DNA of 64,000 nucleotides from Peltaster fructicola. Its lineage: Eukaryota > Ascomycota > Dothideomycetes. The translations under genes were made by a program, and so were the position numbers. The stretch spans positions 1,426,001-1,490,000 of the forward strand of contig CP051142.1 of the NCBI GenBank assembly GCA_001592805.2. The letters run 5' to 3'. Positions 1-64,000 of the stretch are shown here, piece after piece (within the stretch, counting starts at the first letter, position 1; every line of letters begins with the position of its first letter). The notes below the pieces were generated by a model. It made no database searches. It was not told where the DNA came from and saw only the letters and a program-made list of their open reading frames with translations.

Positions 1-2353
1 CGCCAAGGATTGTACTTGCGGTGGCAATGGCATTGTTGGCAGACTCGAGAGCCTGGCCGAACAGTGCACTCTCCACACAGTGCCATGCTTTCTCGATATA
101 GGTCTGTTGCAGCGACAGAAGCACACCAAATTCTGTAGGATGATCCTTCAAGACGTTGATGAGGCCGGAGATCGCCTCGTCATACTCACCCAGCTCCCGA
201 TGCACATTTGCAAGCATATACCTGGCAAACCATGTCTCGTCGAGTGCTGTCGTTCCTACTACGCTCTGCAAAGCATAATTGAATGTTCTGCTTGCTGAGT
301 TATACCTGCCGGAGTTGTGGTAGCTCTCTCCTAGTCCGACGTATGATTGGTAGTCAGCAGGGTTGATGCGCAATGCTGCTAAGAACGACACGATGGCTTG
401 TTGATATTCGAGCTTGTTCATCTGTGCCACGCCCAGCGCTGAATATGGCCAGCTCAAACCTTGCCTCTTCGAGCCAGGAGGAGGTCTTGCTCGACCAGAA
501 TCAATGACTCTTTGAGCCACGACCTCAACGATCTCCCAATCTCCTTGATCGGCGAACGATTTGGCTAGCCGCTCTGCAGCATCTGTCTCAGCTGGTGAGA
601 GCTCAAAGGCCTTTTGGTAGCACTGTCTGGCTCGTTTCTTGTCCTTGGCATACTGTTCATAGTATCGTCCAAGACTGGTGTATGCGGGAGCGAACTCAAC
701 GTCCGTCTTGATAGCAGCCAAGAATCGACTGTATGCACCATTGCGATCCTTCCGCGCAGTCTTGGAACTGTCTCGCTGCCACACGCAGACACCAATTCGA
801 TATAAGCATTGTGCTCGCAGGTTCCTGGACTTCGGATCTTGCTCGGTGAGCTGTGGTAGGTATGTCTCAAGTTCTTCCTGCGCGGTGGCGTAGTCGCCGT
901 GCAGTGCCTTGCACCATGCAAGCTCAACGCCAATTCGGATATTAGTAGCATCCTCTACAAGCGCTTGCTGCAGGAATTGTATTGCCTTTTCGTATTGTTC
1001 CATCTCTTCGAAGATCAACCCTAAGCCAATGAATGCTAGAGTGAATCTTGGTTTGCGCTGGAGTATCTCTTCGAGCAATCGTCGAGCTTCTGCGTGGTTT
1101 CGTGGTGCTTGATAAACGACGAGAGCAGTACCAAGAACACTATTCAAGGCATCTCTAGTATTCTGCAGCGTCATCCCGAGCTTCTGCGATTCTGATGCTA
1201 ATGCTTGAATGCCAGTGCGGGCTGTCTGGATTGCGGTTTCGTACTCGTCGAGGCTCAGAAAGAAGTCTGCTGCCAGACGTGAGGCGAATGGCGACCTCTC
1301 GCTTCTCGATAGACCTTCAGTAATCATAAGCAGACGATCTTCGGCACTAAGTGGTTCTAGAGGCTGCTCGTCGGACTGCGTTTCGGGTATCTTGTATGGA
1401 GACAGATCGCTGTTGAGCCAAGCGTGGATGACTCGTGCGAGTCCATCGTTCGGGAAGTACTTGACATATGCGAGGAGGTCGTTGAGGTCGAGGTCTTGCA
1501 AGTTGTCCAGGTCTCGGCTTTCCAGGTAGAGATCCCATGCCAGCTGGAACGGATGATGGACGACTACCGCACCTTCAGCAAGCGTCAGTACCTTGTCAAG
1601 CTGCTCTGCTTTGCCTTCGAGAGGGACAACTGTGAGTAGCTCATATGCGTGCTCGAGGAGTTTCTCTTCATACTGGCGACGCACGTCATCATCATTAGTC
1701 CAGTTGATTACTTGTCGATAAAGCTGCTCCAACTCGCTGCGACTGAGTATTTCTAACTTGACTTCTGCTGTGACCTGCCCAAGCTTTGCGCCAATGCGGG
1801 TGCGCCGTTGTGCGATCTCCTGGTTGACAGATTGTTTCTCCTCGGCTTCGAGGCTTTCCGCAAGGCGAAGATAAGTGTGACTCGGAGCAGGTACTCGCCC
1901 TTCCAACGTCTCGTACAGAGAGCTTTCGGGCAGCGTGATAGCGAGGGCTCGACGTATCTGTGCCGGCTTGCCATGCTGACGCACGAAGCCTGTTAGCTTG
2001 TTAACCGCCGATTGGCATCTTTCTTTGTCATCAGCATTGGCGAAGAGCTCCGCGAGCTGTATCGTAACGTCGATATATGCATCGATATTCTTGGCTCCTT
2101 GAGCTGTGTAGACACTACACAGACCTGACAAGGCTTGTGTATCGTCAGTCTTCGACTTCGCAGCCGCTCGGTAGGTACTCTCTGCACTGTCGAGGGAGCC
2201 CTTCTTCTCCTGGGCTCGGCCTAGCAGTAATCGAGCATTGTAGTTTTGTGCATCATTCGAGAGCACTGCTTCGGCTTGTTTGACTGTTTCATCGAAGTCA
2301 TTCGCATCGAGTGCTGCTTTCGCTGCTTTCAACGCTGCTTTGTTACCGGACAT
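1..2353 (-). CDS. SKI3: Ski3, TPR subunit of the Ski complex (partial, C-terminus beyond left edge)
   Basis: The frame is open from the ATG at 2353 to the window edge and gives about 784 N-terminal residues without an intron. The protein is built of tetratricopeptide helices throughout. It contains the signature stretch SWPYSALGVAQMNKLEYQQA followed by a GLGESYHNSGRY motif, which I recognise from fungal Ski3 (TTC37 in animals). Ski3 is the cytoplasmic scaffold that joins the Ski2 helicase and Ski8 and feeds mRNA 3' to 5' into the exosome for turnover, non-stop decay and antiviral defence. Fungal Ski3 is about 1,400 residues, so roughly half is present. The start is supported by the typical opening MSGNKAALKAAKAALDANDF. 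It is divergent from the Cbp6-like gene with 223 bp between the starts. Confidence 0.9.
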   Translation of the reverse strand, partial: MSGNKAALKAAKAALDANDFDETVKQAEAVLSNDAQNYNARLLLGRAQEKKGSLDSAESTYRAAAKSKTDDTQALSGLCSVYTAQGAKNIDAYIDVTIQLAELFANADDKERCQSAVNKLTGFVRQHGKPAQIRRALAITLPESSLYETLEGRVPAPSHTYLRLAESLEAEEKQSVNQEIAQRRTRIGAKLGQVTAEVKLEILSRSELEQLYRQVINWTNDDDVRRQYEEKLLEHAYELLTVVPLEGKAEQLDKVLTLAEGAVVVHHPFQLAWDLYLESRDLDNLQDLDLNDLLAYVKYFPNDGLARVIHAWLNSDLSPYKIPETQSDEQPLEPLSAEDRLLMITEGLSRSERSPFASRLAADFFLSLDEYETAIQTARTGIQALASESQKLGMTLQNTRDALNSVLGTALVVYQAPRNHAEARRLLEEILQRKPRFTLAFIGLGLIFEEMEQYEKAIQFLQQALVEDATNIRIGVELAWCKALHGDYATAQEELETYLPQLTEQDPKSRNLRAQCLYRIGVCVWQRDSSKTARKDRNGAYSRFLAAIKTDVEFAPAYTSLGRYYEQYAKDKKRARQCYQKAFELSPAETDAAERLAKSFADQGDWEIVEVVAQRVIDSGRARPPPGSKRQGLSWPYSALGVAQMNKLEYQQAIVSFLAALRINPADYQSYVGLGESYHNSGRYNSASRTFNYALQSVVGTTALDETWFARYMLANVHRELGEYDEAISGLINVLKDHPTEFGVLLSLQQTYIEKAWHCVESALFGQALESANNAIATASTILG

Positions 2354-2576
2354 GATGTATAGCTGATGCCATACCAGAGCGGCAGCGAATAAGTGGTTGC
2401 TATTGTGCTCTGCGCGGCGAGTGGTGCAGTAACATGTAGACAAATGCAACTGTGTGTATGATATTCGACTAGGCTCAAATAGGAAGCAATGTTTTTCCAT
2501 ATGATGACGTCCACTGCAATTTGTATGGAGCAGCATTCACGTTGTCATTATCTGGAATCCTCTCGAACACATCAAG
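2354..2576. promoter_or_regulatory. Divergent promoter region, SKI3 / Cbp6-like gene
   Basis: These 223 bp separate two outward-facing start codons, so both promoters and 5' leaders must lie in or overlap this stretch. I see no convincing TATA box or named factor site. The call is positional only. Confidence 0.5.
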
Positions 2577-2967
2577 ATGTCGCGTCAGGTCAGTATTGAG
2601 CATCGCTCGACCCTCACAGTCCGACACTGACCCAATGTAGGAGGTCGTCAAGCACTATGCGCGATTGCTCAGGAGCTGGCCAGTCGATCGCCTCCGACAG
2701 GAGCCACAGACCTTCCAACACCTTCTGAAAAGCAGGATAGCGAGTGCACCAAAAGGCGATCATGCCGAGCAGTCGGAGATCAACGCAGCATATATACTCT
2801 TGGACAATCGCCTCAAAAATCAGTTCTCGCTGTCGAAGCAGCTTATGGAGCCACAGAGCAATCCAGCATACTATACAAACCTCGCGAAGGAGCTCCAAGA
2901 GATTCCTGATCGATCGTTCTTCGGTAATCTTGTGAGAAGACTACAGAACATGGTCCGCTGGAAGTGA
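2577..2967 (+). CDS. Cbp6/UQCC2-like mitochondrial complex III assembly factor (two exons)
   Basis: Exon 1 is only four codons (2577-2588, MSRQ). A 52-nt intron follows (2589-2640, donor GTCAGT, acceptor TGTAG), and exon 2 runs from 2641 to the TGA at 2965-2967. The product is 112 residues. It has the pattern of fungal Cbp6/UQCC2 proteins: a start with KHYARLLRSWPVDRLR, a phenylalanine-glutamine pair (TFQHLL), a central stretch AAYILLDNRLKNQFSLS, and an end with SNPAYYTNLAKELQE. The family binds the mitochondrial ribosome exit with Cbp3 and supports cytochrome b synthesis and early bc1 complex assembly. The family call comes from remembered homologues. The splice model is supported by consensus sites and by the conserved residues lying directly across the junction. 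Confidence 0.72.
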
Positions 2968-3259
2968 GAAGCATGATAACAGACTGCATAAGAGCTGGGA
3001 TGACAAGTGCTGCTCTGCGAAGGCCTAGAACACACAATACAACCATGGTGTAGGCCGCCGTGGATCTTCGAACGCCGGGCCATCAGGAAGATAACCTGGT
3101 CCATCACAAATGAGCCGATCAATGAAGGACAGCGAGCTGTCAACGGCACGCATATAATTGAAAACACATCAAGGCTCAACAAGCTCTGTGGAAGCACACT
3201 ACGGAACACGCAGGATCCGGTGTACAAACAACCATTCATGATAGCTATACGATGTACAC

Positions 3260-4502
3260 CTATTCAGCATCAGTCGGTGCTCTAGGAGCATTATCATTGA
3301 CCTGGATGCCTCCACGTTTCTTGTGGCTGGAGTCGACGAAGGGCAGCGGCCAGCCTCCCTCAGTGTCTGGCGTGGCAAGCCACAGGCGCATCAGGTGTCT
3401 CCTTGGAGCTGGCGGCCGATGGTCGGTGTAGGCTGTCCGTGAATGGAGCACATGCGCATTGCTCAAGAATTGTATGTCACCAATTTCCAGGATCATGTGA
3501 AGTGCCAAATTCATGCATGTGTCTTCCAGTATCTGAATAGCTCGCTCCTGAGCTGCTGACATCGCTGGTATGATGCCCTTGTCCGAGAAACGCTTCAACG
3601 ATCGCACAAAGTATGGATCAAACTTGCAGTAGACACGGGCCTGCTCAGACTGCTCGAGATAGAAGATTGGCTGACGTGTGTACTCCTCTTGACCATGTGA
3701 GACCTCTCCCTTGCGATCGAAGTACCAGATGGGTTGCGTCAGAAGCTCTGCAACATCAGGATGGTTCTTTTGCAGGCTGTTCCACACATTGTGCGTGGAT
3801 GAGATGTCGCTTTCGCCGCCTTCAAGAGCACGAGCGATGCAGAGTAGTCCAACAATATCACAGTCGTCGGTGTGGAAGAACTGCCGTGCAGAGGTGCGAT
3901 AGATGCGGACCTTGTCAATCTGTGTTGGGTCGCCTCCAACATCTTTGACGTGGCCAAGGACATGGCCAAGACCATTCTGCGACACGAAGTAGCCAAGATA
4001 TGTGCCGAGCCCCATGTACGCGACAGCGCTCTTCTCGTTACCCCAGTGATTGACCGGGAAACCTTTGAAAAGGATGAAGCCTTTGCCGTTGAGTATCTCA
4101 TTCTTCATGGCGTTGAGGAAGGAAGACATGGTTGGAAGTGGGAACTTCTCCTGCGACGAGTTAGCTTTGTCGAGTGATCGAATGCCAACGACCTACTTTG
4201 GAGATGCCTGTAAGAGGAGTACCAGAGGCAATGAAATCGTCAGCAGCGGCATTGAGCTCCTTGATCTCTTCCTCGCTGAAGTGGTGTGTCCATCGTTCGG
4301 GGTTTTTGGTATAGTCCTCAGATCTCCACACTGTCCCACCAGTGATCTCCCTTGGGAAGGCACTATATGGCTGTAGCTGCTCATAGTTGGGTGGACATTG
4401 TCCAGAAGTCTTTATGCCATCCGGGAAGATGGTCTTGGAAGGCTTGTCGTACGAAAACGCGACAGGCAAGTCAGCGACTGTTTCAACGAGGCCTGGAGCC
4501 AT
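3260..4502 (-). CDS. TauD/TfdA-family Fe(II)/2-oxoglutarate dioxygenase (two exons)
   Basis: Exon 1 is 4197-4502, the intron 4151-4196 (46 nt, donor GTAGGT, branch-like GCTAACT, acceptor GCAG), and exon 2 is 3260-4150, giving 398 residues. The fold is the taurine catabolism dioxygenase type: an iron-binding HTDD motif (within ARQFFHTDDCDIVG), a distal histidine in SNAHVLHSRTAY, and an arginine-rich 2-oxoglutarate site near APRRHLMRLWLATP. A GKGFILFKGFPV segment also fits this fungal subgroup. Such enzymes oxidise sulfonates or other small acids in the cytosol, releasing CO2 and succinate, but the substrate cannot be read here. The start at 4502 (MAPGLVETV) is typical of the family, and the longer frame to 4613 looks like leader. 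The neighbours share no pathway with it. Confidence 0.85.
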
Positions 4503-5168
4503 GTTCAAGCAGCCTTGAGTATGATTGAGGATGTAGACACTCAATGAGTGGTGTTGTCTTGACCAATGTTTGAGCAAACAAGAGCAAAATGAGGGACTGA
4601 CCATAAGACGCAATCGCCTACCTTTTCAAGCTGGAGAGATCCTCGTACATGACATCGCACGACACTTGCCGACACCCTAGATTGGAGCTCTTGTGGCAGC
4701 CATTCGACAGTGCATCGATGGCGTGCTCGCGACATGAGCGACAAAGGATAGACGAAAGAGGAGAAGTAAGCGAGATCTATAAAGTAAGAACGTAGCGCAT
4801 GGCCTTCAAGGTTCCCGCTATCAACCGCGCAAGGGCGCGTCAGTTATGAATAACATGGCAGCCATCGTGTCGCGTTCACTGTTATCTCGTTGCCCGAAGA
4901 TGCCTTCTGTACATGCCGCTGGGCCGACGCATCACTCTTTTGGCGATTGGACGAGCATGTGTCTGCATGTACCAGCGAGCTGCGGCTGAGGCTTGCACTA
5001 CAACCTTTAGATGTTGGCTCCTCTATTCACAGCGCCCCACAGGCATCCTATCCTTGATGTAAGGAAGGATCATTGACGAACTTGTCGATTCTGTTTAGCC
5101 GCTTATACATCCACGAACGCAGATGTCCTCCATCAAACTTCAGCCATAGCAAAGTCGATGACGGCTTC
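4503..5168. other. Intergenic, divergent leader region
   Basis: This stretch of 666 bp lies between two divergent starts, the TauD-type gene on the left and the gene starting at 5169 on the right. No conserved reading frame, RNA gene or repeat was seen. It probably holds both promoters. Confidence 0.5.
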
Positions 5169-6858
5169 ATGACCAACAACGCGGAGCCGATCGACGTGTG
5201 CGTGAGTAACACAACAGGAATGCAAGGAGCTCCACACTGACAAAGGTAAAGGCCTGCGTGGACGCCATCGTCGCTAGATACAATGATGCTGCAGCTATCA
5301 TCCAGCGGGTAAAGGCCAGCCGCGCGGACAAGCAAGCACCAGCACCATCACGATACCTCGAAGAAACGATCCAATGCGCACCCGAGGACATATTGAAAGA
5401 GAGGAGCGTGGACTCGGTCGGTTTGGACTGGCATTCCAGCAGGGCGACGACACAGCTCTGAAGACTCTGCGAGGGTTGAATAACGCTCTGCAGACGGGCT
5501 TGTTGCAAGAGCTGCAAAGGCTGGCACACACTGAAGAGCTAGTAGACTTCAGGCAGCTCGTCGATGATGCGGACGCTGGCCGTGACCAGGCTGTGGACAC
5601 ATTGATACGCTTGAGGCAGCGATGTCTAGTTGCTGAAGCTACCGAAGTACCCAGTCGGCATTCCAGTGACGCGAGTATACGCTCGAAGGACTTGCCATCA
5701 CCTCCAACAGAGACCACAAAGACGTACCACTTTCCGCAACATCACAACCCATGGCTACGTCTACACAACCGCAGTAATACCAATGTCGACTTGCGGCATG
5801 TTTCTAACGAGGAAGATGCTCACTCGGGTGCAGAGACTCCGCTCAAGAAGCATGGCCATGGTTCACTATTGCACTTCCTGAAGCACCACCGCGCTCACAG
5901 TCATGGCGACAAGTCAGGGGAGCATAACCCAGAAGAGTCGAGACGTGCGCATCGCGCATCAGTCTTTACGTCGACCGATCAGAATCGATCAGTGTCGTCG
6001 TTGGGAGGACCTGAGGGACCGTGGTGGTCAAACGACAATCGAGAGCCCGTGCAGAGACAATCCAGCGACTTAGTCCATCGCGACTCTACAGTCAGTGTCG
6101 ACACAGTTGTTGGTGTCAGTCCAATGACCATGCGCGCTCGTGGGCGAACAGCATCAACTGCGACTGGTTATCTTCGTAACCCTTCCCTGGCAGTTCCCAC
6201 ACCAAGCCAGGACAACGACTATCTTGGCTTCTGCAAAGGCGCTGTCCGTATGCAGAACGGCGACAAGAGAGCGATGGAGAAGCGCAAGGAGTTCAACGAC
6301 GGCTGGTCACAGGCCACCGTCTACTATCTTGCTTGCTCAACCCGACAATGCACGTTTGCCGCCCATATCGATATCAATATCGTAATGACAAAGGTGTTCA
6401 CGGTCGAAGCGAAAGGATTGTCATTTCGTTGGCCGTTCCTTGCGAAGTCTCACGTCGTGCAGCAGAAGACGAAAGACAACAGTCATGCATTCCAGTGTCT
6501 TTTCTGTGTTTTCACCGGTGAGAAGGCGGAGGTCTTCCAAGGCAACGACGCATACCTCGACCATGTCTCAATGCATCGTGGAGACATCGGAGCTGTAACC
6601 TTGTATAAGACAAGATGCATCAACGATCATGTTGCAGGTGCCAGCGAGGAGTTCGATATTAATCTGTTTCCGTTGTCCTACGACGGATCTAATTCGAGAC
6701 GGGCGTCCGAGATGCTGGCAGACGATCTCACGGCGATGCATCTGTCGACATACAGCACCGGCAAGAACGACTCTGTGCTCGAGACAGATGAGCCCTGGAA
6801 CAAAGGCCTCTCGGAATTCCATTATCGGGATGAGTTCGAACGAGGTGAGATCGGATGA
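5169..6858 (+). CDS. Uncharacterised fungal protein, Ser/His-rich linker and Cys/His C-terminal domain; frame slip near 5395
   Basis: I do not recognise a named function. Proposed exon 1 is 5169-5201, with a 44-nt intron 5202-5245 (GTGAGT...AAAG). Exon 2 opens with a helical segment (VDAIVARYNDAAAIIQRVK) that continues into helices around LNNALQTGLLQELQRLAH. A long disordered part rich in Ser, His and Arg follows. The C-terminal domain (about 6200-6600) has paired Cys and His in CSTRQCTFAAHIDIN and FQCLFCVF and may bind metal. Between 5385 and 5410 the frame changes by one missing base: the ATG-initiated frame at 5374 and the frame upstream of it both look coding and abut there. No intron bridges the change. 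Gene identity as a conserved fungal open frame is likely; the exact N-terminus is uncertain. Confidence 0.6.
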
Positions 6859-6861
6859 GTA

Positions 6862-7611
6862 TCATCGCCAGACTCGAACGATACACAGTTTCTCCCAGCC
6901 AGCCTTCTTGCCGCTAGTGCCAACTGTCTCTGCCTTCCAGGAGCCAGGCCATTGTCGTATATGTTCTTTGACTTGCTCAGGCTTGTTCTGTGCACAAAGC
7001 AGGATGAAAGCAACACCACGCTCGCTGAGCAGTGTTGGTACAGCTTCGAGGAGTCTCCAGGTCGTCGCCATACCGTCAACGCCGCCAGCATAGGACAACG
7101 CCAGCAGCTGGGAATCCCGCTCGAAGGTCGCATGCGACGATAATGCAGTATCGCCAATAACGACAGCCTCTGGCACACACTCTGTGGGCACGTAAGGAGG
7201 ATTGAAGATCAGCACATCGACCTCGTGATGCTTAATTGGTCCGGCCAGATCAGCGGTGACAATATCCAGCAAGCCTGCGCGATCATGGCGATCTGTATGA
7301 GCATCCGATAGAGCTCTCGTGGCTGTTGCATGACTTGCTCGAGCAGCCAAAAGGTTGATGTCAGAGCCCAATAGCGCCACATCAGGCCGGCCAAAAAGGC
7401 GAGCGGCATTCTGACCGACGAATGCTAGTACGACTCCTGATCCGGTGCCGACCTCAAGCACTATCGGCGGAGCTGACGCAGATGGAAACCGCTTCGTGAG
7501 GAAGTCGACCTCTGCAGCAGACGAGAGAGTGTCAAGGAGCAGGTAAGAGTCTTCGGCTGGCTCATAGATGTTCTCGAAAGATACGTGTGAAGTTGATGGA
7601 GTGGGCAGCAT
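6862..7611 (-). CDS. MTQ2: eRF1 N5-glutamine methyltransferase catalytic subunit (Mtq2/HemK2)
   Basis: This is a single-exon class I SAM-dependent methyltransferase of 249 residues. Motif I is VLEVGTGSG near residue 50, and the glutamine-methylase signature NPPYVPT lies near residue 135. The opening MLPTPS...YEPAEDSYLLLD is diagnostic of Mtq2, so I use the ATG at 7611 and not the upstream in-frame ATG at 7686. Mtq2 with Trm112 methylates the GGQ glutamine of release factor eRF1 in the cytosol. The stop codon lies only 3 bp from the stop of the convergent gene at 6858, so the two 3' UTRs must overlap. Confidence 0.92.
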   Translation of the reverse strand: MLPTPSTSHVSFENIYEPAEDSYLLLDTLSSAAEVDFLTKRFPSASAPPIVLEVGTGSGVVLAFVGQNAARLFGRPDVALLGSDINLLAARASHATATRALSDAHTDRHDRAGLLDIVTADLAGPIKHHEVDVLIFNPPYVPTECVPEAVVIGDTALSSHATFERDSQLLALSYAGGVDGMATTWRLLEAVPTLLSERGVAFILLCAQNKPEQVKEHIRQWPGSWKAETVGTSGKKAGWEKLCIVRVWR

Positions 7612-8221
7612 TGCCACTTTGTAAGGTTGATCCTTAGCAACCCAATCTTTCGAGCTGAGCATATAGGAGGATCTTATGAGTACCAAATCATGTGAGCTGA
7701 AAACGTAGACAAGATGTCATGCGGCCACAGAAATCGAGTGCCTTATCCGAGGATGTTGACCAATAGCGTGGGCTCGCATATGCCTATTCTTCGCCTCTTC
7801 TGCAGCCACTTCTCTTTAACCATATGCGGGCAAACAAAGTATTTCGTTGTGAGCGAAGCTGGAACACCGTTAGCAGGCATGTGTACGTCTCACGTCATCA
7901 CGGTCTGAGCCTTCCGTTGTTCCTGTGACAAGGGTCTCAGACTGCTACGCAAAAGCAACGTCTGCCGTCTGTCATCACACCACTGTATGTTCACTATTGA
8001 TTGATCGCAGTAGGGTGCGCGTCAGGGTTCATGCTCTTGAGGCCGGGCCGGCCGACTCATATCTTGGTGCGTAGCTGCGTACAATTCTCTACTTTCGTCT
8101 CGTCTTTCACCCTTCCTCGAGTTCCTACATAGCCACGCAGAATGCCGGTGTGATCGAGACACCACGGTATAAAGCTTCATTCACACTTGGACGCTGCGAG
8201 AGCCTGTCTCGGGATCCACAA
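7612..8221. other. Intergenic, nothing recognised
   Basis: About 610 bp separate MTQ2 from the doubtful gene to its right. It holds only short open frames without protein-like composition. The MTQ2 promoter must lie at the left end. A GC-palindromic patch GGCCGGGCCGGCC occurs near 8041. Confidence 0.5.
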
Positions 8222-8745
8222 TCACGGCTTTTGCTTCCAGATCTTCTTCATTGCTGGCCATTGCTCACGTTTCAAGCCTCTAGCCAGACCTTTCACCTCC
8301 TTTTTCATCGTCTTGACTTCTGACTTACTCCATTCGCCGCCTCGCTTTGCGTCACGCATCTCGCTTGCATACGTGAGCAAAGTGGTCATAATGGATGTGG
8401 CAGCGCACTTGACACAAGGACCTGTGCTGCTAGAATCTTCGTTGATCAGACTGCTTAGTATGTCGCGGAGATTTGTGAGGCAAGCTTGAGTCCTTGCATC
8501 CTTGATATGTGCTCCAAGCGCAGGCGTGGCCTCTGAGCTGCGATGGGAACATTCGCTATCAAGCACATCAGTATAAGTCTTCAGCGGTATCTGGATTGCG
8601 CGTCCAAGCGGTGTGTTGATGGAGCGTAGGGATCACTTACACTGCTTGGTTCTGAGAGCTAACACTCCTGCACTGCCTTCTCGGCTCCTTCGTCAGACAC
8701 ACGCTGATCAGAAGTATATGAGGGAAGGCGCTCTAGTAACCTCAT
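8222..8745 (-). CDS. Doubtful hypothetical protein, two exons with an in-frame stop in the first
   Basis: The 3' exon (8222-8590) codes a plausible soluble helical protein end, with CVKCAATSIMTTLLTYASEM and a lysine-rich tail ending KKIWKQKP. A consensus 50-nt intron (8591-8640, GTAAGT...CCAG) precedes it. In phase with this exon, the upstream segment from an ATG at 8745 reads like protein (MRLLERLPSYTSDQRVSDEG) but meets TAG at 8659-8661. Either the gene is decaying, the base call is wrong, or the 5' exon is different. I do not recognise the family. No function is proposed. Confidence 0.38.
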
Positions 8746-9954
8746 CCTGTCGTTGGCAGCAGTGGATGGTCAAGATCGCTATGGCAAAGTCCTTGCGGCA
8801 AGTGGTACAGTATCTGGCAAGCAAAACAGGATGCAATGAACGAGATCACACCCTGCCAACAGCTGCTCTTAAAAAGAAGCATCAACATGATGATCGGACA
8901 TGAATATGCCTCTCGCACGAGCTCTATCTCCGAGCAAGCACCGATAGGAACTGTAGGGTCGATCGCTAAGGTACATGCAGCCTTCGGATCCTCACAGCAA
9001 CCGTTCACTGCATGTGACCGCAGCGATGCCGATGACTTGGTCGCATACGCAGCTCGTACGGGATATCCGCTTCACCTCGCACGGCTGATACAGTCGTTTT
9101 CATTTCCGTCACACAGCGTGGCTGAGCTTCTCTTCAACAGACCTCGATGTGCCCGTAATCCACTTGACCAACAACGGCGTGCAAAGCAGACATATTATGG
9201 CTGCCAAGGACATGGCAGCATGTAGTGGGCTCCCAAGTCTGCATTGTAAGACACTCTTGCACCGTTGTCGGGTGTTGAGTGTTCTAGATGTCTGCTCACT
9301 GACCTTTGTTATAGGCATACACGAGGGCTTGAATCACGTAGGCTTATCAATCGCCGGCAACTACAGATTCTTCACATTCAGCAAACGAGGTCTAGCTTCA
9401 CAGGCAAGCTCCTCAGTCCACCAAGTCAAAGCCATGGCGAACGCAACAATACATGCTCAACGACAGCTTCAGGACGCAGCTATCATGAGGCTGTCAAGCA
9501 CAGATACTATTACCGTTCGATAGATCTGCTTGCTACTTGATCTGCTGGAAGTGCTTGCGATTGGGTCTGCCGTAGACACAAAGGTGCCACCACAGGTCAA
9601 TGCGACATAGCTGCCATCGCATAGCTGCCTCTTCAACATTCAACGACAAGTGGCATGCGGTTCTTGTTCCCGTGGACCGCAACTACATGGTCGACATGAC
9701 ACAAAGGGACACCTTTGTGTCTTCAACAATAGCATTGTCCTTATCACATCAAAGTGAATACCTTTAAGTTCACTGCATTACATTATTTCAAGATGGAACA
9801 TTATCGCAGCACTTCACCTGACAATCGCAGGCCAGTCAATCGCAAGCTCCAGAGAGAGATGATACAGCAGTCGCCTTGTCCTTCTCCAACACCTTCACTC
9901 ACTTATACCGCAGACACGAGCGAGCTGGTAAGTCCAGCTCAGTAGTCCAGGAAT
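8746..9954. other. Gene-poor stretch, nothing recognised
   Basis: Open frames of 60-130 codons occur on both strands, but none has a recognisable motif, splice context or convincing composition. An ATG frame at 9793-9945 (MEHYRSTSPDNRRPVNRKLQ) ends in TAG ten bases before the next start and could be the 5' part of the following gene or its upstream leader. Confidence 0.45.
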
Positions 9955-10554
9955 ATGTCTGATAGAGCAGAACCCCCTATCAGCCTTGGTCATGCTTTTC
10001 TCAAGCGCAATCGATTCGAGAAGCTACGCGAATACGTCCGCATCTTCAGTGAAGAGGGCGACAGGCACCGAGTCTGGCTTGCCAACGTCGCTGTGACGGA
10101 GAAACTGATGAGCCTGTCCTATGACATTCTCATGCTCAAGTGCCAGTATGCTCACTCCCAAAAGACGTATTTCGAACTCTACTCCCAAGAACAGGTCTTC
10201 GAGGCGATCTTTGGCCTGCTCGAGGCCGCGTCTCGGGCAATCTATGCACATAAGGAGGAAGACACCGAGCCAGACCTCTCTGACTTCGACTGGGCATTGA
10301 ACGATCTGCTAAGGGCGATCCATAAAGCCACCGGGACGGTCTACAAACGTCGTGTCCCATGTCCAGATAGCAGGAACGATCATGAGGTTGCGTACTGGGA
10401 TCAATTCCCTGGTATGCTAGACCGTAATGTCGCCAAGATTATCGTCAGCCAGGAGCATGCTTACCGGGCACCAAGTCTGCTCAGCCCACGGATGAAACTC
10501 ACCGTGGAGGTCCCAGAGCGCGTGAAGATAGGTATGGATGATGAATCACTTTGA
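9955..10554 (+). CDS. Hypothetical protein, C-terminal exon structure unresolved
   Basis: A frame of 199 codons has clear protein character. It is mostly helical, with LGHAFLKRNRFEKLREYVRI near the start and FDWALNDLLRAIHKATG in the middle. I do not know the family. Near 10520-10580 there is probably an intron. Donor GTGAAG (10521) or GTATGG (10531) can join to the acceptor GCGCAG ending at 10573, so the true C-terminus probably extends beyond 10574 in one of two frames. The ORF end at 10554 is therefore a default. A frame-matched segment upstream (9793-9945) is separated only by a TAG and could belong to it. Confidence 0.45.
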   Translation: MSDRAEPPISLGHAFLKRNRFEKLREYVRIFSEEGDRHRVWLANVAVTEKLMSLSYDILMLKCQYAHSQKTYFELYSQEQVFEAIFGLLEAASRAIYAHKEEDTEPDLSDFDWALNDLLRAIHKATGTVYKRRVPCPDSRNDHEVAYWDQFPGMLDRNVAKIIVSQEHAYRAPSLLSPRMKLTVEVPERVKIGMDDESL

Positions 10555-10873
10555 GATACTGCTACTTCGCGCAGGTATCGATTCATGTTCTTGCTCTTAT
10601 CACATCACAGAACCAGTCGGGAGTGCCTCGGAATATGTGTCAGGCTCTCGAGACTCGCAAGCTCAGAGCAGGTTGGAAAGGATCATGATACGGGATCCGG
10701 TTGGCGTCGCGAGGCTCAGCCTTCGCTATGTACCCAGTCAATCGCAATGGCTGAGCTCAACGAGTCGCATCACCAAGAAAAACATAGACTTGCGAAGATG
10801 CGTAGTAGATAGAAAACCGGTGCAGAGCCTCATGATTACCACTCACCGCCTCCCGAACAGGAAAGTGCCCTGA

Positions 10874-13435
10874 ATGATGAGTTATTGCCACTCGTCATCA
10901 CTAATGTTTATACTGCTCTATACTACCACTTTCTGGCCACAGCCTACCATTCTGCATTCGACAATGGGCACCTTAACTGCTGGCCAGCCACGTCTGGCTG
11001 GCTACTGTGCCCACAAACTCCCCACATCATGTCGACTATCCTCGATCCCGGAGTGCTGTGCATGTGCCGATGAGCGAGCACATGCAGCCGCATACAGCAT
11101 ATACATTGATGGCGTAGGCTACGTTTCACGCGGCTCTAGGTGGCAGCGATACTGCTGGTTCTGCAAGGAATTCTGGGAGAACAGGATCCGCGCCAGTGGT
11201 CTTACACCTGCACAGACGAGAATACCCGACAATCCAGATCAAACCGCTTTCCTCGACAGGTGGTACGAATTTCATCAAGGCTACAGGATCGTCACGAAAG
11301 AGGACGGGTCAGAAGAGAGGATCGCCGTGTTGGGTGAAGACTTGAGAGATGTCAGTCCTGGCTGTATGCCTCGGACATTACAAGAGGTGAGAGAAGACAG
11401 GGAGATGAGTGCATTTGATGATCAGGGAGTTTCGGCACGATCGGCGATGGCGGTCACAACTGCCGTTGGTCCATCACTGGACGAAGAGCTGGACCGTATG
11501 TTTGAGGACGCTTCAGCAGAGCAGGCCCCCGAACCACCAACGCAGGACAACGCTCTCAACTCTATGATGGCTGCACGAGGACATCTGATCAGGAACAACG
11601 AATATCAGAATAGGCGCATAGTAGCCCTGCGACGAGAACTACAGCGACTGCGTAACGGCATCGAACGTGTGATCACTGGTCTCAGAGAACTGGGAGAGCC
11701 CGTGCCAGATCATCGCGATGCAACCGGTCGACTAGCAATGTTAAGCCGGACTCTCGACGACATGACTCAACCATCTACGAACACGTCGGATCCAGCTCTC
11801 GGTGCTGGAAGCACTACTGCAAGCATGCAGACTCGAGTCGATCAAGCACGAGAAGTCGCAGACGAAGCCCGTCGTACACGAGACCAGGCTGCTGCTGAGC
11901 TGGAATCTGCAGACCAGGAGATGCGATCGTCTCAAACACGTCTTCAGCAATTACAGCGTGAGCAGCGTACGACTGAGAATTACGTTCGCATATTCGGCAC
12001 ACGAGAGGACATCATCGCACAGGGTGACGCGTACGAGAGCCCGATCGGCGGCATGTTCACTCGAGCCTGGGAACGTTTCCGCGCAGCTGAAGACCTTCGG
12101 CAAGAAGAACGGACACTGAGACAATACCTCGAAGGTGAGCATGCTAGTGGTGGAGAGGAACAAATGCGCAGACTCGTCGAGTTGGAGAATCTCGACCGCG
12201 ATGTCTGGGGAGTTCCTCAATCACAGGCCTCATCCGGGAACGACCCCAGCGTTGGCATCAGACACCAGGGCACAAGCAACACAACACAATTAATGGAGAT
12301 GGCTCGAGATGAAGTCTTCGCTGGCCAGCTCTCTCAAAGTCAGGCTAGCACCGCAGACGAGCGCTCACTAGAGCATCGCCAAGATCGTTCGGATAGCCGC
12401 CCGGATCCGATCTCTCTGGCCGCCAGTTTGACACTGGTAGAGCTCCCATATGAGCTGGACGAAGCCAACTTGCGACGCGACGCTGAGTTCCTCTTGCTGC
12501 GAATAAGCGATGGAGATGTGACCTCACCATTCATCCGCGAGGTCGGACTGAGCACCGATCGTGCCTCAGATCTCCTCACCGACTACCTCGCACCCAATCC
12601 TCGCGAAGCGGCCGTCGACATGGTGGATTCTTTGCTTGCGGATGATGAGACTATCTGGGCAGCCGGACTTCCCTCAGAGTGGTTCCGGAGAGAACGAATA
12701 ACACGTTGTCGACTGCTTTCTATGACAGCTAACCCAACTTCTGACGGCAGAGAGGAACAAAGACAGAACATTGAAGCTATGGCACAGGCATTTATGATGA
12801 GCTCTTCAGTCAGAAGATGCAGCACTCTCGATGAGTCGGAACAATTGCATACTCTTTCCCGAATGCAGCGTGAACTCCGTACTCAGGACGACCGGCGCAT
12901 GCTTTGGATGATGCTGAACATCAACCATGCAGTGGAAACTGCACGACATGTCTTGCGACAACAAGTGGCGTTTCAACCAACTCCAGATATCGCAGATCGC
13001 CTGGCTGCTTTAGCTGCACAAAGACGACGCATGGCCAACAATAACGACGCTAGTCGAGAGGCCCTCAACCGAAGTCGACAAGCAGTAACAGCATTTGTCG
13101 AGACACACGCCCGTGGGGTGAGCGCCGTGCAACACGAGATGTTCGACTCGGACAGCAGTGATGACGAAGACGCTCTTGGCCTTGATGCGATGGACACGGG
13201 TCGTCCTGAGCCGAAGGAAGATGATGAGATGACGATGAAGCTGGAGTGCCGTATCTGCTACTCCCAGGTTGCAGAGGTCGCATGCTTGCCCTGTGGCCAT
13301 CTGGTGATGTGTAGATGGTGCTCTGACCAGCACAGTCCAACTATGAGGCACGATAAGACTCGACCACGACTACCGGCATCGTGTCCTGTCTGCCGCAAGG
13401 GCATCAAGCAGAAGCTTAGAGTGTATAGAGCGTAG
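10874..13435 (+). CDS. Large fungal RING protein with N-terminal WFCKEFWENR motif, putative E3 ubiquitin ligase
   Basis: One open frame of 853 codons. The extreme C-terminus is a C3HC4 RING of the compact IAP/MULAN type: CRIC, then CLPCGHLVMCRWC, then CPVCRKGIKQKLRVYRA ending six residues after the last strand. Near residue 100 the segment RWQRYCWFCKEFWENR, and a FLDRWYEFHQGYR segment after it, form a conserved fungal N-terminal module whose role is not known to me. The middle is coiled coil (Glu/Arg/Gln-rich, about residues 225-420) and disordered. By family logic it transfers ubiquitin, probably as a self-associating ligase; substrate unknown. The first 30 codons are weak, and the ATG at 10964 (MGTLTAGQPR) is an equally good start. 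Confidence 0.7.
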   Translation: MMSYCHSSSLMFILLYTTTFWPQPTILHSTMGTLTAGQPRLAGYCAHKLPTSCRLSSIPECCACADERAHAAAYSIYIDGVGYVSRGSRWQRYCWFCKEFWENRIRASGLTPAQTRIPDNPDQTAFLDRWYEFHQGYRIVTKEDGSEERIAVLGEDLRDVSPGCMPRTLQEVREDREMSAFDDQGVSARSAMAVTTAVGPSLDEELDRMFEDASAEQAPEPPTQDNALNSMMAARGHLIRNNEYQNRRIVALRRELQRLRNGIERVITGLRELGEPVPDHRDATGRLAMLSRTLDDMTQPSTNTSDPALGAGSTTASMQTRVDQAREVADEARRTRDQAAAELESADQEMRSSQTRLQQLQREQRTTENYVRIFGTREDIIAQGDAYESPIGGMFTRAWERFRAAEDLRQEERTLRQYLEGEHASGGEEQMRRLVELENLDRDVWGVPQSQASSGNDPSVGIRHQGTSNTTQLMEMARDEVFAGQLSQSQASTADERSLEHRQDRSDSRPDPISLAASLTLVELPYELDEANLRRDAEFLLLRISDGDVTSPFIREVGLSTDRASDLLTDYLAPNPREAAVDMVDSLLADDETIWAAGLPSEWFRRERITRCRLLSMTANPTSDGREEQRQNIEAMAQAFMMSSSVRRCSTLDESEQLHTLSRMQRELRTQDDRRMLWMMLNINHAVETARHVLRQQVAFQPTPDIADRLAALAAQRRRMANNNDASREALNRSRQAVTAFVETHARGVSAVQHEMFDSDSSDDEDALGLDAMDTGRPEPKEDDEMTMKLECRICYSQVAEVACLPCGHLVMCRWCSDQHSPTMRHDKTRPRLPASCPVCRKGIKQKLRVYRA

Positions 13436-13745
13436 AAATATAGGCTCGCAATTGAGCGAATAGATGCTAGAAACGAGACAATGAATCCAATGGAGAAGCT
13501 CAATCACCCAATCAGTGACGGCATGTGGTGGACATGGTGCAAGCTGCCAGCACTCCGGCGATTATTTCAATACACCTTGCATTTTCGCAGTCCTTGACAA
13601 TTATATGCTCTCTTATGACTGTGACGATTGCTGTGCTGGCTCGAGAGACCTGTACAGCACAGGAGAACAACACACTAATGGCTCACGAACCATGACCTCC
13701 TGCCGTATTACTACCACAGCGAACTAATGATTGATCTGCTATACC
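13436..13745. other. Intergenic, nothing recognised
   Basis: These 310 bp lie between the RING protein stop and the PIK1 start. I see nothing beyond a presumed terminator and promoter. Confidence 0.5.
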
Positions 13746-16677
13746 ATGAGTTGGGACCTTCTCTCGCGCTTCATCGAGTCCGAGCATTTCAGCAAAGATG
13801 CATCCTTCACGGTCGCATATCTGGCGTGAGTCGCCTTCAATATCAAAGGACAATGCACTGACGACACTGCTCACAGTCGGTATGCTGACCACGCTGGCAT
13901 CCATTACGTCCTGTGCGGCAAGCTACGCCAGTTCTCGTACGAGGAGATAGAGTTCTTCCTACCACAGCTATGTCATCTGGCCATATCGCTCGACAACGAT
14001 GCTATGGTCCTTGAGGAGTTCATCCTGGATCTCGCCGAAGAGTCAGTCATCGCTGCACTACGGTCCATGTGGTTGTTTCAGACATACCTCCACGACCTTT
14101 CTGCAACACCTGCCGCCAGCACCTTCCAGAGATGCCGAAGATTGTATAACAGAGTGCAAGGGATAGTCTTCGGAGGCGCAGACCCAAGGCCAAGAGAGAG
14201 AATACATGATAATCCGATGCCAGTCACTGTGCTTGCGAGCTTGGTCTTGGCCAGTGTGGCTACTCCTTCCTACCGGCTCATGCTGGCCCTCTTGCTATAG
14301 CGCAAGCTAGACGACCGCGACCCCGGACGACGATCCTGAAGAAGCCCCACTGACCCGCAGCAATACCGTAGGTTCAGCGCCTGAAAGACGACGGCCGAAG
14401 ACTACGCAGACAGATGTCAAGAGAGGACCACATAAAGCAGACGGTGTTGAAGGCGGCGTGAGCGAAGGCGAACAGCGTCCGTCAAGACGACGAGTCAAGC
14501 CCGGCGCTCACAGGCAACTCCTGGCAGCGACGGACGATGGCTTCAAGAGCACATCTTCATTGCCTGACGGTCCGCGACTGAATGGCTTTGCGTCCCTTGA
14601 GCTTCAGAGGCGACCGGGTGAGCCACCAAGAAGGCATTCTCATGCGCCGAGGACACTGCATCCCTCGATGATGTCGCAAGACCAGAAAGTACGGACATTA
14701 CGACAACACTACTTCCGAAGTGAAATGCAGTTCCTGACTGCGCTGGAGGGCATATCGTCTCGTCTCGTGTCGGTACCTAAGCCAGCAAGACTGAGTGCTT
14801 TGAGAGCCGAGCTTGCTTTAATTGCACAAGACTTACCTGCTGAGGTCGATATTCCGCTAATTTGTCCACCGACCCTCGTCGACGGCATTGCCAGCAAGAG
14901 TAAGCACCATCGTATCGTGAGGTTGAATCCAAACGAAGCGACAAGTCTCAATAGCGCAGAGAAAGTGCCCTACCTAATGATGCTTGAAGTGCTCAAAGAC
15001 GATCTGGACTTCGATCCTGAAAGCGAGCACAACCAGCAATTACTGAACAAGTTGACGTCTGAGACTGGCAAACAGCGAAGACGTCTCTTTGATACCGCAG
15101 ATACTTCACGTGGCACTTCGATTGACACAGATCTCGGGCTCACCGTGCCAGACAGCGTCTTCGAACCTACACAAGGTGATCTGTCCAGTCCTGCACTACT
15201 GATGGACACAGAAGACAACCCATATGAGAGGAGCCCTCGGCCACGCTCTCTCAAGGATCCTCCTCGACTATCGAGTGGTGTCAGCACACTCTCCTCTACA
15301 ATGACCTTGCCAACGATAGGCGATTCTGAGGTAGTTGGACGAACGTCTGACAGTCCTGGACAACGGTACTCGCCCTATCTCAAGGCTCAGAATCCTGATC
15401 AAGCAGAGATCTCAGCATTAGCGGTACACATGCGAACAGCCGCCCAAATGCTTGCGCAGCTCGAGATCAATTCTCAAAAGCGGCCAAGAGTCGAGGTAGC
15501 AGCTATCAAGGCAAAGATAATTGCCAGCATGCAGTCCTTCGAGGAGCAGAGCTTCCTAGCCGACCAAGGACTTTCGGCACCTACCTTCGAATCCATCATG
15601 GCTAAAGCTGGTGCAGTCACTTCCCAGGCCGAGTCGAACGAACTTGACGGTGATGAGCTCAACTCTGAGGATCCCGTTGTGGTCTCTGGTCGTGGTGCCG
15701 CTCGAATGGAGAACGACATGAAGACCGGTGGAGTACTGCGCAGAGGAGATCGTGATGATCCTTCGGCCGCAATGTTTGGCGAAGCTTGGGAACAGAAGAA
15801 AGAACGAATTCGCAAGACCTCGCCATACGGCTGGGCGAGGAATTGGGACTTGATATCCGTCATCTTGAAGACTGGAGATGATCTGCGACAAGAAGCTTTT
15901 GCTTGTCAGCTCATCAACATCTGTAGTAAGATCTGGGCTGAGCACGACGTAGATGTCTGGGTCAAGCAGATGCGAATTCTAGTCACCGGCGAATCGTCAG
16001 GCCTCATAGAGACGATCACCAATGCAGTCTCTCTGCACTCTCTGAAGAGATCACTCACACTGGCCTCTACCGCTACAGGCGATAATCCGAAGAAGCGCTT
16101 TGCGACACTTCAGGATCATTATACAAAGACCTTCGGCGCGATCGATACACCGACATGTGCCAAGGCTATTGACAACTTTACAAAGAGTCTTGCGGCGTAT
16201 AGCATAATCTCCTATATTCTCCAGCTCAAGGATCGCCATAATGGTAATATCTTGATCGACTCAGAGGGCCACGTCGTGCATATCGACTTCGGCTTCATGT
16301 TGTCGAACTCGCCAGGCAACATGGGCTTCGAAGCAGCACCCTTCAAACTTACCATGGAGTATGTCGAACTACTTGGCGGTGTCGAAGGAGCAGCTTTCAT
16401 CAAGTTCAAGGACCTGCTCAAAGACGCCTTCCAAGCTCTTCGAAGAGAAGCTGAACGCATAGTGACGCTGGTCGAGCTGATGGGTAAGGAAAGTAGGATG
16501 CCAGCATACGGTCTTGGCCTGACTAGTGTTGTTGCTGCACTACGAGCACGTTTCGTCCTTGAAAAGAGCAAGGAAGAAGCCAGAGACGTGGTTGATGACC
16601 TTGTGGTCAAAAGTGTGGGCTCTTACTATACACGTCTTTATGATGCATACCAGTATCGCACACAGGGCATATACTGA
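13746..16677 (+). CDS. PIK1: Phosphatidylinositol 4-kinase Pik1, reading frame interrupted twice near 14265 and 14320
   Basis: Exon 1 starts MSWDLLSRFIES, the canonical Pik1 opening. The intron is 13826-13876 (51 nt, GTGAGT...CACAG), and the lipid-kinase-unique N-terminal helices follow (YADHAGIHYVLCGKLRQF, FFLPQLCHL). The C-terminal half carries the kinase: KTGDDLRQE, the catalytic loop DRHNGN and HIDFGF with the metal-binding DFG, ending QYRTQGIY. Pik1 makes PI4P at the Golgi and in the nucleus and is essential in yeast. Between these parts the frame shifts twice, each time by one missing base: near 14262-14272 (so that the conserved AGPLAIAQARRPRP lies in a second frame) and near 14316-14330 in a run of C (before DDDPEEAPLTRSNTV in a third frame). 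Sequencing deletion is more likely than a dead kinase. A gene finder might instead invent an intron at 14256-14310. Confidence 0.88.
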
Positions 16678-17067
16678 TTGGTAGAGAAATACCATGGCTT
16701 GGCTTTATGAGCTGGACGATTTTTCGCAGAGCTTAGCTGATTGAGGCCACGCGCAAGATCTGCAAGCCTCTCAATAGATGTGCAATGAGGTTGAGATTTA
16801 CTTCCCACAACATGTGATGACTGCTGATGTCTCTGTGGACCACTCCATGGTTGACCACTTGGTGTAATTCACTATTCGGATTGTACAGGACTGACTTCGT
16901 CCTCTATTGCGGACGTGTTGCCGTTGGTTGAGAGATCCAAGGATCTGGCGTAGACTGTCCCCAATGATCTCTGACGCGTATTGCCTCCTAAGCTTGAGCT
17001 GTGTACACATTCGTGCCTCTGCTGGCCGAAAAGCAAAGCTTGAAGTTCGAGTACTGTCATCTTGCCT
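16678..17067. terminator. Convergent 3' region between PIK1 and MED11
   Basis: These 390 bp lie between two facing stop codons. No gene is seen, and the 3' UTRs and polyadenylation signals of both genes are expected here. No specific signal was pinned down. Confidence 0.35.
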
Positions 17068-17604
17068 TCAGCTCATATCCTCTTTGTCTTCGGCTTCATT
17101 TCTGAGGGCATCTTGCAACAACTCTTTCGCTTCAATCATAATCTCGTGCTCTTTCTCCGTGGCCACCTTGTTGCCACGACTGTTTAGCCAGCCAATGTCC
17201 AGATTGCCCAAGCCTCCATTCGTGAGTCGCCCCAGCTCAGTACTGACGAGGCCGGGAGTCCCGCCACGCGGTACAGCAGGAGCTGAGCCAGTTGACGCCA
17301 AGGTGGAAGCTTCGGTGGATATGATACCAGCTTCTTCTAGTGCATATGCTTGTCTGCGCAATCGAGCAGTCACTGCTTGCAACTTGGTGTAGTACTCCTT
17401 GACATGTCTCTCAAATGTGTTGCTAGTAGTGTCTGAGTTTGTCTCGGCATTGGTCATTACTGTATCGTCATCGTCGTGCGCAGGCTCATCTCTGCCGGTG
17501 AGTGTATTGATCGCCAGACCGGCAGCTTCCAGCATGGAGGTCACATCCTCGTTGATGCTATTGAGATCGCGTATACGCTCTGCAGGGGTGACAGCCTGCG
17601 ACAT
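17068..17604 (-). CDS. MED11: Mediator complex subunit 11 (Med11)
   Basis: A single exon of 178 residues. The N-terminal core PAERIRDLNSINEDVTSMLE followed by AAGLAINTLTG is the Med11 helical-bundle signature, as is VTARLRRQAYALEEAGII further on. Fungal Med11 often carries a low-complexity C-terminal tail, here Gly/Ser/Thr-rich followed by an acidic end. Med11 pairs with Med22 in the Mediator head and contacts TFIIH and Pol II in the nucleus. I chose the ATG at 17604; the frame is open to 17817, but that extension overlaps the TAF5 start region and is not protein-like. Confidence 0.85.
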   Translation of the reverse strand: MSQAVTPAERIRDLNSINEDVTSMLEAAGLAINTLTGRDEPAHDDDDTVMTNAETNSDTTSNTFERHVKEYYTKLQAVTARLRRQAYALEEAGIISTEASTLASTGSAPAVPRGGTPGLVSTELGRLTNGGLGNLDIGWLNSRGNKVATEKEHEIMIEAKELLQDALRNEAEDKEDMS

Positions 17605-17768
17605 GGCTTCAATGCATGATGCAAGAGCCTGATCCTGAAAGTGGATGTCGCGTAGAGAGGTCAGAGGCTGTCGCCGCGAGCGCGCGCTTGACCTCAGAAC
17701 TTTGAACCTCACCTGTCTCCTGCACCCATCAACTACGACGAGCGCTTTATGAAGTGACAGCCAAGGAG
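17605..17768. promoter_or_regulatory. Divergent promoter, MED11 / TAF5
   Basis: Only 164 bp separate the start codons of two RNA polymerase II machinery genes, so the promoter is almost certainly shared or overlapping. It contains the palindromic GC patch GCCGCGAGCGCGCGCTTG near 17671-17690. No TATA box is seen. Confidence 0.55.
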
Positions 17769-20289
17769 ATGTCGGTCCAACCACCGCCGCCGCCTCGCGC
17801 GGATAGCGTAGGACCAATCGCTGGTGGTATGAATGTGCAGCAGCCTCAGAGGCCGGCAGGAGTCGAAGCAGGTCCGCAAAGCCAACAACAATTGAATGGA
17901 ATCGTAAGTCAATATCACCTCGCAGGTCACATGCGCATCTTCGCTTCTTGTATTCTTCACTCTATCAGTCACTCTGCTGCTTGATTATTCTTGTGCCTCT
18001 GTAGCAAACAAGTGTTCCAGTAACGCACGAACAAGCACGCAGTGGCAGAATGGCGAATACTCCTATCCCTCGAAATGTCCTTGATAAGACAAATAACTTG
18101 GTTCGTAATGGTCAGGCTTCATTGCACATTCATCCTTTAACGGCAAGATATCATCAATGCGCTACGACCGCGATACTACAGCGATATCTCCACCCTCGTC
18201 ACTGTCCGCATATGCTCCTCATGGTTGAACCACAGCTGACATGTGTCTGCAGGTGCTCGAGTATCTCTCCAAGAAGGGGTATAGTCGTACTGAGGCTATG
18301 CTTCGACGGGAGAGTGCCAATGTCGATACCGATGGTCGACCTGCTCCCAATCGCACGGAGGATGCCAGTGCCAGACGGTACTTTCGAGCATACGACCTTA
18401 CCAGCAAATGGATCGACAATGTTCTCGACATCTACAAACCTGAGCTGGCACGTTTACTATGGCCACTCTTCGTCTACTCATACCTGGACCTGGTGGGCGA
18501 CTTCTTTGCCAAAGATGCGCAAGACTTCTTCGCTGCCCATCGAGAACCTTTCGAAGCTGAGCATGAGCACGACATTCGTGCTTTGACAGCAGTCACACTC
18601 CCAGAACACCTGCAGCAGAACGACACTGCTCAACTCTATCGAACGAATAAGTACCGACTTACCCTGAGCCGCATCGCATTCATGACCTTGATTCAGTTCC
18701 TCGAGTCGAAGGAGCAGGAAGGCGGCCTGGTCACTCTTCACATCGTCAATGACTTCCTCGACCTACGCACTATAGATCGTGCAGCTGCTGGCAATGAGCG
18801 AAGCCTGGCCAGAATCCTGGCCAAGACTAACGGCGAAGAGAGCCTGCCTGCAGAGGATGAAGGAATCCCTGGGCATCACCCAGGCTCTGCGAATCTCGAT
18901 CCACAGGCACCAGCCGTCTTGTCTAAACTTTCTCTGGGCTTCCCACCACTGGAGGCTGACCTCATGGAAGATGTGAAAGCTGAGCTACAAGAGCACGACA
19001 CTGCCAACCCGCCTGCGGCAGGACAGAACTCCCTAGTCGACGAGTTCGAGCAGCGTATCAAGCCAGAACCCCTGGACGACCCACCACGAGACACTCTGCC
19101 CTTCCCTCCCTCTACAGCACGAGATGTCATGATGGAGGTGCAGCGCGTTAAAGAGAATCGAGACCGTTTCCCGATACCACGCGCTCGGACAGGTGGCGTT
19201 GGTCCTGGCGTCAGTGTCACCATGTTCACACTTCACAACACCTTTGACACTGTCAATTGTATCGAGTTTTCTGGCGACAATACTCTGATTGCCGCTGGTA
19301 CAGCAGAGAGCTATATCAGACTGTGGTCATTGGACAGCAAACCACTGACATCGCCAGCTGATGCACCAGATCGACAGCCGACGTCTACACGCCGTCTGAT
19401 CGGCCATTCTGGGCCAGTGTACGCGCTGTCCTTCTCGCCATCGATCGCCATTCCTCAAGCACAGACGAATGGCCACACTGACCATTTGAATTCTGAGGAC
19501 TCCCATCCTCGATACCTCCTCTCCTCTTCAGCAGATAAGACCGTACGCCTCTGGTCTCTGGACACATTCACGGCGCTTGTGATCTACAAGTCACACACTG
19601 GTCCTGTGTGGGACGTGCGCTTTTCACCTCAAGGTCATTACTTCTTGACCGCCTCGGCCGACAGAACAGCTAGACTATGGTCCACACCACAGATCGCACC
19701 ACTTCGATTGCTCGTCGGCCACGATTCCGATGTTGATGTGGTTGCTTGGCACCCAAACAATGCATACGCATTCACAGCTTCTGGTGGCCACGACAGGACG
19801 ATTCGAATGTGGGACATTCAGCGCGCCATTGCTGTACGTATGTTCACTGGTCACACCGGTAACATCACAGCTCTATCATGCTCGCCAAGTGGAAAAGTTA
19901 TCGCAAGTGCTGATGATCGTGGTGAAATCATACTCTGGGACATCGCTGCTGGTCGACTGATGAAGCGCATGCGTGGACACTCTCGAGGTGGCATCTGGTC
20001 TCTCGACTGGAGCGTAGAGTCAACTGTACTGGTCTCGGCCGGTGCGGACGGTACTGTGCGAGTCTGGGACGTACAGCCAAAGAGCGAAGCAAATGGCAAA
20101 GTCATCAGCGAAGGCGGTACTGGTCTCAAGATTGACGGTAGTGCTCCATCCTCGAAGGGCAAGGCAAAGAAGGACGTTGTGGTCAGTCCAGATCAGATCA
20201 GCGCATTCCCGACCAAGAAGAGCCCCGTGTACAAGGTACGCTTCACACAGATGAATCTGGTCATTGCAGGCGGAGCATATCTGCCATAA
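17769..20289 (+). CDS. TAF5: TFIID/SAGA subunit Taf5 (LisH + WD40), two exons with a long intron
   Basis: Exon 1 (17769-17903) codes a Pro/Gln-rich start ending LNGI. The intron 17904-18252 is 349 nt (GTAAGT...CTGCAG). Exon 2 resumes with VLEYLSKKGYSRTEAMLRRE, the LisH helix that in fungal Taf5 directly follows, so the join is well supported. The product is 723 residues. After LisH comes the NTD2 dimer domain (FDL-like RYFRAYDLTSKWID, LLWPLFVYSYLDLV), a linker, then six WD40 repeats from about residue 360 (for example SADKTVRLWSLDT, SGGHDRTIRMWD, GADGTVRVWD), ending MNLVIAGGAYLP as in other fungi. Taf5 is a scaffold of both TFIID and SAGA in the nucleus. Confidence 0.92.
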
Positions 20290-20662
20290 GACCATGCATG
20301 CTGTTGGCGTTATGGACTCGGGTCGAAATAATGCTTCAGTCCTGCCCAAAAGTCTGCTAGGTACTGAGCTATGTATGATGAGCACTGTTTGAATAACTGT
20401 GTTGTGTATTTTTACATGTTATACAAGCGAGTCGAGTCGTCCTCGTGCATAGACCAGGCGATCATGCAAGGACTGCGTCTGTCACTGTAGCCGTGCAGGT
20501 TGAAGTCGGTCTCGACGTGCTGTTGCCGTACATGACGAATGGCGTCCACGATCCGAGCCTGCAGCATGATCCAGAGCACCTATAGTTGTGTGCTGCAGAG
20601 AGCGTGCCGACAATCCTGATGCATCTCTTGATTGATTGAGGTGGCATTGTCACTTGGATTCT
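20290..20662. terminator. Convergent 3' region between TAF5 and bL31m gene
   Basis: These 373 bp lie between facing stops. An AT-rich stretch with TGTGTATTTTTACATGTTATA near 20402-20422 is a plausible 3' processing region for TAF5. No gene is seen. Confidence 0.35.
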
Positions 20663-21177
20663 TCATTTCGCCTTGTCCTTGCTTTTGTCCGCCGCAGAGT
20701 TCTTTGCCTTGTCTTTCGTCGAACCCTCTGCTGCTGAGGCTGCCATCAGGTCTGTGAGACTATCCGAATTCTCTGAGACTGCAGCATTATCAGAGCCATC
20801 CTGCCATATGTCAGTCGTGCATCAATGTACTGTCGACGTATACACACCTCGGAGACTGCCTCTACATCCCAACCTCGACCAAATCTTGCTCTGAAGCGTG
20901 CCAGTCGTCCGGCTTCGTCCTCCTCGACGTTCAACAATTTCTCACTCGATGGGTTCCAGAGCGCGTTGTTCTTGGTGTCTTTCGTCGTTCTGTAGACTGG
21001 CTCTGGCGATGTCGTCCTATGGAGGAACGTGCTGCCGTCTGAGAGTGTGATAAGTTGTGTGAATGTGTAAGGACGTTTCGGCCGTCTGATCAGTGTCGCA
21101 TTCCTCGTCTGTTGCGTCTGTGTAATCCTTGAGACCTGTGTCCGGAGGCGCACTGGCCTGCTGGATGATGCGAACAT
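20663..21177 (-). CDS. MRPL36: Mitochondrial large ribosomal subunit protein bL31m (Mrpl36), two exons
   Basis: Exon 1 is 20848-21177, the intron 20801-20847 (47 nt, GTGTGT...GGCAG), and exon 2 is 20663-20800, giving 155 residues. The N-terminus is basic and Ser/Thr/Gln-rich like a mitochondrial presequence. The core PKRPYTFTQLITLSDGSTF, then TTSPEPVYRTTKDTKN and LWNPS, is the fungal bL31m signature. EEDEAGRLARFRARFGRGWD is the conserved end, followed by an acidic and lysine-rich tail. The protein belongs to the mitoribosome 54S subunit. Start at 21177 (MFASSSRPVRLR); the open frame to 21300 is probably leader. Divergent from the flavin-reductase-like gene. Confidence 0.85.
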
Positions 21178-21592
21178 GTTGTGCTGTGTTGTGAATCGGC
21201 AGCGATGGCTGGAAAATGTCCGACCGGGATGGTGAAGTCGTGCGGAGGTGCTTCGACTCCATCTCCCACCTACGCCTGCAACCTTGTGACACTTGAGCAA
21301 ACTACAACCCTTTGCAATGTTTTCGAGTCGTCGCGCTGGTACGGCGACAGAAGCCTTCTATCTAGCCTTTCGACGATGGTGTCTGCTGAACGAAGCTGAG
21401 GCATCAGTCCGACATAGTACCTCACCATATCATACCACAGCGTACGGCTGCGTGCCAGAACCTGCCGACACACTGACCAGCCTTCACGTACTCAAGGAGC
21501 CAGATCAAGGACAGATAAGAGATGGGCAAGATCGACAGGATAGCAGAACGCGGACACTACAAGTTGGCAGTACTTACCTACAGCCCGACGTC
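21178..21592. promoter_or_regulatory. Divergent promoter region, bL31m / flavin-reductase-like gene
   Basis: About 415 bp separate the two chosen starts. The right gene's frame stays open upstream to an ATG at 21317, so part of this may be coding. That extension has poor protein character. Confidence 0.4.
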
Positions 21593-22996
21593 ATGCAGAG
21601 GATCTCACGTCTGCGGACCGCGACGAGGATCTCACCCATTCGAAAGCTATCGACACAGAGATCGATGAACGACGGGCTTGTGGACTCGATGCGTCAGGCG
21701 CTACGGACATTCACCAAGCCATGTGTGCTTGTCACATCCTGTACAGATAAGGACGACATCACTACGTATAGTGGTGTTACGTTGTCATCCTTCGACGCCG
21801 TCACCCTGGACCCAGTGCCACACATTTCCTTCAACATACGTGTACCTAGTCGAACGTATGATGCTCTGAAAGCCTCGAACCAGATCTGTGTTCATATACT
21901 GAGTGCAACAACCTCAGGAGCTACTATTGCAGATGCCTTCACAAAGCCATACGCCACTAGGCAGGCGCCATTCGAACTTCTGCAGGATGCCGGCGCTCAC
22001 TTGCACACACAAAGCACGACGCCTCGGTTACAGCTCGACAATGGAGTGATCAGCTGGCTGATCTGTGAAAAGGGAACCATCGAAGACGTGGATATCGGTG
22101 ACCACAAGCTCTGCACATTCGTGGTCAAGGATGTGGTAGTTCCTACAGATGCTGAGCTCGATACTGCTCAGGCTCTAGCATACGGACAGAAAGCATTCCG
22201 CGCCCTGGGTCCTCGACTTGAGCCATCGCCCCTGCTCGCTAAGAACAAAAGCTTCACACCTTCGACAAGTTCCCTGCGAGCCGCACTGGGCACATCTTGT
22301 CGTCAAAGTACAGTGCTTAGCTCGTCTGTACAGGGGTTGACTCACCCAGGCAGTTCGCTTCTCCAGGCTAGCAGCTTCCACTCATCATGCAGACGCGCTC
22401 TCGCAAGCACAGCAGTCAACATGGCTAGGTTCAGATTGGCGGTCTGGGACACAGGCACTGGAACATCGCACGTGTTACCATCAATTCCAGTCAACGAGGA
22501 TCCAGCCCCAGTCTCCAACGACGTACTTAGAGAGACGGTCAACGACTTCCTGTGCCACAGCCAAGTCCGACGTGCCGAGCGACTCCTCAAACTGCGTGTG
22601 GCGCAGAAACAAGTCGAAGGGGCGACCACCAGGCTACAAGCTGCCATGGCCAACGGAAGCTTGACTATCGACGAGTGCTCACGTCTGGAAGACACCATCG
22701 GATCGAATGAACGCTTCATTGCCAGGACTCTGGCGCACCAAGCTGCTTTTGACCTTCGGGACATGCTTGATCGCGGACACGTCTCGGCGAGCAGAATACA
22801 GTACATCGAAAAGTGCATCGAGAAGGGACAAGCTGCCTTGCTTCATGAGGCCAAGGACCATGCAGCAGGCCGCCCACGCACCGGTTTCAGTCGATCTTAC
22901 CTCAAAGACAAAGAAGCTTTCGAAGCTCAGGATCAATTTCTAAGGGTAGAGCTTATGCGATTACGGGACTACTACGAGGATGGAGATGGTGATTGA
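21593..22996 (+). CDS. Flavin-reductase-like (FMN split-barrel) protein, probably mitochondrial
   Basis: Single exon, 467 residues from the ATG at 21593. The start MQRISRLRTATRISPIRKLS is basic and lacks acids, like a mitochondrial targeting sequence. Residues about 25-220 match the flavin reductase-like FMN-binding split barrel: FTKPCVLVTSCT, then YSGVTLSSFDAVTLDPVPHI with the typical S-F/T-x-x-x-P pattern, ISFNIRVPSRTYDAL, and later LCTFVVKDVVV. The C-terminal third is a separate helical region (MARFRLAVWDTG onward) without a known domain, so it may be a fusion typical of fungi. It is expected to bind FMN and reduce a small substrate, but no partner is evident. An in-frame ATG at 21317 would add 92 residues. 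Convergent with APC1, 40 bp apart. Confidence 0.7.
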   Translation: MQRISRLRTATRISPIRKLSTQRSMNDGLVDSMRQALRTFTKPCVLVTSCTDKDDITTYSGVTLSSFDAVTLDPVPHISFNIRVPSRTYDALKASNQICVHILSATTSGATIADAFTKPYATRQAPFELLQDAGAHLHTQSTTPRLQLDNGVISWLICEKGTIEDVDIGDHKLCTFVVKDVVVPTDAELDTAQALAYGQKAFRALGPRLEPSPLLAKNKSFTPSTSSLRAALGTSCRQSTVLSSSVQGLTHPGSSLLQASSFHSSCRRALASTAVNMARFRLAVWDTGTGTSHVLPSIPVNEDPAPVSNDVLRETVNDFLCHSQVRRAERLLKLRVAQKQVEGATTRLQAAMANGSLTIDECSRLEDTIGSNERFIARTLAHQAAFDLRDMLDRGHVSASRIQYIEKCIEKGQAALLHEAKDHAAGRPRTGFSRSYLKDKEAFEAQDQFLRVELMRLRDYYEDGDGD

Positions 22997-23036
22997 ACTC
23001 GATTCTAAGCTATACTACACAGTGTTGTACACGAGT

Positions 23037-26000
23037 TCATGATCGTCGTCGCTCATCAATATCGCATTCGATCTGCGCCAGTAGTTGTCGTCCCAGCCAC
23101 CGGGTGTTCCCATGTCCCTCTGCTGACAGTCGCCTCGCCCATGCGAGCAGAACGCGCAAATCCCAAAGCTTGTCCCTGATGTCGCTGCTTGTGTCGCTGC
23201 GCAGAATGAGGCTGTCATCGATTTTTGTGCCTCTACCCTCAGGCACGTGAGAGCTGCGCTCATCACTCGACGAGACAAGTTCCAGTTCACCACGATCGAT
23301 GTCATGCAGCTTGGCAAGAACCCATCCATTGAGGCCAGCCAGGATCTGTTGTGTGTCCGCATGACTGTTCATGGCCGCGAATGTCGCCCAGAATGTACGA
23401 TCATAAGCCTCACCAGCAGGGCAGCGACGTACGGAGACCTTCTGGCTAAGTTTGAACCTTCGCAGATGCTCTGCGTTCTGCGCAAAGTTCAGAGTGATGC
23501 GCCAATACGCTGGATTCTCTGTTGCGATGGAAGCAATCGTGTCGAGGTCTGGAAGCAGACACGGGGAGTCCACTCGCAATGTGCGCCCTTGGCGTAGCTT
23601 CAGTATGATCGGCATCTTGATAGGTCGCCCACTATCGATGTCCTCGACCACGAGGCATCTTGGCTCGACTGCGAAGACCCACAGATGGCGGAAAGCCTGC
23701 AAGTGCACCTTGTTGTCGTGCACATCAGTAGGAAATAGCGGGTAGAGGGAGATCATCAGCGATGCAATGGCCAGGTCAGACGTGCCGAACGTACAAGTGC
23801 CACCTGCCATAAACAGTATTCCGATAGCCATATGGCAAGCAAGATGGGAGCCATACGGTGTCTCTGCATCAGTCCGCCCATGCAGTCGTCGTAGATATCT
23901 GAAGGTCTGCAGATCGCCGGAACCGCTCATCACAGTCGCTGCGGCGAGTGCAAGAACATCTATGCAGCGTCGTATAGCTGAGCGTGCCATCTTTGTGTCA
24001 TAGAAGTGAAGGCTGTCAACGGTCCTCTTTTGTATAGCTCTGAGTCTGTCAAGCGTTCCGAGAATTTCATTGCGAGCTCCTCTATGGCCACTGCCAGCAT
24101 ATTTGAGACTCATGGCTAGACCAAGACCAGTCAGGATGTAGTAGAACGGTAGATCGAGGCTGCTGAGTGTAGCTCGTGACTTGCCGGCCTCTGTCCATTT
24201 AGACTTGAAGCACTTGGGTAAGTTCTCCAAAATCCATACAGGAGCATCCGAATTCTTGAGCATGAGATCGCCCTGAATGCTGTCCCACAGGATGATGTGC
24301 TTCGCGAGTATTCGAAGCATCAGTATGTCAGGCCTTACGTTCTCGAACTGCGCGAAGGTATCAGGCACATCAATCTGTCGTGCTATTGCTGCATCGCGGC
24401 TCTTCATGTAGACTAGGGCTATTGCCATAGTCGCGCCTGCGGTCGCTTGGTCCAGGACATGAACCGAATGTATAGGACGTGGTCCGACTGCTACCCGGAG
24501 TAGACGTTCCTGGAGCTGTACGCCGTGCAGGCCACGAAGATCTCTGCTGCGTCCAAGATTGATGAAACCAAGTGCGAAGCCTGCCGCAAGTCTGTAGGAC
24601 TCATCTCGCAAAGGATCAGGTCCACAGTCAGGATCGTCAACTCCCGCTGTCTCAATCTCCTGGAGCATCGTCTCTGTCATGCGTCGATGCTGTGTGTTGT
24701 AGTAGAGAAGCCCGATGCCAAGCAGACCAGCGGTCTGTGTCAAAGGTGACACGTTGAGTTCGGCAGCGCCAGCAGGAAGCATACAGCTGATGTGTACTGA
24801 TAGCATGCGGGTGATAAGTCCATCCATTGAGCCTATGTTGGAGGCAGCGAGACCAAGCAGTAGACCTAGTGAAGTCATGCTATGTTTTGGAGTGAGATAC
24901 TTGAATGATAGCCATTTGGCAAGGTGTCTAAGATGTCCATTCAAACCCAGGGCAAGCAGTAGTCCTGCGTGTCTGTTGGTCAGCTCATTAGGCTTGTTGA
25001 ACACTAGCCACGATGTGTCGATGCCAGTAGTATGCTTCGAGATGCGCAGACCAGTCGATACTCCAGCATGGAAATATGCCCAGTTGACCTTCTCTTCGGT
25101 CAGCCCACTCCTATCTGTCGTGACAGTATGACCATTCGGTTGCATGACGCAGGACGAGCTGAACCCAGGCAGATTATATCTCTCCGTCATCAGTGGAGAC
25201 TGACTATTGTAGTGAAGCAGGCCATCACCAACCGGTAGTGCAATCATGCGAATAGTCACGAACTGCATGACTCGCCGTTGTTGCTCGAAGTAGTAAGCAT
25301 CAGACCAGTCAGATTGTTTCACGCATTGAGCAATCTGCCCAGTGTTGAAATGCAACATACCCGCAGCGTCGACCAAGCGACGATCTTTGGGGAAGATCAA
25401 TTGTGAGATGGCGTTACGATCTGCTTCTCGCGTCTTGGTGATAGTTGCTGGCATATCAGCCGTAATACACGCCGTGTGAACGTCATGTCTTTGTACCATG
25501 CTCGGGACTGGCGCTGGTGGAGGTGTTAAGTCGCCGCTTGAGGTGAGATCATCCCTGCCCACCAAACGAAGGAGCTCTACGGACCAAGAGCTCGGAGGAT
25601 TGCGCTCACATTGGGCTATCGCCTCCCTCAGCGGTGCAGCAATGCCTTCAGGCAGTGACTCCAAGATGTCAATGGTGATATTATGGGTATTCATGGCCTC
25701 GACTATAGCCTTTGGCTCGGCAGTGAACGTCTGCGTGGCTTTGAGTATGTTCGACATCATCGCAGTGCGAGGAGTGAGCTTGTTCGTTGCCGTGACGAAG
25801 GACCGTGGCAGATCTGTGTCAAGGCCCAGCTCGGAAATCTGCGAAAGGGTTGGATATTGCTCAGCTGACTTGTGAGCGATGGAGTGCTCGAGCCACTCGA
25901 AAACACCAATTGGTGTCTCCATGATCTCCATATTGTTGTGACGATAGGCGCTGGATCGCACAAAGCTCCAGTGCATTGCTGATGCTGCCCCGAGATCATA

Positions 26001-28847
26001 GTAGGATCCCATATTAGACGACCAAGCATCCAGATTGAGCCATTGACCAAGCTGCGCGATGACAGGACTCAGTATTGGTGTGGCGGTGCCTTGGGCGCAT
26101 ACATCTAGCATGCTCTCTTCTGCAAAGATGTGAAGTCCGAGCATGAGTTTCGTAGCCAGAATCGCCTGCTGCGCGAGATCTGTTGAGAGCGTCGTTGTGC
26201 TGAGATCGTCTGCCAGTGCGATAGCAACAGGAAGAGCCTGGTCGAGACTTGACTTTGTGTGTCTGCCATGTGCCCGGCTAGCGTCAAGTGCGGTCCATAC
26301 ATTCTTCGTATCGAGGTTGGCGGCTCGATCGTGTTGTCGTAGATTGAGCACAGTCTTGTGAGGAGTGGTCTGCTTGTTTGCTGATACTCGAGTGAGTCTC
26401 AACGCGGCCTTGCTTCGCTGATCTAGCAAGCCAAGTACATAGCTGAGGATGGTTGCAGCTGTTGCAACTGCTTCAACAGAGCACGCCGTGCCGGCCATGA
26501 GTTCCAGATGTGTCGAAAGTGTTTGATACATCACGAACCACGTCGAACGGACGCCGGTTGCTAGATCTGTCGGTAGCACAACCTCACAGACTTGCAGTAT
26601 AGCATCATGCGCAGGTTCAGTGGGTGCTATGCGCAAAGCTTGGCGATGCAGTGTGCCTCCGATGGTGGATCTATCGAACCGCCCTGCCAGGCTAGGATGC
26701 GACAGAACGTGAGGCTTAGGAGGCGCTGAGGCTGTCCGATTCCTGCCTACGTCGAGCGTGGCCGTCGTGTCTTCGGTTATGGCAAGATATGGACTTTGAA
26801 GTCGGTACATTGCCAAGTCAGGAACTCCGTGTATCGTTCCAGGGCCTGGAAACCTGATGCCAAGGCTGCCAAGCAGGACCGCATTCGTGCCGCTTTGATT
26901 CAGTGAGATGATGTTGTCGTCCATGCTTTCCTGCTTGTGACTTTTCACTATCGGAACAGCAACATGGACAGCGCTCGCAAGCTCAGGATAGAGCGCTTGC
27001 TGTTTGATCTGCAACAAGATCGTGAAGAGTGTCCGTGACGAAGCGTCGTGCAAGTAGACCGTGGTGTTCATGTCGTCGATCTTTGTGCAGTATTGAGATT
27101 GCTGAAGACATACCACATGCACAGCATCCGAATGCGTCTTCGTGGCCAGGTCCTCCTTGATCACATCGGTCGTGAAGGTATGCAACCGCCGCACAACTAG
27201 ATCACGTTTCCAGCCGCCCTCAATGGTGCCTAGAAGCGTCTCGGCGCCGGTCGCATCGTACGTGGCTCTTATCAGTTGCACACTGTCTGTCACGGCGTCG
27301 TTCAGGTCGATCTCGCTCTCATTCTCGAAATCCATCATATCGTCTTCGTCGACACCGACACTGCGACCTAGAACACTCCCTGGTGTCGAACCACGACTCC
27401 GCCGCAACCCATAGCTACGTCGATCGCCAGGACCACCGAATGATGTGCCTCGTCGGTAGGCGGCAGCTCCGAAGCTTGCACTTGTGTTGTTTTGCATCAG
27501 TGGCTCCGCACGCGACACTCGTGAGCTTATCCTACGACTGGCATCCTTCGTAGATGTCTGTGTACCTTCTATTGCGAAGTCAGGGTCAAGCTGTGACGCC
27601 ATGGCGGCCTCATCCATTGTTTTGTTAGCCTTGCGAGTTGTGGTACCAGTGAGCTGTGGTATGGTGACAAAGCTCTCGCGTAGGGCGTCTCGGTTGCGTA
27701 CTGCGGGTGTGGTGGTGCCAGTGCCCAGGGAGGCACTGAGGAATGAGCTCCGCCTCCGAGCCTTCTCAGCCTTGCTCTCGTTGCGCTTCTTCATGAGCTC
27801 TGTCAGAGACTTCTCTTTCAGATACCAGCCGTGCCAAAGTGTCAATGTGCCGCGATCCGCGTTCGTTGTGACGATCAAGATAAGTGATCCTGGAGCTGGG
27901 CAGGCCCCGCCAACAGGTCGTAATTCGTCCTTCGCAGAGATATAGACTATACGTTCTGCTGGATCGAGCGCATCGAAGTCAATGTTGGGAGCTTGTCGAC
28001 TACGACCAGACAAACGAAAGGTTGGGCTACGGTTGGCCTCAGTGACCACACCTGGCTCCGAGAATGGATCAACCAGAGTGAAGATCATGTCCTCGTCGTC
28101 ATGCTGGGTCTTCGAGGGCGACCCTACAATGCTCTGCCATAGATTGTCAAGCTTCGCTTCGGTTGTGACATCAGGTGCGAGGCGGGACGCTGCTTTGCCG
28201 AGAGATCTCTGCAGTGTTGGTGAAAGCGTCTGAGAGCCACGCATGCTCGGCTGAGACGAGAAGAAGGAGTTAGGAGGAGCTGGCGGTGGAGCTCTTGGCG
28301 TCTGCAGCAATGTCGAGAAAGGACTCCTGGCTCTTGATAGGATTACGCCATGTGGTGCTGGCAGGACGTCAGACACGGCGAACGGAAGGTCGACCACATG
28401 GTGTGCGCCGTGCAGAAAGTATATATGCAGCTTCGAGCTGAGTACTACGGTCAAGGCTCGACCCTGTTCGTGCTTTGGCGGTAAGGATAAGTTGACACTG
28501 TGGTTCAGTCTATCCACCTGTATGCTCGTATTGCCGTTACTCGAGACATCCGGAACGCCGTCTTGTGCCCGTGCAGGGTCAGTCGAGAAGGTCGTCAAGA
28601 AGGCTTGTCCAATATCCTCGGCTTCGAGGTCGAAGCGGTACACCGCACGAACGGTATGTGCCTGCGACCACACAACGCATCGCTTGGTGTACAGCACTTC
28701 CTCTTCGATGGAGCCATTCCGTGAATCGCTGAGATATGTCTTCCACTGATAATGGTCAGGCCTCGCAACCTGTGGCAACTCGCTAGCAGCATTCAAGTAC
28801 TGCAAGCCAGTAGGTTTGTGTATGCCCAGAGATGTGATAGCTGCCAT
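23037..28847 (-). CDS. APC1: Anaphase-promoting complex subunit 1 (Apc1/BimE)
   Basis: An uninterrupted frame of 1,936 codons with a normal fungal Apc1 length. The N-terminal half is a beta-rich region with long disordered inserts (about residues 180-520). Near residues 1295-1480 lie proteasome/cyclosome repeats, visible as GLLLALGLNGHLRHLAK, SLGLLLGLAASNIGSMDG, LLGIGLLYYNTQHRRMTE and AAGFALGFINLGRS. The C-terminal part has the typical LKYAGSGHRGARNEILGTLD and the segment CLVVEDIDSGRPIKMPI. Apc1 is the largest scaffold of the APC/C, the nuclear E3 ligase that marks securin and cyclins for destruction; in Aspergillus it is bimE. No frame slip was found across 5.8 kb. Confidence 0.93.
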   Translation of the reverse strand: MAAITSLGIHKPTGLQYLNAASELPQVARPDHYQWKTYLSDSRNGSIEEEVLYTKRCVVWSQAHTVRAVYRFDLEAEDIGQAFLTTFSTDPARAQDGVPDVSSNGNTSIQVDRLNHSVNLSLPPKHEQGRALTVVLSSKLHIYFLHGAHHVVDLPFAVSDVLPAPHGVILSRARSPFSTLLQTPRAPPPAPPNSFFSSQPSMRGSQTLSPTLQRSLGKAASRLAPDVTTEAKLDNLWQSIVGSPSKTQHDDEDMIFTLVDPFSEPGVVTEANRSPTFRLSGRSRQAPNIDFDALDPAERIVYISAKDELRPVGGACPAPGSLILIVTTNADRGTLTLWHGWYLKEKSLTELMKKRNESKAEKARRRSSFLSASLGTGTTTPAVRNRDALRESFVTIPQLTGTTTRKANKTMDEAAMASQLDPDFAIEGTQTSTKDASRRISSRVSRAEPLMQNNTSASFGAAAYRRGTSFGGPGDRRSYGLRRSRGSTPGSVLGRSVGVDEDDMMDFENESEIDLNDAVTDSVQLIRATYDATGAETLLGTIEGGWKRDLVVRRLHTFTTDVIKEDLATKTHSDAVHVVCLQQSQYCTKIDDMNTTVYLHDASSRTLFTILLQIKQQALYPELASAVHVAVPIVKSHKQESMDDNIISLNQSGTNAVLLGSLGIRFPGPGTIHGVPDLAMYRLQSPYLAITEDTTATLDVGRNRTASAPPKPHVLSHPSLAGRFDRSTIGGTLHRQALRIAPTEPAHDAILQVCEVVLPTDLATGVRSTWFVMYQTLSTHLELMAGTACSVEAVATAATILSYVLGLLDQRSKAALRLTRVSANKQTTPHKTVLNLRQHDRAANLDTKNVWTALDASRAHGRHTKSSLDQALPVAIALADDLSTTTLSTDLAQQAILATKLMLGLHIFAEESMLDVCAQGTATPILSPVIAQLGQWLNLDAWSSNMGSYYDLGAASAMHWSFVRSSAYRHNNMEIMETPIGVFEWLEHSIAHKSAEQYPTLSQISELGLDTDLPRSFVTATNKLTPRTAMMSNILKATQTFTAEPKAIVEAMNTHNITIDILESLPEGIAAPLREAIAQCERNPPSSWSVELLRLVGRDDLTSSGDLTPPPAPVPSMVQRHDVHTACITADMPATITKTREADRNAISQLIFPKDRRLVDAAGMLHFNTGQIAQCVKQSDWSDAYYFEQQRRVMQFVTIRMIALPVGDGLLHYNSQSPLMTERYNLPGFSSSCVMQPNGHTVTTDRSGLTEEKVNWAYFHAGVSTGLRISKHTTGIDTSWLVFNKPNELTNRHAGLLLALGLNGHLRHLAKWLSFKYLTPKHSMTSLGLLLGLAASNIGSMDGLITRMLSVHISCMLPAGAAELNVSPLTQTAGLLGIGLLYYNTQHRRMTETMLQEIETAGVDDPDCGPDPLRDESYRLAAGFALGFINLGRSRDLRGLHGVQLQERLLRVAVGPRPIHSVHVLDQATAGATMAIALVYMKSRDAAIARQIDVPDTFAQFENVRPDILMLRILAKHIILWDSIQGDLMLKNSDAPVWILENLPKCFKSKWTEAGKSRATLSSLDLPFYYILTGLGLAMSLKYAGSGHRGARNEILGTLDRLRAIQKRTVDSLHFYDTKMARSAIRRCIDVLALAAATVMSGSGDLQTFRYLRRLHGRTDAETPYGSHLACHMAIGILFMAGGTCTFGTSDLAIASLMISLYPLFPTDVHDNKVHLQAFRHLWVFAVEPRCLVVEDIDSGRPIKMPIILKLRQGRTLRVDSPCLLPDLDTIASIATENPAYWRITLNFAQNAEHLRRFKLSQKVSVRRCPAGEAYDRTFWATFAAMNSHADTQQILAGLNGWVLAKLHDIDRGELELVSSSDERSSHVPEGRGTKIDDSLILRSDTSSDIRDKLWDLRVLLAWARRLSAEGHGNTRWLGRQLLAQIECDIDERRRS

Positions 28848-30310
28848 GAGGTGATATCTGGCAACATGGAAGCTCTTTGAAAGTCCATGTCTACTGAATT
28901 AGTGACGGAGATCTATATCTGCCTTGCAAGCCACTCAGACACGTGATAAAGACTTGACTTGGTCTCCGGCAACTGTCTATACGCGTGAAGTGCGTGTTGA
29001 CCTCCAGTGGCAGGAACGCGAAGTCATATGCTGAGAGATGCGCGGGGATTGTATATTTCTCGTCACGATGCATCGTTACAGCTACACCTGTACAGCGAAG
29101 TCGTCCCGTATACAAGATCATGGCATAAGTCTCAGAGCGCTCGATAAGTCTTTCTGCCATGATGAATAAGCAGTCTTGATATGGAACTCTCTTCATATGC
29201 GTTGCACATCAACGAAAGGCCCGTTGGCATTCATCTGGCTTACTATCCTTGTCACTGAAACCACATCTACGGGTCTTCGCCTGACAAGACCTGACCTGTT
29301 AAGGTCGTTCACGGTCGGGAAGGACAAGCCGGTTGCACAAATATCGCGATGATAGCCTGGCTATCAGCATGTCCAAAGACGCCCATTCGCTCTTGAAGGA
29401 ACGGTCAAGCTGCCGACGATACATCCTCTTCAAGTTGTGGGAACTTGTGTGAACGTTGGAGGTTGTACGATGTGTACGGCTGGGAACAACCGACGGCGAG
29501 GATCTCCTGGAGCAGATGCTAGTCTTCTCGCAGCGTGTCCTTGTCTAATGCGCTAGTGGACTCCATCTCAGTCTCGGACAGAGTATTTGGTTTGTCAACA
29601 TCTGGTGGTCTTCAGTCCAGAGGCCATATCTACATACTTCTGATCAAGTCTGCAACACCCGCTAGCGACTGATAGAGGGCGCAGCTCGTCAATGATCCAT
29701 TTGGCTTCCGTCATGGTCTTCAATTGCTTGCCATGATCCAGGACACGGGACATGGCGTCCAGACGGTTGCCATGTTCTCTCTTCACGACAGTGGAATGGT
29801 GGCTGTTATTTGATCGCGGTACTGCGCATACCCTCTTCCGTATGTGCATGAACAACAAGCAGACCATAGCTTGACCCTCAGCAAAGTCGGTAGCCTGGAT
29901 GTATCTGAACGCACAGTGGGAGTCCTTCACAGCCACTCTACACCTGGCTCTAGTACCAGAGCACTTCTAGCAACCGGAAGATCTCTGCTTTACTGGTCAG
30001 CAGCGCTGGTACATCGTTCAAAGGTACACAATAAGGTGTCTAGTTCACATCAGTACTGTAGTATCAGATGGTGTCGAGCTTGAGGACTGTCATAGTGTGA
30101 GTATGTATCTGTTGTTCGTTCAGAGTGGTTCTGTCTCGAGGGATGCCTCCAGAATTAGGAATCTAAAGCTCGAAGATGATCAGCATTCAATGTCAGCGAT
30201 AGTGCTGTAGATTTGTGGACGTCGCTTTGTCTACGAATTTGTGCTTTCAGTCCACGCGCGAAAGTCGCGTCCAACTTCGCCGACACTTCGCCCACAACCA
30301 CATTCACCAA
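28848..30310. other. Gene-poor stretch with divergent promoters (APC1 left, Nup37-like right)
   Basis: These 1.46 kb hold only open frames of about 80-115 codons. None has a recognisable motif, and codon choice looks random. No repeats or RNA genes were seen. It is long for this window, so an unannotated short gene or long leader is possible. Confidence 0.45.
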
Positions 30311-31997
30311 ATGGAGCCGAGAGTAACGAAACGAGAGAAAAAGCTTCTTCTGGCGTACGTTCGCTCGCTACTCAACGCGCGATGCTAATCTCTTTCGCAG
30401 GTATGACTTATCATCACGAATTCGATGCTCAGCGATCTACCCACAGCCTGCGCCTAATGGCTCATCAATCATATTCTATGGTCACGACAATGGCCTGAAA
30501 GCATTATGGCGAGGCGGACGAAAACTGAGATCTCCGTCACAGCGGTCAGCTACTCAGCAGGACTCCGATATCATGGAGTTTGACCAAGAAGACCAGTCAC
30601 TGGATCTAGCCAATGGACCCAACAAGTACGAGGATCAAGAGGAGGAGCTCGATGCGGATCATCCCTACCACAGCATACTATACACACTGGACTTCAAGCT
30701 TGACAGTGCTGTGTCCAAGATCGTGATTCCTACATCAATCACTGGGCAAGGACTTACGGACCACGAGCATGGTACAATTGTGGTTGCTACGTTGAAAGGT
30801 AGTATATATGTGCTGGACGTACCGCTCGCGCCACCAGCAGACAACAGGGCAAAGGCAATTGCATCATCAGTTCTGCGTAAAGCTGTACAGCTGAAGCATG
30901 ATGGCACCTACGTACGCTGTCTTGCAGCCAAGGAAGCAGATTCAGGACTTATTGTAGCTGCGTACACCCGTCAGCTCGAGCTCTGGCAGTCGTCACAAGA
31001 ACCTGACAAGACGAAGTCTGCCGCGCAGCATACAATCGTGCCGTATACTGGAGCATGTACCAGCATTGCATTTCACCCAGCACTTCGATCGCGACAGTTC
31101 GTCGTGACCGATCGGTTCGGCTCAGCAACTGTGTACGAAGCTTCGGTACAGTCAACTACACAATCTTCTGGCCCAATCTACTCTTTATACACACCATTCG
31201 AAGCGCAGAGCGAAAATTCATCAGCAACACCTTCTCGCAAGAGATTACTCGCTACACAATTCATCCTTGGCGGTCGCTGCATCATAGCCCTTGTTGAGAA
31301 CGGACAATGGGGCATCTGGGACACCACAGCATCACAACCAGGCAAGAGTCTGGAGCAGTTCGTTCTCAGCGGCTACCTAGAAACTGCGGTGGCCAGCGAA
31401 GTACACGAGCCTGCCGTCGCAAGAAGAACGTCTTCCAGCCTCACTCCCATGACACCAAACACTCGCAAAACCAAGTCTAGCGAGTTCTTCTCAGCACCGC
31501 GACCGCGTCCCGAAGGTGAGGCAGCTACTGGTGGTATATCTGTGTCGCGAACATCAAGCACTGCTGGTGTCCCGGACGAGAGTGTGATGATCTGGCACAA
31601 CAATGAAATCTTCTCTATCCCGTCTGTGCAAAGCTTCTGGCAGCGCAGTACCAGCGGCTCAGGCGGTCTCGGAACCTTATACACGCCAGGCATCGCTCGT
31701 ATACCAGGCATCAACCTATTCAATGAGACCATTACATCGATATCTCAATTTGCGGCTGGCACAGCTGCGTCAGGTATTGGCCAGCTGAGAACACAACGGG
31801 ATATCCTGGTCTCAGCAGAATACCGGTTCGTCATCACACAGAACCGTGCGAGCCCTACCGATCCCTTTTCCCAAGCCCAGCCAGCCGAGTCGAAGGACCT
31901 GCGCATGCTGGATGCCGGTGAGCTAGATCTTGGTGGTGTCGATCGTATCCTCGGCAACATGGATGGACGCAGCAGAAAAGTTGGCTTTGTCCACTGA
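30311..31997 (+). CDS. Nup37-like WD-repeat nucleoporin (two exons)
   Basis: Exon 1 (30311-30354) starts MEPRVTKREKKLLLA. The intron is 30355-30400 (46 nt, GTACGT, branch-like GCTAATC, TCGCAG) and exon 2 is 30401-31997, giving 546 residues. After the join the text IIFYGHDNGLKALWRGGRK, further strands around GTIVVATLKGSIYVLDVP, CTSIAFHPALRSRQFVVTD and IIALVENGQWGIWD form a beta-propeller. The C-terminus LDLGGVDRILGNMDGRSRKV is conserved in the fungal family I associate with Nup37, a subunit of the Nup107/Nup84 Y-complex of the nuclear pore. The propeller is clear; the Nup37 name rests on memory of homologues and is less certain. Confidence 0.62.
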
Positions 31998-32447
31998 CAC
32001 TATGTAATGATCAATGATACCCCTTAATTCTGATGGCAGGCATATTCCTCGACAGCCACACTTCCGCGCGGCAAGGTGGAGCATCTACTCAAGAACAATG
32101 AGATCTGCTCAGTATTCCACGCGGTAAATCAATGTCATCTTCACGTTCACGAGAAGCTCTCACGAGTGTAAGGGACATTCGGCTCGTCAATGAACGCCTC
32201 AATGGCAGCTTTCGAGCACATTGATGTAGCTGAAGGAGGAACTACCAATTGTCTGATTGATTCGTGTTGTCATCGCTCAATACGATGACTGTGCTACTTG
32301 GACTGGTTGGTATAAATTTCAAACATGCTGTCGTCCGCGCAAATCATTCGCGCTGCTGTCTGTACACTGTACTCCACCGACAATGAAATGCTCCCAGAGG
32401 CACCTGTTGACACCTGAAACGCCACGTGAAGGATCATGCTGGTGTGC
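31998..32447. terminator. Convergent 3' region between Nup37-like gene and NOP56
   Basis: These 450 bp lie between facing stops, with no gene seen. It should contain the 3' UTRs of both genes; no specific processing signal could be assigned. Confidence 0.35.
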
Positions 32448-34181
32448 TTAAGCCTTGCTCTTCTTCTTTGGCTTCTCGCTCTCGCCGCCCTCTGACTTGC
32501 GCTTCTCCTTCTTGGACTTCTTGGTTGAAGCTTCTGCATCAGCAGCTGCGCCAGCAGCTTGTTCTGCAGCCTTCTTAGCCTTCTTGGCTGCTTTGGCGGC
32601 CTTGTGTGCTAGTTTTGCTGCTTCCTCGTCGTCTTCATCATTTGCATCTGCCATCTCGACATCCTGTGGTGCTGACAATGAGGCTCGGTCCTTCTTCTTG
32701 TCTTTCTTGTTCTTCTTGTCACGAACGGCCTTCTCAGTTGCTCCAGCAGTGACACCTGGCGCGTCTATAGCTTCCTCAGCAACGAGTCCGCCATCGGCAG
32801 TAGAGTCTGAGACGTTGATTGACTTCAGTGCAGCATCCATCGCGGCTTTCTAGTAGTACATTAGCATGTCACATAATGCCCAGTTGGCTCAACTTACCAT
32901 TGCATCTTCATTCTTGGTTGGGTTGATGCCCTCGGCATAGAATCTCAAGCGCTCCTCAACTTGCTCTTTGAGTGCCTCACCAAACTTGCGCGTTGGCTCG
33001 GCGTTGAAGGTGTCGATACGTGAAGCGATACTGGCCTTGTTGGCGAGGAAGCGAGAGATGCGGCCCTTGTTCTTCTGGCCCGCACGACCGATGAATGAGG
33101 AGTGGTAGATAAGACCGTACTTGGGAGTGTTGCCCTTGGTCTTGAGAGCGCGGAAGAGAGCCTTCTCGGCGCCGAGGATCTGAACAGTCGATGCTGGGTA
33201 CTTGGCAAGATTTGTCAAGCTACCAGCCTTCTGGATAAGTCGTGCACCGACAGAGTCGCCGATGAGAGCAGAAAGGTTAGGTGCCACAACGCCCATCTTC
33301 TCACTGAGATAGCCAGTGAGCTGCTTGCGATAGTTGGCAAGACTGACAGCACGCTTGGCGAATGCCATGACATTTTCCATGTCGGCAGCAGAGAGCTCTT
33401 GGCCCATTGAGACGCGAGCTGCGTCGACAATGGCACGAGCAACACTCTCGTCGTCTACAATCTCGATCAGACCATCAATACTGTCCTCGTCAAGGGTGCC
33501 TTTGTCGCCGATCTTCATTGCGCATTGTGCGTACTTGTGGTTATCCGAGACGATGCGGACCAGCTCAGGAAAGTGCCACCCGTACCACTCGCGGACACGC
33601 ATAGAGAATGTGTTGACAGCCTTCTCAAGGTGATCCAGCGTTGCGATAGCCTGGATGATGTGGTTGTCGTTCTTCGCAACATTGAACTTGACCTTGCCTC
33701 GGCTGTAGTGGTGTCCAAGACCCAATGTTCCACGCTCGATGTCTCCCTCTTGCAGATCCTTAAGCAGCTTTCCTGCATGGAAGCGAATGCCTCGCAGAAG
33801 ATCTGCCGTCAGCGCATCACTTGGTGTCTGGCCTGTAACATGTGGAAACTTCTTCTTGATGGACGCAACGAGAGCCTTGTCGTTGACACCGAGTGTCACA
33901 GTCTTTCCCTTCTCCCCGGCTTTCGGTAGATTTGCATCGAGGATCTCTGCAAGATAATCGCTCATGACACCTTCTGAGATGGCATTCATCTCGAGAAGAG
34001 CGTGGTTGGAGTTGCGGAATGGAGCGAAAGCTTGAAGCTTGATCATCTTGCCGAATTTGTCGAGCTGTTGGTAGCCATCTTGGACCTCTTTGAGGAGTGT
34101 GGAAGTGGCATCTCCCTTCAGTTTGACCTTGAAGAGTGCATAGCCCAGTGAGGACTCGTGCAGCAGGTAATCAACGCTCAT
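32448..34181 (-). CDS. NOP56: Box C/D snoRNP core protein Nop56 (two exons)
   Basis: Exon 1 is 32898-34181, the intron 32850-32897 (48 nt, GTAAGT, branch-like GCTAATG, TACTAG), and exon 2 is 32448-32849, giving 561 residues. The N-terminal domain opens MSVDYLLHESSLGYALFKVK. The coiled-coil and Nop domain follow, including NDNHIIQAIATLDHLEKAVN, MRVREWYGWHFPEL, and the RNA-binding Nop core GSLTNLAKYPASTVQILGAE with LIYHSSFIGRAG. Exon 2 codes the long KKD/E tail (KKNKKDKKKDR, KKSKKEKRKSE) typical of Nop56/58. The opening and the VQILGAEKALFRALKTK context favour Nop56 over Nop58. It acts in the nucleolus with Nop1, Nop58 and Snu13 in rRNA 2'-O-methylation. Divergent from CCT6. Confidence 0.93.
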
Positions 34182-34457
34182 TGTGCGTGTTGGTCCCAGG
34201 CGTGGGAGCAGAGATTACTGCGCTGTCGTAAGATGTCAGTGTCGATCTCACAGTAATGCTAGGTCGACGAGCGGCGGTGCAGATTGTCAATGTCGCATCG
34301 TGAAAGCTCTCGGTGCTGTCGAAATTTTGGCATGCCGGAAAAGCTTGGGCCAGCTTTGCGGCTCAAAAAATGGCAAGCCGCAAACCACGCGACTCGCTCA
34401 TAGAGCAATGAATTTTGATGTGCTTCAGCAACACAAACATTGTCGAAACACAACGCC
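34182..34457. promoter_or_regulatory. Divergent promoter, NOP56 / CCT6
   Basis: These 276 bp lie between two start codons. The stretch has GAAATTTTGG (about 34320) and GAATTTTGATG (about 34410), which resemble the RRPE core of ribosome-biogenesis promoters, and CTCGCTCATAGAG (about 34392), loosely like a PAC element. These matches are by eye only. Confidence 0.45.
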
Positions 34458-36080
34458 ATGTCTGCCGCACAGCTCTTGAACCCAAAGGCTGAGTCCAGGA
34501 GACGAGGCGAGGCTCTCAAAGTCAACATATCAGCTGGTGAAGGACTGCAAGATGTGCTGGCTTCCAATCTTGGACCTACAGGCACGCTGAAGATGCTGGT
34601 GGATGGTGCAGGAGGCATCAAACTCACAAAGGATGGCTCCGTGCTTCTGAAAGAGATGCAGATTCAGAACCCTACAGCGGTCATGATTGCGAGGGCAGCC
34701 ACAGCACAAGACGAGATATGTGGTGACGGCACTACTTCAGTTGTTCTGATGGTTGGAGAGCTTCTGAAGCAAGCAGACCGCTACATTGCTGAGGGTCTGC
34801 ACCCACGAGTGATCACCGATGGATACGAGATCGCAAAGACAGAGACACTGCGCTTCTTAGACGAGTTCAAGCTGCAGCGTGAGGTTGACCGCGAGCTACT
34901 GCTCTCCGTTGCACGAACCTCACTCTCTACCAAGATCAATGCAACACTTGCTGAACAGCTCACACCAGATATTGTCGACGCCGTCCTTGCGATATATCAG
35001 CCTCCTACAGTGCCTGATCTGCACATGGTCGAGATCATGACGATGCAACACCGAACCGCAGCAGATACACAACTCATTCGTGGTCTTGCTCTAGATCATG
35101 GCGCGCGACATCCAGATATGCCAAAGGACGTCAAGAATGCGTATATTCTAACTCTGAACGTCAGCTTGGAGTACGAGAAGAGCGAGATTAATTCCGGTTT
35201 CTACTACAGTTCAGCACAACAACGAGAGAAGCTTGTTGAGTCCGAGCGACGCTTCGTGGACGAGAAGCTGCGAAAGATCGTGGAGCTGAAGAAAGAAGTG
35301 TGTGGCACGGACAACACCAAGGGCTTCGTCATTGTGAACCAGAAGGGCATCGATCCTCTATCGCTCGACGTCTTGGTCAAGAACGGTATCTTTGCCTTGC
35401 GAAGAGCCAAGAGAAGAAATATGGAGCGACTGCAGCTGATATGTGGTGGTATCTCGCAGAACAGTGTCGACGATCTGAAGCCTGACGTGCTTGGTTGGGC
35501 GGGACATGTCTATGAGCACCAATTAGGCGAGGAGAAGTACACGTTCATCGAGGAGGTGAAGGAGCCGAAATCCGTCACACTGCTGATCAAGGGACCGAAT
35601 GCACACACTATCTCGCAGATCAAGGATGCCGTGCGGGATGGATTACGGTCCGTCTTCAATATGATCGTCGACAAATCGGTTGTGCCAGGAGCTGGTGCTT
35701 TCCAGGTCGCAACGGCACGACAACTCACATCGGACGACTTTTCACGCAAAGTAAAGGGCAAGGCCAAGTGGGGAGTGGCAGCATTCGCAGAAGCGCTGTT
35801 GATCATTCCCAAGACGCTAGCAGCCAACTCAGGACACGACATACAAGACTCTCTTGCCGCAGTGCAAGATGCACATCGGGAGGGACACGTCGCAGGTCTC
35901 GATCTTGTATCCGGAGAGGAGATGGATCCCGTACAAGAGGGAGTGTATGACTCTTTCAGAGTGCTGCGAAATAGTATCGCAAGCGCCACTGGCATTGCAA
36001 GCAACCTCTTGCTATGCGACGAGCTGCTCAAAGCCAGGCAGATGGGTAGACAAGGACCTCCTGGTGGCGGCGAAGAGTAA
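34458..36080 (+). CDS. CCT6: Chaperonin CCT/TRiC subunit zeta (Cct6)
   Basis: Single exon, 540 residues from the ATG at 34458. Group II chaperonin motifs are intact: [20 protein letters not shown] for nucleotide binding, [17 protein letters not shown] with the catalytic Asp near residue 89, and [16 protein letters not shown] near the C-terminus. The zeta subunit is indicated by the start [18 protein letters not shown] and by [17 protein letters not shown]. It is one of eight subunits of the cytosolic ring that folds actin, tubulin and WD-repeat proteins. No frame problem was seen. Confidence 0.94.
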
Positions 36081-36221
36081 TCACAGTACAAGAGCATGTA
36101 TGTATACCCGATGCACGGGCATGAGTGTGATATGAGCCAGTCGTTGTGTACATCCTTGTAATCATGACACCATCAGTTGTACTGACTCGCTAAGAATGCT
36201 ATGTTCATCAAGACCACTTGA

Positions 36222-37392
36222 CTAGAGATTGGCAGGAGGTTTCCGCGACTCAGTGGCGGGTAGCTCTCCAATATGTACGCTTCCTGCTTCGATGGCATTC
36301 TGATGAGGAGGAGAAGGCATTGGGTGAGGAGGCGGCCGCATGTAATCTGCTTGTGCCATTTGTGCTTGTGGAGTATATGGCTCCCAGTTTGTGCTTGTCG
36401 CTTGCTTGTACTCGTAGACGGGCGCCGAGGACATCAAGCTCTGTCGACCGTATTGTGTTTCTCCTGGCCGGACCTCTGGTGCGGATGATGATCGCTCTGC
36501 CCACTCGGCCTTCTCTTTGCGCAACTTGCGGTTCTGGTTGAATAGGAAGCCGAGCGCTATGAGAGCGGCAATAAGAAGCACAGCCAACGGTACGGCAATG
36601 CCCACTGCGACGGGCACTATATTGCTGTTGCTGTTGCTGCTGCTGCTGCTGCTGCTGCTGACGGCCGTGCTGCTGTTGCTGCTGCTCGCTAGTGCCGCAG
36701 CTGAGGAGCTTTGTGTTACAGCAGTTGATGTTGTGTTGGAAGTAGCTGGCAGATCCAGGTCGGCGATGGTAACAGTGCCACTGCCAGCCTTGATTATGGC
36801 ACCACTGGATCGATTCCAGATAACTCTACCCTCAGGGAGGTCGAACGGCGCGAAACTATTCTTCGTCGCGTTCTGGCATTGACCTGTAGTCTCTCAGCAG
36901 TGTATCCAGTCAGGACTGGGCTACTCACCTGTTGTTGTGTTGACATTGACTCCGCAACAGAAAGCACCATTAGGTCGGTCGAAGGCAAGGTACAGCCCAA
37001 TGTCGGCATTAGGCCTTACATCGTTGCAGTATGAAGGGCATGCAGTCGAGCTCCACGTCCTAAAGCTGGTCAGTGTATGTGCTGAACGTAGCTATCATCG
37101 ATCATACTTGTCGGTGCAGCTGTGTCGACCAAGGCGGTTTGACCATGGAGCGCTCGTCTGTTGACAATAACCGTTGCTCAAGCAGACATCGCTGCCGGGC
37201 ATTAGCATACGTATGATATGGCCAGCATATCAAGCACTTACTCGATGTGACAACACCAGCTATTCTGTGCCCCAGCGTTGCATGAGGTATGATTGAGAGC
37301 TTGGGTGTGGTCCGGGAACTATTTCATTGTGAGCACTGCCTCAGCATTGCGGAGCATACAGTACATACGTAGCAACCGAAGAAGTCCGACAT
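36222..37392 (-). CDS. Cys-rich single-pass membrane protein with Ser-rich stalk (five exons)
   Basis: Exons on the minus strand are 37369-37392, 37242-37318, 37108-37191, 36929-37059 and 36222-36883. All four introns (45-50 nt) have GT-AG ends, and all junctions stay in phase, giving 325 residues. The outer domain has the spaced cysteines FGCYF, TSCN, SWCCHIDDVCLSNGYC, HSCTDKTW, ACPSYCND and AFCCGV. A Ser-rich stalk follows (AGC repeats), then one membrane helix GIAVPLAVLLIAALIALGFL, then a basic stop-transfer NRKLRKEK and a disordered Pro/Gln tail. The layout resembles WSC- or Mid2-like surface sensors of fungi, but the Cys pattern belongs to an uncharacterised family. No signal peptide was found upstream of the ATG at 37392, so a 5' exon is probably missing from this model. 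CCT6 is convergent. Confidence 0.72.
36618..36680 (-). repeat. Trinucleotide (AGC/AAC) tract coding poly-Ser/Asn
   Basis: An imperfect run reads TTG/CTG on the plus strand, that is AGC and AAC codons on the minus strand, with uninterrupted CTG units near 36638-36660. It lies in the stalk of the Cys-rich membrane protein, just outside the membrane helix. Such tracts change length easily between strains. Confidence 0.75.
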
Positions 37393-39203
37393 ATTGACTT
37401 GACTGATTTCTCGTGCTGGTCTCAAGTGTCTCTCGACGCAGGCTCACGGCGACAGTGGCAGGCTCAGAGTAGGAAATCGAGAGTCGGAGGACGGAGAGCA
37501 CTACATGATGAAGCCTCTAGGCGCTTGAATCGGAACGCCCACCCAGCTCAATGTCTCCAACAACTAACAATAGGATGAATCCTTCCGAGCCCTTGTGTAG
37601 CGAAGCTGCCGGCCGCGTGAGGGGATCCCACACGGTTGTAGCGTCGAAGCATGAGATTGTTGAGACCAGGGCCTTACTCAGACAATCTTGGTGTGAGACG
37701 GCGATGATTGGTCACATATGATCTGCAAGACCCATATTAGTGACTTCGGTCCCGACCTCGTTTGAGCCTTGCATCAGTTGCAGGTGTGTATAGCGTTTCA
37801 GGTAGAGATGTGCGGATGGTTCGAGGCTGAGTCAGAGCTAGCTCTGGAATAGACTTCTCTATAAAGCATCGCTTATAGCTCGAAGGATTCGGTGAAACAG
37901 TGCACGGACTGAGCTTGGCCCAGCTCTTTTATACGGGAGGCCTCAAGCTGAATAGCCTTGCAATCTCAGTGGTGACCTTTCGCGTATCGAGATGGCTTGA
38001 ACACGAGGCTGGGACGTGCCGTGCTGAAACACATAGGCGTAATATTGCTGCAGCTGCAGCGTACAGGTTGTGAACAAGGTTGATGTGATGTCGATCACTG
38101 AGAGAGCAGCCGCCCTCGGAAATAGACTCGTCTTACGCTACGAACGCGAGCTCCACGCATGTTGATTTTGCTTGTTGCAAGACGAGCGGAACTGCGCAAC
38201 AACTTCCTGATCAGATGTCATAATTCTTGATAGCATTGCTCCGGCAGTCGAAGAACGTGAGATCATCTAATGGTGAGCAACTCTATCCGCAGATCACTGC
38301 TACGGTAGTGACAATGCTGCTGCTGCATGGCTTATGCGTGGGTGGCTCGTTCATGACTGGCGCAGATATCTGCTTGGACGAGATCTTGGAGCGGAGCTTC
38401 GTCCATGTCGAAGGACGGCAAGTATCGTTTGCTAGGTGTCTGTTTGCGCTGCACCTCCCACTTTGCTGTCAGCTGCCTGTGCATGTATGACTGACTTTAG
38501 ACCTCGAAAGGGTACCGTTGCAGCTGAAGAAGGCTTGTCACTGTCGGCTATGATTGCTCCCACTTTGCGTAACGCTGAGTTGACCCACGCGACAATCGAA
38601 AGTCAGCAATGGCCGTTATGTTGCTGGTCGCTGTAGAGTTCCTTGGATCGAGCTACCTCGAGACCCTTTCGACGCAATCATCGAGACCGTGGCTGAAAAT
38701 AGTAGCCATTGTCTGAGCAGGTCACCTCCTATACCGTCTTCAGCAGGAGCGCGTGGCCTCGTCTGCCAGATATTATGTTGAGGTGTGGCAGACACATATT
38801 GAACGCGGATGATTAGCCGCATCATGTCGTAAGGGTGGCATGCCCTAGGAAGCTACACGAAGCAGTATGTGGTTATTGATGGTTGCGACTCAAAGCTGGA
38901 ACGAGTGTCACAGACCTAAAATCTTGGCGTCTGGGCCTCAGGCTCCGAGCCTACCATTCCCAAGCACCGTCGCCGACAACATTGCAGCCATAGATGGCCG
39001 TCAAGATATCATACGACTTGGAGAAGCCTGACTTCTTACCTGAGGACTTTGGTTGCTGTACTCGCGCATCACGAATGGTTCCGAATGAATCAGATCATCA
39101 AGCTAGAGTACAACACACGCAGATTGCTGTCGAGGACTATGTTGACAGATGCCGTGGACCTACGTGACTAAAGACTCCTTTCGTTACAGAAACACGTCAA
39201 TGA
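37393..39203. other. Gene-poor stretch, nothing recognised
   Basis: These 1.8 kb contain open frames of at most 87 codons and no motif. The 5' exon of the Cys-rich membrane gene and its promoter should lie at the left end. No repeats, RNA genes or mobile element ends were seen. Confidence 0.45.
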
Positions 39204-41237
39204 TCAGTCGTCCTGGAAGGCGATCACTATCTCGAAGACAGCGTCTAGCCATCTCTCATACCACGGAGCTCGCTTCCCGTGCCCGATCACAGCATCTACC
39301 ATGGCACGCGCAGTCAGGTTTTCAGCGCCGACCGATCTGGAAGTGCTTTTCGCAGCTTCTTGCTCGCGCCAATCTTGCTCGGCCAGCTCTGCTGCTCGTC
39401 TGATTGCTGCCTCCTCATCTTCGTCGCCGTACAGATCGCATCTCTCACATTCACTACACCTCCCACCACTCGGCCGGAAGTGCTGACAAAAGTGTGCGTA
39501 GCCCTCTCTAGTGGTGATCTCAGATCTGCAGACGTAGCACATGGTATAGCCGCAGTTGCAGACCAGCTTGTTGCAGCCACTGGCCTTGACAAAGCTCAGG
39601 AGACATCTTGGGCACGTTCTCTTCACAGCAGCTGTTGCTGATGCCTCGATGGTAGTACGCAATGAAGTCTTCTCGTTGTCAAAGCAAACGTGCTGATCTC
39701 GCCATTCTGCCAGGCACTTTGTGCAGGACGTTCGTCCACAATCTCGATCTTCGCATTTGAACTTCAGGCCTTGCCGACTCTTGTGCACGCGGTATAGCGA
39801 TGGATGGATGGCAGCTGACAAGGGACCGACCAGTGAGACAGGACCCAACGATAACGGTGGTGACGTTGAAGGTCGAAGGAGTAGACCAAGACCGAGTATG
39901 CTTGAGATCGTAACGACCAGGAGCATGAAACAAGCCAGCACGACTACGACCATGCAAGCAATGATACTGCCGCCAATCAGTGCTGGACCATATCCAACGA
40001 TTGGAGTTAGCCGTCTTGTGAAGTGGTGTTGTATTTGTGCTGGCCGTTTGTATCGTGCGAACGGCATCTCATCAACCTCAGCATATGAACAGAACGGACA
40101 GCGCTGAAATGCCAATCTGCTCTTCAGCAACACCTCGTTGGTGATACGTCTGCGAAGAGTCTGCCAGAGCTCCGTGCCGTCAGCATTGTGAAGAGCACGC
40201 TCGACAAAATGGCTCGCTAACGATGCTTGACATTCTTGCATCGCTGGTGCGAAGCATCGAATAGTCGATTTTTCAAAGTCAGCACTGCGAGCCCATCCCT
40301 GTCCGTAAAGCGCTTCAGTGGTTGTCCTTCTGATGCAGTCGAAACATAGCATGTGCTCGCCCGTGTCGCAGATGGCGATCTGCTCGAAGGTGACTGTTGA
40401 GAAGCAGCATTCGCAGTCATATGTTGCTTCCGCCTCAATCGCTTCCGCCTCATTCAGATCTGAGGCCAGTATGTGGTCAGAAGCAACCTGCTGTTGTCTC
40501 TTCTTCTCTGCCAGTGGGCTGATCAGCATGTTATACAGCTCGCGATCGAGCTGAGTGCTTCCTGTGGATCGGATAGATGGCACGTGTCGTTCACCTGGTT
40601 GCCAGAACAATGCAGGATGCGTACTCGTGTCTTCTAACGTGCTCTTACGGGTCCAGAGGCTTGCCAATGACGAGCGCCATGTCTTGCTTGCAAGAATCTG
40701 CAGTACTGGCCTACTCCTCGTGTACGAATCATTGTTTTCAGCCATGACCCCTTTGACCGCAGAATGACTCAAGCTCTTGAACTCCTGATACAGCAATAGC
40801 TGCACTGCATCGTGATACCTGTGGCCCCGAAAGGTATCCTCGACTGAAAGTCCCTGTGTATACGTGCTCTTTCTGGGTTCTTCTGCATCGCGTCCGAGGG
40901 TTCTGCGTGTTATACGTGCGACACCAGTGATATTCCTCTTGAGAACATGCTCCGTAACCACTGCGACTCTGCTTTCCTGGCTGACATTTGTGAGCATCTC
41001 ACGGAACACCTCAGGCTCGACATCGGGAAAGACTTCGACCAGTGTCTGTAAGGCATTATTGAGGTCCACTAGGTCAGCATCATGCTCAGCGATCTCGTGA
41101 GCTAGATCAGGGTCGAAGAGTGGCCTGATGTTCTCGCCTACAAGTGAATCCTTTGCGGCCTTGCGGAACGGCTTGAAGAAATCGGCTTTGTCTCGCCATA
41201 ATCGACCAGGCTTCGAGAGCAGCGGTATCGCATCCAT
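39204..41237 (-). CDS. RNF216-like RBR E3 ubiquitin ligase with membrane segments inside the RBR
   Basis: Single exon, 677 residues from the ATG at 41237. Near residues 55-100 a CUE-like helix pair reads LQTLVEVFPDVEPEVFREML. The RING1-like part is CECCFSTV with MLCFDCIRR, then CPFCSYAEVDE. A strongly hydrophobic stretch follows (SIIACMVVVVLACFMLLVVT and more). IBR-like (CEDRDCGRTSCTKCLAEW) and RING2-like parts follow, the latter CPRCLLSFVKASGCNKLVC with the catalytic Cys expected in SGCNKLVCNCGYTMC. The order matches the RNF216/TRIAD3 type. The family passes ubiquitin through a RING2 thioester. The membrane segments suggest anchoring to an internal membrane (inference). The open frame extends to 41372, but the ATG at 41237 (MDAIPLLSKPGRLW) is the natural start. 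Confidence 0.82.
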   Translation of the reverse strand: MDAIPLLSKPGRLWRDKADFFKPFRKAAKDSLVGENIRPLFDPDLAHEIAEHDADLVDLNNALQTLVEVFPDVEPEVFREMLTNVSQESRVAVVTEHVLKRNITGVARITRRTLGRDAEEPRKSTYTQGLSVEDTFRGHRYHDAVQLLLYQEFKSLSHSAVKGVMAENNDSYTRSRPVLQILASKTWRSSLASLWTRKSTLEDTSTHPALFWQPGERHVPSIRSTGSTQLDRELYNMLISPLAEKKRQQQVASDHILASDLNEAEAIEAEATYDCECCFSTVTFEQIAICDTGEHMLCFDCIRRTTTEALYGQGWARSADFEKSTIRCFAPAMQECQASLASHFVERALHNADGTELWQTLRRRITNEVLLKSRLAFQRCPFCSYAEVDEMPFARYKRPAQIQHHFTRRLTPIVGYGPALIGGSIIACMVVVVLACFMLLVVTISSILGLGLLLRPSTSPPLSLGPVSLVGPLSAAIHPSLYRVHKSRQGLKFKCEDRDCGRTSCTKCLAEWRDQHVCFDNEKTSLRTTIEASATAAVKRTCPRCLLSFVKASGCNKLVCNCGYTMCYVCRSEITTREGYAHFCQHFRPSGGRCSECERCDLYGDEDEEAAIRRAAELAEQDWREQEAAKSTSRSVGAENLTARAMVDAVIGHGKRAPWYERWLDAVFEIVIAFQDD

Positions 41238-41590
41238 GATTGAGATGCTTCGACTACTAGTGCAACATTGTAGCGATGTGTCAATAGCAATTGACCAGCA
41301 AGCTGCGGTTGAGAAGTGGAGGACAACACCAGGGTCCTCAGCACGCGACACTATCGAACACCACGCAAGCACGATTGAAAATAGTCCGTACGACGACTAC
41401 AGCGAATGGTACAGCAGACGGCCATACAAATATCCCTCGTTGTAGCGTATGCAGTGATCGTCCCCGATCTAAAGGAAACTCGTCGCCCATCATCTTACAC
41501 ACTTCCCATCACAGCATGTCTATGCTGCCCATTGTCCCTGATCCATTAACGCCATTATGCTCGTGAGTGTGCTAGAAAAGCTCGATCGTC

Positions 41591-43973
41591 TTATGCTGCT
41601 GCTGCAAGTGGTTCCACCGCAGATTCGCCCTTGGCCTTTTCTTCGACACCTTCGCCTCGACAAAGTGGGCAAGAATTACGACCTTGTGTGAGCCACTACA
41701 TTGTGTCAGTACACGGTGAAGGAGCAGGCATGTAGACTTACGTGGTCGATGCAGTCTTTGTGGAAGAGGTGACCACATTTGCCAAGGCGTCTGAGCAGCT
41801 CTTCGGCTTCGAAGTCACATAGGCACACCAGACATCGATGTTCTGCTTCGAGGGCGATGGTGCTTGGATTGACTTCAGTGTTCGTGTCGTCCGTGGCAGT
41901 TGCTACGAGACCGCTCAGCTTGTCAACATCCACTGACGACTCATGAGTGATTGCAACGTTGTACAGTCCACCGGCGTTCTGTACGTCCTCTTCGGTCGCT
42001 ACTGGTGCTTTGGCGGGTCCGAGAAGAGCAGAAAGAAGCATCATATCCTCATACGTAGGATTGTCGCTGAACAAGCTCGGAGTTGTCAAGATCGGATGGT
42101 TCTCTGGATAGCTTCCACCAAGCACGTAGATGATCCAGCTACGACTGTCATTGGCTCGTGCATCATTACTGCTCACTCCACCGTCAGCAGCGCTTGTGGA
42201 CGGACGTGATAGCGATGGCAGGTTGTCTGGCTCGACAACACCATTGCGTCGAGGATGACCTGACGCAAAGCGTGGATAGTGTACGTTCGGCGCAGGTTCA
42301 GCGCGTCTGTGTGGTGCCCATCGTCCCTCTGATCCGGGGTCTTGGAGAAGGTTGTCGCTTGAATGTGTGGAGTGTACAGAGATACTCTCCTCAGTGTGAA
42401 TCGCGAGAGGGCTGCTCGCCGATCTATGCAGGATACTGTTCCTACGAGACTCACCAGCGAGCTCTCTAATGCTATTTGCGATGAATGACGCGGGTCGAGA
42501 ATGTGACGGTGTGCTATTTCTGCTAGAAATGCGACTCAGTTCAGGACTCGGGCTTGCAGGCGTTGCAGGTGGCGGTCGTGGCTCCGACATTGAACTTGCA
42601 ATGCTCCATGGTCTTTCGCGTCGTCGATCTGGTGAGCGATGGTCTCGCTGATCATCGTAGCGATCATTGATGCGGTTCCTAGACATCCCAAAGCCGCCCA
42701 TACTAGCACGGCGACGATGACGGAAGCTGGTTCCATTGTGTGGTGGTCGGAGGATTGAATCAATACTGCTCTGACCAAGCGTGCCGAGGTCGTCATTTTC
42801 TTGTGTCGGAGCTGCGAAGCTCGTCAGGGCGTCGAGGAACGGTGGAAGGTCATCGGTTGAAGCGCCAGAGTTCGAGTTTGGCGAGATTGATCGAATCCCG
42901 ACGATGATGATTGGGATCATACGGCCATCTGTTGCGTTTGATTCGGCAGCATCTTCATCGACTGGCTGGACCGCGGCAGGTGTGGTCGAAGAACCGAAGC
43001 GAAACATTCTGAAGAAGTTGAGCGGTCCATTCGGAGATGGTGCATCAGGACCTTCGACTGCTTCTCCGCTCTGTCGCAGGGCTGAAGCGATTCTACCGCT
43101 TTGTAGTGCCCTGAGGAAACCATCAAAGCTGCCATCCTCGCCACTTCCGCCTAGATCGCCGACACCTGTGCCGACAGAGAGACTTCGTGCTTCATTCAAG
43201 GCCTGATGATCGTCGCCCATGAGGGTGGCCGCAGTTGCTGCAGCTGCAGCACTTAAGAGCTGACTGAGAAGCACAGCCTGGTCCTCGCTGCCGCCCGCAC
43301 GACGTGATGCAGGCGTTGGTGAGGTACGCCGTCTGCGTAGTGCTGATTGTAAACGACCGAAGGGTCTGCCGTCAGCGTTCCAAGAACTCAGTCGTCGATC
43401 TGAGCGGCGTAGGCTGAAGCGTGTACCCCGTGAATTTGACTGTGATGAAGATGGTGGACCGTCGCTTGCATCAGAAGGAGAGAACATGTCTCGGTCGAAG
43501 ATGGAAGACTGGTCGATGGATGGTAGACGAGGTTGGTAATACTCTTGTCCGTCACTGCTGTCTCTTCCTGTGGTTCTCACATATGACGTCCGACGCTGCA
43601 GTATGCCTTGTGATTGCCCCTGACCCGTTGTCTGCAACGACGAGTCTCTTCTGAACATGTTTGTGATGGTAGTGCGTGATCTTTGCAGTGCCGATCTGCG
43701 TGGGGAGTCAATTATGTTGGCGTAAGCGTCGCTTGAGGATGGTGATAGCAATCGTGATAGTCGGTTTGTGCTTCCCGAGCGAGTGTGTTGTGGAGGATTT
43801 GGAGCGTCATTGTTGAGAAGACCGCCAGCATCTTCGCCATGTGAATGTGAATCGAAGTTACGAACGAGAGGACCGAGTGAGCTAGGTCGCCAGCGAGCTC
43901 GCTCTTCTCGGGTGTGTAGTGATTGTGCGGGCTGTGGTGGCCCTCTTGGGGGCTGTGAGACGCTCTGTCCCAT
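41591..43973 (-). CDS. Ser-rich RING-H2 protein, putative E3 ubiquitin ligase (two exons)
   Basis: Exon 1 is 41742-43973, the intron 41696-41741 (46 nt, GTAAGT...TGTAG), and exon 2 is 41591-41695, giving 778 residues. Almost the whole protein is disordered and rich in Ser, Arg and Pro. The start MGQSVSQPPRGP carries a Gly2 that could be myristoylated. The C-terminal RING-H2 is split by the intron: CLVCLCDFEAEELLRRLGKC, GHLFHKDCIDH in exon 1, then WLTQGRNSCPLC in exon 2, which completes the C3H2C3 pattern. Without splicing the last Cys pair would be lost, so the intron is well supported. An internal segment SWIIYVLGGSYPENHP is conserved-looking. Substrate and location are unknown. Confidence 0.82.
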
Positions 43974-44334
43974 GCCGTGAGGATGCGCTACCGCTCTGTT
44001 TGCATCTCCTTACGTGTGAAGTTGTGCTGATTGCACTGTGGTGGGAGTAGGACAGGCAGGTGCCGCAACGTAAGCAGAGTTGTAATTGGCGAAGTATACT
44101 TTGCGCTTAGGAAAGGTATGGTGAAGAGGTGCCGGAAGTGATAAGATCGCTCGGATGCTCGCTGGAGTGTCTTGCTCTGGGAGAAGAGTGGTGGTCAGGC
44201 TACAGATAGAGTCGATGTGGACAGGCAGTGCAAGCGTACAAGCGTGACTTCATGTCGGTAGAATGACGGACATGCCGATTGGCTCTTTCCGCCAAGTTTC
44301 AGGCAAACTATTCTGAAAACGTACTTGAATATTC
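43974..44334. promoter_or_regulatory. Divergent promoter region, RING-H2 / Rrn11-like
   Basis: These 361 bp lie between two outward-facing starts. No specific element is recognised beyond this position. Confidence 0.4.
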
Positions 44335-45423
44335 ATGATAACTTCTTCTTCCTCTTCGGTGATGTTTGCGCCTGTCTATCGGCCTCCACGAAGCCAGCAG
44401 TCATATCTGACGCGGCATCACGAGCAAGCTCAGAAGAAACGGAGACCGAGTCTCGACGAGGGAGAGGATTCAGATTTGCCGGACAGTCCTGATATCTCGA
44501 CGCCTCCATTCAAACCAATCGCTCCTGATGACCCATATTTGACTGCTGGGTACTCTCGTGAGAAGACCTTGCCACCGTTTCCTTTCCCACACGCTCCTGT
44601 AGAGTCCGAGAGGCCGGTGCAAGTGTCTCTAGACGAAGAGCTATTCTGCCTCAAGCCTACAGTGCACAAACTTGACACTCAAGCAGGAGATGCATATCTG
44701 ACCAAGCGGCAACATCTTGACAATCTTACAGCACTTCTACATCGATCAGTTACCACATCCGATTGGAATCGTGCATCACGGATCATTGGCCTTCTGCTCA
44801 GGAGCGATTTCAATGGTGCAATCGACCTTAGACGTCACGGCAGGTGGGCTATAGCTGGTGAGATACTGATGCGTAGGGAGCAGTCTCTGGACGCAGACAA
44901 TCAAGCACAAAGTGTTGATCGCTCCAGTGGCTTTGAAGATACACGGAAATACTATGAAAGAATGATCCTTCAATATCCGCACACATCTAGGACGAGCAGT
45001 TCTTTCAGTGCAGCAACCATATATCCTTCTCTATTCAACGTATGGGTATATGAGGTACAACAGCGTTCGAAGGTGGGCAGGGAAGCTTGCCAACGCCGAC
45101 CATCGTCCTCATCATCCTTATCGTCGTGTGAAAGCACTGATGACAAGGATGATGTGAGCAAGATCCGCCTCAAAGAGCTTGAGGAAGCAGAACCGATTGC
45201 TACAAGACTAGACGACCTCCTCCTCAGCCCACCATATGACACTGATGTCAAGTTGCTGCATCTGCGTGCCATGATCGGATCATGGTTATCCGATCTGTAC
45301 ACTTCAGCGGCAGACAGTGTTCACAGTGCTGATTTGCAGCGGGATCACTACCGGCAAAGTAATCAACGAGAGAAGGACCGCGCTGAGGATTTGTTGGATC
45401 GAATCGCCCAACGCACCATCTGA
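44335..45423 (+). CDS. RNA polymerase I initiation factor Rrn11-like (core factor subunit)
   Basis: Single exon, 362 residues. The N-terminus is disordered (RSQQSYLTRHHEQAQKKRRP). The middle has the helical TPR-like motif of the Rrn11/TAF1B-partner family: LDNLTALLHRSVTTSDWNRA, then ASRIIGLLLRSDFNGAIDLR, and RHGRWAIAGEIL. Further helices are followed by an acidic Ser-rich insert. Rrn11 is part of the core factor with Rrn6 and Rrn7 that recruits Pol I to the rDNA promoter in the nucleolus. The name rests on the order of these motifs as I recall them from other filamentous fungi. The ATG at 44362 (MFAPVYRPPRS) is an alternative start. Confidence 0.66.
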   Translation: MITSSSSSVMFAPVYRPPRSQQSYLTRHHEQAQKKRRPSLDEGEDSDLPDSPDISTPPFKPIAPDDPYLTAGYSREKTLPPFPFPHAPVESERPVQVSLDEELFCLKPTVHKLDTQAGDAYLTKRQHLDNLTALLHRSVTTSDWNRASRIIGLLLRSDFNGAIDLRRHGRWAIAGEILMRREQSLDADNQAQSVDRSSGFEDTRKYYERMILQYPHTSRTSSSFSAATIYPSLFNVWVYEVQQRSKVGREACQRRPSSSSSLSSCESTDDKDDVSKIRLKELEEAEPIATRLDDLLLSPPYDTDVKLLHLRAMIGSWLSDLYTSAADSVHSADLQRDHYRQSNQREKDRAEDLLDRIAQRTI

Positions 45424-46152
45424 GCTCAGAGTTGCAGGAAACCATAGCTCAAGCAGCCAGGATAGTAGTGTCACCGAAGCATCGAAGACGGTATGTGCGA
45501 CGGGTCGCTTCATCGGCCGATAAGATGTACTGTGGCCAATATCAGATATGGTAGACTGGATCAAGCCTGCCCCATAGCGATTCGGTTGTGCGAAGCAGTT
45601 GGCTTGGCTGGTTGCTAAAAGTTATAACTGCCAATATCAGCGATGTCGCTGTTGTATCCTCAGGACACAACATGAGCATTCCGCAGATCGCATATCGCCG
45701 GCACAGCTTCGACTGCAAACAGCAACTCTCAACAAACAAGCACTGATATAAGCTTATCAACGACAAGCAATCCACATGGCGATCCAACACAGTGGTAACG
45801 CTTATCGCAACGGTCGATGGAATTCACACAGGGATGTCGATAAGCTATGCATGGCAGATCATCCTTTTACCGATGAGAGCGACGATCTCTTATCGGTCAT
45901 GCAGATCTCGTGGCCAACCATTGTGCGGAGTCTGGGGGACACCACAACCACGCACGAAGGATGTACAAGATACTGAAAGGTTCAATCGTCGAACAAGAAA
46001 TGTAAGAAAGCTTTGTCGTCGACAGCAGTCAGATACAGCTGACTATAACATTGAATTGTATGTACAAGAAGGTATCAGATCGCTGATTTTTTGGAGGCTA
46101 ATCGTATGCAAACGGCTCAACATCGTGAAGGCGTGATGGACTCTTGTCTGCG
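45424..46152. other. Intergenic between Rrn11-like gene and GH114 gene, nothing recognised
   Basis: These 729 bp lie between facing stops. It holds no supported gene and marks the left border of the putative exopolysaccharide cluster. Confidence 0.45.
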
Positions 46153-47429
46153 CTAGTCGGAGTCATCGCCAGAGTCACCATCATCGGACTCGTCAGTAGA
46201 GCTGCTGTAAGTTGAAGCACCATAAGTGGTAGACTTGGAGCCGTAGCTGCCGCTCTTGCCGCCAGACTCACTGCAAGGAGTAATGGCCGTCTGTCCATCA
46301 CAATACTGCACCCAGCCATCAAGGTTCATGTTCTTGACGACTGTGCTGAAGTCGTAGCTGTTTGTTGTCTTGCCCATATCGTTGCAGAATGAAATGTCGC
46401 TGCTGCTGACGGTGTTGGCGTCGTTGGTCTCATCACCCTTAGGGTATTCGATATGGAATACTGGCTTCTCGGCCTTGATGTAGGCATCGAGTTTGCCGCA
46501 CTCGTTGTACTGAGCACACTGCTCGTTGACCTGGAATGCGGTCTTTGAGATGACTTGTGGAATGATGGCTGCAGCGTTCTTGAGACCAGTAGAGATGTTG
46601 TATGTGGCAGCGGTATCTGAAAGGAAGTTCATGAAGTCGACTGCTTGATCTTGAGTCAATCCAAGACCGTTATCGTTACTCTGTGGCAGTGTCAGTGGAC
46701 AGTCGGCAGCGTGGCAAGGGATTAACATACGTAACCATCGACGTTGTCTGGGTCAATCGAGTCGCAGCCCATGTCGTGAGCGTACTTGATACGATTGGCC
46801 ATGATGTTGCGAACGTTAGGGCTCGATACGTTGAGCCACTTCTCCTTTGGCCAACCCTTGAGCACGAGACCCTGGTCAGCTGCGGTGAACTGAGAAGAGT
46901 CTGGTCGGCCTGGTTCGTAGGAGCCGGCACTGAAGTAGCAAATCACACGCTTGCCTTTGGAGTGAAGATAGTTGACAGTGTCCTTGGTGTTGGTGAACAT
47001 GTCGATGTCCCAAACGTCAACGTTTGGAGTGGGTTGGTCGGCATTGAAGTCTAGCTTCAGTGGTGTAAGAAGGGCGATCTGCCATGATGCGTTGAGTGGT
47101 GGCTGGTAGATACCGTTCACATATGGAGTGACGGGCGATGAAGAAATGTTACCCATGCCTGGAGTTGCAAGATTGGACGTTGAATGAATGGATGCGTTGC
47201 CCGAGGACGAGGAAGAAGATGATGATGATGAGGAAGATGAAGAATCCGACGAGCCTGCGTCGTTGTTGTTGTCGTTGTTACTGCTTTGGCGGTTTCTGGT
47301 CAAACCGACTCCAAGGCCAACAGCAAGAGCGATGATGACAATAGCAGCGACGACAGAAAGAATGATATAAAGAGAGCGGCGTCCACGGCGACGGGGTTGA
47401 CGTGAGGGGAGTTCTTCCTTTGTCGCCAT
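46153..47429 (-). CDS. Membrane-anchored GH114 endo-galactosaminidase, Ega3-like (two exons)
   Basis: Exon 1 is 46731-47429, the intron 46681-46730 (50 nt, GTATGT...CACAG), and exon 2 is 46153-46680, giving 408 residues. A short basic cytosolic start is followed by one membrane helix (YIILSVVAAIVIIALAVGLG), a Ser/Asn-rich stalk, then the GH114 (TM1410-like) barrel: WDIDMFTN, CYFSAGSYEPGRPDSSQF and GCDSIDPDNVDGY, where the aspartates are the expected catalytic and binding residues. A Ser/Gly-rich tail ends it. GH114 enzymes cut alpha-1,4-galactosamine linkages. In A. fumigatus Ega3 is likewise anchored and sits in the galactosaminogalactan cluster. The AGD3-, UGE3- and GTB3-like genes to the right make the same role likely here. 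The exact Ega3 orthology is inferred from context. Confidence 0.85.
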
Positions 47430-49211
47430 GATGCTGGAATATGTATGTTTTCTCGCCGGATCCGTGATGGCGTTTATGGCGATGTGATCGTGTCAGGTTA
47501 GAGCTTTAGATTAGCAGGATCACTGCCGGGTGTGCAAGTGCTCAACCGCGATTGGCGTAGTAGGAGCCCTATGAGTGAAGGCCAAGAGACTTGCCGTTAA
47601 AGCAGTCAATGCAAGCGAGGGCGGTAGGAGGGAGGAAGAGTGTGCGACCAGTGAGAGCGCCGCAATTTCGCAAAGCCGTAATGAGTCGTCGTCGTTTCAG
47701 CTGCACGAGTATGCCTCCGGGCGGATACACGCAGTGTCAAGGGGCTAGCCGGAAGAATGGCAGGAAGGAGTAACACGTGCCAGGTACTGGAGTTGAGGGA
47801 TCTGATGTGAACGGTGATAGACGATGGTGTAGATCTTGTGCAGGATCTCGAACTCCTTATGCTCGTCAGATCTTGAACTCCTTCTTTCGCCTTGCTGGGG
47901 ATAGAGTAGCGTCCGCTCCGAGTAAATTCGCGCAGTTACATGGCACTGCCCCAAGCACCTGTAACTGTCAACGTTTAATATTATGTAGTGGTACCGAGTG
48001 GCTCAGCACTGTAATGGTGACCACCCGTGAACCCTGTTTGCTACAGAGTGAGGACCATGTGAGGGCCAAGATGTCTGTGTCTCGCGAAGCGCGGTCTAGG
48101 CGCTGACCAGTTATTGCTGTACGTAACAGCTTGTATCGCCTGTCGAGGGAGTCTCTAGGGTATAGGAGGATTCGAACCGCTTGCAGCGAAGCATGTACAC
48201 GCTGACTGCAGAATGTAGGTAGGATTCAGCTCGGAATGTGTTCTGGTTGACCGTGCTGTGCCTCTCTGCAAAGTGCCAGCACGTGCAGAAACAGATGGAG
48301 GATTATGCCTTGGCCAGGTCTAGAGCGTGCAGACGGAAGCTGCCGTAGACCCACATCTTGAAATGTTTTAGGGTCGACCGTTCCTTGCACCCAGCAGAGA
48401 CGCCAATGCAGTCAGAGCCCTATTGGCACCAAAGGATCGCAGTGATTCCTTTCGCTTGAGCGTCCGCCGGTTGAGATCTACAGCCGATTCTACCATTTCT
48501 GATGATGCGAGCATCGTGTATACTGCAACGTTGCTCGACTTTCGTCTCGTCATCAACCACAATGATGCAACACGAGGTCTCTACCTGGGAATGTTGTCAG
48601 CGTCAAGTGAGGCCGCCGGCCGAAAGGCTTGCAGAGATTGCATCCGCAATTTCTCATCTGCCCGGCGTCTACACGAGCCCAGGACCCTTGGCGGTGTCCG
48701 TGTCAATCCAGAGGCTGCCTGATTGCAACAGTGCGTTGCCAAGGTTGTCTCGACGACCGGCGACCACGTTGGAGCAGGAACGAGAAGCGACACCTTACAA
48801 AGAACGCGAGGAATGTACTCCTGTCGAGAGTCAGTATACCGTCCCATCGTCACCGCGCCGCAATCCCACGCCAATCACTAAAAAGCATGTAAGACAATCT
48901 CTGAGCTGTCGATCGATGATGAGCTGCTCAGAGCTCCCAAGGCAGCGCCTAGCAGATCAGCGCTTACATGCCAGGTAGTGGTTGATGACAGTAGTGAAAC
49001 AAGCCTGTGAACAGTGAGGAACATGCATTCTTCATCTACAGTACGTATGTCGTCTCTTCATCCCTCTGCGCCATCTTGCGCTCCTGCGTCCTAGCAAGGT
49101 TTCAAAACGCCTGTGCGACGTGGTAGGTCATTTTGGCGATGTAACGCCTGCTTCTCCATTGTGTGACATCTTTCTCACCACGCCGCAGTCGTGCGTTGCT
49201 CAGGAATATAT
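47430..49211. other. 1.8-kb intergenic stretch within the cluster
   Basis: It contains the promoter of the GH114 gene at its left end and the 3' region of the AGD3-like gene at its right end. Open frames reach 158 codons (48502-48978, plus), with disordered composition and no motif. On the minus strand a GGTTCGAATCC box occurs near 48170 but is not part of a foldable tRNA. No gene is called. Confidence 0.45.
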
Positions 49212-51361
49212 CTAGGCGACCAGAGGCAAGGCCTTGTCCAGTGTGAATGTTACTGGCGAGCCACTGAGGGATGCCCAGATAGTCAACGGGTCTGATCCGA
49301 TCTGCTCATTGGTGGTTCCTGGTGCAGTCGTGCTGGCGCCGCTCGGAAAGGTGACAGGAACAGGCACAGAACAGGAGTTGCCATTGGCAGCGCCGACCGT
49401 GACGCTTGTGATGCTGCTGTTTGAGCTGTCATAGTTCCACTGCAGCGTAGGCTTACACTTGTCCAAAGCCATTCTGTTCAGAAACAGCACACCAAGGTCA
49501 TCATGCTTCAGTGTCAGCATCGGCCATGTGGTCAATCTGTTCATCTCTTGCACAATTGTCTCAACCCATACCATCAACAGTGACATCTTGCCGGTCTGGT
49601 CGCCTACAGTGAAGGTATCAGTGTCGATATATCTCATGTTTGCTTGGTGAAACATGTAAGGACTGTGATGCAGGTCAGTTGTGTTGGTAATGGATAGTAA
49701 ATCAACGACTTACTCTTGATGAAGGCCGAGAAGATGTCGTGAATTGACCTGAATAGCATTCACCAGCAGGTCGTTGAAGTTGCCTTTGCCTGCTGAAGTC
49801 TTGATCCATTCCTCTGTTGTGCAGTTGGCAAAGTCGCAGTTGTAATATATCGTAGTAGCCCACCGAGGAACTATTGTAATGCCGTCGTAACCATTGTTTG
49901 ACACATTGCTGATGTGTGGCCAGTACTCGTTGTGTGGACTCATCAGCACACGTGTGTTGTCACCAACGCAGGTAGTGATGCCGTTGTCGGCCCAGGCTCG
50001 AAGGGCATCTCCATTGTGAAGACCAGTGATAGCCGGTGGGATGAGACCATTCTTCGAGAAGCGTTGTGCCTGATCAATGCCCATCTGTTTCAGCCAGGCG
50101 ATGTTGAAAGCCAGCTCACGGTTGACATCTGAGTAGGTCGCGTTGTTCTGATCCTCATGAGCAAAGGTGTGGGAGACATGAGCGTACGAGTTGAGGTTTG
50201 TCGTGTTGAGAAACCACGAGCCAAGTGGATCGAGCATGGAGCAGTTCAACGACCAGGCGAAGTTGGCAGGACTATCAGGCCAATTGTTCACACCCGATCC
50301 AATAGGCTTTTGCCACTCAAGCGGTACTGCCTTCTGATCAGGATATTCGATACCAGTGTCTGGATTGCATTGATACGGGTCAGTGCCTTTATCCTGGATC
50401 TGAACAGCTGACTGGATGTTGCCATTGCCGTTGTGGCCAAGCTCGACGAAGTAATTCGAACCAGCTGGCATGCGAGAGTGTATACTGGTGACCCATGGAA
50501 TGTGTGCATCAAGGTCTGCGGGTCGAATGCGGAACTGAGCACCCTTAGGATAGTAGATATCCGTCACAAGACCTACATCGTCGATTTGAGTGCTGAAGTA
50601 GATTCTTCGACGACCAGCATACAGTCCTCGAGTAAGCCAATTGATATAGGCGTGCTGCAGAAAGTTGGATGTTGCAGACCAGTCTGTTGCCCAGCTCATG
50701 AACCATGCCATCTGCTGGCGATTGCCAAATGTGTTGATGACTGCAGCAGTAGAGCTGTTGGTGAATGTGCCCTTGCTCGATGCCTCGAAACGTGCAATCT
50801 CGATCGTGGTCTTGGGGTCGGTGATGGTTGCGGGATAGTGGTAAAGGCCAGAAGTGCTCATAGTAGCACCAGTCTTGATGTTGGCGGTGGGAAACTTGCT
50901 GTTGTCGCTGATGCTGACGAGCTGCTCCTCGCCGGGTGCACAACAGCCGACGCCCTGGGAGGACACTGTAGAGCCATATAGAGGGCCTGGATAGGCATCC
51001 AGACGGACCATGCGAGCGCCGTAGCGAGATTGGTAGTCATAGATCTGGTTGAATTGATCGTTTGTCAGCGCACTGTGCCAGACACCGCTATAGTTGTATG
51101 CGACCTCGCTAAGCAGCAGGAAGCCTCGAAGTTGCCGGTCGAGTTGTCAGAGGAGGTGAGCGGAGGTAGAGATATGCCTTCTTGGGGAACGATCTGCAGC
51201 TGATATGGGATGCCGTATGCATTGAAGCCGGAGGTGGCTGAATATGCGAGAGCTTGTGTGCGTGCGAACACAAGGATGGTACTGTTTGTCGAGATCGCAC
51301 ATGCAGGGTAAGCTGCAAGGGCCACCGCAAAGGCCAAAGTACAGAGGAGGGACGCTGCCAT
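49212..51361 (-). CDS. Secreted polysaccharide deacetylase, Agd3-like (CE18); frame slip near 51120
   Basis: A signal peptide starts at 51361 (MAASLLCTLAFAVALAAYPA). The intron is 49663-49713 (51 nt, GTAAGT...CACAG). With the frame slip accounted for, about 699 residues are coded. Motifs recognised from Agd3 are FSTQIDD before TDIYYPKGAQFRI, the glycine-rich ELGHNGNGNI, the metal-site segment HVSHTFAHEDQNN, CVGDNTRVLM with SPHNEYWP, and the C-terminal HQDPYMFHQANMRY that spans the splice junction. Near 51115-51125 the frame changes as if one G were missing before GFLLLSEVAYNYSGVW; both sides are clearly coding. Agd3 removes acetyl groups from GalNAc units of secreted galactosaminogalactan, making it cationic and adhesive. 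It is neighbour to GH114 and epimerase genes. Confidence 0.88.
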
Positions 51362-52534
51362 TGTAGATGAGGTTCGTTGATGACTCTGCTACACCTATGA
51401 CTGCTGATATCAAAATCGTTCGCTTGAGAAGGACGTTCCGCAGTATTTAGGAACAACCTGGTGTCTAGCCTGGCCGCTTCTTTCCTTCGTGATCGTACTA
51501 CACGACCTGCAAGCACGCCTCTTGAGCCTTCAGCCGGACCTTGAGCAGGATGCACGGTGTCTTGGGCGAAGCCTGGCCACATCTAGTCCTCGCTCCTGTG
51601 GCATCGTGGAACAACGTGCGAGCAAAATTACCTCACATTGTAGCAAGCTCATACAGGCTATCGCGCCAGGTGTGAAGACCTGGCATTGTGGCAACAGGAT
51701 GGCGGCGCCATGCTTGATGTGATCGAGGAACTGTGCCAAACAGGCTAAAGCAGGTGTCGTCGAACTCATCTTCGAACGGTTCTTGACACTAGGGTGTTGG
51801 TTCTCACCAGAACGACAAGGAGGGATGGGTGTGCTCTTGGCATATTGTTGTGTCGTATGGAATGATAGAACGTGATCGTTTGGCAAAATGGTATCAATCT
51901 GATAAGGCAATAGTCTAGGGAAGGAGCCATTGGGCGGCCCGCTGTGTGGTCAAAGCACTTCACAACAGCTTGTGAACCTCACAGACTTTCTTGACCTTAG
52001 CAAACACATCTTGTTGCGCTATTTCACGATATGATCAGCGCGACCCTATGATCTGAAACGTGCCTGAGGGCAAGCATTGAGTTCTCGCGAAGGATCATCA
52101 TGCATGATGACAGGTCAGAACTCAAGAAGCAAGCGTGCCACTACCACCCTTAAACCTCGAATACTATCCGACGTGACTCTGAGGTTACAATGGAGGTGGA
52201 ATGCTGCAACGACAGCATGTTGCGTGCACTACGGACAGACCGAACGTTTGGAGTCCAACAGCAACGTGCTTTTAACGCAGTATCGTGCACAACGTGCTCT
52301 CTATACAGCAACGTGCTTCATCACAGCACATTGTCTCATGAACACGTGCCCTTCCAACAAACAGGGCTACACAAAGTTCAATCTTGGTTGTCACGTGCGA
52401 ACAGGACTGAAAGGCTGTACACTGGTTCCTTGATTCAACTACAAACGCCATATGCGTGTCTAATGCTCCGTCAAATGCATGCTTTCGTTCGAACTCGTAA
52501 GATTTGCTTTGTTCAGCAGACCTGTCGAACGGAG
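51362..52534. promoter_or_regulatory. Upstream region of the AGD3-like gene with clustered ACGTG cores
   Basis: These 1.17 kb lie between the AGD3-like start and the 3' end of the small secreted protein gene. Between 52200 and 52400 the octamer AACGTGCT occurs three times (52263, 52291, 52310), with further CGTGC and CACGTG cores (about 52225, 52284, 52351, 52395). ACGTG cores are bound by bHLH and bZIP factors in fungi. Whether this array is active is unknown. Confidence 0.4.
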
Positions 52535-52902
52535 TTAGTACACTTTCCGGTGCTTAAGGTCTTCTTCTATGGCACTCACAGCTGGAACTGGCTCCGGGCA
52601 TCCACCAAGGCTCTTCTTGTAGCAAGCAAGCTGTGCAGCAGCTTGGCATTCGCAGAGCTGGTCGAGCGATCAGTCTCCTGCTTGCATATCCCAGATGATT
52701 GACTCACCGACTTGGCATTCAGCTCTGGGTGGCACTCTGCCGGTGGACAATCGCAAGGCTGCCTGAAGTCGGTAACGTGCTCGTGACCGATGTGATGGAC
52801 GTCGGGCAAACTAAGGCTGACGGTCTGTGGGAGGATAGAAGCAACATCGGCGAAGGCGGTCATCGCCAAGGCTGCAACAAGAGCAAGGATGGAGAACTGC
52901 AT
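52535..52902 (-). CDS. Small secreted Cys-rich protein (two exons, 105 residues)
   Basis: Exon 1 (52708-52902) opens with a signal peptide (MQFSILALVAALAMTAFADV) and ends PCDCPPAECHPELNAKS. A 50-nt intron follows (52658-52707, GTGAGT, branch-like CTGAT, CCAG). Exon 2 (52535-52657) continues LCECQAAAQLACYKKSLGGC and then PEPVPAVS. The seven or eight cysteines in a CxC...CPP...C / CxC...AA...CY...GGCP pattern look like a family of small secreted fungal proteins of unknown role. The unspliced frame would miss all distal cysteines, which supports the intron. It lies between the AGD3-like and UGE3-like genes and so inside the putative exopolysaccharide cluster. It could be a matrix protein, an effector or a bystander. 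Confidence 0.68.
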
Positions 52903-54656
52903 GATTCTGCTGGACAAGAGACTGGAGAAGAAGCTGGTCTGAGATTGTCGATTCTTGTTGATGACGGGCGGCTGAGATATATCTCGAGGAGCTGGTACTT
53001 CACTGCTGTCTGACATTTCGAATCTGACACGGCAGGATCTCCACCGTATATCCTCTTCGTCGACGTGGTCTGCTTTCGAGCCTATGCTTACAGTTGGCCG
53101 GCGATGCAGATCAGCACTCTCCTCGGTGGTACGCAAGCACTCGTGTGTGGTAGCACTCAGCAGAGACGTCCGGTGGAGAGTATCAGCAATCCCTGTTGCT
53201 TGGTGCAAGCTATTTTTCTCCAGATATGCAGTCGTCCCGACTGTGGAAAAAGCTTGGCCTGAACTTTACGGCTATAGTGCAAGATCCTGCGCGCGCCATT
53301 TTCGGCTGGGTCTGGCTACACAACAGGGGCTACCCTGTCTGACGCAGAACAGGCCAACGTGCATCTCCTCTGTCGCCGTGATGGCTGTAAGGCTTGAAGC
53401 TTGCCGCCAATATTGTGCAGATGCCTGCTGAAAAGCTTTTTTAGGCTCTGCTGACGAGAACACGGATGTGACAAGGCCAAGCACGAGCATCTGGCGTGAT
53501 TCACTCTCACCTCCGCAATGATCAACAGCAATTGCGTGTCGCCCAACTCGTTGCGTCTGGCATCTGGTCCCATGCACCGCGAGAGCTTCACATGTCTTAC
53601 GCCCGGAGCACCTCGATTTGCATTCCAACGCAATGGTTAGGCACGTGGGGCTTGAACCACAGGAACTCGGCGGAAAAGCAGACTTTACAATGCCATTCGA
53701 AAGCACAAACCGCGGGTCTTCGGCCGGTGCTCATCAAAGCACGTTCTCCGGTCTAGCTTTGCACAATTTACACACATGCATACAACCTTCGGGTGCATGT
53801 CCACATCGCAACGACGTATTGCACCATCTCTGTTGCCATCAGCAACATGATCCATGCTCCTTGTACGAGGCAGCATTAGCGGCAAGCAGTGCTGACAGCT
53901 CTCGGTTCATCATGGTTACAGTCTGAGGTTCCGTATGCATCTTACGAGCACGAAAATGCTTGTTGCAGCCCCCAGTGCAGCTAGGGAGTTGTACAAATAC
54001 TCTCTTGGCAGCTTATTCGGGAAAAGCGTAGGACCAATTACAGCCCCTGTGCGAACAACTCCCAAGCCTTACACTGCACAGACGGTGAGGCGTGCTCAAG
54101 GACGTTTTCTTCGGTTGCCTCTCGCTAAGTATCCACGGTTAGTGACCAACGGCACTTCCTTCTGCGCGCCGTTACGTTGTGGACATTCGCTCAGCTCTCC
54201 TATGGCAGGGCGTGGCTGACAAGCGGAGGCCTCGACGAACGGCCAGGCTAGGTGCTGGCTCATGCTCTCTACGTGTGAGCTACTGGTCTCGCTATTTCCT
54301 ACCTCAACCAGGATCGAGCAGGACATTGCACTGACCGTAGCTTTGACTACCTTCTTTAAACTTTGCCAGCGATCTGTTTGTCTGGTCGAGCGGATCCCAA
54401 TAGCACACTGTCCTACAACCATGCGTGTTCCTGGAAGGACCAAGAGAGTTAAATCTAGGCCGAGCGCTGCACTGATCCAACATGACTTGCAGTCCAGTAT
54501 ACCTCTATTCTTATATAAGACCTCCACTCCTCACCTCCAACTTCTCTTGACCAACAGTCAATCGTTTTCGTCTTTTCATTCAAGCGAACAGCATCATCTA
54601 GCGTTGCTCACTTGCCTTCAGAAGACACTCCTTCGCATTCACAAACATCATCACAC
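52903..54656. promoter_or_regulatory. 1.75-kb divergent region, small secreted protein / UGE3-like
   Basis: These are divergent starts with a long gap, as is common for regulated surface-polysaccharide genes. A TATATAAGA-like element (TCTTATATAAGACC, about 54508-54521) lies about 140 bp before the UGE3-like ATG and, if used, would set its transcript start. Open frames reach about 145 codons without protein character. No other element is recognised. Confidence 0.45.
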
Positions 54657-55998
54657 ATGTCAAGCACAATGCGTCGATCGCTCTCTTCCAAGAGCTCGAA
54701 CTCTTCTCTGAGCTCGCCTGCCTCATCATACCAGGAGGAGCCTCAGTCTCCTTTGGAGCCATATGATGCCAATCGTGACTATGTCATGGTCATTGGCGGT
54801 CTTGGCTACATCGGATCTCACACAACTCTCGAGCTGTTGAAGGCCGGCAACAACGTTATCGTTGTCGACAACCTCAGCAATGCCTTTGAGACTGTCTTTA
54901 CCCGCATCCAGAAGCTCTCAAAGGACCACTGGGCAGCACAGGGCAAGGACGCTCCATACCTCAAGCTGCACAAGATGGACTACCGCAGTCCACTCATGCG
55001 CAACGTCCTCGGACGCTACATGATCAGAGCACCAGCATTCGGTGAGACACGATTGTCACACATCGCTGGTGTCATCCACTTCGCAGCCTACAAGTCTGTC
55101 TCAGAGTCGATTGAGAAGCCACTCGACTACTACCAGAACAACATCTGCGGCCTGGTCGAGCTGCTCATCCTCCTCGGAGACTTCGGCATTCACAACTTTG
55201 TCTTCTCATCCTCGGCCACAGTCTACGGCTCCAAGGCCAACGAGGGCAAGCCCCTGCACGAGGAGCACCTCGTCCACCATCCACAAATGCACACTGATGA
55301 ATCAGGTGCAGAAGTTACGCTGGTTCCAGGCGCTGCCGGAATCACGTCACCATACGGACGAACCAAGTACTTTGGCGAGGCTATTCTCGCAGATGTCGCC
55401 GAAGCCAACCCATCTTGGCGCATCACTGCACTCCGCTATTTCAACCCTGTCGGCTGCGAGGAAACTGGCATGCTCTGCGAGGACCCTCGCCAGAAGCCAA
55501 CCAACCTCTTCCCAGTCATCTCTCAAGTGTTGACCGGCAAGAAGCCCATTCTCGAGGTCTTTGGATCCGACTGGGAGACACACGGCACCGCCGTTCGTGA
55601 CTTCATTCATGGTAAGTTGATGAATGGTGTACCGCAATCAATTTTTCCCGCGAGAAAGCTGCTAATACCCCTGACTAGTCTCGGATCTTGCCCTCGGCCA
55701 CTTGGCTGCGCTCAAGGCTGCCCCAGAACGCCCACCACAGCACGCTTTCCGCTCTTACAACCTTGGCACAGGCTCGGGATCTACTGTCGCTGAGGTCGTC
55801 GCATGCATGGAAGTTGCGGCTGAGCGCCAAGTGCCCAAGGTCATGTCTGGTCGAAGAGCCGGTGACGTTGGCTATTGCGTCGCTATGACCGACCGTGCTA
55901 CCCGCGAACTGGGTTGGTCGACCCAGAAGAGTATTGCCGAGTGCGCGTCCTCGTTGTGGAACGCTCTCAAGGTCTCTGGGCAGCTTGCATCAGCATAG
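54657..55998 (+). CDS. UDP-glucose 4-epimerase, Uge3/Gal10-like (two exons)
   Basis: Exon 1 is 54657-55611, the intron 55612-55678 (67 nt, GTAAGT, branch-like GCTAATAC and CTGAC, CTAG), and exon 2 is 55679-55998, giving 424 residues. A Ser-rich extension of about 30 residues precedes the Rossmann motif GGLGYIGSHTTLELL. The short-chain epimerase elements are complete: VIHFAAYKSVSES, the catalytic Ser in SSSATVYGSK, and the YxxxK pair in SPYGRTKYFGE. The end reads YNLGTGSGSTVAEVV. The enzyme interconverts UDP-glucose and UDP-galactose, and Uge3-type forms also UDP-GlcNAc and UDP-GalNAc. Position between AGD3-like and GTB3-like genes argues for Uge3 over housekeeping Uge5, but substrate range cannot be read from sequence alone. 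Confidence 0.9.
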
Positions 55999-58012
55999 AC
56001 CATGCTCTTGTTAATCTAGAGATCTGCATCGATCTCAACTTCACGACAACAGACGAAATTTTTGCATACGAGGCCCACGTGTATTACAGCATGGTGGAGC
56101 ACCGATATTATTCAGGCGATGGCTATTGCTTTGCTACTATTGATTGCTTGGCACCGAGCAAAACAAATCACATAGTCTTACGAGCATTTATGAGGAGTAA
56201 AAAGGGGAACAGTGCACCTTGGCATAGTCATGCGGGTTACAAAGGGGACAAGGATACCATTTATTGCGTAAGATCTACACAATTGATTCAATCTTCATTT
56301 CTTTCCACACACACACACACACAATGTGAGTTGGCAACAGCGTGAGGATTGGCTGTAGAGAGTAGTTTTCGTCTCGTGACGATCATCTTGGCGGGTATGC
56401 CATGACCTATCAAACTATCGATACACTGCATGTCCTGGGTGATATGCTACATGTCCCTGCGAGCGAGGTGTGTCAACCAGCGGGACATTTGTTACACAGA
56501 TGATGTGCTGGAATGCCACCTGACTGCAACGTCGCTTACGCAAGTCATCAGCACGTTCTTCCACTGCCTATTCTCGAATGTGACACGGAAACGAGAAAAG
56601 GTTGTGTAGCTGCTGCCCTGCAATATGCAAAGCCAGTTCTCGTGCATGCAGTCAACATCAGCAGCACGCCACTGCCAACTACCTTCGCATGCACCACCTC
56701 GTGCAGGAGGGACAGCATAAGCAGCACAGCATTCATGTACACACACTCACACTCACAGTCTTTTAGACTCCCAGCCATGCGATCTGTCTCACTCACTCGC
56801 TCTCTCCCACTCGTACTCATTAATCTCGTGTCGGCCCTAAGCGTGTCTCAAACGACTGACCTCGTGGCAAACGTGACACAACGGTATAGCGCACTGTGGC
56901 ACACAAGATAATCTCCTCTGTGGTCTCTTTCCGCCAGCCCTGGCACAGAAAAACGAAGAACTCGGATCATGCCCAGGCAGAGCAAGACTCTATTTGTGAC
57001 AGCCAAGGGTTAGCCGAAAGCGGCGTAGTGAGTGTCTAGCTAGCGAGATTTCCAGCTCACACCATCCTTCTCGATCTCTGCCACTGCAACCCTTAACATC
57101 CAGCTCTAATTTGTCCCAGGGCACAACCACAGAAAGTCTGCTTACCGATCCCGCTATCACGCACATCGTACCTGACTATCACCTCAGCGCCGTCTTGCTC
57201 ACTCACAGTAGCTCTCACTCTCACCCGGCTCACTACTGCAGCTTCATCTGTCTGCGTGAAACACACACTTGCCGCGTGCGCGCGCGGAGGAGCCTGGGAG
57301 GATGCGCAGCGGGCTGCTCAACTGAATATTCCCGAGGAGTGCACAGCACTAGTACGGCCTGGCTCAACTCTCACAGCATTATTAAACCCTGCATCAGCCT
57401 GTATTGCTAATTGCGGATCAGCCATTTAGACTTCCACAACTTGGTACACGTTGCCGGTACGTACCATACCATGGCTACCGTCGATGAAAAGCTTCTCGCC
57501 TTGGGCTGCTAGCATGCTTTCCCACTATCCTGATCGGCCGAGATCTACGCTCTGGCTCTTGTTGCAGTGCAGGAAGTCTGTTGCTCCGCCTTTGGCCCAA
57601 TGGCTGGCTCAAGCTACCGACACATGGCTCGGCCAGTGCGCTGGGTCTCGAGTGAGCATTGCCAAGTCTGGTCGATCAGGCGAACGGACCGACAATAGAG
57701 GTGAGCATGCGATCCTGCTATGGATCACATCAAGGACCTGTCCACTATACTGTATGCAGCTGCAGACGCCTGATGTCAGGATACCTTATTTTCTTCGCCT
57801 TCTTCATATTACTGCTCAGGATCACCTACTCCTTCCCCTCTCTACCAACACCAACTGCTTTTCACAAGCACTGTGTTTCGCTCTCTACACTAATCTTCTC
57901 CCTCCATGGACTGCACCACGAGCTCATGACGTTTTGTGCACATGACTTGCTCTAGGTGATCCGACCCTTCTCTAATCCTCTCCATCCTGAGCTCGAGGAG
58001 CTCTGCTACGCC
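55999..58012. promoter_or_regulatory. 2-kb region upstream of the GTB3-like gene
   Basis: This is the longest gap in the window. It holds a (CA) run at about 56308-56324, CA/CT-rich patches (56738-56760, 57200-57230), a GCGTGCGCGCGCGG patch (about 57275-57288) and pyrimidine-rich DNA for some 150 bp before the ATG. No conserved gene is seen. It probably combines the UGE3-like 3' UTR with a long promoter and leader of the glycosyltransferase gene. Confidence 0.45.
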
Positions 58013-61000
58013 ATGTCTTTCGCTACCAACCCAGACGTTTATAACGTCAACCTCACCGAGCCAGAGCCAGCCCTCCTCACGAACGCCATCATCGACACAG
58101 ACCTGAAATACATCTCAGCGCAATGGACGAGGTACATCCTCCTCATCGTAGCAGGCAGCGTATTCATGCTAGGCTTGGCTATGATCATCGTACGCTATGC
58201 TATAAACCACCTTCCCGGACTGGCTGCGAAGCTTGCAAATCGAACGAAAACACCTAGTAAGCCAAAGGCGAAGAGATCGGCATTTGGTGGACGAAGGAAC
58301 AAGCTGAAGACTGCAACTCCGGATCTTACTTCGAGCTTCGACAAGATCAAAGCCTTTTCCTTCCACAACTACGATCCTTTAGCACAGAATGCACCGCAGG
58401 AGGACACCAGTATGCACATTGTCAAGCTCTCGGATGCCAAGGTGTCTAGAGAGGCGCTCAGCAGACACGCAACACCAACGCCAACACGACCTGTCACACC
58501 AGCCGCACCACCAGTTCGACCTCCAATGGTACAGCGACAATCGACGCAGGTCATCTTTGGCTCTGTCAACATGGCGAGGCTGTCCTTCGATGGTGGCCAC
58601 AGGTCGCAGAATAGTGATGTCTCACTCATGACCGACCTGATCAACGAGGCACGAATGGAACAGGGCCTCAATGGTCTTATCCTCTGCCACCGACCTGGTG
58701 ACTCCATCAGCTCCACCGACCGAATTTTGAGACAATTTCGACAACAGCTTGTGCCAATCATCCTACAAGCCGAAGCCAGCGAGGATCTCTGGGATGTGCT
58801 CGATTACAACTTGGTGGATGGTGTTGTTGTCGAGAACGCTTGTATCCAGAGGAATGGTCAGCGGCGTGACTTCTTCCGCGCGGCTCGCGTTCGGGACATC
58901 GCCGCGCAAAGCAAGGAACACAGAAAAAACCGCTCGGGCTTCTTCTTCGGGTTCCTCGAGATCTACGACGAACTGCCAACTGCTGCTGTCATTCGACGAG
59001 CCTACAAGCTCGCAGACTTCTTCGGTGCTCTGCTCGAGCTGAAGGACGGCAACGCCCACCCGATTGCTGACCCAATCAAGGAAATTCCTCTGAGTGCCTT
59101 CGACTCACTGAAGAATGCTGACATTGCATGGCTGCAGAAAGCATGGTCGAACTGTGTCAGCTTCGGAAACGAGGCAGTCCCGACATCAGCCATTTCGCCT
59201 TCAGAAGGCACATTCGATCTTGATCTCTCGGCTGTCGCTGAGGTCATTCCAGATGCCCACCACCTCCTCCGACTCCACCCTATCGATCGAAGAATGTCCT
59301 TCCCTCAGGGCACTACCCTCGTCCATGCACCAGACTACATCTCTGGAGCACCACAAAGAAAGAGCATTTGGGATTACACGAGTTGTGGTACACCCTTGGC
59401 TCTCGACGGCTGCTTCGCCTTGAGAGAAGAGATCACAGAGGAGCAGTACAGTCTGATTTTGAGGATGCAAAAGAGCTTGAAGGAGCGACGAATGCTCCAG
59501 CTCTACGGTGAAGCAGAAGTCTTGCGAATCTCTCAAGCGCTGAAGGATTTGGCAGAGACGACTGCGTACCCGGATTGTCTCACAGAGCTGCTCGAGGGCT
59601 TCGTCAGTGGAAACATCAAGGTCCTTGCTGGTCTTGATAGCGGTTTCTCTCTGCCAGACTCTGGCGGCCAGATCTGGGGTCTCATTGACACCACGAACGA
59701 GCGTGAAGGCCGCCTCGACATCCACATCTCACTGAGAGCTGCCAGCGATGTTGCTACAGTCTGGCACATCTTTCTGGCACACCGTGGTGTCTCGAGACTT
59801 GATCGATTCTCAGAGGAGTCTCTCCTCAACAAGAAAGCAGCACCACTGCCACTCAGCATCGCACGGGAACTGGAAAACTCGGCAGAGTCAGAGCTGATCT
59901 ACCTTATGCAGCAGATCCAGATGTCCGGCACTGATCATCCATACCAGGATGCTATCATCAAGCACGCCACGCGACTCCTCCTGCAGGAGACAAGTCGACA
60001 GGCTTGGGTCACTCTGCATTCCAAAGCTTGCCTTGACTCTTCTATCAGCATGCGTTCTCTGCTGCAGCAAAGACTCACTTACCACATCTCACTTGGCGCA
60101 CGTCAGCTGCCTTCTATAGAGGGTCTTGTCGAGATGTTTGAGCATCTTGAGGTGGTTCTGGAGCGAGCTCTTCTCTACTGTGACCGTGTATCAATGGAGA
60201 AGCTCACGAGCAGCATCACAGAGGCATACGGTCACGCTGGTAAGCGCTTCGAGGTCACTCCTCTGGCTGATCTTTATGGTCTGCTCTACTTCTGCGCTCT
60301 ACGCAAGCTGGCCTTCGAGAACGTCTACATTGAGACCACCGACAGATGTCCATTCTTCCTCTCACAGCCTGATCAGGCCGCTGTGTTCTCAGAGCTGTGG
60401 GTTCTTGGATCACAGTGTGAGATCTACTTCGGCATCCTCCCTCGAGCGCTTGGTGAGATCACCTACGAACGCTATCGCCAGCATCTTGTCTCCTTCCCTC
60501 CTCCCGTCTCATCATGGGATGGCAAGGAAGTCTTCACAGCTTATGGTACTCCTCCACCCCGTGTGAAGGCCATCTCTTCTCTCTCTGGCACTGTGCCCGA
60601 CCAAAGTGCAGAGGAGAAAGCAGAGAATCCACGAGGACCTCCCAAGCCTGCCAAGTACAGAGAAGCTTTCCGACAAGTCGGTGCACTCTCCATCTTCTGT
60701 GTACCAGCTATCATCGATGTCACCCTCCTGTGCTTCACAGGCCGAGGTCTCTATCTCTCTGCATGGCTCTCAGGCATCATGAACAGCCCAACCGATCAAG
60801 ATCCAGTCGCCAACTATGCTGGTCTCGGTATCTTAGCTGCACTGATTTTGACTGGTGGTATCACTGGTTGGGTCGGCAGCTCTGGTGGCTTCTACCTCTT
60901 CAACTATGCCTTCGACAACATGACGCACTTCCTTGTCCATCGCTTTTCTGGTTCTCTCATGCTGACAACTGGTGTTGCTATCCTCGGCTTTATCGGCTTC

Positions 61001-64000
61001 GGTGCACATCCAAACGTCGGCTGGCTCAAAGCGTTGATCTTCGTGCTCTACCTATACCCTCTCTGTATCTTCCTAACGCTGCTGGGTATCTTCGCCACCA
61101 TGCACAGAGCCGATTCGCCCCTCCCATCTGGTCGAATTTCGATGTGGAAGTGTATTCCAATCTTGTTCATCTCGCCAATTGTCACAAGCTTCGTACGCAG
61201 TTACGATCTGCTGATCTACCTCATTGTGGTCTACGCTTTTACCTTCTCTCTGTTTTGGGAGTTCCGTCGTCTATGTCATGCATGGACCAACTGGCATCTC
61301 AAGGTTCCATCACCATTGAAGGAGAACGATCTGCTCAAATGGTTCAAGGACCTCAAACCAGAGAGCAAGGAGCTTGATTCTATCGCCTTGGCTGCAGCCG
61401 CGCGATCGGCACTGTTCGATGCTCTTGATCAGGACAACAAGGGCCAGGCAGCCTGGTTCAAGAAGCCACCTCGAGATGCTTTTGCCGCAAAGATCAATGA
61501 TGGCTTGCCGGAATCATTGTTCTTGCTCAAGAAGGAATGTGCCGGCACAGAAATGCCAGAGATGTTCACTACTACTTGGTTTGTGCAGCTTGAACTTGCG
61601 CTGAACAACCAGAGGCAACTCATGCGAGGTCTTCGTGAGCACAGCGCTTTCATCAACTACCGCTACTCGCGATACGATATCGCACAGAACGTCGGTCTCT
61701 TCTTGGGAGCACTTCTCGACCGCATTATCCTTATCGTGATGAGCGCACGAGGAGATCCACCCAGCCTCTACACCTTGGCTGGCACAACACGTTACGCCAT
61801 TTCCTTCGCCCTGCTCTACTTCCTCTGCGGTGCCCTTTGTGTTGATCTCGTCCTTCAGCGATATTGGGCATATGCTTCGCAGGTCTCGACCAAGCGACTT
61901 GGTGGTATCAGCGATATGCAAGACGTGCTGAACAACGAGGAGAGACAGCGAAAGCGCCGCTACTGGAAAGCAGTATCAGAACTGTTCAGCCTCCTATTCA
62001 TGATCTTCGGCATTGCCACCTTCCTGGTCTGGCTCTTCGTCACCGAGAAGAACGATCTCATCTTCTTCTTCGCTTATGTCTCGAGTTACACAGCTGTGCT
62101 GCTTTGCCAGTTCCATCGGTGTTTCACCAAGAGCCACCGTATGCACGTCATCACAGTGCTTACGTGCTGCGCCGTTGGCTTCGTCGTCGGGGTCATACTT
62201 CGTGCCCTGCCAGCCACTGCACACTTCGAGTTCAGCGCTGTCATTGCACAGAATATTGCATGTCTTGCAGCACTTGTCGGAACAGCTTATTGGATTTTCC
62301 ACAACCCGAACACATCTGCCAAGGGCCTCGATGCTGCATCGAACGAGTTCAAGGCTGCCGGCCAACCTGAATGCAATGTTGTATCTCACAACATAACTGG
62401 CTGCGGTGAAGTTCACAACATGAACAAGAAGATTCTCGACCATGTCTGTCTTGGTATCGATGTCAACACAGCCTGGTCGACCTTGCATGAGGATGTTCGT
62501 AAGCTTATTGTTGGTCGTCTTCTGGGACATTCGACTGGATTGACACCAATAGCTAAGTGCTGGGTTGGTGGCCGTGAGGTCAGCATTGAGCGACACGATG
62601 AGGACCTTCGCGATTGCATCCAAAGCTTCGATCACCGCTTCTCGCAACTCTCTGCCCCAGGTAGCATTGCTGCTGACGAGTGCGAGCTTACATCGCAGTA
62701 CGTGAGAAAGTCGCCACCAAAGACATTCTTCGTCCGCGCAGCTACCAGCATCATGCAGGGCTTGGATAATTTCACCAAGTGGACTGCCATCATCTCTGGT
62801 GGTACTCCCGACACTCCTCGTGAGTTGTGGTACGCTCTTCGTGGCACTCGTCTGCGACCGACTGTGCTTTGGGTGCTTCTCAAGATCTGGAAGCTTTGCT
62901 GGTGGTCTCGCATTCTTTGCGTCCACGTCTTCGCTGTCGCCGGCAAGCCTACACTCGGCTCCCTCCTTGATCTAATCTACACCGGTGCTCGAAGAACGCT
63001 CCGTGGCAACACCATCACTGTCAACACTCCAACATGGAAGATCACTGGTTTTGTGGCACGCAGTCCACTCAAGCAGCTTGGTATGATCATGTACGAAGGC
63101 ATCCACGCCAAGGCACCTAGCCAGAAGCGACCGATTGCTGTCAACTTCTACGATGACAACCACAGGCTGCGACGTCGTCAAGACATTCGTGGTCCAAACG
63201 AGAAGCCAGTCGAGACGAACTATACTTACCTCGAAAAGAGCGCAACCCGATGGCCACTCTGCAAGACAACTATCGATGGCAACAACGAGCTGCGCTGTAA
63301 CTACGACGCTTGGGGTCGACCAATGAGTGGTGAAGTTGTTCGAGGCGACGCACGCTGGGACTACCAGTACTTCTACAAGAAGGGCGCTGCCAACGATTCC
63401 GAAGTTCTCCATGCCACCTACCAGCGAGTTGACGGCGAAGCCTCCAACAGCATCTCAGTCTTCTGGTGTGTTCGACCACGTAATACTTCCGAAGATGTCA
63501 ACGACTGGATTGCTTCTGACAAGGTGCAATCTGTGCTGGCAGTGATCAACAACCAGACTTACGAAATCCGATGGGTCTACAAGCACGCACAAGGTGCTGA
63601 GGTCCAGGCTAGTATTCTTGACAAGCGAGGCAAGCGCCGACCTTGTCTGCCACCAGCTGAGATCCTGGACGACAAGCTCAAGTTCTTGAACAAGCCAAAG
63701 GAAGTCAGCTTCGATCGTGAGGATCTCCTCGTCTACCACCCGCTAAGCACGCTTCAGCGTATGTGTCGACGAGAGCCTGGCTGGATCTCCCGAGTCTACC
63801 ACGCAGTCACTTCTATTCCGCCTCTCAAATGGTTCCGTCTTGGTGAGCATGTTGTGTCTCACAAGCTTCCAACCGCCACACTCCGTACTGCTGTGTGGAC
63901 AGCTTGGGCAAAGGCCCCATTCGTTGACGCCGTCACTGCCTCTGTTCTCGATGAGATGATTCTCCGCAAAGAGCCATTGCTTAAGAAGTACTGGTCACTT
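58013..64000 (+). CDS. Giant membrane glycosyltransferase, Gtb3/Gt4c-like (partial, C-terminus beyond right edge)
   Basis: The frame is open from the ATG at 58013 to the edge: 1,996 codons with no intron and no slip. One membrane helix lies near residues 42-65 (ILLIVAGSVFMLGLAMIIVR). A large non-membrane region with a barrel-like part follows (FGSVNMARLSFDGGHRSQNS). From about residue 890 to 1425 comes a block of a dozen helices in two groups (for example GILAALILTGGITGWVG, IFVLYLYPLCIFLTLLGI, and LFSLLFMIFGIATFLVWLF). Then a soluble region carries RRQDIRGPNEKPVETNYTYL and tandem beta-rich parts. This very large mixed architecture is that of the A. fumigatus GAG-cluster glycosyltransferase Gtb3 (Gt4c), thought to polymerise and move the chain across the plasma membrane. 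The GT4 catalytic core is not seen and may lie downstream. Identity leans on size, layout and neighbours. Confidence 0.78.
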   Translation, partial: MSFATNPDVYNVNLTEPEPALLTNAIIDTDLKYISAQWTRYILLIVAGSVFMLGLAMIIVRYAINHLPGLAAKLANRTKTPSKPKAKRSAFGGRRNKLKTATPDLTSSFDKIKAFSFHNYDPLAQNAPQEDTSMHIVKLSDAKVSREALSRHATPTPTRPVTPAAPPVRPPMVQRQSTQVIFGSVNMARLSFDGGHRSQNSDVSLMTDLINEARMEQGLNGLILCHRPGDSISSTDRILRQFRQQLVPIILQAEASEDLWDVLDYNLVDGVVVENACIQRNGQRRDFFRAARVRDIAAQSKEHRKNRSGFFFGFLEIYDELPTAAVIRRAYKLADFFGALLELKDGNAHPIADPIKEIPLSAFDSLKNADIAWLQKAWSNCVSFGNEAVPTSAISPSEGTFDLDLSAVAEVIPDAHHLLRLHPIDRRMSFPQGTTLVHAPDYISGAPQRKSIWDYTSCGTPLALDGCFALREEITEEQYSLILRMQKSLKERRMLQLYGEAEVLRISQALKDLAETTAYPDCLTELLEGFVSGNIKVLAGLDSGFSLPDSGGQIWGLIDTTNEREGRLDIHISLRAASDVATVWHIFLAHRGVSRLDRFSEESLLNKKAAPLPLSIARELENSAESELIYLMQQIQMSGTDHPYQDAIIKHATRLLLQETSRQAWVTLHSKACLDSSISMRSLLQQRLTYHISLGARQLPSIEGLVEMFEHLEVVLERALLYCDRVSMEKLTSSITEAYGHAGKRFEVTPLADLYGLLYFCALRKLAFENVYIETTDRCPFFLSQPDQAAVFSELWVLGSQCEIYFGILPRALGEITYERYRQHLVSFPPPVSSWDGKEVFTAYGTPPPRVKAISSLSGTVPDQSAEEKAENPRGPPKPAKYREAFRQVGALSIFCVPAIIDVTLLCFTGRGLYLSAWLSGIMNSPTDQDPVANYAGLGILAALILTGGITGWVGSSGGFYLFNYAFDNMTHFLVHRFSGSLMLTTGVAILGFIGFGAHPNVGWLKALIFVLYLYPLCIFLTLLGIFATMHRADSPLPSGRISMWKCIPILFISPIVTSFVRSYDLLIYLIVVYAFTFSLFWEFRRLCHAWTNWHLKVPSPLKENDLLKWFKDLKPESKELDSIALAAAARSALFDALDQDNKGQAAWFKKPPRDAFAAKINDGLPESLFLLKKECAGTEMPEMFTTTWFVQLELALNNQRQLMRGLREHSAFINYRYSRYDIAQNVGLFLGALLDRIILIVMSARGDPPSLYTLAGTTRYAISFALLYFLCGALCVDLVLQRYWAYASQVSTKRLGGISDMQDVLNNEERQRKRRYWKAVSELFSLLFMIFGIATFLVWLFVTEKNDLIFFFAYVSSYTAVLLCQFHRCFTKSHRMHVITVLTCCAVGFVVGVILRALPATAHFEFSAVIAQNIACLAALVGTAYWIFHNPNTSAKGLDAASNEFKAAGQPECNVVSHNITGCGEVHNMNKKILDHVCLGIDVNTAWSTLHEDVRKLIVGRLLGHSTGLTPIAKCWVGGREVSIERHDEDLRDCIQSFDHRFSQLSAPGSIAADECELTSQYVRKSPPKTFFVRAATSIMQGLDNFTKWTAIISGGTPDTPRELWYALRGTRLRPTVLWVLLKIWKLCWWSRILCVHVFAVAGKPTLGSLLDLIYTGARRTLRGNTITVNTPTWKITGFVARSPLKQLGMIMYEGIHAKAPSQKRPIAVNFYDDNHRLRRRQDIRGPNEKPVETNYTYLEKSATRWPLCKTTIDGNNELRCNYDAWGRPMSGEVVRGDARWDYQYFYKKGAANDSEVLHATYQRVDGEASNSISVFWCVRPRNTSEDVNDWIASDKVQSVLAVINNQTYEIRWVYKHAQGAEVQASILDKRGKRRPCLPPAEILDDKLKFLNKPKEVSFDREDLLVYHPLSTLQRMCRREPGWISRVYHAVTSIPPLKWFRLGEHVVSHKLPTATLRTAVWTAWAKAPFVDAVTASVLDEMILRKEPLLKKYWSL

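What the first reader, a model, noticed from the sequence alone, without database searches (positions are those of the whole stretch)
46153..64000. Putative galactosaminogalactan (GAG) exopolysaccharide cluster
Ega3-like GH114, Agd3-like CE18 deacetylase, Uge3-like epimerase and Gtb3/Gt4c-like giant membrane transferase lie in consecutive order. This is the gene set that makes the adhesive cationic GAG polymer of Aspergillus. Here the two lytic/modifying genes face left and the two synthetic genes face right from a central divergent region. The flanking genes (Rrn11-like, RING-H2) are ordinary housekeeping types, so the cluster has a sharp left border. If this is a non-Aspergillus fungus, it would indicate GAG-like matrix in its biofilm.
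Basis: partly seen in the sequence, partly recalled or inferred. Interest (0 to 1): 0.8.

Follow-up and report, generated by a model that had tools for sequence, protein, structure and literature searches.

The report
Adhesive-sugar gene cluster in apple-surface fungus
This stretch of the apple-skin fungus Peltaster fructicola carries most of the known gene set for a sticky sugar polymer called galactosaminogalactan, but one set member sits on another chromosome and the deacetylase gene is interrupted in this genome sequence.

Summary
The four genes are real, in the stated order and orientation, and form a locus of a known kind: the galactosaminogalactan (GAG) cluster of Pezizomycotina. The genome is Peltaster fructicola (sooty blotch of apple; Dothideomycetes): five contigs, 18,987,130 bases, and a 100% protein match on a contig of identical length. 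The deacetylase matches solved Agd3, the hydrolase the solved endo-alpha-1,4-polygalactosaminidase. The epimerase is not the housekeeping one, which lies on contig 3. The giant transferase is an intact 2702-residue protein running 2121 bases past the window; listed relatives include proteins of Neurospora and Trichosporon asahii. (1) The fifth gene, sph3, is not here; the best candidate is intact on contig 1. (2) The clustered agd3 changes reading frame near its start and no intron fits; an intact serine-rich paralogue lies on contig 1. Biological break or assembly error is open. (3) A small secreted cysteine-rich protein is predicted between agd3 and uge3. GAG production is likely but unproven. 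New member of a known kind, moderately interesting because the set looks partly dispersed.

The parts
46153..47429 (-). ega3-like endo-alpha-1,4-galactosaminidase (GH114), two exons (47429-46731, 46680-46153; intron 50 nt), 408 aa, N-terminal hydrophobic segment, Ser-rich stretch
   Evidence: Splice and translation; Pfam GH114 130.9 and 111.5 bits; PDB 6ojb 276 bits; hydrophobic segment 22-40
49212..51361 (-). agd3-like GalNAc deacetylase (CE18): hydrophobic signal-like start, CBM87, CE domain, C-terminal domain; intron 49713-49663 (read by eye); reading frame broken near its 5' end
   Evidence: (6nwz, 531 bits)
51125..51131 (-). place where the agd3 reading frame changes; in 8 of 11 relatives compared, the two pieces cut at the same residues lie exactly one residue apart
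52535..52902 (-). predicted small secreted protein, 105 aa, 7 cysteines after a signal-like start (judged by eye), one intron (52707-52658); membership of the cluster is inference
   Evidence: model; no Pfam family for a 98-aa version; no significant paralogue in the genome for that version
51362..54656 (.). stretch between agd3 and uge3 (holds the small secreted protein model); ACGTGC is the most locally crowded of 1884 hexamers in the window here (6 in 500 bases from 52058)
   Evidence: not significant after allowing for all hexamers and places
54657..55998 (+). uge3-like UDP-glucose/UDP-GlcNAc 4-epimerase, exons 54657-55611 and 55679-55998, 424 aa, Cys at the gate position
58013..64000 (+). 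gt4c/gtb3-like GAG synthase; continues to window-equivalent 66121 (G000:C4:1484013-1492121), 2702 aa, 12 hydrophobic segments in a simple scan, C-terminal GT4 domain and a DUF3492 match

Best explanation
The locus is the galactosaminogalactan (GAG) biosynthesis cluster of Peltaster fructicola. Uge3 supplies UDP-Gal and UDP-GalNAc. The giant membrane synthase (Gt4c/Gtb3) joins them into an alpha-1,4-linked chain and passes it out of the cell. Membrane-anchored Ega3 and, from contig 1, Sph3 trim the chain. Agd3-type enzymes remove acetyl groups so that the polymer becomes cationic and sticks the hyphae to a surface, here most likely the apple cuticle. Shown here: gene families, domains, open frames of three of the four clustered genes, the frame change in the fourth, and the off-cluster sph3 candidate and second agd3. 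Inferred from other species: every catalytic step, export, and the adhesive role in this fungus.
For: Agd3: 531 bits to solved Agd3 6nwz; 953 relatives at E<=0.001 among 5011 candidates. Ega3: 276 bits to the solved endo-alpha-1,4-polygalactosaminidase 6ojb (that this is A. fumigatus Ega3 is recalled). Synthase: 238 relatives among 7988 scored candidates; the 120 listed include Neurospora crassa Q872P1/B19A17.110 and Trichosporon asahii A1Q1_05471; both species are described as carrying GAG clusters (PMC11356417 and PMC4817252). Epimerase: 216 bits to 4lis against 607 for the contig-3 gene (that 4lis is A. nidulans UgeA is recalled); Cys opposite residue 307 of 1hzj (human GALE, recalled), Leu in the same register in the contig-3 gene and 4lis. 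The genome search found one synthase gene only, and it is here. Sph3 candidate on contig 1: 188 bits to solved spherulin-4 5d6t, with an N-terminal hydrophobic segment. GC of the locus is like its surroundings. The Agd3 catalytic residues named in PMC7229062 (passages) are kept downstream of the break: counting, 6nwz chain numbers differ by 122 from the paper's, and Asp-Asp, both His and the Arg match; the Met-x-His motif is in the last exon.
Against: No polymer, lectin or expression data for this fungus. The clustered agd3 is frame-broken in the assembly. sph3 is not in the cluster, and its orthology rests on similarity alone (39% to the solved chain); the spherulin domain after the synthase in an Aureobasidium record (P0133) is closer to a contig-2 gene (37%) than to the contig-1 gene (31%). 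The second GH114, on contig 3, scores almost as well with 6oj1 (250 bits), so Ega3 orthology rests on place as much as on score.
Confidence: 0.87

Rival explanations
1. The cluster is decaying: agd3 at the locus is a young pseudogene, and the organism makes no functional deacetylated GAG or relies only on the contig-1 paralogue.
For: Frame change with no intron to explain it. The assembly was polished with about 256x Illumina reads (PMC7181583, passage), and frame breaks look rare in a control: of 37 neighbouring pairs among 139 kinase-domain pieces (76,461 bases), 35 imply inserts of 43 bases or more and 2 imply 17 and 20. An open second Agd3 exists on contig 1.
Against: The part downstream of the break (620 residues after removal of one ordinary intron) is open, about 62% identical to its best-scoring relatives and keeps the catalytic motifs. 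Its branch (0.33) is shorter than that of the contig-1 paralogue (0.47), though longer than that of its nearest relative P0020 (0.23). A Nanopore-based assembly can hold a one-base error, and the kinase control sees only breaks that split a domain match.
Confidence: 0.3
2. A related but different GalNAc-containing polymer is made (for example galactosamine-poor or little deacetylated), because the gene complement differs: sph3 off-cluster, duplicated deacetylase, extra small secreted protein.
For: Composition varies between species: less pathogenic Aspergillus species make GAG with less GalNAc (PMC4619649, start of abstract). Two Agd3 copies in the genome, one with a long Ser-rich part. In Neurospora, deacetylase mutants bind particles that wild type hardly binds (PMC11356417, passage), so deacetylase state changes matrix behaviour.
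Against: The enzyme families and the gate residue of the epimerase are the standard ones.
Confidence: 0.2
3. Chance neighbours: four unrelated carbohydrate genes lying side by side, with the epimerase being housekeeping.
For: None found.
Against: The housekeeping-type epimerase is elsewhere; the one synthase gene found in the genome lies here; in several relatives the locus tags of agd3 and synthase differ by a few numbers.
Confidence: 0.02

Closest known systems
GAG cluster of Aspergillus fumigatus (uge3, sph3, ega3, agd3, gtb3/gt4c; PMC4817252, PMC8224951 passages)
   Same: Four of five gene families, adjacent to one another; the deacetylase and hydrolase match solved structures of these families
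   Different: No sph3 at the locus, best candidate on another contig; clustered agd3 frame-broken in this assembly and a second copy on contig 1
GAG cluster of Neurospora crassa (NCU05132-NCU05137; PMC11356417, passages)
   Same: Order by gene number there: synthase - epimerase - small secreted protein - GH135 - GH114 - deacetylase; here synthase - epimerase - small secreted protein (predicted) - deacetylase - GH114. A small secreted protein sits next to the epimerase in both
   Different: No GH135 here; deacetylase and GH114 in the other order; homology of the two small proteins not tested (no NCU05134 sequence at hand)
Agd3 and synthase relatives in other Dothideomycetes (Hortaea, Taxawa, Elsinoe, Aureobasidium, Venturia)
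   Same: Best named relatives of Agd3 (62%) and synthase (60% over 60% of its length) are from this class (class of these genera recalled); in several the locus tags of agd3 and synthase differ by only a few numbers
   Different: In one Aureobasidium record (P0133) a spherulin-4 domain follows the synthase in one gene model; in Peltaster the next gene is ADA2-like

Membership tests
GAG biosynthesis cluster (rule of PMC4817252) | Predicted glycosyltransferase of the Gtb3/Gt4c family | tested here: met
   P0121, 2702 aa; listed relatives include N. crassa and T. asahii proteins. Not compared with A. fumigatus Gtb3 itself
GAG biosynthesis cluster (rule of PMC4817252) | UDP-glucose 4-epimerase that is not the housekeeping one | tested here: met
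   Window gene 216 bits to 4lis, contig-3 gene 607 bits; Cys opposite residue 307 of 1hzj. Not compared with A. fumigatus Uge3 itself
GAG biosynthesis cluster (rule of PMC4817252) | Agd3/CE18 deacetylase gene present | tested here: met
   All three Agd3 domains present
GAG biosynthesis cluster | Deacetylase gene intact as one coding sequence (not part of the published rule) | tested here: not met
   Frame change in this assembly, which may be an assembly error. An open copy lies on contig 1
GAG biosynthesis cluster (rule of PMC4817252) | Hydrolase (GH114) or spherulin (GH135) at the locus | tested here: met
   GH114 present
Five-gene GAG cluster of Aspergillus and Neurospora | Sph3/GH135 gene within the cluster | tested here: not met
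   The five Spherulin4 matches in the genome lie on contigs 1 and 2, none on contig 4
GAG biosynthesis cluster | Organism makes an alpha-1,4 Gal/GalNAc/GalN polymer | not testable with these tools
   No chemical or lectin data; no paper in the library holds 'galactosaminogalactan' with 'sooty blotch', or 'Peltaster' with 'exopolysaccharide'

The most novel reading that the evidence does not exclude
In this compacted surface-dwelling genome the GAG locus is coming apart: the clustered deacetylase is truly broken, deacetylation has passed to a serine-rich duplicate on another chromosome, and sph3 has moved or been replaced. The stickiness of the matrix would then be regulated apart from its synthesis. 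In addition, a small secreted cysteine-rich protein beside uge3 (as in Neurospora) may be an overlooked sixth component.
Probability: 0.25. Interest if true: 0.55.

Novelty: new member of a known kind. Interest (0 to 1): 0.36.

Why it matters
It suggests that a fungus living on apple skin, with one of the smallest filamentous-fungus genomes (PMC7181583 abstract), kept an adhesive-polymer pathway best known from a human pathogen. That makes GAG a candidate for how sooty blotch colonies hold on to wax, and a natural case for asking what happens when the deacetylase is duplicated and the cluster dispersed. GAG clusters are already reported in many Pezizomycotina, so the kind is not new.

Tried and rejected
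Rejected: (a) housekeeping epimerase. (b) Recent horizontal transfer: no sign of it. GC of the locus is ordinary, and in a quick tree Agd3 sits with the contig-1 copy, a metagenome protein, Elsinoe, Myriangium and the Aspergillus chain 6nwz, at a fork drawn open (SH-aLRT 92). The tree has 46 rows: 43 of the 120 listed relatives, themselves the best 120 of 953, plus window, contig-1 and 6nwz rows, so it cannot exclude an older transfer. (c) A second complete cluster: the second GH114 (contig 3), the second Agd3 (contig 1) and the four spherulin-4 genes (five matches on contigs 1 and 2) are dispersed, and one synthase was found. (d) An intron as the cause of the agd3 frame change: against 11 relatives (of 120 listed), the pieces cut at the same residues lie exactly one residue apart in 8. 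In P0034 they are also one apart, but the N-terminal match runs two out-of-frame residues on; in P0001 they overlap by two residues; in P0012 the N-terminal match stops seven residues earlier. None leaves room for an intron. (e) Short synthase-like metagenome proteins (P0229-P0241) as a new family: the two that I read, P0230 and P0235, both end at the same SLFNP motif, which looks like a gene call stopped at an intron; not pursued.

Led nowhere: the own-genome search for paralogues of the small secreted protein gave only a non-significant hit (E 0.087), where I saw no like Cys pattern by eye. The MFS search scored only 9 of 240 candidates and was not used. No near-identical P. fructicola Agd3 or synthase appeared among the 120 listed hits of each search, although the database holds P. 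fructicola Sph3; cause unknown. Failed by form: a search term; a stretch with stops; repeated in correct form.

Full report
What the window is. The window is contig 4, bases 1426001-1490000, of an 18,987,130-base, five-contig genome. A contig-1 protein that I modelled is 100% identical over 310 residues to AMS68_001371 of Peltaster fructicola, on a record of 4,890,228 bases, the exact length of contig 1. The published assembly of strain LNHT1506 has 18.99 Mb in five chromosomes of 2.77-4.89 Mb with N50 3.68 Mb (PMC7181583, passages); contigs 1, 3 and 5 here have 4,890,228, 3,676,293 and 2,770,634 bases. P. fructicola is a Dothideomycete and a sooty blotch fungus of apple (PMC4786788, listing).

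The observation. The ega3-like gene is on the minus strand with two exons; both exons pass the GH114 cut-off, and the spliced protein scores 276 bits with the solved endo-alpha-1,4-polygalactosaminidase 6ojb. The agd3-like gene is on the minus strand; its main open part scores 531 bits with solved Agd3, and all three Agd3 domains are found. The uge3-like gene has two exons on the plus strand. The synthase starts at 58013 and ends 2121 bases past the window; it is 2702 residues long with no stop, has a GT4 domain and a DUF3492 match in its C-terminal part, and 12 hydrophobic segments in a simple scan. The Verticillium homologue is described as 2856 residues with 11 transmembrane regions (PMC13245733, passages). 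Flanks are Rrn11-like and RING genes on the left and ADA2-like, protein kinase and phosphoglucose isomerase genes on the right.

Is it the GAG family? The published rule asks for a transferase, an epimerase, a deacetylase and either a hydrolase or a spherulin (PMC4817252, passages; I also read its section 14); the locus meets it. The synthase search gave 238 relatives among 7988 scored candidates; the best named ones are Dothideomycetes, and the 120 listed include Neurospora crassa B19A17.110 and Trichosporon asahii A1Q1_05471. Both species are described as having GAG clusters; that the Neurospora entry is NCU05132 is my inference. The Agd3 search gave 953 relatives among 5011 candidates, 120 listed. 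Locus tags suggest that agd3 and synthase lie a few genes apart in some relatives: Taxawa H2203_005480/005477, Elsinoe fawcettii D9617_3g017860/017890, Venturia inaequalis EG328_006784/006786, Fusarium duplospermum CEP54_006446/006442. In Venturia effusa they are on different contigs. I compared such tags by eye, not for all hits, so this is inference from names.

The epimerase. The genome search with the window epimerase returned one other epimerase, on contig 3. My model of that one scores 607 bits with 4lis (A. nidulans UgeA, recalled), while the window gene scores 216 bits with it. In the alignment with 1hzj (human GALE, recalled) the window protein has Cys opposite residue 307 by my count; the contig-3 gene and 4lis have Leu at the same distance from the shared GDV motif. 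That this position controls acceptance of the N-acetyl sugar is recalled. In A. fumigatus Uge3 is bifunctional and Uge5 makes UDP-galactose (PMC4619649, passage). I had no A. fumigatus Uge3 sequence.

The hydrolases. A second GH114 on contig 3 scores 250 bits with 6oj1 over 248 residues, almost as well as the window gene (276 over 271), so the window gene is called Ega3 partly by its place. None of the five Spherulin4 matches in the genome is on contig 4. The contig-1 gene near 3161063-3161772 reads as three exons and matches an annotated 317-residue protein. It scores 188 bits with solved spherulin-4 5d6t (39% identity) and has an N-terminal hydrophobic segment. The contig-2 gene near 294466 scores 116 bits. 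Against simple orthology, the spherulin domain after the synthase in an Aureobasidium record (P0133) is closer to the contig-2 gene (37%) than to the contig-1 gene (31%). sph3 is reported as needed for GAG synthesis in A. fumigatus, but Neurospora hyphae lacking the GH135 gene stayed adherent (PMC11356417, passages).

The broken deacetylase. The window agd3 begins with a hydrophobic signal-like start in one frame and continues in another. The two pieces were searched apart against 11 of the 120 listed relatives. Cut at the same residues, they lie exactly one residue apart in 8; the other three are told in Tried and rejected; none leaves room for an intron. Downstream, the catalytic residues named in PMC7229062 (passages) are kept. 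A second Agd3 on contig 1 is open in two exons with a long Ser-rich N-terminal part, both exons matching Agd3 domains; I see no clear signal peptide in my model of its start. In the quick tree the contig-1 copy is sister to the window copy plus a metagenome protein (SH-aLRT 97), so the duplication looks lineage-specific; branches are 0.33 (window), 0.47 (contig 1) and 0.23 (metagenome protein P0020). As a control for assembly errors I took 139 kinase-domain pieces (127 of 135 candidates scored; 76,461 bases). Of 37 neighbouring pairs, 35 imply inserts of 43 bases or more and 2 imply 17 and 20. Frame breaks thus look rare in conserved genes, but the control sees only breaks that split a domain match. 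The assembly is Nanopore-based and Illumina-polished. I hold real break and assembly error about equally likely.

The small secreted protein. Between agd3 and uge3, minus strand 52902-52535, a two-exon model gives 105 residues with a signal-like start (by eye) and 7 cysteines. Pfam has no match for a 98-residue version, and the genome search with it found no significant paralogue. [quoted passage not shown] Whether the two are related was not tested.

Mechanism. Given the families, the expected path is: Uge3 makes UDP-Gal and UDP-GalNAc; the synthase polymerises and exports; Sph3 and Ega3 cut; Agd3 deacetylates so that the cationic polymer binds surfaces. These steps come from work in Aspergillus, Neurospora, Metarhizium and Verticillium (passages), none from Peltaster. 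Word searches in the main text of the two P. fructicola genome papers found nothing on the polymer. The library holds no paper with 'galactosaminogalactan' and 'sooty blotch', or 'Peltaster' and 'exopolysaccharide'. Six papers hold 'galactosaminogalactan' and 'Dothideomycetes', none in title or abstract; the one I looked into has the first word only in its reference list.

Verdict. A genuine GAG-type cluster, new for this species as far as these searches show, of a well-known kind, with a partly dispersed gene set and one interrupted gene that needs read-level checking.

Noticed in passing
window 52058-52393: Six ACGTGC hexamers within 500 bases upstream of agd3, the most locally crowded of 1884 hexamers in the window; not significant after multiple testing but placed in the region between the two gene pairs.
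   Followed up: partly
L001 (contig 3, 3076740-3077456): A second GH114 gene with a glutamine/proline/glycine-rich repetitive stretch before the domain (YQQ and GQYGPPQ repeats); 250 bits to solved 6oj1.
   Followed up: partly
L028 1796-4171 (contig 1, 4691196-4693565): Open serine-rich Agd3 paralogue about 197 kb from the contig end; by eye the ORFs listed around it are not GAG genes.
   Followed up: partly
L007 and L009 (contig 2 near 250150; contig 1 near 4209884): Two further spherulin-4 matches in long frames (548 and 576 aa; the first with one stop inside the match) with more sequence downstream; function unknown.
   Followed up: no
protein P0133 (Aureobasidium melanogenum): Synthase gene model that continues into a spherulin-4 domain, suggesting that a spherulin lies next to the synthase there.
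   Followed up: partly
L005 7632-8786 (right of the window, contig 4): Open frame with a long glycine-glycine-asparagine repeat, with an open frame on the other strand too.
   Followed up: no
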